Source: Stichopus chloronotus
Lineage: Eukaryota; Echinodermata; Holothuroidea; Aspidochirotida; Stichopodidae
DNA length: 64,000 nucleotides
Direction: 5' to 3'
Assembly: GCA_021234535.1 (NCBI GenBank)
Contig: CM037843.1
Location: 36,829,200-36,893,199, forward strand
The notes below the pieces were generated by a model that did no database searches, had not been told where the DNA came from, and saw only the letters and a list, made by a program, of their open reading frames with translations. This document shows positions 1 through 64,000 of the stretch, one piece after another (the stretch's first letter is position 1; every line of letters begins with the position of its first letter). Position numbers and translations under genes: made by a program.

Positions 1-2456
1 AAGTGGCGACAGGACATCAGTCGATATGATCGCGAAATGATCGCAGGGAATTGGTTTGAGGGAAAGGGTTCAACCTCAACCCCAGACGTTCGTGGTGATT
101 GTGAAGATAAATCGTGCCACTTAGGTATGATCTTTGCTCTATTTGAAATGGTATTGGCCTATTTTAACAACTTTCGGCAGAGTATGGATGCATGGTACCC
201 GCGGGCTTATCATTTTTGAGGTGTGGAATAAAAAAGCCTGTACTCCCTAAAATTCCCAGCCTGATGGTGAACAGTAATATGATACTAATTTTACTTTACT
301 GTAGTGACAGTTTTTTTTTTTTTCTTCCTTCACTTTCGGGCATTCACTTGAGCATGAGGGGCATTCAGCTCTCGTACGGGCTGCCACGGGCAATCATTGG
401 TATGACCCGTTTTGTTTACCTTCGATGGTCGGTAGTTAGTTTCACGAAATTTCCAGAAGAACCCATATTTTTTTTGTTACACCAAATTATTATCAGGGTA
501 AATTTTCTTCAGTTGGGCTTCACTTTCTTTTTATGTGATTTGGCCGGCGTTTTGGCCGCTTACGCCGCCAAAATCTGGCAACACTGGCTTCTCACAACAT
601 CTTGGGATGTCAACTGTGACCAATCGTTTATAGCTTGCTCTGGCTGTGGTGGGTACTATTTAGTAATTAAATTAATCCTTTTATCAATTAAAATGTTGAA
701 TTTCATTGTCAATCTCATTTCATTGGATCACAATGAAATAGCACCAGTAACTAAGGCTTTGAACACTTTGGTCGCGGCACTACTTCTTTTTGTGATAGCC
801 TCCAGAGAGGCTAAGTTAGTAACTTAGCCTTTGCTATTGTGGAAAGAACTACTTCCGCGAATGTGCTGTAACTTGTAAGTTGTGGGCACCGTAGAGTACA
901 GTATGTAGCCTACCACGGTATTCAAACAAAGGACAACCGGTATAATCGGACGTCAAATAATCGATTATAATCATTGTTTCCCTCACCTAACATACAATAC
1001 ATATGTAAGTCAATTTAGCATAGATCCATATTTATATGCTTGAGTCTTTAGACTAGCCCTTAATACAGGGCTGTGCATTACCGAACAACCCACACTATAG
1101 CCCTTGCGCTGCTAACACAAATGGACTCGAATTTTTAATTCGTGACCACACGCTACGCACAAAATGCTGTGATATGCTTGAATGAGCACTACCAGCAATA
1201 ATTTTTTTTTTTAATTTTGACCGAAAATATTGCCATGGAGAGAATCATCACCTACATGCTATGCACAAGATACCCTTGTAGGCCTATTTCGACGTACATT
1301 ACAGCTAAAATAGTACTTTTACTAATCTCCTGTAGTACAGTCGAAAATTTTGTAAACAGATCTGATTTTCAATGCACTAGTAAGCCTATACATTTATTTA
1401 TGGCCAATTAGCTACTCCCATAAGCCTTGTGCTGACAGTTTTGGCTATTTTCAGAAATGTCACAAGTGAACTTACAAAATCGAGAGGTTTGAATATGAAA
1501 CCAGGAGGGCGTTAAATGACAAAAACCAGGAGTCTCCTGGTAAAGTTGGAAGAATTGACAAGTCTGATATGTATATATTACAGGACTAGGGGATCGGGAA
1601 TGTATTGTGTAAATATATCTTCGAGCACCCTTCAGCTGAATTCCCTCTTGTAACGTAGTGGGTTAAGGTTAGGACTGTCATGTATGTGTTACTTTGTTCG
1701 TGTTGGTCCAAATCTACTTCTTTTTCTACTTCCTCTTTCCTTTCGCAGGTGTAACTTCTGTCCTTTCTCTCCACAGAAGGTCTACAACTTTGTGAGGTAT
1801 AAAGGGGAAAAAAAGTTCTCCTCCAAAAAATAAAGAAAAAGTAGGAAATGTAAAGACGTAGTCTCAATTAGTCACTATTTTAGTTATCTGATACCCTCAT
1901 TGACATCACTTGTGGTCACAGATTGTAAATTGTACCTACAAATTTTTAACCCATTTAAGCTTTACTACAAAATGCCCCAAAATCATCGAAAATGATTCAT
2001 ACATTACTTCCATTACAACTAAATGATAAGGAAGTACATCTTAATTATATGATTACTCATAAAACTGTTTTTGGTGAAGGCTTGCAAATATGGCATACAG
2101 CCGCACACTGACTCAGTGTTAAATTCAGTTTTCGAGTCAAAATTCATTCATTTCCTCATCATATCTTGGTAAAAAGCTTATATAGAAGGCTGAATGCAGT
2201 TGAAGAGATCATTTGTGTAAAGTTTGGTGAGAAAATGTTACTCTGAACATGAAAGTTAATGACCGGGTCGGCTAATGGGTTTAAAATTTGTGGCACAAGG
2301 GCTATGATGTGAAGTGTAATGAGCTTAGGCTTTGTAATGAAACACACAGCACTGTTCAAGGCTAGCTTGAGACTGTGATAAGGCTGAGACTGTGATAAGG
2401 CAGATACTACAATGAACAGTTTAAAAACTTGTGTTTTCCTCCTGTTCTTTTCTTTA
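1..2456. other. Region upstream of MED29; no supported coding gene
   Basis: Open frames at 37-219 and 192-827 have no recognisable domain and look like chance frames. A donor-like GTAAGT near 875 could end a noncoding first exon of MED29, but nothing fixes it. Positions 1205-1566 hold a transposon copy, listed separately. Homopolymer T runs occur at 309-322 and 1202-1213. Confidence 0.4.
1205..1566 (-). mobile_element. Left-truncated copy of TIR transposon family (second copy at 12825-13401)
   Basis: From 'gccatggagagaatca' at about 1232 through 'gccttgtgctgac' to 'agaattgacaagtctg' at 1566, this tract aligns by eye with 12949-13400. Its right end, read on the minus strand, starts CAGACTTGTCAATTC, matching the CAGACCTGCCAAC left terminus of the other copy. 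The left terminus is not recognisable here, so the copy looks truncated. Strand is arbitrary. No transposase reading frame remains. Confidence 0.6.
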
Positions 2457-2637
2457 GTTACGTTAGCCTTGAACTTGAAGCATGGCAGCTGCTCAAGGTG
2501 GTCAAGCAGTGCCATCAGGTCCATCACAGGCAAGTGAAGCACAAACATCAACACAAACCCAACCACAGCAGCAATACCCTGGAGATCCAATCACAAAAGC
2601 CAAAATATACATGAATCAACTCAAAGAGAATCTTGCG
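2457..2637 (+). CDS. MED29: MED29 exon 1 (coding from 2482)
   Basis: A pyrimidine-rich acceptor (ttttctttag) ends at 2456 and a donor (GTAAGG) starts at 2638. Residues 1-52 begin MAAAQGGQAVPSG and contain the Gln-rich linker and the first conserved helix. An 18-bp direct duplication (gagactgtgataaggc twice) lies just upstream at about 2363-2400. Confidence 0.85.
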
Positions 2638-5600
2638 GTAAGGATACATCTATGAAAATTGAATGTTTTTAGTTTCATTCAATATTGGCTCTAGAGACTA
2701 GGCCATTACTCAGGAGTCATTCAATTTTTATGCCCTAAGTTATTAAGTTTATTAGCCTCTTTGTTATTAAGTTTAATGGTGTGCCTAGAACTAATTATTC
2801 ATCTGTATTTACCTGAGGAGGTTATGCTATTCAGCATAACCTCATAGCTGATAGGAAGTGTGTGCTCTTGAAGACCCCCAGCTGTAATGGCCGATGCAGG
2901 CTGTAAATCCGGTGATGGTGGTTGCTGAGACTGCTACTTCAGAGAGATTTTTCCTTGGTTTCTAGTATCCTACATAAAAGGAATTTTTACAGCAGTCTAG
3001 TCTGGAATATTTGGACTTGATTTTGTTAGAAGGACCTCTTGTTGTAGAGAATTTCTCAAAGTAAATAAATGTCAAGTCAATAAAATTATTCCGTAAAGAA
3101 AAAACTGTAACATTGTCCTGACGAGTGTGCTGCTCGTCCAGTGCTGTCAAATGCAGAGAGCGAAGTCGATGCATGTGCGGAAAGGTTCCACTGTAAGTGA
3201 CAGAATCATCTTTGTCATGTGCCTTTGAACACCTTTGATCAGGGCAATGTTTTTTTTCAAATATGGTGTCAAGACAACATAATCAATGATAGGACTAAAG
3301 AAGGATATAAACTTAATATTATCTTTCAGTTTTTATGCTGAAAGTTATGATTAATTATACCCATGACTTTGTTGGCATTCTTGACCACCTGTTCACAGTG
3401 TAAATTGAATTTCAGCAAAGTGCAGATTGTAATACCCAAATCCTTTCCAGAGGTCTTATTAGTGAGGGGTTTACCATTCATAAAGTGATCACTGTTTGGG
3501 TTATTATACCTAAAATGTAATATTGAACATTTACCTTTGTTTAATGCATTTTCCAATCTTTTGTTGAAGGCTCAAGTTTATGAATACAAATTTGGTACAG
3601 ATCCTGGTCCTCTGTTATGTTAATAACCTTCACAATTTCAGTGTCATCAGCAAATTTACCATACCTGTGAAAGAAGTTAGACCAGTCTCTAAATCATCCA
3701 TGTAAATAAAAATAATGAAACAAAGAGGGCCTAGTACAGAGTCTTGTACTACAGTACAAGCTTGTTAGAGATAGCCACTTGACTTGCGACACTACATTTT
3801 GCCTATAGTATGTTAACCAGTTTCTGAATCCAACTGAGGAGATGGCCATGGATTCCATTCATCTTGAGTTTTACAAGTAGTTGTGTATGAGGGACAGTAT
3901 CAAATGCTTTACTCATGTCGATATGCAATACATCAACTGGGTTACCATTATTGATATATTTGGTAATATAATTCCAACATTCCAGTCTTCCAGAAGATTT
4001 ATATCGTAACCATTGATCATTTAGTTCTAAACCCCTGATTAGAGTTACTATTAGATTATTTGCCTCAATATGCTTGTATGTTTGATCAACATCTCCAATA
4101 TTTTACACTGCACAGATGTTAAGTCAATTGGATGATAATTGGTTGCAACTGATTTTCTACCTTTTTCAACAACAGGTGTGACATAAGAAAGTTTCCAGTC
4201 TTGTGGCAGTCTTTTATCTTTGACTGATTTTGACTTGATATGCAGGAAAGGTGTGATTATTTCATTTGCTAGTTCTACTAAAATTCTTGGAGAAATACCA
4301 TCCCATCCCGGTGCTTTGGATTATTTTAAAGATAAGAGCTTTTCCAGTAGCATATTTTCAGTTAATTCTATATCGTTTATAAATGGAATATTCAGTGTTG
4401 TGAATGAGTGAGTGAGGTAAGGTATTGTCATAAATAGAGAAGATGCTGGCAAAACTTTTATTCAAATATTCAGCCATCTCTAGAAGTGAATCAATAGTGT
4501 TCCCTTCTGCATCTTGTAGTTGTCCAGCACTGTCTTTAATCTTTTGTTTAGATTGTATATATGCACACAATGATTAAGGATCGTTATTGATACTATCAGC
4601 TAAGTATTCTTTAAAGAGAAGCTTAGCATTACATATATCCCTTTTTAGCGTACGCTGCTGGATGCAGAAGTGCTTCCAATTTTCCACAGTACATGAATTA
4701 AGATATTTCAGCCATGCTGCCCTTTTTTTTCTTATGAGGTTTTTCAAATTCTTGTTGATCCAGCTCCAGTTTTTTTTTCAGAAGTCATAGTATTAAACAT
4801 TGTTTATATGGTAGGCCTATTTCAGGATGGAGGTATTTGAAAATCGATATGTAGGTTGTCTTTTGCTTGCCTTCTTGATGATTATCGGCAAGATCTTAGT
4901 GTCTGGAGTCTCTGTGGCTTTTTTCTTTGTATTCAGTTTTAGCAAATGTGCCAAAGTTATGAGATGACCCTATAGATTAACAAGAATGGCAAATTCCTGA
5001 TCGATGGACTCTGATCATGAATATCGCACACAGTGTGTCATTGCTACCAGTGCATGTGCATGCAAACTGCTCATTGACACAAGCCACTCACTGTCCTTCA
5101 TGTAAACATAATCTTTCAATCAAGGAAGATAAAGTCAGAAATGGAAGTTACTGGTTTGCTTGACTGAACAAGGTTTCTCAATTCATGAAGAAACATTTCA
5201 TGTCATGAAAAGAGAATTATTTGGTTTTTCATTTGATGAACTCAACCTGGAACTTTTCTCTTTCTGTATTTCTTTTATCAGAAACTGATGAAAGTTGCAG
5301 CAGCATCATTTCAAAACGCAGTGGACTCTGAAAGGTAAGAGCAAGAAGGATGTGAATCTTCAGAAATGTAGTGCATCCCTGTCGTTTGCTGACACACAAG
5401 AAAGCTTACCAATGAAAAAATCTGCAGATTGCCTTCATCACATGGAGTAAGCCTAGTTGCAGGTCAACATCTATGTGATCCTCGCCCTGCAATATGTGTT
5501 AAAGCACTACCTAGTATTGTAGTACCTAGTACATTCATTGTTCATAACATTAAATGTTCTTCAACAATTGAGTTAGTTCTACGTAAAGGAGTAATTGAGA

Positions 5601-6827
5601 AATTGATTGGAAATGGTTGTTTGAGGTTTGCTATAGAGAAACAGCCATGTAGGGGTAACTGGATGGCTTGCAAACATGATGTTGTAGCATGCAAGGGCAC
5701 TGCAATAAAAACAATTTAAGATTTGACAGTATTATACAGCATTGAAGAGCAAACTGATAAAGTTTAGTTTGGTGAAGTTTGTTTCATGTTTCAATCAGCG
5801 TGTCTGTATTTGTTTTCTGTTTGAAAGTTGAAGTGAAGTAGAAAACATCTGACACAATGTTCGTCACATATTTCTTAAACAAAAAGAAGATATATGCTAA
5901 ATAGTTTGCCATGTTCTAAATATATTAGAATACAGTCAAAATAAATGCCTGCAAATCATTAATAGGAATTTTTAGAAAATAATTGAATTGTTTAGAAAAT
6001 AATTTGTGCCTTTAAAACAAATACCCGTTTTAATTTGTTCACAGTAAAGCAAAGGAAGACCCAGGACAGGTTCAATTTGACAAATGTCTGGAGGACTTTT
6101 ATGCCGTATGTGATCAAATTGAAATTTACCTTGTGAGTACACATGTCTGATCTCTTCAACTGACTGTTGATTCTGATTTTTCTGATTTTCATGAAAATCA
6201 TTTTTTGTTTTCTGAACAGTTTGAATCAATGTTCCTTTCTTTGTAAGTACAGTTAAGTTATAAGATTTAAATCTAATATGGCTTTCCTGTATTTCTTTTG
6301 TCCCAATCAGAAGTAGCCTTTGTTTGACAACTTAGGATTGTTAGGGCTAAGCCCAATTCTAACCTGCCAACAGTGTTTGCAATCCCACATTGTCTATACT
6401 GTAATAAATGTAACATTATTGCACACATATGTAGGTGGCAGTTATGACTTAGTAGTTGCATCCTTGCAGGTTGCTTCAAAGTCGTGTCTATTCTGGTTGA
6501 AATTATTTGACTCTACAAAAGTAATGAGAATTGCCTATTTGTGATCAAAAACCTCTTGTGAGAAAATGGCATTTTTGTCCAGTCACCAGTGAGTCATCGG
6601 CTCAGCTGTCTCTGTTTCTTATGCAGAAATTGAGCCTTGAATGTGCAATACATTCTGCGGAGAGCAACCGTCACACTCCACATCCACAGGCGGGCAAACC
6701 AAACAACTTAGACACACAGTCGTACAGTCAACTCATAAGCACCATTAAGACCCAGATCAGTTGTGCACAAGAGGTGCATGACTTGTTGATGGAATGTTCC
6801 AAACGGCTGGAAGAAAGGAAGTCATGA
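2482..6827 (+). CDS. MED29: Mediator complex subunit 29 (Intersex homologue), four coding exons
   Basis: Encodes a subunit of the Mediator tail module, the nuclear co-activator that links transcription factors to RNA polymerase II; the Drosophila orthologue is Intersex. Exons read from frame and splice sites are 2482-2637, 5282-5334, 6045-6132 and 6627-6827, giving 165 residues, somewhat shorter than vertebrate MED29 (about 200). The order matches the family: a Gln/Ser/Thr-rich N-terminus (residues about 5-33), a first helix with DPITKAKIYMNQLKENLA, a second helix (KLMKVAAASFQNAV), then the diagnostic FDKCLEDFYAVCDQIEIYL block and a C-terminal helix with QISCAQEVHDLLMECSKRLE. All internal junctions are GT/AG and keep frame (phases 0, 2, 0). 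The acceptor at about 2456, 25 bases before the ATG, implies an upstream noncoding exon. Family assignment is strong; the start rests on being the first in-frame ATG of that exon. Confidence 0.9.
2818..2843. repeat. Perfect 11-bp inverted repeat with 4-base loop
   Basis: GAGGTTATGCT (2818-2828) and AGCATAACCTC (2833-2843) are exact reverse complements around a 4-base loop, in MED29 intron 1. The function is unknown; it may be the relic of a small foldback element. Confidence 0.7.
3326..4790 (-). mobile_element. Decayed non-LTR retrotransposon (LINE, CR1/Jockey-type reverse transcriptase)
   Basis: Lies antisense in MED29 intron 1. Read on the minus strand from 4790 downwards, pieces of a LINE ORF2 appear in order. 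There is a pre-RT region (AAWLKYLN, YIQSKQKIKDSAGQL, EMAEYLNKSFASIF). The fingers motif follows at about 4080-4215 (LPQDWKLSYVTPVVEKG, then NYHPIDLTSVQCKILE). SVLGPLCFIIFIYMDD is at about 3675-3745, the catalytic F-A-D-D at 3643-3654, and the thumb segment at 3326-3556 with KDLGITI and VVKNANKVMGIINHNF. SVLGP and FADD lie in different frames, and there are many stops, so it is a pseudogene. No endonuclease domain or intact ends were seen. The clade call is by motif appearance only. Confidence 0.85.
5282..5334 (+). CDS. MED29: MED29 exon 2
   Basis: A 53-nt exon between acceptor tttatcag and donor GTAAGA. It encodes KLMKVAAASFQNAVDSE and the first two bases of a Ser codon completed in exon 3. 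It is too short to be found as an open frame by itself. Confidence 0.85.
5335..6626 (+). other. MED29 introns 2 and 3 (exon 3 at 6045-6132 lies between)
   Basis: The open frame at 5429-5719 (96 residues) has no similarity I recognise and no splice sites joining it to MED29; I treat it as chance. Intron 3 contains nothing notable. Confidence 0.6.
6045..6132 (+). CDS. MED29: MED29 exon 3, core signature exon
   Basis: An 88-nt exon between gttcacag and GTGAGT. It encodes the most conserved MED29 block, FDKCLEDFYAVCDQIEIYL. Two minus-strand open frames over the same bases are shadows. Confidence 0.88.
6627..6827 (+). CDS. MED29: MED29 exon 4 (terminal coding exon)
   Basis: The acceptor tcttatgcag ends at 6626. 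The exon encodes 66 residues from KLSLECAIHSAESN to RLEERKS and a TGA at 6825-6827. The polar Pro/His/Asn-rich middle is the variable loop seen in MED29 before the final helix. Confidence 0.88.
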   Translation, partial: KLSLECAIHSAESNRHTPHPQAGKPNNLDTQSYSQLISTIKTQISCAQEVHDLLMECSKRLEERKS

Positions 6828-9800
6828 GGAACTGTGGCGAGGGCGTGGTCATCTGGATGCAGTCGTGACAAGAGGCCAAACGACGACAGAGGGACGTCAA
6901 TCCTGAGTTTCAAGTAGTCGCTTGGTGACATCTGCCTCGTTCATGGAGGTAGCATATAAAATGCAGAAGCTCCAAAACAGTGTCGGGACACATGACTTTG
7001 GTGTTCTTCTGCTGTGTGTTCTAAGGATTAATTTGGTGTGTCCTCGAGACGGAGGGTAAGAGAAATGGAGCCCCGAAAAAACAAGAGGTGGCTCTGATAA
7101 GAAAGTTTAGCAAGTACTCTCTTTGTGAGACATGTGAGGTAATATGTGTTAGCATTAACTCATTGTTAGAAGCTGAATATGGAGTGAAGAGTAAAGTGTT
7201 GTTAGACTTTAGTAGTTTGAGGATGCTGAACATGCTGAAGACCAAAAGTATGGAAATATTGTGGACTTCTTGTAAAAATCTTTGTATGGAGTTTTGAGAA
7301 ATCCTAACAATTTTTGCACTCTGTATTAACATAGTGTTCAAATAGTATAGCAAAAAAATGTACACACTTTAATTTGATTGTAATATGTATTCACAATTTA
7401 CCTCCATTAATGCCCTGATGTTTCCTCATAGGATATTTGGTTTTGTCATTCAGAGGATAGTCACAGGTTAAGAGACTTCTCCCAAGTTGCTTATTCGTGC
7501 TCCTTGTTTGTTTCTAAATACAATCTTTGTTAAAGGTAACATTGTAAGAAAAAAAAAACATGTCAAGGGTATATGTACTGCTCTCAAAAATATTGGCTGC
7601 ACAAAAAGTTCAAGCATGTTGAAAAGACTTTTAACTTGCATCTTTATATTCAGCCATTAGGTGAATATGACCCCTACAGTACATGAATCAACTGTAAAGG
7701 GGAAATTATGCATCTTGTTGTCATTTAAGCATAGTTGTGAATGTTCTCTTTGTCTTAGCATTTTCACACTATCAGCCTCACTTTTACAATCAAAAGAAAA
7801 ACTGTCATCTTTTACTCATTAATTAAAGTCAGTTTTAAGCACCGGACTGGAGGCATCATACTGCTATGATATGTTTTAGTTCAAATAAACAAGGCAAAAT
7901 GAGTACAGGTGGTTGTAGTATTTATTATTCACTTTTCAGTAGAGATACCATTAGGAGAAACCAAAAGTCTGGGATTCTTAGTACTGGACAATCTAGTATG
8001 CAGAGTTTAACATTTAGCTAACAAAGGAGAGATATTACTTAATTCAATCCATTACTTTCTGTAAATAGAGTAATAAGTCAAGTTTGAACAACAGTAGCAT
8101 CCTCTTCATTCAAGCAATTTATTCGGTTGCTTCCTTTCAAAACAGCTATAATCCTATGTGGCTGGCACTATGCTAAACATCCTTGACAAATTTTAGGGAC
8201 CTTAAAACTGAATGAAATAATTGTGTGTATGAGATTTGCAGAACTGGCTTTGTTATGCACAATTGCTTCATTCAACCTCTTTGGTTGATTTACTTCACAT
8301 GTGACATGGAATGTCCAGCCAAAAGGTGCGTTATTATGAGTGCTGCATAAACTAAACTGAGGTAAGTTGTGGATGATCTACATTATGTCAAATGTCAGAC
8401 AGCACTCAGTAAAATGTGGAAGAAAATCACAAATGGTCACAAGCAGTTTATTGGGGTTTTTTCAGGTACGCTAAATGGAATAAAATGTTGGTAATTTCTT
8501 CTCAGGCCAGGTCACATATGAGCTATTCAATGCTTTGTTCAACTTCCATCTAAACTATTCCAGTTTGAGTTGGTCATTTAAAATAAAGAAAAGAGTCATG
8601 ATGTTTTCAATTATAGTTATCTTGAATAGGTAAATTGATTTTGAAGTTGATAGTTTGCATCCATTTATGTAAATGGCAGTTCAACTTGTATGTTTTTACT
8701 TGAAACTTGAATCGTATGTTGAACTGGCATATGTGACCAAGCCTTCAGACCTGTTCTTATCCTTAAAAATACTGTCCTAGTTGTAATGCAAAGAACAGAA
8801 TTTTGAAGTTACCATTAACAACAATAAATGAGATTATCCCTGTTTCTCAACTTTGTTTCATATATTCATGACTACAGAGGCACAAGCAGATGTAAGTTAT
8901 TTCGTCTCATGGTATCCCTAGTCCTTCTTTCAAACCCAAATTACTACATGATTGTATCTGTGCTGTGTTGTCTGTCTGATTGTCAGTAAGATCGACTGTA
9001 GTGTTATGATACCAGGAGGATAGTCACTGGCATAGACAGGTGACAGAAGGGGACCATGCCCCGTGTTCACTTGTAAAATAACAATGACGAAAAGCAAGGA
9101 GAAAATGAACAAAAATGTAAAAATGAATAAATATACATAATATGCAGTACTCAGTGCATTATGATTGCTGGAATTGCACTTGGTACAAGCAATTGCACTT
9201 GGTACCAGGCTTGAAAGCCACAGCCAGGCTGGCCTGTGAATTTTAATGGCAATGGAAGGCATACATTATTCATGTAAGATTTCCTTGGCTGGACTCATGG
9301 CACTTTGCATAATGTTATTTCTCTGCTCTGTCAGCTTGCCAGGTGCACTATGCAGTGCACGAAAAACATTCATGAACAAAACAAAAATTGTGGGTAAGAT
9401 GGTTGAATACTATCTAACGTAACAAAGTTACAAAGAATGCAGATTTTTTAAGGGAAATACCAGAGTAGATATGGACTTATCATCATACCTTTGATTGCTT
9501 CCCTTCGCTACCCAAGTGTAGGGTTAAATCAATGCGAGGTAACTTGAGCTCAATTGGATGCCCATACTGAAAACAGGGTGCATTTTGTGGGTGTGCTCAC
9601 CCTGTTACCATCAAGTCTAACATTGACTACAGAAGGATATTTCGTGAAACTTAAAAATGTTTACAATGTATCCTCACTCTATGGGAAGGGTGCTTTCCAG
9701 CATTTTATGTAGTATTTTAGCACAATCTGTATGCTATGTGCAAAACTGATGGTGGCTGGCACTCTGCTTGGATAGTCTACCTTCAGTTTTCATCCCCTTC

Positions 9801-10018
9801 CCATCAAGTTCAAATACTGGAAGCCCAACTACAGTAGAGTAACTGTCACACTGTAACTTTAAAATTATCTGCCATGACTTCCTCATTCATGTTCTGGGCC
9901 CACTCAAAAATAAAATTCTAGTTACATCCTGGGCACACATTATGTCTCTTGACCCCTTAGCCACAACCCATGTGGTACCACTAAAGATCTTAGTGGAAAC
10001 TGCAAATATATCCAAATA
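6828..10018. other. MED29 3' flank and intergenic DNA
   Basis: Candidate polyadenylation hexamers are ATTAAA at 7822-7827 and AATAAA at 7884-7889, but the end of the transcript cannot be fixed. A tandem duplication of about 20 bp (ttgcacttggtac) lies at about 9172-9205. The 8930-9262 minus frame shows no known domain. No gene is supported. Confidence 0.4.
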
Positions 10019-10180
10019 ATATTAAGGAGAACATTTTTCCATCCAAGAAAATACTGACCTTACCATTTCAATAAACTTACTTGCAGAGGCCCACCGGAAG
10101 GGCGATCGAGGGATTATTTCATCCATTTTTGTGTACACTCTACCCCAAATGATGATGGCGCTCTGCTGAAATAGTGTTGC
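10019..10180 (+). repeat. Dispersed repeat, copy 1 (pair with 33308-33495)
   Basis: Shares 'attaaggagaa', 'ccatccaagaaaatact', 'gggcgat' and 'gatgatggcgctc', in the same order and at similar spacing, with the tract at 33308-33495. Neither copy has visible coding capacity or clear termini. Confidence 0.55.
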
Positions 10181-10312
10181 ACAACCCCCTACAGTTTCCC
10201 CATCCTCACGTTTTCTGTAATTCCAGCTGCACCACTTTTCGAAATGTCTGGATCTGCCCCTGCTAACCTACCTAACATGTATTAACAATTTTTCATAGAT
10301 TGATTTTTTTTT

Positions 10313-11230
10313 ATTCCTTGCCGAAGGCCGAAGGAATCTATGCGATGGTGGTGTCGTGTGTGTGTGTGCCTGTGTGTGACGCTGCTTGTAAACACGTTAT
10401 CTAAAGAAGGGTAACCATGAATGATATCGTACTTGGTGTGTGGGTTGGTCATAGTGAGTAGATGATCCCTATTGTTTTTGGTGGAGGTCAAAGGTCATTT
10501 GAGGTCACCAGAGGTCAAAATGTGAAAACCTTGTAAACACAATATCTCCAGAAGGGTAACTGTGACTGATGTCATACAGGGTGTGTTGGTTGGTCATATT
10601 GAGTAGATGATCCCTATTGTTTATGGTGGAGGTCAAAGGTCATTTGAGGTCACCAAAGATCAAACTGTGAAAACCTTGTAAACACAATATCTCCAGAAGC
10701 ATAACTGTGACTGATGTCATACTTAATATGTGGGTTGGTCATATTGTGTAGATGATTGCTATTGTTTTTGGTGGAGGTCAAAGGTCATTTGAGGTCACCA
10801 AAGAACAAACTGTGAAAACCTTGTAAACAATATCTCCAGAAGCATAACTGTGACTGATGTCATACTTAATGTGTGGGTTGGTCATATTGTGTAGATGATC
10901 CCTATTGTTTTTGGTGGAGGTCAAAGGTTATTTGAGGTCACCAAAGATCAAACTGTGAAAACCTTGTAAACACAATATCTCCAGAAGCATAACTGTGACT
11001 GATGTCATACTTAATGTGTGGGTTGGTCATATTGTGTAGATGATCCCTATTGTTTTTGGTGGAGGTCAAAGGTTATTTGAGGTCACCAAAGGTCAACCTG
11101 TAAAAACCTTGTAAACACATTATCTTTAGAAGAGTAACTGTGACTGATGTCATACGTGGTGTGTTGGTTGGTCATATTGATTCTTATTGTTTTTGGGTGG
11201 AGATCAAAGGTCATGAGAGGTCAAACTGCT
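10313..11230 (+). repeat. 145-bp tandem array A with hairpin head and nuclear-receptor half-sites
   Basis: Starts with an imperfect hairpin, ATTCCTT at 10313-10319 pairing with AAGGAAT at 10331-10337, then 'ctatgcgatggtggtgtcg' and a (TG)n tract, then about six monomers. The AGGTCA-rich core starts at 10485, 10630, 10775, 10918 and 11063, that is steps of 145, 145, 143 and 145. The best core (10485-10517) reads AGGTCA four times with spacers of 1, 4 and 4 bases. The head-plus-array layout recurs at four other loci here. It resembles Helentron-associated repeats; that link is inference. Confidence 0.85.
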
Positions 11231-12680
11231 CTCAAACTTGTCATGTGGATAATTCATGTTTGTTATAATATAACCATGTTGCAAGGATTCACAAAGCCTT
11301 TTGGCTTTCTGGTGTTTTTCATTTTGACATGGTCCTTTCCCTTCTCCACTGAGTTGCTTTTGTTGGTAAGTGATTGTGTGTGTATGAAAAAAGTAGATAT
11401 CGGCAAGGAATCACTAATTCATTTGACTTTCTGGTTCTCATTCATTGTGAGATCATTGCTCCCTCTTCCTTTTTAAATTTTTGCTCATGTAAGATGTCTC
11501 AGGGGCCAGGCTATTCAGATATTGCAAAAGATTTTTCTTTTGACAATTGCTTGTGGATGAGTGATGCTTGTCGTGGGGAGGGGTCAAAGGGGTCCCGTTT
11601 TGAAACTGCTTGCTTTCGTAGGATAGTCTAGATGCAGAATGGTGCTACTGCATTTAATTTTTGGCTTGCCACAGCAAAAAAAAAAAAAAAATGCCGGTTG
11701 ATATCTCACATTGTAATCCAATCCATCGATTGACTCGTGGCCAACTAAAAAGCTTTCTGATGTAAAACATGCAGCTCAGAAGATTGCAGGAAATGACCCT
11801 TTCCAGTCTCTGGCCGTCTAATTATAGTTTCTTTTAAGTATTCTTTATTTTTTAGTATACGGGTTTGGTAAATTACTCCAATTCACTTCAAAATGGCGTT
11901 GACTTGGAAAGAGTATAATTCATAAATGAGTAAGCACATGTAATCGTGATTTATGTTTTATGCCAAAAGAAGGACCTATAGGCTTACTTTCTTCCAAACA
12001 AAGACTAAAACATAGTACTTTCAAGCAGGGAAGTAGCTAAAAGTCTGTTCAGAAGGGGCGGGGGTCTCAAATAAATGAAGTGGTACGTCTCAAAAGGAAA
12101 TCATGGCAGCTTTGAAAACAAAGTTACAGCTTGGCACAGTTGTGCATTTAGGGTTGTGGATGATGGGATAATTGTGGGGAGACCTTAGCAGAGCACCATT
12201 ATCTGTTGAAACGCTGGGTACCAGATATTTTTTAAATAAAAATACTCCCTAGATAGCAGGAAATCGCCCTTTCCATTCTTGGAAACTTGAAGTACCTGGA
12301 AATTATGTATACTGCCATTCTGTTGGACGTAAAACCCTAGGCGCCTTATGTATTATAAAAAGTTTCAAAATTTGCGGAGTGGATCACTCGATTGCCGACA
12401 GTCATATGCTGGGGGGAGGGGGGGGGATGCCACGTCCCTATAGCTATGCCCCAGTGTGTGTGTATGTATTTATGTATTTAAGTATTTAAGTATGTATTTA
12501 TGTATGTATGTATGCATGTATGTACGTATGTATGTAAATATGCATGGGTGTGTACACCCTTAGAAAAAAGTACCAGGGTAATACCATAGTACTTTTTCCA
12601 AGGTTGTGTATGTGTGCATGTGACACCCAGGATATTTTGGCTAAGCACGATATATCATATAGGTATACATTTGCTTGAAC
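11231..12680. other. Intergenic; dispersed repeat fragments
   Basis: No supported gene. Tracts at about 11690-11830 and 12190-12330 share phrases such as 'gcaggaaatgaccctttcca' and 'gcaggaaatcgccctttcca', so they are copies of one dispersed repeat also hinted at near 51110. Frames at 11147-11631 overlap the end of array A and are not credible genes. Confidence 0.45.
12460..12545 (+). repeat. (TATG)n-type microsatellite
   Basis: Imperfect runs of tatg/tatt/aagt tetramers, ending in 'tatgtatgtatgcatgtatg'. Confidence 0.85.
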
Positions 12681-13575
12681 TTCAAAATTGCTGCGCAGGT
12701 AGCTAGTCCCTTTTTAGTCAATGACGAACATTGTTTTTAGGAGGTCAAAGGTCATTTTAGGTCACCGGGGGTTATAGAAACCTTTGAAGGACGAAAAATT
12801 TCGGCACCTGCATGGATGTTGTTACAGACCTGCCAACCTGTCTCACCACAAAATAGGGAGATTTACATTTTTCCGAGCCAAGACATCGGGAGATTAGTTA
12901 AAAAATAACGAAATTGGTCATTTTTACAGACAGCAGAGCCATGGAGAGAATCATAAGATTTCATAATACAACACAAGTGTAAGGGGCAAAGGAGGGCAAA
13001 AGCCCCATAAGATGCCCTGTAATCCAGACCCCCCAAAAACCCTAACCAAACTAATATCCAACATAGCCCAGCATAATCAGATTCTGCCACAGTCAATCAT
13101 CACCCACATGCAAAGCGCAAGAGGCTATTTCCACGAATATTGCTGCTAAATTACTACTATCAATCTACCGTATGACAGTTCAAAATTTTGTAAACATCTG
13201 GTTTTCAATGCCCTAGCCTATTCCCTCAGTACGTTTATTATTTATGGCCAAGTAGCTACTCTCATAAGCCTTGTGCTGACTGTTTTGGCTATTTCCAGAA
13301 ATGTAGCAAATGGACTTAAGAAATCGGGAGATTAGGATATGAAATCGAGAGGGTGGAAGATGTGGACAAAAAAAAAAAAAACCTGGAGAATTGACAGATC
13401 CGTTGTTAGCGCTCAAAAAGTTGTAGGTTGCTATTGTGATCTCTTTCACCCATAGAAATATAGTACAGGTACGGTCAAAGGTGATGTAAGGTCACATGGA
13501 GACCATAGTCTGAGAACTTTGTGAGCGCAGTATCTCTAGCGGGGTATTACTGTGGAAGCAGCTTAAACTTCAGAT
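12680..13575 (+). repeat. Decayed 145-bp array copy, split by a transposon
   Basis: 'attgtttttaggaggtcaaa' at about 12731, with a perfect AGGTCAAAGGTCA at 12742-12754, and 'ggtcaaaggtgatgtaaggt' with 'gcgcagtatctct' at about 13470-13545 are recognisable monomer parts. The intervening 12825-13401 is a separate inserted element flanked by a short direct repeat. Confidence 0.6.
12825..13401 (+). mobile_element. Non-autonomous TIR DNA transposon with target-site duplication
   Basis: Starts CAGACCTGCCAACC at 12825. Its right end, read in reverse complement, is GGATCTGTCAATTC, giving imperfect terminal inverted repeats. It is flanked by GTTGTTA at 12818-12824 and 13402-13408, a 7-bp direct repeat compatible with the 8-bp duplications of hAT elements if one base has changed. 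Length is about 577 bp, with no transposase. Its right two-thirds is repeated at 1205-1566. The hAT assignment is tentative. Confidence 0.6.
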
Positions 13576-14639
13576 TTGATACGTATGTTGCCCTTTGTCA
13601 TCAAGAATAAACTCTTGGCTTCACAAAATCAAAGATTTTCTGGTTGTTCAGTCTGACACTTTCTAATCATACTGTACGAACTACTGTATGACTGTTCAAT
13701 TTCATAACTCCTTGTAATTGTCATGGGACTTCAAACTTTGGACCACGTCAGTTGTTAAGTAAGCCACCAGATCTATTTTGTCGGTAATCGTAATGGTTAA
13801 AAGTCAAAGCCTAGTAAATGTGGCATCTTGTGTTGTAGTCTATAGAAAAGTATCATTTGAAATTTCTGACCGCACATGAATTTACGCCCAGTATACCAGT
13901 GTCAATATTACTGCCTCCTTTTCTCCTACATTTCTATCACTGGTACCAATTTTGCGATGTTGTAATCTACCATCTACCTTCATTACGTGTACCAGATTTA
14001 GGTATAACAATTAGGCCTAGCATACTTTGTAATGTCTACAGGAAAGGTTATGCTAGGCTATGTCAATAACAATAATAAACCCAAGGACACTATAGACTAG
14101 TATTGTGAATCTGATCCAGCTATGCATTGGAATTAGCGGGTACACAGTCAAGATGATCAAATGCAGCTTTCACAAATCCATCCCTCCAGATACATTTCTA
14201 AAAAAATAATGGCCAAAGTTAATGACGGTATGGTCTAGCCTACTGCAGGCGAATCTTGCCGGGTTCATCCACATTCATCATGGTATAGGGTCCTTGATGA
14301 GCCTTCATTCGGCTTCCTGATCCATAACTTTCAAATTCTTTAACTTAGCCTAGGCTTTGAATTCGTCAAATCTATTTATGTATCTGTGTATCCACCAGAC
14401 TGTATCTTGCAAACCCAAACTGGAACAAATTTATACAGAAGAAACATGCCTGTGTTATGTTGTTGTGGTACACATGTTTTGCACAACACTACAGTTATAA
14501 AATCTTCATACAAATCAGGTGTAACTGTACGCATTTATATGTGCTCCAAAGATTTTAGTTGAGAATGCTGATATGGCATTTTGGGTATCACCAGAAGAAC
14601 TTTTTATTTTTTAGGTAGTAACTCTTTACTTTTTTTGGT

Positions 14640-15190
14640 TAAATCCATGGTGCATCGCTCCCGCTATTTAGTATGGCATTCTGCTTGATCATCCTTTCTC
14701 TGGAAAGTCTTGAGTCTGTCCAAAGACATGCAACCAAACTGATTGCGGGTTTCAGTCACATCAGTTATCCTGATAGATTATGCAAGTTGAATTTTCCTTG
14801 TCTTATACTTACAAGTTATAGAAGACTACATGGTGATGTGATGTACATGTATACATATTTGAATGGCCATTCAAATAGGAAGTAGGAAATACTGCCAGCT
14901 TTTGAAGAGTGCAATGGACTCAAACACTCGTGGACATCAGTTTTGAAATTCTTAAGCCTTGTTGCAACAATAATGTTAGCCAGACGCTTTTCAAGCAGTG
15001 TAATGTTGGCATTTGGAACTCGCTGATAGCGTATGTGGCAAGTGGACAATCTTTGAACGGATTTAATTCAAACATTGTCAAAGTCTGACCTGAAAAAAGA
15101 ACTTCTCTTTAACTATAGAGCTGACTTTTGATTCTTTTTTTGAAATGGCCTATTGCTAGCAACATCTTATGATGATGCTGCTGCTGCTGA
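14640..15190 (+). mobile_element. LINE fragment: C-terminal end of reverse transcriptase ORF
   Basis: At 14703 onward the frame reads ESLESVQRHATKLIAGF, then YPDRLCKLNFPCL and TSYRRLHGDVMYMYTYLNG. This is the typical C-terminal tail of CR1/Jockey-type ORF2 proteins (family pattern LE.VQRRATKLI...YRRLRGD). Stops interrupt it at 14883 and after. The tract runs into gatgatgctgctgctgctg at about 15171-15189, which may be the microsatellite-like 3' tail. It is 5'-truncated and dead. It continues the ORF roughly where the 3326-3556 fragment ends, so both may derive from one family. Confidence 0.8.
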
Positions 15191-15769
15191 CAGATTTATC
15201 AAAATGCCTCCGGTAACATACTAGAAAATAAATTGTCCCTCAGTCTGTGTCCCACATTTAATTTATTTTTGTGCATTTCAATTCTTTCAGATGGAACATT
15301 AAGCACTGCAAGTTCATCTTTGTTGATATTCTGAGCAAGCCATGTTTTAATCTTGATTTGAAAACCCGTATGCTGGTGACACAACCACCTTGAAAGGATT
15401 GCATCCCACCAAAATTTCTTGTGTCTGCCTGTATGTTGGAAATGCTGTATGAGCTGCATGCTGTCTCACTGAAAGTTGCTTTATGTTTTGTGTGATGTAT
15501 AATCTGCATGCAGCAATGATGGCCAATGTATAAATAATCAAATAAAGCTGGGAAGTACACATGAGAAAGTTCAGTACAGTATAATGTTAGTACCAAAATA
15601 ACATAAGCTCAGGTAGCTTTAACTTTCAAACCATTTTGCCAAGTAAAAACTTTGAACTTAATTTCAGAATGTCAAAATATCTATATCATCACCTTTGATA
15701 ATCTTTGAACTTGAAATACTTGAAGAATACGTTGTACTCATTGACATCAAAAGTGAATTGATAAGTGAT

Positions 15770-16085
15770 ATCAATATTTTTGAAGAAAAAATATATGCTT
15801 CTGAAATAACACCCCCTGGGTATATAAAATTCTCAAATGTCCTTGAAATAAAGGTTAAGTAAACTGAGGATTTATGTAGGACATATCATAGGAATCTCTT
15901 GGTGTCACAAATTTGCATACTTAGCCAATGTTTATTCTTGATGCTGATACTAATTTGCCTGTAAATTTGTCAAGCTCTGATGGATTTTGATAGAAGTTGT
16001 GGCTCTTTTTAACATTTCCAATTATTACAGTACTGCATCCAATACTCCAAGTGGTATTTTCATATCACACTACCTCTAAGGTACT
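15770..16085 (+). repeat. Dispersed repeat, copy 1 (pair with 47878-48165)
   Basis: Aligns by eye with 47878-48165 over about 300 bp. Shared phrases include 'gtccttgaaataaa', 'aatgtttattc(t/a)tgatgc', 'aatttgcc(t/c)gtaaa', 'tgatgga(t/)tttgat' and 'ccaatactccaa'. There is no coding potential and the termini are not clear. Confidence 0.65.
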
Positions 16086-16313
16086 GTATATTAACTTTAA
16101 AATTTTTGGTTTGCTTGGCTCTAAATCCAATAGACAACAAACCAGGCAGTAACTAAGTGTGCATTTGACCCAACTGTAATTTAAAGTCATAACATGTTTC
16201 TATCTTGCCAAAGGTTTTTCAGTGAGTTGCATAGTATTTTCATCGTAGTTCTTTTAATGACTCTGAATTTACTATTCCATCTACAATATCATTTTTGTTT
16301 TCTCTCAATGCAG

Positions 16314-17093
16314 ATGTTTTGAGTTTTCAAATCAACATGGAGGCACTTTTGTTTGCTGGTGTCTGCAAAAGATTTGCAGCTATCATGGGATGCAGCAGTG
16401 TTAGTGTATGAAGATGTTCATGATTTAATAGTCAATAGAATTGCTACAATCACAAAAAGACAATGATTGTCAAGGGACTTTCATTTCTTTTGACTTTTGC
16501 ATTTTTTCACAATCTCTTCCTCGAAACAATTGGTAGAGATGTGAAACCTAGGCCAGAATTATATATTCCAAATTACAAAATATATCACAATTTATCTAGT
16601 ATAAATAAAGAAATTAAAAGACTCATTACCAGAAACCCTAATTATATTCATCTCAGTGAAACATATGTGTCTAGGAATAAAGCATCTCAGCTCGTTCTGC
16701 ACCTGAAAAATTTCTCACAGAGTGACAGGACTCAGCATACACTGAGTTCACCGAAGCAAAAAGTCTTATTGTCTTTTGGAGAACATGCACGGGAGTTCTT
16801 TCCTGTCGAGAGTGCTTTATATTTTATAAAGAATGTAACAGAAGGACTCACAAAGCCATCTACCTCCCACCAGTACAGATTCTCTCGGACTGTATTTTCA
16901 AATTTGGAACTGTTTATCATAGTCCTTGCAAATCCTGATGGCAGGCATTATATTGAGGAAACGAAAAATTATTGCTGGCGTGGGACAAGTATAGGAGTTG
17001 ATTTAGACAGAAACTTTGATTGGAACTTTGGTGGTAAAGGAAGTTCCTCCAAGCCATTAGATGAGGAGTATAGAGGGCGTTCTTCATTTTCAG
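16314..17093 (+). CDS. Carboxypeptidase exon 1 (coding from 16463): signal peptide and first zinc motif
   Basis: An acceptor (ttctctcaatgcag) at 16313 suggests that an upstream noncoding exon splices here. The first ATG of the open frame at 16463 begins a classic signal sequence, MIVKGLSFLLTFAFF. The exon ends in phase 1 at donor GTAAGA (17094). Without splicing, translation runs on to a stop at about 17150. Confidence 0.85.
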
Positions 17094-20000
17094 GTAAGAT
17101 TTGCATGTTTTTGCTTGTCCAAGTGAGAGGTGAGTTTTTGCAACATTTCTAATCTGCTGGAGAAATGCTGAGATATCATTTGGAACCTGTGTGTGCCAGA
17201 ATTTTAGCCCATGTATATTAAGGATATGTTTCATCATCAAAGTATGAATTGTGATGGTTCACCTTTATGTCTGGAAATGTTGTAATTGAGACATGACTTT
17301 TTTATGAAAGAAAAATACAGTTATGTGTTTCTGGAAGAAAGATCTAAAAGAAACAGATTTAAACAGTATAAAAAAAAATCTTAACCAGTAGAATGATTTT
17401 GGAAACAAAAAACAATATTTGGGAGAGAAATTACTCTAAAAAGAACCTAACAAGGCACATCTGAGTGGGTTTCGAGCCCCCAAATCGACCTGTTTTTGTT
17501 TGGTCTTCTTTTTTGGTGGCTAGGTATTTCTTTAAATACAAACTTACCTTTGGGCTGAAACATGTTGCTTGTATGTATATGAAGTCATTACTGTGATGAG
17601 TGAGATGGTAATAAAGCAATGAAATATCTTTTTCATTCTCTTCATCACAGAACCAGAATGTTTACCCTATATTGAACTGTCACAGCTCCATAACTTTGAA
17701 GCCTTTGTGTCATTCCATTCTGGTATCAGACAAATCTACATTCCTTTTGCAGGTAAGTTTGTCAGTTTTCTCCACCTCTTGAATTAAATTTCATTGTACG
17801 ATTTCTGTGGTGCTTTAGTTCTCACTGTGTTGACATCTGCCCGATGTAAACCAGTTATCAGCTGGTTCCATCGAGTGACGTGTACCTTCATAGTTCATAC
17901 TCAGTGGTAAATGACAATATCAACATGATTCTCTTTGTGTGTATGACAGGTAGCAGTGACAACGTAACATTAAGTGAGTATAACCCCATTAGTTTAGTTT
18001 TTGGTTAGTAACTTTTATAATCAGGAAGCAGTCTTGGATTCATGAAGGACCCTAGTCTATGTTGATCAATTAATCTATCCCATGTAAACCCACACCTGCT
18101 CCAGGGACCCCACAATCTAATATCCCCATCTAACAGACAAGATTCATGTGCCCATCGGTGTCTAGGTACTTTCCTAAAGTCTGACAGATGAGGAGGACTT
18201 GCCTCAACGATCCACCCATCAAGTTTAACAGGTTATGCACATGTGCACTAGTTTAATTTCAGGGGCTGCAGTCTTTACCAATGCCTAGCTAGCATTTGTT
18301 GGAGAGTGAATGCTGATTACCAGATACTGTGGTATACTGTTACATTTTTCTGTTTCCACCTTTTCTGTGTCTTTTCTGTGTTTTTTCTTTGCCTTCCCAG
18401 AAGAACAAAGAGTGGGAGGAGGAGGGGGTAAAATGCTAATAACTGATCAAAAACAGTTATTAGCATGTGCTCAGGATGGTATCTTACCATGACATAAGTC
18501 ACTCAGAAGTTAACTTTAATGCTATTCATCGTGGCTGTACACAGCACCCCATGGCATATGAAAGCAATTTACTGTCTGGTGAAAGCTTACAATTTTGATT
18601 GGTCTCCTTTTTATTTCCTGTCTGTTGGTGTACTCTATGACTTGTTCTAACCCTTTCACAATTGTAGCCATTCACAATTGTTTGGTAGGTCTGACTACAT
18701 GGTTTTCCTCTTTGCACAGAAGTCTTTTTGAAATGATATTACAGTATTTCTCTGCAGTCTGTAAATGATATAAGTTTAAATGTGAAAGTAAAGTAACACA
18801 ATCGTATCATGACCACTACCCATGGGGTAAAATGAACCTATTGCAAGGCTAAAATGCAATGGGATGTAATATACTCAATGTAATGAATTTGCTGAGTGTT
18901 CACATTTATGTAGCACTCTTACTTATTGAATTCACAATCAGGTGTGACATCATTCTCCTTTGCAGATTCGTTATCTGCCAAAGAGAAGAGACTGCCACAT
19001 AACGTTGATGCTCAACTTCAGCTGGCCAGGCATCTAGCTCACTCAAGTCCGCATTCATTCCAGTTTGGCGTTGGTTACGCCTTGAATCAGTACCCTGCTG
19101 ATGGCACTATATATGATTATATGCATGGAGTAAGAAAGGTAATTCTCATTCCCCGTTTAGTCAAAGATTGAAATGTTTCATCACTTACATAACAATCAAT
19201 GTCACATCGCATGAATGTGCTCACTAGATGAGAGGTGTAACTCACATTTGTTAATGAATTCAGACTACATGATTGTGCTTGAATTCAGATGTCATTATTA
19301 TGCATGAATTCAAATGTTATGATTATGCGTGAATTCATGTGTTAAGGAACAAAAGTTAGAAATGATGTTGTCACCTTTCTTTGTTCTCTGCCTTCTCCAA
19401 AGTCATTGTTTCCTTCCCTGAAATTCTAGTTATTTTTCAATGTGTACTTAGTTTTCTTTTTGCAAAAGTCAGTATCTCTGTTACCTTCCTTTTTGTCCTA
19501 CTTCTGTATTGTGACATTAAAAATGTTTCTTTGCTGTCATCCACTATGTTAGCACTCCTAATGTCACATGATTGATAGCTTCCCAAATTCCCAAGCCTCC
19601 ATCATTTAGGTTACAAGCATAGACAGTTGTTTAAGTCACTGAAATGTATGGAAGGAAACAGAACTTCTAATTTTACTATAACATCAACACTGCACCTCTT
19701 TGTCCAGAATTAATTATGATCATTTTGTTCCCCTCAGTAAGTGCAGTATGAAAACAAATTTAGGTTAATTTTTTTTTTAAAATCTGCATTATGCATGTGA
19801 ACAGATCAGCAAGAAGTGATGAGTTTTTTGAGTATCTGATCATTTTTCCCCCCATGTAGATACCTTTCAGTTTAACAGTAGAGCTATGGGGTGAAGGTGA
19901 CTCGCAAGGGAAGCAGTGCTTTGACGTTTTTAATCCGTCAAGTGATAAACTAAAGGTAAGTTGAAATCAGTTTATTTCCTGTTATACTGCACATACCATT

Positions 20001-23000
20001 GGACACAAGATGTAGCTAGTGTCTCTGACATGCTATGTAGATGCTGCTTGTAGACAGTGGCAACATGATAGGGATGTGGTTAATGCATCTGCATCCATTT
20101 GACTCTTAAATGTTGGTACTGCATCCCTTATGTCAGCTTTATTGTATGTTTTCCTATTAGGACCTTCAGTGTTTATTTTCCCATAGAGATTTTTAGTGTG
20201 TGTTTCTTGAGCTATTTAGTATGTTTCCCTATTGAGCTGTGTATTGTGTGTTTTCCTGTTAGTGTATGTTTTCATAAAGTTTAGGTTTCAGTGTTTTTAA
20301 AGCTAAAGATGTTGTGGAATATCTACTGTCTGACATTCAGTTAAGTGTTGCGGAGATACTTTTCTCTAATGTCACTGTGGTTGTGCTAATTCTCATAGTG
20401 CACCGTACAGAGCTCAGGTGTAGTGTATGTTAAACTTTAGTGGTATACACATAACATACATGAAATATGACTGCATGAACAGTCATAAATGATGTAATTG
20501 TAATCAAGAAGGGTGTGCATTGTTCAAATACACCATAGTGAAAAAATGTTTTATAACAGTAATCAAGATGTTTCACATTCATTTCTGTGTCAAAATGCAC
20601 AAAGCATTCCTATTTTGAGGCTAGTTTGCTCAGCCAGTTATGAAATATGCACAAGCAACTCTTCCCGGGTAATATCAAATATATTTTCTCGTTTTGTTCA
20701 TGTGATACAGTACCGCCATAAGAAGTGTAAGTTTCCTGTTGTCTTATTTCCGTTTCATCATTTTGGCACAGTCCATCACTTCGCTTTAAAACAAAGTAAT
20801 GTATTTGGCTTAGATTTAGGAAGTAAAGAACGAAATATTTTTTATGAGATAATAGCGGATGGTTGTGCCCTTTCAATAAATAGAACAGTTACTGGTTAAT
20901 TTACTGTAATTATTTTAAAACTAAAGAGTGTTTTTGATTCCTTGCCACGGGCAAAAGGAATCTATGCAGTCCTGATGTCGTTTGTGTGTGTGGGTGTGTG
21001 TGTGTGTGTGACGCCTCTTGTAAACACTATATCTCAAGAAGGGTAACCATGACTGATCTCGTACTTGCTGTGTGGGTTGGTCATAGTAAGTAGAAGATCC
21101 CTATTGTTTTTGGTGGAGGTAAAAGGGCATTTGAGGTCACCAGAGGGCAAAATGTGAAAACCTTGTAAACATGATATCTCAAGAACGGTAACTGTGACTG
21201 ATGTCATACTTGATGTGTGGGTTGGTCATATTGAGTAGATGGTCCCTATTGTTTTTGGTCGAAGTCAAAGGTCATTTGAGGTCGCTAGAGGTCAAAATGT
21301 GAAAACCTTGTAAACACAATATCTCCAGAAGGGTAACTGTGACTGATGTCATACTTAGTGTGTTTGTTGGTCATAGTGAGTAGATGATCTCTATTTTTTT
21401 TGGTCGAGGTCAAAGGTCATTTGAGGTCACCAGAGGTCAAACTGTGAAAATCTTGTAAACACAATATCTCCAGAAGGGTAAGTGTGACTTATGTCAAAGT
21501 AAGTGTATGGGTTGCTCATATTAAACAGATGATACCTATTGTTTTTGGTGGAGGTCAAATGTCATTTGAGGTCACCAGAGGTCAAACTGTAAAAACCTTA
21601 TAAACACAATATCTCCAGAACAGTTACTGTGACTGATGTTATACTTGGTGTGTTGGTTGTTCATATTGAGTACATGATCTATGTTGTTTTTTGCGGAGAT
21701 CAAAAGTCATTTGAGGTCACCAGAGGTCAAATTGTAAAATCCTTGTAAACACAATATCTCCAGAAGAGTAACTGTGACTGATGTTATACTTGGTGTGTTG
21801 GTTGTTCATATTGAGTACATGATCTATGGTGCTTTTTGTGGAGATCAAAAGTCATTTGAGGTCACCAGAGGTCAAATTGTAAAAACCTTGTAAACACAAT
21901 ATCTCCAGAAGAGTAACTGTGACTGATGTCATACTTAGTGTGTGGGTTGTTCATATTACCTAGATGATTCCTTTTGTTTTTGGTCGAGGTCAAAGGTCAT
22001 TTGAGGTCATTAGAGGTCAAATTGTGAAAACCTTTTCAACACAATATCTCCAGAAGGGTAACTGTGGCTGATGTCATACTTAGTGTGTGGATTGTATATA
22101 GTCAGTAGAACACTCTTTTGATTTTGGTGGAAGTCAAAGGTCATGTGAGGTCACCAAAGGTCAAACTGTGAAAACCTTGTAAACACATTATCTCCAATAG
22201 GGTTACTGGGACTGATGTCATACGTGTGTTGCTTGGTCATACTAATTAGATGATCCCTATCATCTTTGGTGAGGGGCAAAGGTCATTTGAGGTCACCAGA
22301 GGTCAAACTGTAAAAACTTGAAAACACAATATCTCCAGAAGAGTAACCGTGACTGATGTAATACTTGGTGTGTGGGTTGGTAATAATGAGCAGAAGATCT
22401 GTATTGTTTTGATTGAGGTCAAGGGTCATTTGAGGTCACCAGAGGTCAAACTGCAAAAATGTGTAAACACAATATCTCCAGGAGTCTAACCTTGATTGAT
22501 GTCTTACTTGATGTGTAGATTGTAAATAATCCCGATAAACATTGCTTCAAAATGTACTGAAGGTCATTGTAAGGGACCAGGGTGTGGGGAACCACGATAA
22601 GTGTTTGGTTCTTTGAAGGCATTGAAATCGTATAAGTGACATCCCTTCAAGGCATATATACATACATTTTGCATGATGCTGAAAAATCAACTGTGTAATG
22701 AAGAGACATGCTTTCATTTGAGAGACATTTTTATCAAGATTCTGCATTCTTCAGCTGTGATTTGTTGAACCTCAACGCATTCTTGCGTATTTCTAATGGG
22801 GTTATGCATGTTTTTTGTTTTCTCATTTCAGAGAGCCTTAGATGATGTAATGCCTATTTTTGAAAACCTGCTAACCTTTTTAATTGATTGGAAGGAACAC
22901 AAATCACATCGGCACTATCATAATTTAGAAGTAAGTAATTGTTATGTTAATTTTGCATATCTGCTATATCTGCTGTATCCACTGATACACAAGTTTTAAC

Positions 23001-25638
23001 CAATGAGCCACCACACACCACAAGAACCACCCACGTGTCCTTTCTCTTGCTCGGCTAATTCTCTCATCAACCTTATGTCCATGGAAAAAGGACATTTACA
23101 ATGAACCATCATGGCATACAACAAAAGTACCTGTAATCACTGTTGTCATTATTTCAAGCAATCTATCATTTTATGTCCAAAAATAGTGGTTTAAAAATAC
23201 CTTTTTCTGTGAAACAAACCCTTGATTTTCCTTTATAGCCAGGCTCCTGCATCCTCACCCCAAAGGCTTCTAATAATTTATGTTATCCACGTTGGTGTCG
23301 CAGATGTCCTTGCTCTAATGAGGTTGGTTACTGATGTATCTCTTAGCATGAGTCTTTGTGAAAGCTGAACATGACTTTCGTAAGGAGACACGTCTCCCCT
23401 CGTTGCATATCAAAGTCCCTGTGCAAGTGGCAGTGTTGTTCTGTCACAAGCATCTTATGATGAGGGTCACTATTTTACTAGTAAAACTCATATTTTGTAC
23501 ATCTTTGACATTGGTGTTGTCATTACTGATATCTTTTAGGTCATGTAACTACAAGATGGGGAATCTTCGCTGTTGGTTTTTTTTTTTTTTCAACAACAAC
23601 ACAGGGTACTGGAGACTTGGAAAGTGATCGTCATCACATGCTCAGTCTGATTGTGTATTTCCAAAGTGTCCAGCCTGTCTAGCTTGTTCACAAAGATGCA
23701 AAACTCAAGAAGTTCCGTCGATATTTTGTTCAAATAAATTCATCATTATGTAGGTGTAGTTTTAGGCCACTAAACAGTGATTACAGTTACAAATTGCTTA
23801 ATATCATCAGATGTATCCTAGCTTTCTCAAGCCTCTAACCTAGAATCACCATGTAGCTGTGTGACTCTTTGAGTTACATTCAGAATATCTGTGTTAGTTT
23901 TGAGTCTTAGTTTCATGTACTTACAATTGTATAAAAATTGTATGTGGATCACATGCCTCTGTACTTGTAGTAGGCCATTAAGTGCATGTCAAGCTGTTTT
24001 GGCCATCATCCACGTACAAACCTACTGGAACATTTTCAAAGTTTTGCATGTGAACATTTTGCTTTCATTGAGAATGGACAGAGATTACAGAAGCCCATTT
24101 GTGCCACAATCAATATATTCTGGAATTTCTGTTGTTGAAGAAAGACTGTTGGTGCTTCTGCCTTTTGAGAAATAAAGTTGGAGCTTCTGTATTTTTTTTT
24201 CTGAGAAATAAATGTTGGAGCTTCTCTTTTTTTGAGAAACAAATGTTAACACTCACGTGTATTTCTTGAAATAAAAGTAAGCTTAGAATATATTTCTTGA
24301 AAAAAAAAAAAAAGGTCCAAAATTACATTTCTCGAAATGAGAATTTGCTTAAAATATGTTTCTCCAAACGACAGAAGCTCCAAGTTTATTTATCGCAAAA
24401 AAAAATTTCCTTTATTTTATTTTTAGAGAATGTGATTTTAGAGAAAACAGATGCTCTAAAATATGTTTCTCAAAAAAAGAGAAAAAAGACAGAAACCCAA
24501 CATTTACTTCTAAAACAAAGCAAAAAAATGTAACTCCCAAATGTATATGTATTGACTATGGCACTAACGGGCTTTTGTAAGAGATATTGCAATTCATATA
24601 TCACTAAAATTGACCATATCGTTGGACACAGATCTTGTGAAGTATCGATCATTCATAAGGCCAGTGAATTAACATTGCCAGTGAAATTGCCAGCTAATCG
24701 ATGAGACAATTTGTCTCGAATGCATTCGTAGTGTTGCTACCTGCATAAGTGATTCAGGATGTTCATCCAAGATCCTGAAACATAACTTTAAGTACTTGTA
24801 GGAAGTACTTTTAGAAAGTAGACCTGGGTGACTCTGATATTTTTGGAGTCAAGTACTTGTGGCCTGAATAGTCATGACCCCGAGGCTCTCTGACTCCTAC
24901 TTGGTACCTTGAATTTAAATGACGTCATAACTGCTGCCTTCACAATTGTGACATTGTTGTTTGGCAGGAATTATCAAAAGACAATGTAGCCCCTCATCGT
25001 TGGGGAATTAGTAACAGACTTCCTCACAATAATCTAACTTTTCCAGAATTATATTAAAAAGGGGTTTTAGATTGTATTGTTAGAGTTTTTTGAACTTGCA
25101 AAAGAACATTAATTTAAACTGTTAAATACACAAAGAATGATCTTCATGAATGGTTTAAAGTTTGTAGTGTAAAAAATTGCACAGGAGTCGTAACTTCAAG
25201 GAAACGGGAGTGGAGTGCCGACTCCTGACCAGATCTCCAGGAGTCACGACTGTGAAGTAGAGTCCTGTAATCCAATCAAACCTAGTAGAAGGAATAAAAA
25301 AGTAAATGACAGTAAATACAATGATGTTTATCACCCAGTTAGAGCTACCAAGCATTGACTCTTGTGATCTTTAGCAGAGAATCAGATTGAGAAGACAGGC
25401 ATTGTGCAGGTTAAATTTTTTTTTTTTTTTGGTTCTCGTCTCCTAACAGCAACCAGAGTTTGGACTTCCTAGGAATTATGTGGTTCCAATGCTAGCAGTT
25501 TCCATGCTCCTTTTGGTCATATTTCACCGCCATCTTCCGGCAAGCCTTAACTTCAGAGGTTATCAACGACGAAGGGTGGTCAGTCTTAGGTCTCTGAGTT
25601 CAACATTCGCCGTAGGTAGTAGTATCAAGATAACATGA
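16463..25638 (+). CDS. Membrane-anchored M14 zinc carboxypeptidase, six coding exons
   Basis: Encodes a predicted secretory-pathway metallocarboxypeptidase that would remove C-terminal residues from peptides. Exons 16463-17093, 17651-17752, 18966-19138, 19860-19955, 22832-22930 and 25450-25638 splice in frame to 429 residues. Visible features: a signal peptide (1-24); zinc ligands H108 and E111 in GEHAREFF and H233 in FVSFHSG; NPDG at 157-160; the substrate-binding GVDLDRNF with R183-N184; a tyrosine region YPADGTIYDY at about 285; the catalytic E310 in LTVELWGEGD; and a hydrophobic span at 377-391 followed by an Arg-rich tail. The catalytic set is complete. The GEHARE form recalls a plant and protist M14 subgroup (Arabidopsis At5g42320-like) rather than the digestive CPA/CPB or the CPE/CPD groups; that placement is from memory of motifs. 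No long activation propeptide was seen. Substrate is unknown. Confidence 0.88.
17651..17752 (+). CDS. Carboxypeptidase exon 2: third zinc ligand
   Basis: A 102-nt exon between ttcatcacag and GTAAGT. It encodes EPECLPYIELSQLHNFEAFV and then SFHSGIRQIYIPFA; H233 is the expected third zinc ligand. Phase is 1 at both ends, so skipping would keep frame but remove the ligand. Confidence 0.85.
18431..18464. repeat. Perfect 13-bp inverted repeat with 8-base loop
   Basis: ATGCTAATAACTG (18431-18443) and CAGTTATTAGCAT (18452-18464) are exact complements, in carboxypeptidase intron 2. Pairing does not extend outward, so it is short for a miRNA precursor. Confidence 0.7.
18966..19138 (+). CDS. Carboxypeptidase exon 3: substrate-binding tyrosine region
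   Basis: Acceptor ctcctttgcag ends at 18965 and donor GTAATT starts at 19139. Joins as PFA-DSLSAKEKRLPHN and encodes YALNQYPADGTIYDYMHGV, the equivalent of the family's Tyr-bearing loop. The longer open frame from 18926 starts in the intron. Confidence 0.82.
19257..19345 (+). repeat. 25-bp tandem repeat with GAATTC in each unit
   Basis: In carboxypeptidase intron 3, GAATTC recurs at 19256, 19281, 19306 and 19331, exactly 25 bases apart, within units like gaattca-atgt-atgattatgc-t. Confidence 0.75.
19860..19955 (+). CDS. Carboxypeptidase exon 4: catalytic glutamate
   Basis: A 96-nt exon between cccccatgtag and GTAAGT. It encodes IPFSLTVELWGEGDSQGKQC and onward; E310 in TVELWG matches the general-base Glu of M14 enzymes. 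Confidence 0.85.
20130..20280 (+). repeat. Imperfect T-rich minisatellite
   Basis: In carboxypeptidase intron 4, variants of 'tgtgttttcctattgag' repeat about seven times, producing an artefactual hydrophobic open frame. Confidence 0.6.
20936..22540 (+). repeat. 145-bp tandem array B with hairpin head, inside carboxypeptidase intron 4
   Basis: Head hairpin: GATTCCTT at 20936-20943 with AAGGAATC at 20955-20962, then a (TG)n tract at about 20980-21010. Core starts are at 21117, 21262, 21407, 21552, 21697, 21842, 21987, 22132, 22272 and 22416: seven consecutive steps of exactly 145, then 140 and 144. Perfect DR1 sites (AGGTCAAAGGTCA) are at 21407 and 21987. Monomers match array A closely ('aacacaatatctccagaagg', 'tgactgatgtcatactt'). 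Low divergence suggests homogenisation or recent expansion. Confidence 0.9.
22832..22930 (+). CDS. Carboxypeptidase exon 5
   Basis: A 99-nt exon between tctcatttcag and GTAAGT. It encodes RALDDVMPIFENLLTFLIDW and a His-rich end, corresponding to the last helix of the catalytic domain. It lies after the intron that contains tandem array B. Confidence 0.8.
22931..25449 (+). other. Carboxypeptidase intron 5
   Basis: A 2.5-kb intron with an AT-rich minisatellite at 24165-24530 and poly-T tracts at about 23577-23590 and 25419-25431. Frames at 23358-23627 and 23891-24175 are not convincing. Confidence 0.7.
24165..24530 (+). repeat. AT-rich minisatellite built on 'ttggagcttct...tttctgagaaataaa'
   Basis: About nine degenerate units of 30-40 bases share agaaa(t/c)aaa, (g)gaagctcc or its complement, and runs of A or T. 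Both strands give Lys/Ser-rich or Phe-rich pseudo-frames, which are artefacts. Confidence 0.6.
25450..25638 (+). CDS. Carboxypeptidase exon 6: membrane anchor and tail
   Basis: Acceptor cgtctcctaacag precedes QPEFGLPRN, then YVVPMLAVSMLLLVIF and the basic tail RHLPASLNFRGYQRRR, with TGA at 25636-25638. The segment of about 15-16 hydrophobic residues followed by Arg/His implies a type I single-pass protein. A shorter, stop-containing read-through of exon 5 would give a soluble form. Confidence 0.78.
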   Translation, partial: QPEFGLPRNYVVPMLAVSMLLLVIFHRHLPASLNFRGYQRRRVVSLRSLSSTFAVGSSIKIT

Positions 25639-28600
25639 CAATACATATTGATGCACTGGTATTGACAGTGTTGTGATTTCGTGGCCCCAGTCATTTTTCT
25701 TGATCACTCCATATTGCAAGTACTACTTCTTGAAAGTGGCTTAACTTTTCAACCTGCAAGTCAATCGACAGATTGTCCGCAGAAAAAAAAAAATAACTAA
25801 CCTCATTTAACACAAGTTCCCTGGGCAAGTACCCTCAGAATTAAGGTTGGTAATTCTTGGTGGTTCTTCCAGCTTGTTAATTCTACACATGGTCAGTAGA
25901 TGAGATGTGGACCCATTGCTGGATCTTCCTCCCTCTCCCACACCCTGCCCCTTCCACAGCTTCATTTCCAGTTCATTTTGGGAATTTTATGTACTGTTTC
26001 TGATTATTAAGTCGGAACCTCAGTTAACCTGTCACTGTGCTTTTGATATAACAACATATACCAGTGTGTGTCTCCACATTAGCTGCTGTTGTTGTTGGCA
26101 TTGCACAGGATGCATGGCTCAAAGAAGGGCTCGCATAGATTTGAGAACACCTTAATGGAATCCCTGTAGCGACCCTGTCGTTTCCTCGGCCCCTTACCTT
26201 TAGCTAGCCACATTTTAGTCTGATGGAACAGTCTTTGTGACAAGGGGACAATGCATGATTTGTTTGTAAAAGTAAAGATGAGTGCATTTGTAACATGCAG
26301 CACCTGTGCTTCCAGTGATTTACGTTTAACATTTAAATCTAGAAGTTCATGTGAGATCCTCCCGTCGCATGGTCTCCACCTCCCAAAACTCGGTTTTTGA
26401 GCATCCTCATCTAATAGTGCTCTACAGTATTATTTTGATTGCAGAGCACTTTGTTTCATCTGAAGTATGATTTTAGATTTTATGAGAATGTCATTAATAT
26501 GTCCATATTTCTTTCAAAGGTTGAACAGGAAATTTTCTTGTTTTAATGTGAAATTTTACACCTATTATTTTTTTTCTTTCTGGGGTGAAAGCATCAATGT
26601 ACTCCTGGAATGAACTTAAATTGATTGTCATATAAGTGCATTTATTCTGTGTATCCCAGTTTATTTGACAAGCCACAGCTGTGTAATGATGAAACATCTT
26701 CACTACTGTTGTATTCCCACTGTATCTGAAATGATCGGCGATCAGCTAGTAAACTTCTGCCGTGAACTTCCTCTCTGTGGTCTTAATACGCTACTAGCAC
26801 AAACGTCTTATCTGCCATTTCGATCAATGAAGCTGCTACTCGTTTGTAAGTATTTCACCAAAATCATGTTCTTCCAATTTTTGATTTATTCTCATTAGAC
26901 TGTCAGTAACATTTTAGATTACAAAATGTTTTATTTTTGTTGTCTGGAAACTTCTATTTCTTGTCAAGCAAGCATTACGTTTCTCAGGTTGAGTCACTGA
27001 TACTTGAGCTTATTATTAGCTTGTTAGCTTACTAGTTATTTAACTTTGAAAAAGTTGGTTCCTTTCAGATGTTTTTTTTTTAAATGACAAAAGTGTTATT
27101 GGTGAAATACTAGAAGCAACACTTCCTTATTTTTAGGGGATGCTTTGAATTGTTTTGTGAGATTCACCAACTTTTTCCGACCTGTCAAGTTTTGTTCCCA
27201 TACTACTGGCAAATGGTCAAACTATGAGGATCCTCATGTGTCACAAACAAAGGAATATTAATGAGTGAATAATTAATTATTCAGTGTGTTTGTTGAAAAT
27301 TTGTGATCGGCAGACACATTTTGATATTAGTGCTAATTCATATGCACACTCATATCACCAAAAATTTGATAGTTTTCATATCTATTGGATGTGAAATTTG
27401 AAGAATTATGCTAATTATACGCATTACCATGTGGTTGTGCCCTTCAAATCCTCATAAATTTATGTAAATTCAATGTGCCACTTTGATGGAAAGGGAAGAA
27501 GAATAGGCTAATGGAAGATCTTCATATATGGAGAACTGTAATTTTTGAGTACAGGATTGGACAGAATTCACATATGTGAATAGTTTTTTCCTGCACTTGT
27601 CGAAGGAGATTCAAAACCCTCTCAGTTTGTTCCCTTTCTTTAAATTCATGTTGCAGTAAAAAAAAGTTGTCTTCATTTGTTATGTTTGTTAACATTTATC
27701 TCCTGCTAAATTCTCAAATCCAGAGTGGTAGTCATGGACTGATCAATCTATGACCAGAGTTTGTGACAAGACTGCCAAAAGAATCCCCCAATCACATGGG
27801 AGTGACTGTCAGAAACATCCAAAAAAGAATAGAAAAGAATACCTAACTTCAAATACTTGTGTAAATGCCAAATGTTAAACACGTATGTTTTTAATGAGGC
27901 AGTACTCGTTTCATGGTGATCATTCTTTGTAAACATACCTTCAGTCAAAATTGAAACTCTCATCCATCAAACTCATTTACCACAAAGTAAACTGTCTTTG
28001 ACATTTGAGATCAGAAACAAAAACCATTTTCAGTTCTGCTGAAGTTAATCACCTCATCACCATTCCTTTGTTCACTATGAAATAACTGCAAGTACCCAGT
28101 GATTATCGTGGGCACAACGCAAATCATTTGTAGACGTAACCATTATGACAAAGAAACGGCAAGCTGCTTGCTCCTCAAATCAGTGGACTTATTTGAAGCA
28201 GTGCCATCAAAGATTATTTCGATCTTGATCTTGAATCCTTCATTTATTTAAAATGTGTCAAACATGTCACCACTAGCAATGTTTAGAGTTGAGCAAAGTT
28301 CTAAAGACAGAAGGTTAATACAGCCCATTACCTCCTCTCCTTACCACTCAATCTGTGCTCCACTCCCACCCACCCCTACCCCCTCCCCACTCTCCTAAAA
28401 AAATCACACAAAATGGAAAATGGCATCTTGAAATTTTCTGCCAAGGTTTCTGAACACTCCATTGACTTTATTTTCTTCTTCATGTCAATAGATGATGTTT
28501 TTTTTTTTTTTTTTGTAGTTTTGAATTTACCAAAGAATACCAATGGGAAGACTGAATTAAGTGTGCAGTGTTATTAAAGCTCAATCTCTTGTTGTCATGA

Positions 28601-31600
28601 GTTTTAGTAACATCTTGATATTTTTTTATTTACTTCTTATTGACCTTTTTTGTGTCCTTGTTTTGAATCATGAATCTTTATATCATAATTGCAATACTAA
28701 CATTGCTTACTTCTATAAGTTTTGCTGCGTGGCAAGCTTCCAAAATACTACAGCCCTTGCACGAAGTTGGTGATGTCGTCTGTGATTAACTGCCGTTTGT
28801 TGTGAACATCAATGGTTTTGAGTTACATGAATGAATATGTGTTTTTACAGGAAGGACAAAATGAAGTTTAAAACATATTGTTGAAATGAGCTTTTTTAAT
28901 GTTGTGTGTTCAACATATTTCATGAAATTTGTAAATCATACAGTACTTACTATTGTTTTGTGTATATTGAATCTATCTCAAGATGTCTCTTGTATGTTCA
29001 GTTTTGTGGTACTGACTGAGGGCAATGCATGACTGTGTTTCTTGTGCTAAAATGCAACCAACAATTCTTGCCCTTCTCCAGAATATTGTCATTGTCCTTT
29101 AATTCTCCCCACTATTGCATCAGGAATGTAATCGCCAGCAACCAATGAGCCTTTTGATATCCTGTGCCTTTCATGTTGTGCGCAAGCGTAGACAAGAGTA
29201 GTTCATGTATTCATATGTGTTGAGAGTTACACACTCACCAGCAATGTAAACATGTAAATGTAAAGTTAAGCAGAATGGAAACCAGCTGGCTTTTCTAAGT
29301 AATGAGTAATCCTTAATGTATGCAACAGAGTAAACATGTCGGTGATCAAAGTATTTATTGAAGTTGACATTTGCAAGACTAATCATTTACACTGTTGTAG
29401 TCGCCAATGTAGTCTCAAAGGTTGTGGGAAGTTGTCATGGCAATAAGTTCCTAGTAACCAGTATCAAGAATTGTGTCCTTCACTGGCCAGCTTGATTTGA
29501 ACACATATTGGTTTGTTTTAGAAATGAAAAGTTTAAAATTAAGTGACAACACACTTTGTCTTCCTATTGTGCCAGTCTGATCTATTTTGGTTAGTCGTGA
29601 ACAATTCAATTCTAAAGTAATTGATTTTGATTTGTGTGCAAGTCAGTGGTGTACTTATGAGGAGCATAAGGCTCGCCCCAGTAAAATAGGCTGCCCTGAT
29701 TTTTGAGGGTTGAATATATTAATAACAGAAATGAGTATTTTTGCATAACACACCCCTACCCCTAACGTTAGAATTCTACCTACGCCACCGATGATAGGAG
29801 AGTGACAGTTTGAGTTGCATCCTTCTATGACCAATATGTATTTAAAGGGACATTGATGTAAAAGGAAAAGAACATACAAAAATGATAAAAAGTTGGGGAA
29901 TGACCTTAAATTAAAAATCATCCTTTTAAGATTTCTAAGGTAATGGGTGATAATTTTGAAAGTAATTAAAACCTGTTATGCAATATTTCTAGCATCAAGG
30001 AAATCTTTTTTTTTTTTTTTGTCATACACATAGAAAGGCAAACAAGTAGCACAACTAACTCTCTGCCACTTTCCATTCTCCGCCCATTGCTGCCACACCT
30101 TTTCATCTATATATAATACTGACATTTCTAGTCTCATCTCTGGATGACAGTAGTGTCGTATTTACTGTTGGTTGGTCTTCTTAAAGATCTGAATGATCGT
30201 GATGTCATTTACGGAGAACGATAATTTATCCATGATTCTTTTTGATAATGAAAGATGCTAGAAATATTTTTGATCAGTTTTGGGGAATGGTGTTAAAGGT
30301 TAGGTGAGGAAATTTTGCCAATGTACCAAATGATTTTATTGATTTTCATCTTTTTCTCTTCATTTATATCCCGTAAGTTAATAATTCCCATGGTCTTCCT
30401 CCTTTTTAAGGTTGCTTCGAAGTTTGTAACTACATAGGGAGGTTGGATACTTAAAGGTCACAAGGTGCCAAGGAATGTATCCTACGCACTATTTACAAAC
30501 CCCAAGAAACAAATACTCCATGATCATTTTTACCGGTCCCAGGGTTACCATGCTGATAGTTCCTCTATGATGCCATATCGAAATGTCATATGGTCGCGCG
30601 TAGAATGATTCTAGGCTCTACAATATTCTGAGCTCCTTCTAATGATTACATGTGCCAACACTCCTTCCAGTTTTTCTTCTCTTTTTTCCTTTTTTCCTTT
30701 TTGTTTTCTTTTTTATGATGGTGGTTTTAAAGTGATATTCCTTTGCTTTTTAATAAAATAATGCAGAAACGAACATAACCACTGAGTTGATGTTTCAGAT
30801 ATTTCCATGCCTTCATATTTGTGGTAATCACCTTCACCCCCCCCCCCTCCGCCCCTTCCGTGTCCCATCACTTGGAACCACCCCTACCAAATCTGTTTAC
30901 CACATTTTTACTTCTTTTCAAAAGGCCCGGTAAATACATGAAATTACGATAGCGCGTAGCTGTAGATCGTACGCGTAGGTGTGCACGTTAGTGATGCAAT
31001 GACTTGTAATTACATACCACAAAAAGAAACCCTTAACGTATCAAATGTGCGTTGGACAGTGATCACATCTGTAAGAATACACAATCTTAGTGGAAAGGGG
31101 AATTTTATCGTACAGGCAGTTTGATGAAAAATACACAAAAACAGTTAAGGTCTTCGTCCCTCTTTGTTTAGGTAAAACCTACGGTCAGTGTCTTGACAAT
31201 ATCCTTGTATACCCAAAGGGAAATAGGACGTTTACAACTCACCAACGTGGCATACAAAGAAAATACTTTTAATTTTCAAACCATTCAGGCCCATCAATAA
31301 ACATCCATGAAAGCTTGATCTCCTCAACTCGCTATCCATAAGATGAGTTACAGCAGACGCCTTAACTGAATTTTTGAAAGTTTGGGTGAAAAATTATTCT
31401 CGAGTAACAAATAACTGGGTTTCTATCTGTGAAATTTTTTTTTTCTTGAAGAAAAGGCCATTATCCTTATTTTGAATAATCTATCATTCTGTCCCCACAA
31501 ATATTGGTTTTGAAAACATGATTTTCTTTGTAAACAAACGTCCATTTCCCTTTTAGTCCAGACGTGTACTCGTCTGCTTGGAGGTCGTATCTATGTAAAA

Positions 31601-33300
31601 GTATCCCTATCAATGCCTCAAACTTTGGTGACTCAAAGGAAAAAACGATCGTAGCTACTAAAGGAATTCTTTACTAGCAAACAAACACAAAAAACCCCTT
31701 CCATTACACTGAGTACATTTGGACATATTACAAAGATTTGTGAAGACGATTGGTGTCGTGAGATTCTGATGCTGGCTATGTAGGCCTAGGTCTACAACAT
31801 CAGAGTAACTGCATCTTCCAGCTTTTCTCTTCAGAATCTTTTTCGACTCCCCCCCCCCCCCACCCGCTTTTTCCCTTCCCAGACAAAATTTATGCACATA
31901 CAATTATACACGGTTGGATTATGTGCTCCCTGGAGTGGGGAAAGAGTGCAGAAGAACGGTGTTCCTATAAAAAAGACGGCAAATGAAGATCAATTTTCGT
32001 AGCAATCTGTTTCTCTGTGTGTTCGTTTGAATCAGCTTCTTTTTTTTTAAATTTAAAAAAAGCCTTTGATTGAATATTGCGGGTTTCATAAGTCTCCGCG
32101 ATTACGAACGGAAATTATAAAAGGTAATTGATTTCCCGCAGACATTCGCTTTTGTTGACACAAATACAAGTCGATGACAGCATTTGGAGACTGATCGAAT
32201 GTGTTTAATCAGAGCAGATTTTAAGTCTGAAGTGAATCGAGGACTTCCAGTCCCCAACGAATTCCAGAGCATTTAGCATTATGAGCAGAGAGAATGTCTC
32301 CAGTGACATGCAAGATTGATTAGCATAAGACAGGGTGCCCCTGCCACGTTGAAATCAGAGCCGATTGTGATATTCCTGAAATGAAGCATAAAACGTCCAT
32401 AAATGTTGGAAATAATACGTATTTTATCTTTTACCCATACTTAGGCATGCATAACGTTACGCTAGGTGTAATAACATAGGATTGATGTTTTGAGTGGCGC
32501 TTTGGCATGTTTAGTCTTATAGGAGGTCTGTCATTTTACGTATAATGAAATCAAGGAGACATTCGTGTGATTTGTTGTAGCCTGCCTAATTCGTGAGACG
32601 GCACATATCCGCTGTGTTTATACGTCGTAATGAAAATGGGCGTCAAGGAACTAAACACATCGTGAACTTATACAGGCCTGATATAAAAAACATCGTGGAA
32701 ACCTGATTCACAACCTGCCGAGAATTTCAGGGTAGGCCTGTTAACATTTTGTAAAACCGTGTGCGCGAAGGCGAATTCCGCTTTTTCGTCTGCCTACCGA
32801 AATTCTGCTGAGGGAAACATACATATTTATGCACTGAATGTTTGGAACACCATTGGAGTACGTGAACGAACGTTTCGTACAATGAAACTTGAGAAAGTCG
32901 AGAATGAAGTTAGTAGAAAAAAGGGTCAGGTAGGACAATTAAATTAAGTCCCCATGTAGAACCCTGAAAAGCGGAGTTCTTGAAAGCGGACTAGGTACAC
33001 AAAATTCCGTCATTACGGATCGTGTGCATGGAGGCCAGTGACGAGTGTAAAGAGGAATGGGATTAATACATAATAAGTAGGAGATAATGGCAAATGGGGT
33101 TAATTCGTCTGACCGTGGAGTGAACGATCCAGCCCTGGATTAAACAAAACGAATAAAGTTACATAGGCCTACCGGATGCTAGAGATTGTATCTAGGCCCT
33201 GTACTCGAAAAATGGACGAATGATTGCCGTAAAATTCTTTCATCAGCTATTATTCGGAAATGAACGTCTATACAGACGTTTGTATTGCAAAAAAGATCTC
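25639..33300. other. Intergenic region with no supported gene
   Basis: I found no exon pair or domain. Frames here are short and composition-driven. Simple runs include poly-T at 28498-28514, poly-C at 30836-30848 and poly-C at 31849-31861. At about 29640-29790 there is a tract ending 'tacctacgccaccgatgat' that looks like a small repeat insertion, but no second copy is certain. TAGGCCTA is at 31781 and 33164. Confidence 0.4.
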
Positions 33301-33307
33301 CAATAAT

Positions 33308-33495
33308 GTTAAGGAGAAGGCTTTTCGGCCATCCAAGAAAATACTAGCAGTTTTATTTCCAGGAATTCACTTGGCATGCTTGAGGCGTCTGGGTGGGGCG
33401 ATTTCCAGCGACCTAATGTTTTTTTGTTTTATTGAAAAATGCTCGTGTAGGTTCCTCGTCAACCGATGGTGGCGCTCAGCTAAGACAGACTGAAC
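33308..33495 (+). repeat. Dispersed repeat, copy 2 (pair with 10019-10180)
   Basis: 'gttaaggagaa', 'ccatccaagaaaatact', 'ggggcgat' and 'gatggtggcgctc' occur in the same order as at 10019-10180. Confidence 0.55.
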
Positions 33496-35429
33496 ACCGA
33501 ATTCTCACTCCTCCGCCCTCATCACCCCCTCCCCAAACGACCACCGTCCAAAATGCTGGACGGATGATGAGTCATTGTACCGGTGGCACACTGTAATCCT
33601 GTATCACACTAGCTGTAACTTTGTTCGAAATGATCCAGCAAGACTTCTTGTTAAGGCTTAGATTAAACCAATAATACTTATAATAATTAAAATGATTAAT
33701 TGATCGAAATAATCTCCGTATGAACTAATAATGTACACATTTAACAAGTTAGCCATTCAGGAACTTGGACCCCGGAGGAGACCAGCAATGCGTACTCGAT
33801 CATTCTAACTGTGGTACCCAAAGAGCCAGATTTTCTTCTAAAAGTTCGCATGTAATTTATTTTGGTGTTGTGATATACTAGCACTGCGATGGATATGTAA
33901 TTAATTACCCCCAGGATGTCATGATTGTCCAAATATACCAATTTGTTATGACAGATGATAACCTCCAAGTATATCAAGACAAACAAACTTTTGCCACAAG
34001 TCTGAATTGAGACCAGGGTGAAGGAAACTTTGTTCGCACTAAACTGCTTGCAGGCCATGTCTGCTGTCGCCACTCGAATTACTACCACAGGTGAGGGAAC
34101 TCTCCTCCTGAAAACACCCCTGAGAGAAATATTCAGATGAGCTTCGTGCGAGAAGGTGAGCAATACTTGTAGTGGTAGCTCTTCATAACACAAGGACGTA
34201 GCTTTGGCATCAACACACTTCCTATCCTCCCACCAGTCCCGCTCCGTGAGTCAACATACCACGACTTATCAAATTAGTACTACGAAATAAAGTATCAAAA
34301 ATTCTGCCAATAGTGCATTTGGGTAACCAGTACAGCCTATAATATTCTCATTGGAGTTTGACAGGATTCAACCCCACCCCACGGTTACAAAAAAATGAAT
34401 CATTTAAAATAATCACCTTTAAAATAATCACCTTTAGTCATTTAACGGTGTTTTTCAACAGGATGTACACTCCATTGACTTTAAATTGAGTCGCGAAGAC
34501 AAGCGTCCTTATACGTTACCTAGGATACGGGGTTGTTATTCATGATTTCAAATAAAACAAATCTATTTACTCAATCAACACTGCGTGGGATTTTCAATTG
34601 GGACATTTCGTTGGAGTCAAAGCCTTAGCGAACATAGCCTTACTCGCGTCTCCATCCGATGGTGCCGGTAACGACGTACAGTTACGCTGTTTTTGTTCGC
34701 CACAGGAAGGAAACAATGTCACTCATTGACGACAAACATACGACTGTGTGGTATAGAGTACCTTCACCCTAAATCGGCCTTTATCATTAAATGACCTATC
34801 CCGAAGAAAGTTAGTTCAAGTTCAGCATAAGACCCATATGGAAAGTCGTCACAATATTTAATTTAAATAGAAAGGAAGTGACTTCTACATTGGTCTCTAA
34901 ATATAGCAGAATTCTGGCCATGATCATTCTTGGTTAAATGTTTAGAAGTAATTACCGCTACGGTACTGACCGGATAGGTTTACCTCTCAAACTATATAGA
35001 AATGTTACACACTCCCTCAACTACCGGTAATTATAATCTGCACGGATCAAGAAACGTTTGAATTGAAGTGACCGAGAATATTTGGCTAAAATAATGAAAA
35101 TACTTCTGCAACTCCCCCACCGCACCCCCCCCCCCCCACCCCTCCATCCCAGAAAGGCTATTCGAAGAAGCAGTCACGTCTATACACTTAACGTTTAAAT
35201 TTTTACATTGCAAAAAACTCAATGGTGATTCGTCTGTCGTATGTTGTTCTTATGAGTACGCATTTGCATAATTTAGCCATATACATCTTGAACTTTCGAA
35301 GAGGAAGAAAATTCTTCCAGAGAGTGTATAGACTTTGAAGAGTGACTTTATTCTTCTCTATAGCGCTGATCACAATATCGTAAAGATATATCGGATCGGA
35401 TATTGTGAACCAGGAAGCATCACGTTAAC
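33496..35429. other. Intergenic; one unexplained 150-residue minus frame
   Basis: The minus frame 33741-34193 is the longest open frame in this part, but shows no domain, no coding-like composition and no splice partner; I do not call it a gene. An 18-bp tandem duplication (aaaataatcaccttt) is at 34404-34436. A poly-C tract lies at 35118-35141. Confidence 0.35.
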
Positions 35430-36900
35430 AAGCTTTGGACTCAAAAAGACATTTTACCATCTCTTAAAACAATAGGTGCAAAAAATGAATAGCAACCATC
35501 TATTCAATATGGGCAATGAACATGCGAAGTACGAAATCCCTCAGTTACCCTTCTTGAGTTATGTAAAGTGTTTACAAGCTTTTGACTTGTGGTGACATCA
35601 AATGACCTTTGAACTCAAACAAACACAATAGGGCACAACTACTGAACATGAGCAGTGGACACGCAAAGTATGAGATCTCTCACCATTTTTTTAAATAATA
35701 GTTTACGTATTAATTTTGACTCTTTGACTTTTGACGTCCATCAAAAATAATAAGGATCATCCAATATAAACAATCCACATGCATGCTAGGTATGAGATTC
35801 CCCACAGTTATCCGTCTATTGATATGGTGTTTACAAGGTCTTCACACTGTGACCCCTGGTGACCTCAAATGAGTTTTGATCCACCAAAATCAAGAAGGAT
35901 CATTTTCTTTGAGTGGCTGACCCACACACATTAAATATGAGATCAATCAGGATTACCCTGCTGGAGGTATGTAGAATGCTTTCACAGTTTCACCTCTGTT
36001 TACCTCAAATGAAGTTTGACTTCAACCAAAAACAATAGAATTATCTACTAAGTATGGCCAATTCAAACACTTAGTATGAAATCACTCAAATTTATCCTTC
36101 TTCAGATATCGTGTTTACAAAGTTTTCAGTTTGACCTCTGTTGACCTCAAATGACCTTTGACTTTCCAAAAACTGTAGGAATCATCAACTTAATATGACC
36201 AACCCACACAGTGAGTATGAGATCAGTCAATTAAGATTACCCTACTGGGGATATTGTGTCCACAAGGTTTTTGCAGTTTGACTTCTGGTGACATCAAATG
36301 ACCTTTGACTTCCACCCAAAAACAATAGCGATCATCCACTAAATATGGCCAATTTACACACCCAAGTATGACATCAGTCATGGTCACCCTACTAGAAATA
36401 TCGTGTTTACAAGATTTTTGCAGTTTTACCTCTGGAGACGTCAAATGACCTTTGACCTTCACCAAAATCAAAAGGGATCATCTAATTAGTATTACTACCC
36501 TACACACGAAATATGAGATCAGTCACGGTTTCGCATTTGGAGATACTGTGTTTTCAAATTTTCTGCAGTTTGACCTCTGGTTACATCAAATGACCCTTGA
36601 CCTTCACCAAAAAACAATAGGGATCATCCACTTAAAATGGCTAACCCACACAGTTAGTATGGGATCAGTCACGGTTACCCATCTAGAGAGTGTTTCAAAG
36701 GTGTTCACACTTTGACCTCTTATGACCTTAAATGACCTCCACGAAAATCATTAGGGATCATCTAATTAGTACGGCCAACCTACACACCAAGTATGAGATC
36801 AGTCAAGGTTACCCTTGAGATATCGTGTTTACAAGCAGCGTCACATACACACAAGCGCACACGACATCGCATAGATTCCTTCTGCCTTCGACAAGGAATC
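35430..36900 (-). repeat. 145-bp tandem array C, opposite orientation, hairpin head at 36874-36900
   Basis: The minus-strand counterpart of arrays A and B. The head hairpin (GATTCCTT 36874-36881, AAGGAATC 36893-36900) is followed on the minus strand by 'tatgcgatgtcgtgtgcgc' and a short TG-rich tract. Core TGACCTTTGA positions at 36152, 36299, 36446 and 36591 are 147, 147 and 145 apart. A perfect DR1 is at 36446-36458. Monomers far from the head (before 35800) are more decayed. Confidence 0.82.
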
Positions 36901-37540
36901 AAAAATATCATACCAGTAGAGATCTGTCAGTATTTTCATTTAAGTTGGTCACTCTTCACCAATATCTGATCCTATAGTCTCCCTATAAAATATGGTCCCT
37001 GTCTGATCTCATCTAATTTACAACAATACGGAGAGGCTTATTCCGAAATTCTTCCGATATTTTTCACTCCTTTCCGATAAAAGCTGTTTTGAGATGACGT
37101 CATGTTATGTTTGATTGACATTCTATTTTGGTATTCATCAGAAGCATCCCACAATTGTATCAGATCATCAAGTTTGGCAAGTTTTGGCTAACCCATTGAA
37201 AAATCAATTAGCAGAAACAGATAATCGATATGTTAACATTATTTCAGTCTCTTGCTTCACTGTGTGGTATCTGTTGATTAAATGTAAAACGTAACAAATA
37301 AAATATCAAAGACAGTAAGAATTTCCTATTTCATAGTGTCAAGCTGAATCGACAGCTCTGGTGATACTGTCACTTCACCTGTTCACGAGCGAAATATGCA
37401 AGAAACATTGTCTCCGTGACAAAGAATTGAGACTGGGGTAGATGTATGAAAAAGATGTTCACTTCAAAGAAAGAGGGAACATCTGCATAATGTATTTTGA
37501 CCTGCTGAGTTCAAACATTGCCGGATCCAAAAAGTCTGAG

Positions 37541-38092
37541 CACAGATCTGTACATTAACTGGATTGGGTAGGCATCTCTTCTCAACAGCGCGTAAGCACT
37601 AATTAGGCTGTCTCCAGTGAAGTCAACGGAAACTAGTCTTTGGGAGTCACAACATGGCCGACATGGAACGCTAGACGGTGAAACGATTCGTGATTTCCTG
37701 GATTGGTTATAACATCAATGCAGTGAACAAAAAGTATCCTTTCCTTTGAATCTATTAATTTTCACCTGCAATTCGAGGGCTGAAAAGGCAGACTTACTTG
37801 ACCCATGGGGTCAATCTACGCCACCATACCAAGCATATCTGTCGAGGATGTGGAAAAGTAAATTGAAAGTTCTGTTGTTATGTTGTATGCTATAGTAGAT
37901 TACTTTAGTTCCAAATGAAAGATACTATTTGTGCATTGATGTTGTAACCATGACTTCTAACCCAGGAGCTCACGATTCCTTTTGGCGTTCCAAGTCGGCC
38001 ATGTTGAGACACTCAAAGTCTAGTCTTCGGTGGCTTCATAGAGGCGCGCAGATTACCCAATCCAGTTAATTTACAGATCTGTGGATCTAACT
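37541..38092. mobile_element. Foldback (long terminal inverted repeat) element, about 550 bp
   Basis: The left arm runs inward from CACAGATCTGTACATTAACT at about 37541. The right arm, read in reverse complement from about 38092, starts CCACAGATCTGTAAATTAAC. Matching continues through GGATTGGGTA, (T)CTCAACATGGCCGAC-TGG, GGAACGC, ATCGTGA / TTCGTGA, GGTTA-AACATCAATGCA and AGTATC. Arms are therefore about 200 bp, leaving a short centre near 37800-37870. There is no coding capacity. This is typical of a MITE or foldback element; no target-site duplication was resolved. Confidence 0.8.
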
Positions 38093-38104
38093 AACGGACG
38101 GGTC

Positions 38105-38127
38105 GCCATTTTGAATTTCAATATGGC
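38105..38127. promoter_or_regulatory. Inverted pair of GCCAT/ATGGC motifs resembling YY1 sites
   Basis: GCCATTTTGAA (38105-38115) and TTCAATATGGC (38117-38127) are inverted copies with one mismatch, just outside the foldback element. CCATnTT with an adjacent CGCC/GGCGGC resembles the YY1 consensus; binding is speculation. Confidence 0.25.
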
Positions 38128-40672
38128 GGCCAAAGCGGAATCATGAAAAACGCTACTTGGGTTCGATCCAAATGATCGGTGGCACTGAAATTTAGAAGGT
38201 AAGGACATTTTGACAATGCTGAATTGATTTCACATTTTCTGTTGGATGTGAACATCTGAATCAATTTTTGTTACATATCTGCCTGACTATAAATCGTTTG
38301 AACAGAGTGGGTTACTTGATTCACTCTCAAAGAGTGATTCTTCCCCCTAGTCATGTATTAAGAGTTGTACATTTTCATGTGTTTCCTTATGCTACGTGAC
38401 GTAATACTGTAGATAGGAGACAATATGTTGTTGGTAATGGACAGAAACTGGATGACGTAAACCGTTTAAGGGTCCTTGTGTTTTGCCCTAAATAATGCTA
38501 AAATTAAAATAGTAACGGTCATCTTCTGACAATCTGGAGGTTAAAGATCTCCAACGAGGAGGAATTCTTGCAACAACTTCCGGAAATTTTAGCGTGATCC
38601 CCTTGTTGTGGGGGAGGGGGAGGGGGTGACAGACGTTTTACTGACAGCATAATTTTTACGTGTTTTCCGTATTTAAACGAATATGAAACGTCGTTGTAAC
38701 TTGTATACAATCAATACAATTACCGTACGCATCAGAGAAATGACGACGGTTGAAAGAAGGTTTGCTGCTTTTATAAAGTAGATTTCTGTTTTAGTTTTGC
38801 ATGTTTCTTCTCTCTTATAAAGTTCAATACAGAATTCATACAAAAATAAGTTTTAAGTGATGAACATAGACCTATGGTTTATGTAAATCAACGTGGCCGT
38901 ATATCTATTACCGGGGTGGGTCACTTTGTATCCCAGAAGGTTGTACGGTAGCATTCGATCCTCGAACGCTTCTGTTCTGCGACAAACAAATCATGTGTTA
39001 CAAGTCATTTAAATGCAGTCACTTATCACCCCGAGTTACATTTGGGGTAATTGTTTAGAAAATTCACAACCGGTTTTGATCTTTGATTAAATTCAAAAGA
39101 TGCAGAATAGCTTTTAAAGCACAGTGCATCATACGCAGGGGGGAAGTGTTTTGTACGCATGCTCACCAGGATATGCGCCACATAAATCAGGATTGTGTTT
39201 GCACAAGTTGTTGTTTTAGACAACTTGTGGGAGGAGCTAGAAGTAAGTGACTTGAAAAATTGAAACTGTCTGAGGCGTTGAGTACCTGTCTTTCATTAGA
39301 GGTTTTCAAAGTCGGCCGTGAAAGGAGAGAGTCATATATGTAAGAGAAAAAAAAAAAAAAAAATTCGAAATGGTAGATCTGAAATGCCTAAACTTGCCAG
39401 TTTGAATATTTGTAACCTTTGAAGTCAGCCGTAGTTATGACTATATTTGAATATCACATGATGTGACCCGCCTCGAAAAATAACGATATTCTGTCATGTG
39501 AACGTTGCAGCTGAACTGAAAGTCAGTGTACAATCAGGGGCATGTTAAACTAAAAAAAAATGTGCATGATCGTGTGCCTCTACGTGAAAACATGTTTTAT
39601 TCCAGAATTATTCTAGTCTTATCCATCACATATCAATCACGGTTCCAAACCAGCTCAGTAAGCTTTGAATAGTGTACTGCACCATGACAACGTGACGTCA
39701 TGTTTTTTTTTTCAACGGTAACAGACTACAGTGGAACCAAAGAAATTCGAAACGGAGGTTAACCAGAGAGTATCATTCTCAGCGGGATCAGGTACAACGT
39801 GAACATGAAATTACCACTCCTCAAACTGCTGTTGAAATTTAAGCATGATAATTTCAACAAAAATAATACAAGAGGTTTCAATACGGTGTAGAAATGTTTT
39901 TGCGAGGTTTTTTTTTTTTTGGTACGCCATGTTGCACACCTATGGAGGGCCTGTCTACTCGTGGCCATGAATAGTCCAATTACTCGTCAGCATTCTTTGA
40001 TAGCCTACTAGACGTAAACGACCAATTGCAAACAAGTGGGAATATATGACGCCATCATCACGTTATCCCATAAACACGACGATCAAGAGTCTTAAATTAG
40101 GAAACTGATCTATTTTTTACATCCCTCGAGCATCTTGCAACTGTTTCGAGGTAACATATATTGATACTCAGTGCATACAGGACACGTGAAAACCATATTT
40201 CTTAGTGCCAAAGAAGACATACAATCACATACGTGTCACGTGTGACCAATGGAGGGAGCAAAGAGCAGGACGTGGCACTTTTTCAGCCGAAGGGAACGTG
40301 AAACGTTATGCAGTACTTTCGGTCTTTGAGCATTGAGAATAAAACCCCAGGGCTAACCCCTTCCACTTGCTTGTGGACCCGTTTATGTGCCAAAGACTGT
40401 CGTTATGATGTCCTGATTAATTGCTGTTGGTACTGTAAGTGACATTTTATTGTAATTTATGGATCATCAAAAAGCTTTAAGAAAGTGTTTGATATCCTCA
40501 ATTTGCTAAACCAAAAAGGAATTGTTGGTATATTTCTTATCTCTACATCTCTCAACATCAACCATAATTTAAACTGCACTAAAGGGGTGACAGGAATGTC
40601 GGGGAAGTATCTAAAAGTTTTTGTATCTGTTTCAACAAATTTTGTTTGATTTTTTTTTAATTACAAGTTTGT
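38128..40672. other. Region 3' of the 539-residue gene; no supported gene
   Basis: Contains homopolymer A tract 39348-39362 and T tracts near 39703 and 39910. No exon or domain was recognised. Confidence 0.4.
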
Positions 40673-40678
40673 TTTATT
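40673..40678 (-). terminator. Candidate polyadenylation signal (AATAAA on minus strand)
   Basis: TTTATT on the plus strand, about 126 bases past the stop codon of the 539-residue gene. A second candidate at 40741-40746 is only about 60 bases past the stop. Confidence 0.4.
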
Positions 40679-40803
40679 CCATACGATTACTCTGACACAC
40701 AGTTTGACACCGCAATGACCGCATCAAACTTCCATATGTCTTTATTCAACTTCATAAGCCTTCATAGGATCCAGCTGATTTCATTTTGTGTCTACTTGCT
40801 CAC

Positions 40804-42423
40804 TCAGAGGGTCTGAGCGAAATTCCTGTTACAATTAACATTAAGGCTCTCTTCTTCAAATTCCTCTATTTCGTAAATCGGAGCGAAGTTTTCGGGTGTC
40901 GCTGGCGTCACATCAATTCGATCACGATACCGTTCGTCTATCGCCTCCATAACGAACGTGCTTTTCCGGCTGTAGCCCGCGATATTCGCCAAATCTGGAA
41001 TCAAGGCACAGGTCGGGTTGCACAAGAGGACGCTAGCATCCGGAGAAAGGATCAGGCAAACTCTACAATCACTGATGTCAGCGGTCACGAACTTCGGCAT
41101 GATGTCGCCGAGTTTCATCCTTTCTTGGACGATATCCGACAAGGAATCGACCCACTCTACGTACACCTTCGGATACGGGTAAAAGAACGCGTTTAACGTC
41201 ACATTCAGGAGGTACGTCTTCGTGGACAATTGCGCGTTTGTCAGTTTGACAGAGGGTGTCTCGACGAGAAGCGTAGCCCTAACGTCCGCGGCGCGAGGAC
41301 AGTTCACCCGAGCAGCGATGTGTAAATACTTCAACTTCTCCTCATATATAGATTGTCTGAGGAGGCGTTGTCGTGGACTTGACGAAAGCACATCATTTGC
41401 ACTGTTTGAACTTTTCCCAAAAGGCCAAAAGTTTAGATGTCTTAGAGTTCCGCCATTTTCCGATGCTAAATTCGACGATTTTTCCTTGTCGTACAGATGT
41501 CTTCTCTTCTTCTTTTTCGCCCAGAACGTCTTTTTCTTCTTCTGTTCGTCTGTGTGTTCATGACTTCGTGAGAGATCTTCGCCCTCACCGTCGCACAAAA
41601 CGACGAAGCCGTCAAGTCCATCCGTCTCTGTGCTCTCGTCTTTGGTGTCGATGAGCTTACTATCGCCGGAAGGGATCGGATCCGACAAGACGAAGGAGTC
41701 GCTTTGGTCTCTTTTCAGTGCTCCGTAAATTACGCGCGTCGACTCCATTTCTACTTCAATTTTCCATTTGGGTTTCTGTTTTGCTGTCTGTAAAAGTATA
41801 TCGTCGGACATGCTGCAAGACCTCCTCAAAGTTTTAGGTCCCAACATTTTCTTGGAGACGACACTTTCATGCGTCGTAACTATGACTTCGCAGGAAGAAT
41901 TTTCTGCAGTGTGATCGCAGTTACAATAATTTTCATCGGGTGCAGTTGATTCACAGATAGTACCATTACGATCACCTAGGCTGCATATCACAGATCCTTG
42001 GTTGCTGCTGAAAGAAACTTCGGCTGCTCCTCCGTTCCCATCTTTACCCTGAGGATTGCCGTTACGTTTTGGGGTAGAATGCAAGTGGGAACTTGGCGAA
42101 GGGTTCAAAGTTGCCAGAGAGTCCTGTCCTTGAGAAAAATGAGGAAACTCGCGGCTGGAGAGTGAGCTTGAGTCACTGGACACTGACTCCGCTTTGCTGA
42201 TCATGACAACGTGACCGTCGTCATCTGGCTTCGTGACGTAAGTATGACGTTTCGGCACTCCGTTGCACGGGTCAGTTTTACCGTTTACCAAGCACCCCTC
42301 CTCGAGACTGGTAGGATACATTGTAGGAACGCCGCTTTTAACAGTATAGCAAGTCAAATTGAAGTCAGAAACGTCCATCATTTCTCTCTCCACCACTACC
42401 AACCTGCTGTTAGCTCCTCCCAT
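40804..42423 (-). CDS. Unrecognised 539-residue protein, predicted N-myristoylated, single coding exon
   Basis: An intact 1.6-kb open frame, far longer than any other here, and CpG-rich and GC-richer than its flanks. I do not recognise the family. It begins MGGANSR, matching the MGxxxS myristoylation pattern, which supports this start. Residues 75-290 are low-complexity Ser/Asp/Asn-rich and probably disordered, with a possible phosphosite cluster RRSCSMSDD at 200-208. A polybasic stretch KKKKTFWAKKKKRR (295-308) could bind membranes or act as a nuclear signal. Residues about 357-505 look like a folded domain with alternating hydrophobic strands (YLHIAARVNCP, TYLLNVTLNAFFYPYPKVYV, RVCLILSPDASVLLC), followed by an acidic tail. 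Myristate plus a polybasic tract suggests a membrane-associated adaptor; that is inference. Positive-strand frames over it are shadows. Confidence 0.78.
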   Translation of the reverse strand: MGGANSRLVVVEREMMDVSDFNLTCYTVKSGVPTMYPTSLEEGCLVNGKTDPCNGVPKRHTYVTKPDDDGHVVMISKAESVSSDSSSLSSREFPHFSQGQDSLATLNPSPSSHLHSTPKRNGNPQGKDGNGGAAEVSFSSNQGSVICSLGDRNGTICESTAPDENYCNCDHTAENSSCEVIVTTHESVVSKKMLGPKTLRRSCSMSDDILLQTAKQKPKWKIEVEMESTRVIYGALKRDQSDSFVLSDPIPSGDSKLIDTKDESTETDGLDGFVVLCDGEGEDLSRSHEHTDEQKKKKTFWAKKKKRRHLYDKEKSSNLASENGGTLRHLNFWPFGKSSNSANDVLSSSPRQRLLRQSIYEEKLKYLHIAARVNCPRAADVRATLLVETPSVKLTNAQLSTKTYLLNVTLNAFFYPYPKVYVEWVDSLSDIVQERMKLGDIMPKFVTADISDCRVCLILSPDASVLLCNPTCALIPDLANIAGYSRKSTFVMEAIDERYRDRIDVTPATPENFAPIYEIEEFEEESLNVNCNRNFAQTL

Positions 42424-43050
42424 ATCTCAAAGAGGAAATTCATTTTGAGAAGCTCTTCATCTCCCGACGAACACGAAAAGAGAAAGTAATACTAAACGGT
42501 TACCACTATCGGGCAACGGTAGTCCGCAGGCAAGCTGTATTTTGTTCAGAGGTCACAAGACTGGTCTCACTTTTATTCCGGTCACATACGTTTATCAGCA
42601 ACTTTTAGACGGCGTCTGATAACCTGGAAACACCTGTCCGTTTCTCACTTTCTGATCAAATTTAATAGCGATGCTGTGAAGTAACAAAAGGGGAAATATG
42701 TTAAAATCTATTTGGAACTTGAATCTGAAGAAACAAATAATCGAAGTGATTGCGTGCGTATGTAAAAGTGAATTTCAAGTCCAAAAATTTAGTATGTCTT
42801 TTAATTGTACAATTCAGAGAGTTTGGGGAAATAAGTAGGTTTCAGGTGGTTAATTCTGCCATATGATTTCAATTTTCAATTCTCACAACGAAACGACTAA
42901 TCGTGTAAAACAAGATGGCAATCCACGGAGTTGCATCTTATCCTATCGTTGCCCATAACCATTCGCTCGATTAGTAGACCGAGATTTTGATGGAACTCCC
43001 ACCGCTTTATATACAGTATATAGATAAACGAAACCAGGCGCTGCACACTC
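42424..43050 (-). promoter_or_regulatory. Probable 5' UTR and promoter region of the 539-residue gene
   Basis: CpG-containing sequence upstream of the start codon. On the minus strand TATATAAAG at 43006-43014 is a TATA-like element about 585 bases before the ATG. The transcription start is unproven, and an intron in the 5' UTR is possible. Confidence 0.3.
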
Positions 43051-44929
43051 GGCCTCGGATGTGCAAATAACGCGCAAGTGTTGTGTGAATGTAGCAGTCA
43101 CGCGTGCGCGTCAAAGTACATATACCCATGCAGATCGCGTGTGTGTCAAAGTAATCCTTTGATTTCCTTTATTCATCGGATCAGTGCGCCACCACGCTGG
43201 GCGTTATGCGTTTTGTAATAGTCCAAAGAAACACGTAACAATCATCTAAGATTCTCTCTTAACGTCTGATGATTGGCTCAAAGAGCATGAATAATCATAG
43301 CCTAAGGAAAACTAAGGAAAAGAAGTATTGAGTGTAATTGATTACGTCGGCATACATGAATTTTTCATAGCTTACAGTCTGTACGCGCACTCAGTAGGAG
43401 TCCAAGCGATAGTTCGCGGACGTACGTTGGTATTACGAAATGCAGTCAGAGCTGAATATCCGTCCGTTAATTGTGCGGGAAAGACTTGGTTATACAGACG
43501 AGATAACAACAACCGACTTGCAATGGCACCATGCATGAGCACTTAGTACTTATCGATATTCACCGTGGCCGTGACATAGGCCTATCCGGGACCCGTCACT
43601 ACAGGCAGTGAGAAGGGGGAGGAACTGAATGGTGGATTGGCGAAGGAATCTACGCACTGTCACCGAGTACAAGGTGGGATAACGAACGTGGCTTTTCTTG
43701 TTGACTAAAACAGAGGGATTGTAGAATCACGAAAGCCACCCCCTCCCCCACCGGCGCCCTCCCAGTCTCTATATTTGTATCCTCACAGCAACTGCTAGTA
43801 CGCAGCAGGCTCAGGATTGTCGACCATTCCAAGGTAAAGCAACTTCATCGCAATTCTCGATCCGTGAGGGTAGTGATCGATTTCTTCATGTCATCTTTGT
43901 CAATTTGTTATTATATTGCCCAATCGAGCATGAATTACGCATGCCACAACGGTGTAACCATTTCTGAATTGGAGTAAGAAGTAATATAACGTGGAGTCTC
44001 ACGCTTGTGCTTGTGTGTATATAATCATAGCAAGACAATATCTCACATATGTGCCATAGCCACGTCTCCCTTAATACAGTGTGTGTCATGGCCATGTATC
44101 CTGCATATGTGTATGTGCAGTTACCAGAAATGAGCAATCGAACTATGAGTTTTGTAATGAAACTGTTTTGCAGACGAAGATAGCAGCACTACAGTGAGTG
44201 TTGTGCCATTTCATTTTCAAATAACAGTACAGTGACGCACAGCCCAACAGTGTATTTGGAATAGTTGTATTTTAAGGTTCTGAAATGATTTCAAACTTTT
44301 AAGGGTGGTCCAGAATTCATGTCTCAACCTTACGGTTGCCCGGTTACACCGAGTAGACTACGGGAGTTGGTCAACACTAATTCGAACATTTCACGTTTTC
44401 CTTCAACACTGTTCTGCTCTCCCCCCCCCCCCCCATCCTCTTCATGAACAGGGCGGCGGGGAGGGAATGAAGAAGACTAGGCTCATTTTAGAGAGGTATT
44501 TTTTATAATTGTATAGAAAACTGCGTTTACAGATCTATAGGGCCAGGGTGAAGTGCACATTCCGAAAAAATGTTCCCTTCGCAAAATTCGTATGTCTCCT
44601 TATTATAAAAGGCCTGAGCATTTTCGCACGCTCCGCGCTGTGTAGTTTCCTGGCCAAACAATCAGTTTCCACCAAAAAGAAAAAAACACACACACACGCC
44701 TTTTCGGGTTTGGAGCGGATGGTGTACAACGGATAGGCATACATTTACCACATAAAGAAAAGATAAAGCACAACGAAATAGTTTTCATACAGGCATATAT
44801 AGGGATTTTCGCGTACTTTACGAACGAAATTTTCGCACCTTCCCGACACTATTTGATAAATTGATTCGTGGAATTGGCCCACTTACTTTAATTACTACAT
44901 AACCTCTTATATCACTAAGGTTACAAGAA
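43051..44929. other. Intergenic; simple repeats only
   Basis: Includes a poly-C run at 44420-44433 and a (CA)n run at 44687-44698. Frames at 43328-43546, 43886-44137 and 44305-44788 show no domain. Confidence 0.4.
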
Positions 44930-46161
44930 AATTTCATTCTGTAACCAAAAAGTCAAATGACTTTGTGATTCCTTGCAAAAAGAAAAAACACGAGACTAAA
45001 AGAACAATATCTAACAATTTTTAAGTTCAAACACTTCACTCTTCTCAAAATACTGTGTTGCAAAAGGTTCAAAGTATGACCTCTACTGACCTCAGACGAA
45101 TACTGACTGCCATAACAACGACAGAGATGATCTACTGATGAAGTACTAACAGAGTTAACAGTTCCATCAACAACCAGTTGCTGAGATACAGTATCTCCCT
45201 TAAAAATTTTTCATACTTTTAAGCTCTGGAGACCTTAAATGACTTTTGATCTCCATGAAAAACAACAGGGATCACCTAATGACAATGGACTACCAACACA
45301 AAAAGTTCAGGCACCTGTCCCTCCAAATTATGTTCTCTTTCCAAATTATGTTCTCTATTGACCTCATATAACCTTTGGCCTCCATAAATGGAATGGCTGA
45401 GATCATCTACTCATCAAGTGCTTCCAATGACAACAGTTTGAAATTCTAGCAACATTCAGTTGCAGAGGGTTTTCATACTTTCAGTTCTGGTTACTTCAAA
45501 TGACCTTTGACCTGCATGAAAGACAATATGCATCATCTACTTCAAATGGACTACTTACACAGCAATTTTGAAGTTTAAGCTCCTTTCACTTCAGATACTG
45601 TGATTTAAAATGTTATCAAACTATATAGTCTACTGACCTCACATGACCTTGACCTCCATAAAGCAGAAATTCAAAGGACTTTGTGATTCCTTATCAATAT
45701 TTATGGAAGACATAGGATAGCCAACATACCAATTTTAAAGATTAATCATCTGTAAACCCTTCTTGAGATCCCATGTCTAAAAGGTTTTCAAAGTATGACT
45801 TTTTCTGGACTCATGTGACCTCTAACCTTTCAAAACTTGACAGAGATCATTTACTTGTCAAGCGCTACCGATGAGGATTTGAAGTTCCAGCAACTCATAG
45901 TTGCTGGAATATCCTGTTAAACGGGTTTTTAGACTTTCCTCTCTGGTGACCTCAAATGAACTTTGACCTACTCAAAAAAGAATAGGGGTCATCTAATCAC
46001 TATGGAGTAATACGCAACGTCTTTGAAGTTCAAGCAACTTTCCCTTCTTTGGATATCGTATTTACGAGCCAAAACGTCACACAGAGACATATACAAACAC
46101 GTCATCACCATCGCATAGATTCCTTGCCTGCCTGCCTGCCTGCCTGCCTGAGGGAAGGAAT
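44930..46161 (-). repeat. Diverged tandem array D, minus orientation, hairpin head containing (GCCT)n
   Basis: The head at 46118-46161 keeps the GATTCCTT...AAGGAAT ends, but its loop is expanded to gcctgcctgcctgcctgcct at 46126-46150. Monomers are more diverged than in A to C and carry phrases such as 'aatgacctttgacct' (perfect DR1 at 45500-45512), 'aacagggatcacctaat' and 'tactcatcaagtgct'. The alternation of two monomer types suggests a higher-order repeat of about 260-290 bp. Confidence 0.7.
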
Positions 46162-46588
46162 AAAAAATGACAGACATCATCTACTCATCAAGTGCTACTA
46201 ATGATAACAGTTTGAAGTTCCAGGAAGGATTCCGTTGTTGATATTTTTCCCCCTAATAGGTTTTCATACTTAAAGCTCTGGTGATGTCAAATGACGTTTG
46301 ACGGCCATGAAAAACAAAAGGGGTCATTTACTCACAATGGACAATCTATACACTAAGTTTGAAGTTCCAGCAACTTTTCCCCTGGAGATACTGTGTTTAC
46401 AAGGTTTCCAAACTATGACCTCTACTGACCTCAGGTGACCTCTGACCTACACCAAAAGATGACAGAGATCATATACTCATCAAGAGCAACCAATATTTAG
46501 AGTTCCAGAAAAGTTCCAGCAAATTTCAGCAGGTATACACACACCATCAGTATCGCTTAGAGTCCTAGCCTGCCTTCGGCAAGGAATC
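46162..46588 (-). repeat. Short tandem array E, minus orientation, directly behind array D
   Basis: Two to three decayed monomers ('ctggtgatgtcaaatgacg', 'cctctactgacctcaggtga') ending in a decayed head: AGTCCTA 46561-46567 and AAGGAATC 46581-46588. Two heads in tandem imply two insertions or an internal duplication. Confidence 0.65.
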
Positions 46589-47877
46589 AAACACCAATCC
46601 ATCGACAAAGTACCACCGCATATTTAAGTATCTAGCCGTTTCTTTATGGCAGATAAAGTGTTGCATTTTTTCGCTTTTGTTCAGCGATAAAAAAAATAGT
46701 ACTTTGACCTTCAAAATCGCCTTGACAATCCCCTCTGACATAGGTGGTTACCTTAATCGAATAGACAGGCAAAGAAACAGCTTTGTGTTTAAAATTCAAG
46801 GCATTGTTGAAGAAGACCTCAACCGTTCCGTTCAGCGGAGTCAAAGTGAGTTGATAATATATAATACTCATACTGTACACATGCAGAAGGACTATGGCAA
46901 AAGCATTTTTGTGGTAACAGCCGCCACATACGAGATCATGTGGTCTATGCGGTGTATTTTCAGCAAAAAAAAAGCAAACAAACACACACACCCTGACGCA
47001 GCTAAAACAATGCAATATCGAAAGGTAAAGAAAAAAATATAAAGACGACGTGGAAAGGGGAGGTGGAATGGGAACAAATTATCAGAGGAAGAAAAGACTT
47101 TGACCGTCGTCATGCAAAATACACATTGTATTGCAATGATGTCATTAAACGAGGTAATATACAAACATGTAAAAGCCAGTATAGCGGCGCCAGGATCCCA
47201 GCTATTCCTGTGGGAATACACTGCGTGTCAGATACGAGCGACGCTAGAGCGGGGATGGGCACTGGGTGGGGGCACGTCCAGAACAAATGAAGCGAAAATG
47301 TCGGAGAGTGGCGACAAACTTCAAGAGTATGTAAAAACGAGTCGCTATATGGTAAAGTATACATGCATATACTACTACTGTATACAGCACGAGAGAAAAA
47401 TGTATATTTTTGATAGGGTAAGAGTGATTAATTGCCGTGCTACTACACAACGCGCGAAGCGCGGGGAAACTTTTAGCACATCCTATATAGGGAAAATATG
47501 ATTTGTGTCTGGGAATTACAAAGAGCGAGGAAATTTTGGGACACGTGCCCTCACCCAATCCTGTGAAGGAATCTATAGTTGAAAAGTAGTCTCCGATAAT
47601 TATATACATATAAAAGAAATACATAATTCCTCCATTCTTTCCCCGCGGCGCAGCCCATAGCAGCATCCATCAATCTCTCTCGAAAAATCAGTGCTTATCC
47701 ATGACAAACGTATTCATGTCATCTAGTTAAGTCCCATAATACAGGTAGTAATGCAGTTCATGTTCACTTGACGTTCATGTGTTGCACAGTACCGGTCGCC
47801 TTTCTTTTGTTAGGACCTATATACAGTATATTGTCTCTTAATTACTTGCCATATCTGGCTTACACACTGGTAAGTTA
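46589..47877. other. Intergenic; overlapping short frames on both strands, none supported
   Basis: Several frames of 75-140 codons between 46644 and 47666 overlap on both strands, as expected of stop-poor chance sequence. No domain, splice sites or codon pattern favours one. Confidence 0.35.
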
Positions 47878-48165
47878 TATCAATACTTGCAAAGAAGAAA
47901 ATGCGCATGTTCCAAAAATACTGTAAACCCTCGGAGCACATAGTTTCAATTGTCCTTGAAATAAAAACTTAGTTAAGAAGCGTATCATGTAAGACGTCAC
48001 AATTTGAATATTTTGCTAATGTTTATTCATGATGCAAGTGTGAATTTGCCCGTAAAATTGTTAATATTTGATGGATATTGATGGAAACGCGTGTCTATTT
48101 TCAACATGTATATGGTTATACATTCAATACTCCAAAACGTCATTTTCATGTCACATCACCTTTAA
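47878..48165 (+). repeat. Dispersed repeat, copy 2 (pair with 15770-16085)
   Basis: See 15770-16085. The two copies have the same orientation and contain no open frame. Confidence 0.65.
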
Positions 48166-48204
48166 TGTTGGAGAACTTGCAGTAATGGTTTTGATTAATT
48201 TTGC

Positions 48205-48475
48205 CTGCAGGTATGCATCTGATAAGGTTTCACGAGAACGGTCTCTTCAAATTCGAATTTTACCCTGCACGGAGGACTCTACAACCAACGCTGTAATTAT
48301 CTCTTTTTCTATATTATGTTTACTAAACGAACGGATCTCCTGCTTTGCAAGCTTTTTTACGTGGAATACGCTGCGCTTCATCAGTTCTTCATGTAGATCC
48401 ACCAACTATACAAGAACTTGGGCGGTCTTACCGATATTATATTTTAGGTGTTGGAGAAACGCGCAATTTTGCTGA
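48205..48475 (-). pseudogene. Possible coding relic on the minus strand
   Basis: One minus-strand frame reads QHLKYNIGKTAQVLV, stop, LVDLHEELMKRSVFHVKKLA, then IEKEIITALVVESSVQGKI, stop, RDRSRETLSDAYLQAKLIKT. The helical, charged composition across two stops in one frame looks more protein-like than neighbouring frames. I recognise no family. It may be chance or a decayed exon or transposon ORF. Confidence 0.25.
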
Positions 48476-49904
48476 CTGAAAAACATAACGCAATTCTGAA
48501 AAAAAAAAAAGAAAAACGCAAAATAGTGCGATCGTAATTGCAAAAAAGGGTAGTCCATGCCACCATCCTTCCATATTTTGAATAATCTATTAGGCCTATT
48601 CTGCGTTAACAAATGTATAGGTTTTTTAAAATATGTTGTTTTTTCGTAAAACGAACACCTTATTTCCCTTTAAAATATAAACTTTCTTTATCCAAAGAAT
48701 ATTATCTTGCCGGCCACAACATAAGGAAATTTCAAAAATTAGCGTTTTTTTCCCTGTGGGGGGGGGGGGGGCACTCTCCACAAAAATTGTCATTAGCAGA
48801 TCATTTTTTACCACAAATCTGTTACATAGAGATACGTCTACTCGCTTTGGAGAAAGGAAGAGCAAAAAGTAAGATGTATTTTACAACTCCCTATCCTCGT
48901 TTAATGTCTTTAGATAAATTAGTGAACATAATGTTAAAAAGATGTCTCATATTGATCAGAACACACTTCACCTTCAATATAAGAAACTCCACACCACGAG
49001 AGGGGGATCCCCTTCACACTTACGCCAATTATCCCCCTCCCTCATGGTTTAAAAAAGAAACTTGGGTTTATTTCTTTTTTAATTTTTTTACCCAGCAGTT
49101 TGTAACAAGGCATGCTTTTCCAACACTTTTAAGAGTGTAATAATGTCACTCTCCACTTTTCTCCGTGTTGGCAGACCTGTGTAGTATACCCAAGTACTGT
49201 ACACTTTGTATGCACAGTTGCGGCTGCAGGAATATGTGCAGTACACACACGCTGTATTATTCAAGGAATAACCACATGTGTGCACGCACGTACACATTTT
49301 CAAACTTGTTGAATGCAGTTTGAAGTTTGTCCTGCGGTAACACAATTAAGGAATACGGATTGTTCTTTTATCTTATCGCGTACAAAGGTATACAAACACA
49401 AGGGCGTGTATCAAGCGTACACGATGTATTAATCTTTTAGTTAATACCGACACGTATCCTGTCAAAAGTGAAACAACTACAGCCATCCCTGCGGTGAAGG
49501 GCAAACAGACTAAGAGGAACACCAAAACAATGAAATGCTGATGATTATATGAAGTTTCAAACAAAAAGTAATAATCAACTGATCCGTTTCTTCGGGATTG
49601 TCAACGTATGTAAACCCTTTTAACGGTAAAACCAACAGTCGTAAGGAACAGAAGGATGATGCCAGTATTGCTAATTATGTGGACTGAGTAAAAACTCTGG
49701 TACTGAGTAAGTCAAGAGTTGTAAAACTCGTACAACTAAATTTTAACTACAGTAGCTGACGGGTTAAGGTTTCAAATTCGTTCTTTCCTAAAATTCCCAA
49801 GCATTGCCGGTCTTTGCCTGCAGGGGAGTTCAAACAACTTGACATGTAACCATCATAGGAAAAGACAGAAAGGCAAAGCAACAGCAGCAAACGTCTTAAC
49901 ATTT
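48476..49904. other. Intergenic; no supported gene
   Basis: A poly-G run at 48760-48771. The 48613-49140 plus frame (175 codons) is rich in Phe/Lys from AT-rich DNA, with no domain. Confidence 0.35.
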
Positions 49905-50570
49905 CCACTCGAAGTAACCCCAGATGACCTTTGACCCACACCAAACCCAACCCAACCCCCAAAAAGGATCTTTAAATCCTGCACATATAAACCAACTTTA
50001 AAGTGTGAAACTATTTCTCCTTTGTAAATGGTGTATTAACAATATTTTCATTTATGACCTATGATGATACCACATAGTCTCATAGAGAACATGCACACTG
50101 CAAGTTTAAAGTTCATGCAACGTGTTGTTCATGAAATATTGCCAACTTGGTTTGTCTATATATTGCCTGCAGATGACTCAAGTGACCTTTGGCGTCCGCC
50201 AAAAACAATCCCAGCCGAGATGTACCACCCACTACACGCACTTTAAAATGTTTGTCACATTCCCTTCAAAAAAGCAGGAGCGTTCACGAGTGTTCACAAG
50301 CTTTTCACTTCTGTTGACCCTATATGACCTTTAACCTTCAATAAACCCTCATAACCCTCATTTACTTAAGCGGCAGTACACACTCTCCAGATCTAAATTT
50401 ATGATGCAACTCGTCCTTCCTGAGATACCGCAAACATAGTTTGTGTACATTCTGCCTACTTGTGACCTCAGATGAGCTTTGATCCACACAAAAGCGGTCC
50501 CAGCCACAGATCTTTATAATGTTCTACCTAAACACCCACTTTGACACACCTTTGCAGTTCCTCTTCAAAG
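49905..50570 (-). repeat. Decayed array F related to the 145-bp family
   Basis: 'agatgacctttgacccacac' at about 49922, 'agtgacctttggcgtccgcc' at about 50170, 'tatgacctttaacctt' at about 50322 and 'agatgagctttgatccacac' at about 50470 are spaced near multiples of about 145 (248, 152, 148). No head hairpin was found. Confidence 0.55.
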
Positions 50571-50609
50571 CTAGGGCGTTCACGAGATTTTGTTGCACAC
50601 ACGTGTCAG

Positions 50610-50735
50610 TGTTGTAGTCGAGACCGCCATATCCGAGACCGAGACTAAGACCAGAGGGTGTCGAGGCCAAACCGGGACCAGGGGCAAAACTTTGAGACCG
50701 AGACCAACAAGGTCCAAGACCGAATGTACATAAAG
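50610..50735 (+). repeat. GAGACC-rich simple repeat, left block
   Basis: Repeated gagacc/caagacc units ('tcgagaccg', 'ccgagaccgagactaagacc', 'gagaccgagaccaacaagg'). The related block at 51848-51935 suggests that one repeat was split by about 1.1 kb of inserted DNA. Confidence 0.6.
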
Positions 50736-51847
50736 TGTATGCTGGCACTTCAACCCATGGTCGGGGGTGAGGGGGACGGAATGCATTTTAGAATATACAT
50801 ATTAAAATATTCAGAACGTTGTAGTAACTGTGGTGTATTCGGGATGTTTTAAAGGGGTTATTTTGACAAAAATGGCCTACTTGCCAGATCGCACAAATGG
50901 CACTTCACATGCAGGCCCATATTCAACATAACAGATTCACGCAAGCAGGGGTGCTGACGAAGTCTAATGATTGGGGGACACACCTGTTGACATACGTATA
51001 TGATAGGACTTTAAGCAGAGGGAGGCCGTCTTGCCCTAGGGCGAGACCCTTTTGTGCACACCGCGTGGCAAGAACTAAGCAGAGCCCAACTATAGGTTGG
51101 CATTATGCGTGCAAACAAATTTTGGCCTCACAAAAGCCGCCAGATAGCAGAGAACGGCACTTTCCGGGTGTCGTATAAGCTGCATGTACCCAAATTTCCA
51201 TGCCTTTCCTTTCTCCTCCATACATTTAAGTGAACCATCAGTGATCTGCATGGTGCCGTGCACCTCACATTGCGAACTTGCATTACATAGACATGGAATA
51301 AGGCCGTGTTTTTTAAAGAATTAACAAGGGGTGGTAGTGACATCAGCGGAGTGGCCACTCCGCAAAAAGAGGAAAGAAAATGCAGAATATTCCAACTACT
51401 CCAAGTAAACATCTGACCTAGTGACAGAAAGGTTCAATTTTGAAGCTTTACTAAACGCCAACTTGAATATACTACGGTGACTTAACTAGTGAGCAATTCC
51501 AGGCTCCATGACTTGACTATTGTCTGAAATGTTCTATTTTTTCGATAGACAATTGATCAATTAATAGCGACATGGAGTTTAGGTAAATAAGGCAATCTTC
51601 AAGAGCAGCTAAAAATGCTTAGCACTGAACAAACACTGAGAAGGGGACTTCAACACACACACCCAGCGAACACACAATGCAGAGAAGTACCGGACTACTA
51701 TTTCTGACTACTGCATTAGACCAACCAATTAGTGTTAGTCCAAAGCAATGCACTTGCCCACTCAAAAATTTTGTTTTTCAAAGTAAAATAGTAAATGAAC
51801 TCTTTTTAAAAATTTAGTTTATTTAAAGCATTTCATTTCCTTTTGGC
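50736..51847. other. DNA between the two GAGACC blocks; contains a dispersed repeat fragment
   Basis: At about 51050-51240, phrases such as 'gcattatgcgtgcaaac', 'gcctcacaaaagccgccaga' and 'gcagagaacggcactttcc' match a repeat also seen at 58810-58960. No gene is supported. Confidence 0.45.
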
Positions 51848-51935
51848 TGGTCTCGGAGCAAGGCCGGAGGAATTTTCGAGACCACAACCGTCCCAGACAG
51901 AAACCACAGGGAGTCGAGACCGAGACTAGTTGTAA
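51848..51935 (+). repeat. GAGACC-rich simple repeat, right block
   Basis: 'ggtctcggagcaagg', 'tcgagaccacaaccg' and 'gtcgagaccgagactag' relate it to 50610-50735. Confidence 0.55.
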
Positions 51936-52859
51936 AACATGGTTAATTGTAAGTGAAGTCATACGTTTTTACCCTTCAAAATTTGCCACAAATGTATCCA
52001 AATCAACTCAATGGGCCCTTTAATGCAACCTTTGAAGCAAAAATTCGGTCCCAGTGAACGCAGGCGTAACTTTCTCCAATCACAGCATCAAATTAGAATC
52101 ATGGTTTAGCAGTAAGAATCCCACCCCCTTTCTAGTTTCTGGCGGGATCCCTGAGGAGGATATGCTTTAGGTGAGACGTCGCTACTTCAAAGGGGGGGGG
52201 ATTTTCTCTGGGACGGGACAGGTCCCCTTTTTAAAATCCCTCGTGAAAAACACTGTTCTTATATTCTTGATAATACTTATCAAGAAAACAAAAAGAAAGA
52301 CCTGCTGTCTGCAATTTGAATTTCCATCAGGGTTTGTCCGGCCTGAGTTGAAAGTATAGTCCATACTTGTTGTTTTCAGTACTGCATTTACCATAGTTTT
52401 AACTTGGAAAACATACTGTCAAAGTGGATTTATGTCAACGTTGAATAGTTAAGGCCGAGTTATCTTTCTGTTGGGCAACAGGCCAAGTAAAGACTCAGGA
52501 AGCGACGCTACACCATCGGCATGCTGACAGGAAACATACCGTATGTCTGGAATCGCGGCAAAAAAAAAGAAAAAAAAAAAAGCACGGGGTCGAATCACTT
52601 ACTGGGTTCCTGTTACAAGTCGACCTTTTCTGCTGAAATGACATTTTCCCAGAATTACTACAACCTTTTTTAGCTGCTCTTTTTTAAGTTCTAAGATCAA
52701 GGACAGTACGTGCTTTGATTAAATAATTAAATCCTTGTAAATTAATGTTCTAGGCAACAGTGCTCTGATCAAAAGACACATATGAGCTTATAGACATGTT
52801 TCTACAAGTCTGAGATCTACCCACACGCAAAATCGGACGAATGACCTGTTTTTCGTATG

Positions 52860-53000
52860 ATCAACCAAAGTAATTCACTCTTTTGCCTCTGGTGATCCAA
52901 AAAGGCCTGTGACATCCACCAAAAACAATAGGACACATCTACCCGATGTCATACACATACACACCAAATTTTAGAAAATCACCCAATTGGTTGTTGAGTT
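52860..53000 (-). repeat. Single decayed monomer of the 145-bp family
   Basis: 'ctctggtgatcc', 'ccaccaaaaacaataggaca' and 'atctaccc' match the monomer order of arrays C and F. Confidence 0.5.
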
Positions 53001-56000
53001 AAACGTGCAAAATAGGGAAAATGGAACATTTGTACCGGGAAAGGGTGACAAGTTTGCCTACCTCGACAAGTTTCGGGATGAAACATGTTTACCTGAGGTA
53101 ACAAGGGGGAGACAGAGGACATTTGCAGCGGACCATGTCCTTGGACAGATACAAGAGGTTACAGTAATTGTTTATCTATGAACAAGGACATCCTACGTGA
53201 CCATTACTTTTATTTGTGACACTTTTTATTAACAGAGTTATTGAGGGCCCAATGGAACTTTCATGGCATTGTCATACAAACCTGATGGGTTATTCAACAC
53301 CTCCAAGTAGATTAACACTGGGTGTTGTACGAAAGCGTAACGGTGCCATCTACACCATCCAATGCAAACTAAATGCCGAATCTCTGTAGGAAGACTAATC
53401 ATATGTGATAACATATTGCAAATCTGTAAATAAAGATAAATAATATGGAATTGAAGACTACGGATCTGTAATCTCAGGTTAATAATCTGTACATACAAAT
53501 ATTCGAATAAATTCGAAATGTATTTGTAAATGGTACAGTAAGACTTTGCGTAGTACTGACACTGTGGAAATCACCAAATTTATTTCAGGTTACGTTGATG
53601 TATTTTAGTTTCTGAACTGGTGTTAACTAACATGTGGTACTGTACGCTGTGAGATAACGGTCTCGATCGCCTGGTGCATGTAAACAACACACGCGTGGTT
53701 TTTAGCGGCATGTTAGAGATAGAGATCACGACCCCGGGAGGTAAACCACCTTGCGACCCCCCTCGACCTCCCGGGAGCGCGTTTCTTGTGGAATAACGAC
53801 GGATTTCGGAGGTTTTAACCATTTGCTGGTTCACCTTTATGGCAGGACAGATCAACGAAGATACACAGTTATAACTTTAAAAGGCCATCTCAGGTCAAGA
53901 GGCCATTGTCTAGCTACCGCTCTTTATATTTGAGATAATTTTAAGCACCTGGTTGAATTGTAACTCATTCGATTAGCTGGAATATTCAAACTCGGTATTT
54001 TTTAGTTGATGATATGGAAGTGACTGAACAACATTGGGTAACACATTTGGGGTCACTAGAAGTCGATCTGGCAGATCCTTTGAATTAAAAATCTGCTTCA
54101 GGCTGGCTGTGGCAAGGCACGGAATTTTTAGATGGCCATGGGCAGTCACCAATTGCTACTTTATTTTGACACAAATGCGTCAATGCGCAGATTATGTTCG
54201 TTATAATTAGGGGTGATTACAACATTCAGAGGCCTTTGGGCATCATTTTAATCGGGAGTGTGCGAGACTGGGAGTGCTTACTTTTGAGCATACACATCTG
54301 TATGCTCAAAAGTTGCTACTGTAGTAGCTCACAACGCAAAGGAGCGGACGATGCTGCACCAGTCCCATATAGCTCAATCTCCGGTGACAAGAATAGAAAA
54401 AAAAAAAAAACTCCAAAAAGTTTGAACAACCACGGAGCATCGAGGCAACCATGTACGAAACACAGTCACTTTCAATTCAGATGAAGCCTACTAAAGGCTA
54501 AAGGGTGCTAGCTCACAGTCCTTCAGAACTCTAGATCGCGTCTCTGAAGCACAAACCCTTTATATTACAAAGTTACTAGGCAGCACTCGAGCTGATGAAT
54601 GATAATTGATTATGCGCTATAGGGCCTATCATGCCTATGTATTAATTATACAGGGAACTTACACGTCCACTCTAAGGCGACGTACATAAGTTCAACTAGC
54701 CTATCATTTAACACATTCGGTTGTAATATCGCTATCGTTGCTACGCCAATCAAGTTATTAATTTACAGGCACGAAAATGAATTGTCACACACGGTACCTC
54801 ATAGGAGTATTTAACCCATTTCACCTCAATTGCGTAGCACATGAGTTAGCACCAAAAGCATTGCAAATTAATAGTAGGTTATTCACTTGATATATGGCAG
54901 GCACCACCATGAAGGATCATAATTTTTGGATTATGAAACATGCAGTGGAACCATACTAATATCCCGTCACGACGACAACCGGGACTTCTCATTTGTAATA
55001 TTTATATAATTTTAACGTACAACTAACAATTTAAACTGAAGTAGCCAATAGGTCAATGTTGGCTACATTACGGTTCATGACACTACCTGACGGCAAGATA
55101 GTTCATGAAATGTATACGTGATCATGATAGTCGAATAAATGCAAAACATTGGTTACTTTACTGGCAAGTGAAATGTAACTAAGCCCAAACATGCCGTCCA
55201 ATACGGCAGTGACCAATCTCACTGTATTCAAACCACTGCCATACCAATACAAATGAAACACTTGTTTCTGGAGGTCCGTAAAACGAATAGCAAACCTGGC
55301 GTGCAATACCAAGTCGAAAGAAACTGTGAGTCGATAACCTAAAAAATAAATGTACGGTCGAAAAATTAAAAGCAAACCTGACATTTGCCTTCTGTGACCC
55401 TCGGACAGTCTCAGTATGTTAACTACTGCTGCTGCTGCAAATTCAGGAAAATACTCACGTTTCAAAATACCCGAACGCGAATGGAGAAATATTATCCCAC
55501 AAGTAATCCAAATTATGCGTCCCTTTTTGACTGTCTGTCTGAGGGGAGCGAATTGCTTTACAGTCGTGAGGTTCGGCCTGTTTTGTTTGTAATTGTGAGC
55601 TGTCGATGTGAATGTATCACACTGAGGAGTGTTGTGATCGTCTCACAGTGTCAACTCATGTGTACGTGACGTGCCGATACACAAATAGAGGTCTCTGTCC
55701 AATTATTTTACTGTCTGCTACATGTGAAGAGTTGTACAGTAACCGTCTCTCTTGTTCACTCTCACAATGAATAGGCTTAAATTAAAAAAAAAAAGAGTGC
55801 CTTGAGTGCGGGACCTTGATGGAAGTCCATCACAGTCAGCCAACCTGACAATGGCTTCAGCAGAAACGCTTCAGGTCAATTATCGATTCGTAAAGATTAG
55901 CAGTTTTTGTCTCCTTCCTCTAGGATGGGAAGAGGATTCGTCTGAAAAGGAAGCTCTTGTATGAGACATAAACCACAAACCTGTTTTTGCCCTTTTTGAG

Positions 56001-57900
56001 GAATGTAGACTCACTTCAGTTGAAACTGGATGTAGGAATGTCATGCTCGTATGTTCGCATGTTGAATACGATATACTCGGAGAAATATGTGTGTACCATA
56101 AATGTTGTGATATAAATTCAACTTCTGACGCGCGCCATATGACAAGCGCGTTGACGGTACGATGCGCCCACGAATATAACGTGTAGTCAATTCCTGACCA
56201 AAACCCTGCAAAGAACTAACGTAAGCCTAACATCTCTTCCTCAAAACTGGGTGCTGCATGGTCCGTTGACGACATATTTTATCGTTTGTGGACCACCGTG
56301 TAGTTGCAGCCACATCATAGCACCATGGCGAAGTTGATGAACAGGGCTTCCCATCCCCAACGTACAGTGTCGAAAAGTCGACATTTTTTTTTTTTAAGTT
56401 CACTTATTTTTTTTTTCAGTTATGACTTTGGCATACTTTCAGTTAAGAAGAAGCCCTAAGAACTGAAATAGTAAAACGTGGATATGTGAATGTTTGTATA
56501 GAAAGAGACGCAAAATACATTGCTGTGTTATAGGTTTAGAAATAACGTCTGCCTTTCACAGTTATACCTCAAGTTCCACAATCTTATTATATGATAGTAT
56601 ATGGTATCGATATGTCTGCACTGAACAGAACAGTGAGAATTAAAACCCTCCCTCACTCCTCTCCGTCACTTTCTTCATTTATTTGGGCAAATTATTTTAA
56701 TGGTCTCCTATCTGGACTCTAATAAACGTAAAGTGATTTGAAAGCAGGGTTTCTAATCGAAACTTTTCGTATTACTGAAAGACGAAGTAAAACGAATTTA
56801 GTTTTTATTTCCTATTACAAGTTTCAAGTTTCTGTTAATGGCTTTGAGTATCTACTTTTTTATTATTTGTGTTTTAATGTATTGGTAAGTATTCTTGTTC
56901 TTTTCCTAATAGTAAGTTTGTTTTTGTTGTACTTAATTGTCTAATTGCTTAGAAGGAAAATAAACCATGCATTAAAACAGTTTTTAGCAGAAGTAAGACT
57001 TAAAATGTGAATTCTCCAAAGCCTGAAACCATGGTACAATGTTCAGGATAGTATAGGCCTTTGTGTGTTCGGGCATAAGAGAAAACTTTATGCCAATATT
57101 GTTTTTCTTAATGCATTTTAGTTCGCCCCAGTAAAAAAAGAAAACACTTCTGACTGGACAGAAGAGGGACTACTGAACAGCCTGATTATTTTTAAATGCT
57201 TATTGAATACAGGATACATTATTTCTTATGTCTAAGTTCATGCATGGAAGAGGCGCGCAATGCGAACGTGTTACCTCGGTGCATCTCTGAGTAACACAGT
57301 TTGAAGAAGTTAAACTGTGAGTGCTTCAGCCTGACCTTAAAAGTCAATCTTACTTTTAATTTTTAAGTCATTTCGTAAACACATCTTTAATGTCCTTACA
57401 TCGACCATGTTTGCATTTGCCGATTAAGAGTCAGCTACCCTCTAAAACGTTAAAGTGAAAAATCCTCTTGTAGAGTGAAATTAGTGACCACTCTCAATTT
57501 GAAGTGAAAGCTTTCAATCGACAAAGAGTCATCCTAATTCTTTTAGAGTGAAGTCATCACTCATCTCACTCTTTGGGTTTTAGAGAGTATATGCAACTGA
57601 CACAGGCCACACATTGCTGTTCAGTGCATTCTCGGTTACCGGAGTGTGCCATATCTTTTGAGGCTGCTTATTTACAGCCTGTTATTGACTGACTAACAGC
57701 ATAGGCCTAAAATTTCGGTCTAACAAATCATATTCACCGGGCCAACGCAGGCGACATTATTACGCTCCCCCCCCCCCTCCCCGCTCCCCCGCGCTTCCAT
57801 TTTTTAGAGTTTATTTCTCTACCTTCGTGTTCAGTATGGGGTCGTCTAGGAGACTGAATGGACATTAAATGGAACCCTAAGTTTGTTTCGTGGATAGTTT
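53001..57900. other. Intergenic; no supported gene
   Basis: Nothing beyond a hairpin at 54280-54313, simple A/T runs and a poly-C run at 57768-57778. 'gagtga' and its complement recur between 57440 and 57580. Frames at 55103-55669 have no recognised domain. Confidence 0.35.
54280..54313. repeat. Perfect 14-bp inverted repeat with 6-base loop
   Basis: ACTTTTGAGCATAC (54280-54293) pairs exactly with GTATGCTCAAAAGT (54300-54313). It is followed at 54315-54328 by a second small palindrome, gctactgtagtagc. Confidence 0.7.
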
Positions 57901-58079
57901 CTTTCTAGGCTCCACTGGTGTAGCCAAGATTTTTCAACAGGGGAGGGTGCCAGTGCAAACATGGATGTTCGACAAGTCGAAGATGCACGCAAACCGAAGG
58001 AAACCACAAATCCGGGGATTCGAGGAATACATTTCATCCAAAAGGATTTTACAGGGTTCTTAACTTCATTATGATAATA

Positions 58080-59140
58080 GCTTTCTCACTATATAAACCG
58101 AAGCTGAGCGCCAAAATAGGGTGGCGCATATCGCAAACAGTTCAAAAAAATACTACCCCAGACTGTAGGAAAAGGTACTTCACATGTCCATTATCAACAA
58201 ATTAAGAGAATTTTGTGGGGACCAAAATACAAGGTTATCTATGATCACCTCCCACCATCTAAGCCGAGCGCCACCATCGTTTGTGTGTAGGGAAAGAGAA
58301 CCTCTTGACAAAAACACTTGAAAAATCTCAGCAAATGGCATTTTTCCAATTCAAACATTACAAATTTTATTCAAGAAGGTCTTAAAAAGGGACCAAATTA
58401 GGCTACATTGTCATTCCGTCCCAGACATAGGTCTACGCATGATTGTGCCAAGGTGGTTTCACTTGAAAGCAAAGACTGGGGAGGTGGAGGGGGATCATGA
58501 CATTAGGCAGACATGTCCTTTAGAGAGGTTTTATCTAGCCGAAAACCACAATACAAACAAAGTGCCCTGCAATCTCTGATCTTCTCCCAAGTCTTCGTTT
58601 ATATTTGGAAACAGTGCTGTGTGCAGGTGGTAAATAAAACCTGTCCAGGGTCCCCGCCGAAATGCCTGATACGGCGGGTATGTGGTTAGTAGAGTCTTAA
58701 AGCAACTGTTGTCCTCATGAGTGCTGGCAGTACTATCCTAAGATAATTCATTTGCCTAAATGAATTAACTTAGGTACTATCCTAAGTATACTCTTAGGTA
58801 CTATCTAGCTGGAGCGCCACCATAAGTTGGTGCGTCGCATACGAGAAAATGATTAGCTTCGCAATCCCTCAGATGGCCACAAACGGCACTTCCAAGGTGT
58901 ATATGGACCCAGACCTGGAGCAAGGATCTCACGTCTGCAATTTTTCAATTAATGAGAAAAAAAAAAAGTCAATCGATGAAAAATTGTTATACATATCAAA
59001 TGGGCTAACAGGCGCAGATGCAGACGAATCTAAAGGGACTTGGGCTGAAATTAGAGAAAGCGGCCGGGGAGGGTGGGGCTAAGGGAAATTGTGGCAAGTC
59101 GTCCTGAGGGGAGCACCATCATTGTTTGGCGCTATGAAAA
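58080..59140. repeat. Cluster of dispersed repeat fragments with 'gagcgccacca' motifs
   Basis: 'gctgagcgccaaaat' (58102), 'gccgagcgccaccatcgttt' (58263), 'ggagcgccaccataagttgg' (58811) and 'ggagcaccatcattgtttgg' (59109) each start similar tracts running into 'ctcagatggccacaaacggc'-type sequence, also seen near 51110. They look like tandem or nested copies of one family. The 58849-59082 frame lies in one of them. Confidence 0.5.
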
Positions 59141-62100
59141 TGGATGAAAATAGCTACTCAGCTACACATGTAAGCTTCTGGACATTATGCAGTCAATATT
59201 TTCTCGGATCGAAAACTGATCTTATTAATGTTACCGGATTTTCATGCAGCTGCCAATCAAATCTTCAGAACTAGTGGTTAGTTGACTGATGCAATGTTAG
59301 TTTGTGATGTGTCACGAGACTCGTATAGCTAGGACGGGGGACTAGAACATTTAGGAGCAATGGAACAATGAGGAAGTCACGGTGAATAATTTAAAGTATA
59401 GCTACAGTGTTCACGAAAATACAATATGTCTCTCCTACAGTTTGGCAACCAGTATTTGGACTAGAGATATATAGACTTGAGATACCCGGAAATTGCAGGA
59501 AGACTATCTAAGGAGAGCACTGGTACCTCAAAGTTAACCGGTTCACACTTGGGTAGCGGGGAAAGTAATCAAAGTAACGATGATAAGTCCTTGGTCATCT
59601 TGGAATTTCCTTTAAAAATCTGGATTTTGTTTCGGTTAGATATGGTACTGTGTTCAACGGTGTTACCCTAAATTTTTGTTTTGTTCATGAGTGTGGGCCT
59701 TCATGTTTATCCCCTCCCCTCTTTCCCCCGTAGCTCAAGCTGGCAGGGCACAGACTTACACTTTCCCCCATCGGGACAAAATGGCCAGTCTAAGCCATTT
59801 TGTATGACACATTCCTTCCACCATTGCCATCCTATGGGAAGAATTCACAAGCCGACCTGGTCTGACTTTCAAGCCTGGCATTCCTTTTAGCAATCATATA
59901 TGCATTGGGTAATACATTCTATTTTTTGTCATTTTTTCTTTCTTTTTCTTTGTTTCTAATTTTTGAGGGAGATGAGGGATGATCTTCTTTTGCCTCATGT
60001 CTACACCGGTGCTAGACTGTATAGTCATGTTAGCCACATGCATCCACTTTGTGATGAAATTCTCCTCGTTATATCATCTTGTTTTTAGTGCATTAACATT
60101 GGCGTTTTGCTTAAAAGAGAATGACACCTTGGGAATCTCATTGTGAAATATGAGGCAAAAGTGTTTGACAAACAGCTTACCAAAGCCTCATTCACAAATA
60201 TTGTTTCCTTCCAAAGATATACGCTTCTAAAAATCAGAAAAGCGCTTTGCTCGGACATTTTTTGCCTATCTTAATGGGAACGGACTTGAGTAAATCGAAT
60301 TATGATGTCATATAACTCCTGATAGCAAGAATTTAATGTACTTCTTTCATTTTCTACTTACAATTTCCATAAATACACACACCCTTTTACTCATTTGTGT
60401 GTGTGTGTGTGCGTTGACAATTGCTGTCGATCGGGGACCCTTGAATAAAATCACATATACCAATTGGGGACCCATGTAGAATCGGGGACGGTCCCCGTTT
60501 CAAAGTTGGCTTTTAAATATTCTTTATGCGCTATATGATGGCACCATGAAGCTATTGAATTTGAAGGAGTATAGACGAAGTCCCCATTGAGATAGTGTTG
60601 GGTTACGTCCTCCCTTTTGCAGGGGTATGTGTGTAACTCACCATGTCCATGATTCCCTGGTGACAAACCGATACACACTCACTATTACAGTGATAAGTAT
60701 TAATCGAAAAAAATTTGAGCACCCCCATTTTTGTTGTGGCAAACGGTATTATTTCCCATCAATACAGCCTACTGCAATGTTAATCTACAGCCGTCCACGG
60801 TTGAATAGTAGAATGAAGGGGTCCCCGTTTGGCGGTATAAACCTGTATGTGTGTGTGTTGACATACTGTGGTGTGTCATGTAATGATCAACTTAGGCTGA
60901 CGATACTTCATTTCAAAATTGTCGAAACTATTTGACGACAAAAACGAAGCATCTCCATCAAGTGGTCAGGTTATCACATCGCAATCTGTGAATCACAGCT
61001 TCCTGGTTGATTTTTATGAACTAACTTTGCCGATGTCTTGAAAAGTTATACGTGGAAAAATATGGTGTTTACCAACTGCTAGTCTCTCATCTAACAATAA
61101 TATTTCATTGGCAAAAGATCTGACTTTCGTTCTCTTTTAACAATTTAATGCGGCTACAGTCTGCCTGTCGTTAGTTAGTAGTTAGTTAGTGTTAGTTCAC
61201 TATGTCAGATGTTGTACTTAACATCGATCTCAAAACTTCGCTCTTATATGAAACATCTGCCATAGATTTCTCTAAAGAATAAACGTGTTTGACGAACAAT
61301 AAGATGAAGATATTGCATTTCTTGTTAAATATTGTACCGTGTCATACAAACATCTCGACTATGATGCTGTAAATTAATAAGCAAAACATCGAATAAAGAC
61401 ACATGACTTTAAAATTCGCAAAACACTGTTCAAAGGATGCTTAATCCAATAATTTCCCTTTTCGAAGGCGAATCCAGGATTGGTTGGGGGGGGGGGTGCC
61501 CTAGATATACCCATTGTGGGTGGGAGGGTGTCTTCTATCTGTAGGATTTGCAAAAATAGTTCTCTCAAGATTCTGTACCAGGTTTGAACCGTGATGAGAG
61601 GAGCAACAATGAGAACTGAGAGATGTCTGCGATTTTTTCGTGGGAGAGGTGAGGGGGGGGGGTCACCCCTGCAGGGTGCATGGACTCAGCACTGCTTTTG
61701 TCTTCAGAATTCGCTACTTATGCAGGCCTTAGCAATGCAATATGAAAACATAATGAGCTATGTCGTGCGTGCAGCTCATGGGAGTGCAATTTCTGTTTTA
61801 TTAATTAGTGATAGGTGTGTATTTATTTAGCTTTGTAGCAATGACAGTCGAAATCCAAAAGTAAACATGAGTCCAATTAGACAATTTATTTCCCTTGTGG
61901 TTTGAATGTTTCAACAGAACTTTTTTTCTTCTGTCAATATTCACATGTTCAGATTCAAGGTCGTTATGTAGACAGACGTCAAGAATCCGTCTTGAACGCT
62001 CCAGTAATGCAGGGAACTACAGGAATTACGCAGTGTAAGGTTATAGTTCCCTATCGGTCCACTGTAACTATGGGTATACATATCGTGGAGTCTATACAAA

Positions 62101-63600
62101 AGGCAACATGCATTTCCTTGCTACACGTTCCAACCTAAGCGTTGTGTTCACTTCAGTGATAATACTTTTAAAATCTGGTTACATGGTTAGTGACTGGTTA
62201 CATCATGACAAGGGAAGTATTAGATATGTTTCATGAGCAAAGTAGGTTTTCCATCCTCCCTCGAATGCCCCAATGAAATGTAACAGGTAATACAATATTT
62301 TTTTTCCTACTAGACTGGTTTGCTTAAGGTGACAAATCCCTCTCTAGCAAGTCATGTTTCAGTGCTCGATAGTAACTATCATAAAGAAACAAATTTTAAG
62401 TACCTTCCGGACTTAAATAATTGGTAAAAGGATGAACAATAGGCCTATGATAACTTTAAGTATAAAATAATATGCCCGTATATTGGTACTTGATATGTTT
62501 TGTATGATCAGCTTTTGAGCCGTCCTTAATTCCTGGAACTGACGTGCATGTGTTTATATAAATCTGTCAGTTTCCCACCCTCCTATTGGTTGAAATTGTC
62601 ATTATGTCATATATATATTGTTTCGAACTACTCCCAACCGCTAAGGTTCATGGTATTGGTGATGACGTTGACCAATCAGAAGTGTATAACATGTATGTAA
62701 ACCGTTGCCACCCACAAATTAACCAATCCCGTAATTATTGCAAAATACCCGTCTGTGACAGGCTTCTCCTATTTCTAATGCAATATAGGCCTTTTGTCTG
62801 CGCTTATTGGCTGAAGGAAAAAAAAAGGAGAAAAAGTTAGCACATTACCATAAATATCGGATGCTGAACTCTGAAATACACCGAGTTCAACTCTGTGAAA
62901 GCTGAGAGAGCTCTGAAATATGGATGTCTGTAATAAACTCACTATATACAACACTTCCATAACCATTCAACTTATGAACGAAATTTCATTTGTTTTTCCT
63001 TTAGAAAAATGGCATACAGTTATTGTAACTTTATCCGACCTTTGCATTTAAACATTCCGTCTTCGTTATTATTTTTCCTGAAAATTTAGGAGGATAAGTC
63101 AACTTTAGAAGAAAAACTAGGGTAAGGTTGCCATCGATGTTTCCTTGATATGTACGAAAATAGCTCTACTGCCACTATCCATAATATCTACGCGCTCTGT
63201 ATATACGGCTCTGCTACGTGCCCGTCTGCCACGCACAGCGAGGGTTCAGCTCACGATCACAGAGCCTGTCCGTGTTGTTTACATAAATCCGGTGGGGTAG
63301 AAATAAAAAATTTCAAACATTTATATCGTTAAGTAAGTTATTTTGCACCAATTTTATCATAACTAATGAATTGATAAAAATTTATTAGCAGGCTGTGTGC
63401 TTCATAAAATGCTCAACATTCATACCTTTTTCAAATTATGTTACGATAATCTTGTAGAAACTACGCATTGTTCCCCATAAAAATGTTAACGCGTCTTCAA
63501 GGCTTTCGAAAACAACAACATATTCTGTGAGTATTCGGTACACGTGGGAATCTACTACTATACTAAGCTACACACGTACACGTACACTGGTTCTAGCTAG
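59141..63600. other. Intergenic; no supported gene
   Basis: Contains (TG)n at 60397-60412, ttag-repeats at 61173-61196 and poly-G runs at 61486-61497 and 61652-61661. Frames at 60627-60935 and 61902-62138 show no known domain. Confidence 0.35.
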
Positions 63601-63727
63601 CTGGTTCTAGAAGATACAGCGTAGCTTAACTAGTTAGCACTTGCCACCTTCGTAGTGACTGTGAAATCCCTGGGTGTCCTAGTTCTCGTCAATTTGGAGT
63701 GTTTCGCTCGCTGGATTTCAGTCGTAG
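63600..63727 (+). other. Candidate noncoding first exon of a gene running off the right edge
   Basis: CpG-containing sequence ends in a consensus donor, tcgtag|GTAAGT, at 63728. No ATG-led frame supports coding here, so it could be a 5' UTR exon of a plus-strand gene beyond the window, or chance. Confidence 0.2.
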
Positions 63728-64000
63728 GTAAGTTGCACTGCTGATTGTTGACACCCAACGTTGCCAGTGCGTGAGACAAGGGTTTTCCCTGCGTCTAAAC
63801 CGAACTTCACAATCACAGAAATGAATCTGACAGTCACACACAGTATTCAGTATGACGACTAACTGTGGTACCCAGTCGTTGAAAGCTGTTGGCTGAAGAA
63901 AACAACCGAAATCAGAAATTACAAACTGTTGTTTGTTTTACTTCTCATGCTTGCCTTGGTTTTGAAAAGTGAGCCAAGTTACTAGCTAATACAATATGTA

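Follow-up and report, generated by a model that had tools for sequence, protein, structure and literature searches.

The window analysed here, a 64-kb stretch of the Stichopus chloronotus genome (64,000 nucleotides), contains tandem units of approximately 145 base pairs in which the nuclear-receptor half-site AGGTCA is repeated at fixed spacings, and thereby raises the question of what these units belong to, and whether their half-sites are maintained by binding of a protein or are simply inherited from a common ancestor. An initial annotation had described the units as a 145-bp satellite, had given it the span 10313-22540 and had attributed four half-sites to every unit; the analysis described below led to a different description on each of these points.

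A dispersed transposon in place of a satellite

The units taken for a satellite make up the central repeat of a HINE, a non-autonomous rolling-circle (Helentron) transposon, and its arrays form the core of a dispersed element whose anatomy comprises subTIRs, an internal inverted repeat, a GT microsatellite, units of about 145 bp, a 3' palindrome and a T-rich insertion site (Table 1). A classical satellite, which would form long heterochromatic arrays outside any transposon, is ruled out: the arrays are short, lie between transposon ends and are found on many contigs. In element A a perfect 12-bp inverted repeat (ATTCCTTGCCGA at 10313-10324 and TCGGCAAGGAAT at 11400-11411) falls within the 11-15 bp expected of HINE subTIRs, the element is flanked by a T-run and by TT, and the same head and tail were present at the fetched loci. 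An internal repeat complementary to the subTIR (AAGGAATC, following ATTCCTT) is present in the heads of elements A, B and C and of the nested element, and is decayed in that of the outer element D; a GT-rich stretch is found in five of five window heads, with the repeats in the same orientation as the head. Folding of the window heads was bettered by 7, 3 and 11 of 200 shuffles, and three window tails folded no better in energy than shuffled sequence (22, 48 and 33 of 200 better); most of 53 listed tails nevertheless carry the 3' palindrome AAAGTC(A/C)TTTGACTTT.

Table 1. Features located in the window, with the evidence for each
Feature	Position	Strand	Evidence
HINE element A, 5' subTIR to end of 3' palindrome tail	10313..11434	+	perfect 12-bp inverted repeat
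Element A hairpin head: 5' subTIR plus internal inverted repeat	10313..10337	+	fold: 7/200 shuffles better
Element A head, GT-rich microsatellite	10344..10384	+	sequence
Array A, six ~145-bp units, last one shortened	10385..11224	+	period, profile matches
Exact block AGGTCA-A-AGGTCA-TTTG-AGGTCA-CCAG-AGGTCA (DR1, DR4, DR4)	10485..10517	+	sequence match
Element A inner tail, 3' subTIR-like with palindrome AAAGCCTTTTGGCTTT	11281..11312	+	fold: 22/200 shuffles better
Element A outer tail, 3' subTIR and imperfect palindrome	11400..11434	+	fold: 48/200 shuffles better
Lone decayed unit, perfect DR1 at 12742	12643..12774	+	motif and profile match
HINE element B, head 20937, array 21017-22530	20937..22530	+	period, head sequence
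HINE element C, head 36899, array 36835-35444	35444..36899	-	head sequence, units
HINE element D (outer), head 46587, array 46545-45065, tail end 44945	44945..46587	-	head, units, tail
Younger HINE nested inside element D	45663..46161	-	T-run of D-type unit is insertion site
Heavily decayed units of this type	49901..50585	-	weak profile matches
Decayed partial unit	52874..52975	-	profile match

Across the 719-Mb host genome, exact head sequences number 2,011; T's stand directly before 40 of 40 heads, TT directly after 47 of 53 tails, and units lie downstream of 29 of the 30 heads sampled by head sequence. Within the window, the span 10313-22540 proved to cover two separate elements, A and B, with approximately 9.5 kb of other DNA (and the lone decayed unit) between them. 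The tail scan found no 3' tail for element B or for element C. The array of element D consists of two unit types in alternation, and the flanks of the HINE nested within it, when joined, restore a near-continuous D-type unit; no target-site duplication is present at this insertion, which is a single case.

Five sequence strings of the element had no match in a literature search, and a pattern scan of a genome-contig collection likewise returned no matches, as did scans of viral contigs, apart from three matches to one 17-mer that were taken as chance. Literature searches on receptor half-sites in satellites, on sea-cucumber repeats and on echinoderm Helitrons found no title describing the element; in the available text of the Holothuria glaberrima genome preprint, 'Helitron' occurs once, within the name of the tool HelitronScanner in the methods.

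Layout and frequency of the half-site block

The arrays at 10385-11180 and 21017-22516 repeat with a period of 145. The core layout that had been ascribed to a good unit, AGGTCA-1-AGGTCA-4-AGGTCA-4-AGGTCA, is found exactly at 10485-10517, and conforms in sequence to the definition of a nuclear-receptor response element as direct repeats of RGKTCA at spacings of 1-5 bp, as given in the available portion of PMC1785376. In the 64-kb window, AGGTCAAAGGTCA occurs without mismatch on the forward strand at 10485, 10630, 10775, 12742, 21407 and 21987, and on the reverse strand at 36446 and 45501; the last had originally been listed as 45500. Allowing up to one mismatch, the window contains 23 such matches (against 0.14 expected from 100 dinucleotide shuffles), which are copies of one ancestor and not independent events. 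With the spacers left free, the exact four-half-site layout occurs 5,323 times in the 719 Mb, and its backwards control 0 times.

Four perfect half-sites are, all the same, far from universal. Among the 34 window units aligned, 29 were readable at all four positions; four perfect half-sites were counted in 4, three in 8, two in 9, one in 5 and none in 3 of these. The wider genome sample (484 units once duplicate loci had been dropped) gave four in 88 of 432 readable units. Of the 218 units in which the first two half-sites (H1 and H2) are intact, 214 have A as the DR1 spacer between them.

Half-site change within the window and between sub-families

In the window units, half-sites changed no more slowly than spacers (within-block permutation P 0.58), the mean rates being 0.835 for half-sites, 0.811 for spacers and 1.04 for the rest of the unit, and the fastest-changing position of every half-site was its second base. 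This rate sample did not include window units interrupted by the nested element, the solitary unit at 12643 or the decayed copies near 50 and 53 kb; the borders of 10 units were placed by hand, and one joined unit was added. Pairs 60-70% identical elsewhere gave an order opposite to that expected of slower half-sites (half-sites 0.736, spacers 0.855). The conclusion drawn from the window alone, that the half-sites are unconstrained, was revised after sub-families were compared in a genome sample.

That comparison used 484 units from one genome, representing about four deep lineages. Units covering less than 88% of the 145 columns were removed (reducing 441 to 343, and 186 to 148), the window copies (L004 and L032) were excluded, and so were two loci that repeat others (L079 and L006, repeats of L016 and L007). 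Clusters with fewer than 4 units or fewer than 3 loci were left out of the consensuses, which at the main threshold of 0.22 were built from 417 of the 484 units. At that threshold, the columns that changed between consensuses amounted to 0/18 in H1-H3, 6/9 in the spacers and 70/112 in the rest of the unit; across five thresholds the corresponding ranges were 0-5/18, 6-8/9 and 70-78/112. Invariance of H1-H3 in every sub-family was confined to the threshold of 0.22, and at the other four 2-5 of the 18 columns differed in small clusters. All four half-sites taken together differed from their own spacers at P 0.003-0.011 over the five clustering thresholds, and a within-block permutation of eight consensuses gave P 0.06. 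In those eight the longest invariant runs coincide exactly with the 13-bp DR1 and, next, with the 6-bp third half-site; the four columns separating the two are variable. Other short invariant runs include TATCTC at columns 14-19. The retrieved D-type units yield a consensus with perfect H1-H3, although these are broken in the query unit at 46260-46403. The fourth half-site (H4) changed in 4/6 columns, like the rest of the unit, and judged by these consensuses is unconstrained. The expectation that half-sites would change more slowly than their surroundings is therefore supported between sub-families for H1-H3, the one permutation at P 0.06 excepted, and fails within the window and for H4.

The element's repeats also appear in translation, and in Holothuria leucospilota such translations carry the annotation of hypothetical proteins. 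Among the translated repeats, many of them from that species, codons lying in H1-H3 are for the most part retained better than those of the spacers; H3's AGG codon is not so well retained, and CTATTGTTTTTG, which is no receptor site, is kept nearly as well as the half-site codons.

The slower half-site change between sub-families suggests that a motif-binding protein matters to the element, and the DR1+DR4 module seems to be kept on spreading lineages while single copies decay. The earlier proposal that the family spreads receptor-site arrays would accordingly apply to three half-sites on spreading lineages, and neither to all four nor to single copies.

An alternative that we consider improbable is that the block arose accidentally in one ancestral unit, through short internal duplications, and has been carried as a neutral passenger, its conservation reflecting few lineages, sub-family conversion or chance. 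The lack of a half-site effect within the window, the weak eight-consensus test, the small number of deep lineages and the departures of small sub-families in H1-H3 all favour such a history; it is opposed by the contrast between half-sites and their own spacers at all five thresholds, and by the fact that conversion of the block would have brought its spacers too, yet these vary like the rest of the unit. Less probable again is a function on the element's own side, with iteron-like AGGTCA sites that would serve the Helentron's replication protein, or a partner of it, and resemble receptor sites by coincidence. Rolling-circle initiators use iterons, the block offers short direct repeats at 7, 10 and 10 bp in a rolling-circle element, and its conservation is confined to spreading lineages; the sites are nevertheless placed in the central units, whose number varies, and not at the element's ends, and the conserved hexamer with its A spacer is a canonical receptor DR1. 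No likelier than this is maintenance by a different DNA-binding or chromatin factor of the host, or by a nucleosome or recombination function, with which the near-nucleosomal unit length and the further short invariant runs agree, but against which the two leading invariant runs match receptor half-sites base for base.

Putative receptor binding and related elements

The reading in which host nuclear receptors bind the module and help the HINE to spread is favoured by H1-H3 being kept and spacers free between sub-families, as well as by the HINE anatomy, the 5,323 exact blocks with none for the control, the coincidence of the longest invariant runs with half-sites, the near-constant A of the DR1 spacer, the perfect H1-H3 of the D-type consensus and the H1-H3 codons of the translated repeats, and we give it about even chances. 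Against it stand the half-site rates in the window, no lower than those of spacers, the order seen in pairs 60-70% identical elsewhere, the free H4, the eight-consensus P value, the few deep lineages of a single genome, the H1-H3 departures in small sub-families, the conservation of CTATTGTTTTTG and the less well kept AGG codon of H3. On this reading each ancestral unit carried a composite AGGTCA-A-AGGTCA-N4-AGGTCA (DR1 plus DR4), to which some sub-families add a fourth half-site; H1-H3 and the distances between them were largely retained as sub-families diverged. We infer that, most likely, host receptors of the DR1-binding kind (RXR, HNF4 or COUP-TF orthologues) would bind in the germ line or early embryo, that binding would make the element's chromatin accessible and favour its copying, and that inserted copies would then decay, leaving thousands of receptor-type sites behind. 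The arrays could, as first proposed, act as an enhancer or receptor sink. A fuller version, which we regard as possible but rather doubtful, is that a Helentron family has captured host nuclear-receptor signalling. On the spreading lineages DR1+DR4 would then be under selection, since chromatin opened by receptors would time or assist transposition, and the thousands of decaying copies of the element would form a receptor network, or a sink, spanning sea-cucumber genomes.

The ISX element of Drosophila miranda is Helitron-like. As described in the available part of PMC4384637, it also disperses host regulatory-complex sites (77 in ISX), which in that case are dosage-compensation sites. The closest structural likeness is to Cg_HINE of the oyster Crassostrea gigas (PMC7492417), which shares the subTIR, internal repeat, microsatellite, 3' subTIR with palindrome, T-rich insertion site and thousands of dispersed copies, and has central repeats mostly of 140-180 bp; it differs in sequence and in phylum, and the portion of that report available makes no mention of receptor half-sites. 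DINE-1/HINE elements of flies and mites (PMC4067079) share the plan of the ends and the TT preference, but differ in sequence, again with no mention of receptor sites in the available text. The Helitron heat-shock elements of Caenorhabditis (PMC6927752, as available) likewise combine a rolling-circle element with clustered host transcription-factor sites, and a selfish benefit has been proposed for them; their HSF-1 sites are bound and active, whereas the sites described here are putative receptor sites. Nuclear-receptor direct repeats spread by a transposon are known from the DR2/DR4 and HNF4 sites of Alu (PMC1785376 and PMC3252374, available portions), which unlike the present element is a SINE carrying single sites, not tandem units, with binding shown by ChIP; a sink role is under discussion for Alu-borne sites (PMC3252374).

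Whatever its function, the element will swamp DR1/DR4 motif scans of such genomes. If receptors do bind, it would provide a further rolling-circle transposon with host transcription-factor sites, beside the heat-shock elements of Caenorhabditis, with half-sites kept and spacers free as a mark of selection at the DNA level, and would constitute a natural experiment on the seeding of receptor networks by transposons, in animals known for regeneration.

Anatomy and abundance of the elements

All five HINE (non-autonomous Helentron) heads in the window, those of elements A to D and of a copy nested in D, display the same layout, in which a T-run is followed by (G)ATTCCTT..., AAGGAATC in inverted form, TATGCGATG or a near match to it, a GT-rich stretch and then the units, whose direction relative to the head is constant throughout; in outer D the inverted AAGGAATC has decayed. 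The 3' end of element A consists of TCGGCAAGGAATCAC..., a palindrome-like stretch and then TT, and its subterminal inverted repeat matches at 12 of 12 positions; comparable tails are present in outer D and the nested element, and a tail scan of the window found none in elements B and C. The same list of parts is described for Cg_HINE of oyster (PMC7492417) and, in flies and mites, for DINE-1/HINE (PMC4067079).

Loose patterns applied to 57 loci fetched from the same genome recovered 40 heads, spread over 39 loci, each of which has two or more T among the four preceding bases; 53 tails were recovered from 51 loci, and TT directly follows 47 of them. Three A-type loci examined in the + direction (L004, which is element A, L007 and L009) each have two tails, one inner and one outer, separated by 122 bp; these paired tails (11281-11434 in the window) possibly reflect a terminator that was bypassed or an end left from old nesting. 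Folded as single strands, three heads were outdone by 7, 3 and 11 shuffles out of 200 each, and three tails by 22, 48 and 33; because the tail folds were often beaten, the palindromes of the tails rest on sequence and not on folding energy. The nested element lies inside a T-run of an older D-type unit, and its flanks, when joined, form a near-continuous unit; in its head a (TGCC)n run (46125-46150; GGCA on the element strand) occupies the loop that separates the subTIR from the internal repeat. D-type elements (element D and loci L033-L061) display a higher-order arrangement of units, mostly 15-4-15-4-15-3-15 by cluster number.

A search of the genome (718,950,351 bases in 267 contigs) returned 2,011 exact occurrences of a 17-base head sequence (backwards control, 0) and 5,323 of the four-half-site block with free spacers (control, 0). 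First-look candidates numbered 2,101, 5,321 and 4,644 for queries A, C and D, with 40 scored per query. Among the other features of the window, the open frame has three relatives in other assemblies (94, 62 and 47% identity), and the reverse-transcriptase match is likely a LINE remnant.

Elements and other features of the window
Feature	Position	Strand	Remark
Element A	10313-11434	+	
Element B	20937-22530	+	
Element C	35444-36899	-	
Element D	44945-46587	-	
Nested HINE	45663-46161	-	
Zinc carboxypeptidase (Peptidase_M14) fragment	16439-17152	+	
Open frame, 540 codons	40804-42426	-	single frame, no Pfam match
Weak reverse-transcriptase match	3803-4102	-	22.1 bits, below Pfam cut-off 29.6

Half-site content and rates of change

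The unit length of 145 bp proposed in the initial annotation was borne out, and the perfect DR1 sites it had located are present, one displaced by a single base, far above chance expectation. Its claim that every unit carries four half-sites (H1-H4) was not upheld: among the 29 of 34 window units readable at all four positions, four perfect half-sites occur in only 4, three in 8, two in 9, one in 5 and none in 3, and a wider genome sample contains four in 88 of 432 readable units.

Within the window, change over the entire block is somewhat slow, and the half-sites are not special within it. Identity to consensus across 24 units was 0.903 for half-sites, 0.935 for spacers and 0.870 elsewhere, with 43 of 145 circular mask placements (the true one included) equal or better; tree-based rates across 34 units were 0.835, 0.811 and 1.04, with 9 of 145 placements equal or better and P 0.58 for half-sites versus spacers. 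The second base was the fastest column of each half-site, and removal of columns having CpG in any unit altered the rates little (0.791, 0.811 and 0.991). When unit pairs were binned by identity outside the block, retention in bins of mean 0.39, 0.46 and 0.55 was 0.70, 0.78 and 0.77 for half-sites versus 0.52, 0.54 and 0.67 for spacers; this order was reversed at 0.65 (0.736 versus 0.855), and the two were near equal above it. This pattern indicated that older lineages were needed for the test.

A first sample of 343 near-full units (the window and 56 loci), clustered only on columns outside the block, yielded four sub-families with five or more units each (185, 75, 31 and 27; 318 of 343). Mean identity across their six consensus pairs was 0.951 for half-sites, 0.593 for spacers and 0.649 outside the block; no other circular placement equalled the true mask, and the within-block permutation gave P 0.0011. 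Deep pairs at five thresholds agreed at 0.89-0.94 in half-sites, 0.48-0.64 in spacers and 0.57-0.63 elsewhere. An added 148 units came from 30 loci picked solely for their head sequence (the first 30 in the list of places, every one on contig C1), 29 of which carried units behind the head; this set alone is mostly one sub-family and offers little contrast (0.869, 0.852 and 0.818 among three consensuses at threshold 0.2).

All 491 units at threshold 0.22 gave eight consensuses, in which invariant columns comprised 13/13 of H1-A-H2, 6/6 of H3, 0/4 of spacer 2, 2/4 of spacer 3, 2/6 of H4 and 42/112 elsewhere. Changed columns numbered 4/24 in all four half-sites versus 6/9 in spacers (P 0.01), and the mean-departure permutation within the block was weaker (P 0.06). 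With H4 treated separately, a choice made after the data were seen, H1-H3 changed at 0/18 (P 0.00028 versus spacers; 1.8e-7 versus 70/112 elsewhere), and neither spacers (P 0.72) nor H4 (P 0.73) differed from the rest. These P values and those of the threshold series below are guides, as columns are taken as independent and about four deep lineages of one genome are represented.

Columns changed among consensuses of the 484 units (84 sources) that stay once duplicate loci L079 (= L016) and L006 (= L007) are left out
Threshold	H1-H3 (of 18)	H4 (of 6)	Spacers (of 9)	Rest (of 112)	P, four half-sites vs spacers
0.18	5	4	8	78	0.011
0.20	3	4	8	76	0.0031
0.22	0	4	6	70	0.01
0.24	2	4	7	77	0.0091
0.28	2	4	7	77	0.0091

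Against the rest, all four half-sites gave P 0.0035 to 4e-5 over this series. "Invariant" is therefore true of one threshold and slower half-site change of all five. The slower decay earlier proposed is seen between sub-family consensuses and not within the window alone. Two among the small clusters that depart at threshold 0.18 carry GGGTCA at H3, which is still RGKTCA. Within sub-families, departure from the own consensus was 0.066 for half-sites, 0.088 for spacers and 0.100 elsewhere, with 3 of 145 circular placements equal or better.

Translated repeats in proteins, many from Holothuria leucospilota

Part of array C, when translated, matched a single protein, which comes from the holothuroid H. 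leucospilota, and a two-row alignment query matched 101 proteins, of which 38 were named, all 38 (counted by eye) for that species. The matched proteins are taken to be open frames reading through the repeat; P0004 and 37 further named proteins show repeat units of this kind annotated as H. leucospilota hypothetical proteins. Judged by these matches, the genome that carries the elements is probably that of a sea cucumber. Across 160 aligned stretches from the 101 proteins (38 known as H. leucospilota), found with search words from the block itself and thus biased toward its conservation, spacers included, codon retention in H1-H3 was 0.96 (GTC), 0.94 (GGT), 0.97 (CAT) and 0.93 (TCA), versus 0.84 (TTG) and 0.66 (CCA) in spacers and 0.83 for GTC of H4. 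The H3 codon AGG was retained at only 0.66, with Gly in 41 of 152, a change able to keep RGKTCA. The four codons of the upstream CTATTGTTTTTG were retained at 0.86-0.98, which counts against a reading by half-sites alone.

Receptor binding and its alternatives

The AGGTCA-A-AGGTCA layout suits RXR, HNF4 and COUP-TF, and among the 218 units whose H1 and H2 are intact, 214 have A as the DR1 spacer. Retained half-sites around a free 4-bp spacer would be the expected trace of a DR1 dimer with one more half-site beside it. At columns 1-12 of the unit (10530-10541, for instance) the sequence is CTTGTAAACAC, which contains GTAAACA, resembling a forkhead site; the A-type consensuses and some of the D-type have it, and two consensuses have lost it. 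Direct repeats of RGKTCA spaced by 1-5 bp are described as receptor sites (PMC1785376).

The AGGTCA repeats may instead serve the element itself, as iterons, or another host factor that is not a receptor may keep the block. HINEs with tandem units, and transposons bearing receptor or other factor sites, are already known; the literature searched (few subscription papers, no figures, without Repbase) showed no paper that describes this element or that places receptor half-sites within the repeats of a HINE.

Conservation between sub-families, followed by later decay, indicates that the benefit belongs to the element, and for that reason host-receptor binding that aids spread is the favoured reading, in which we infer binding, tissue and benefit alike. 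A comparable benefit to spread has been proposed for the heat-shock elements of Helitrons (PMC6927752).
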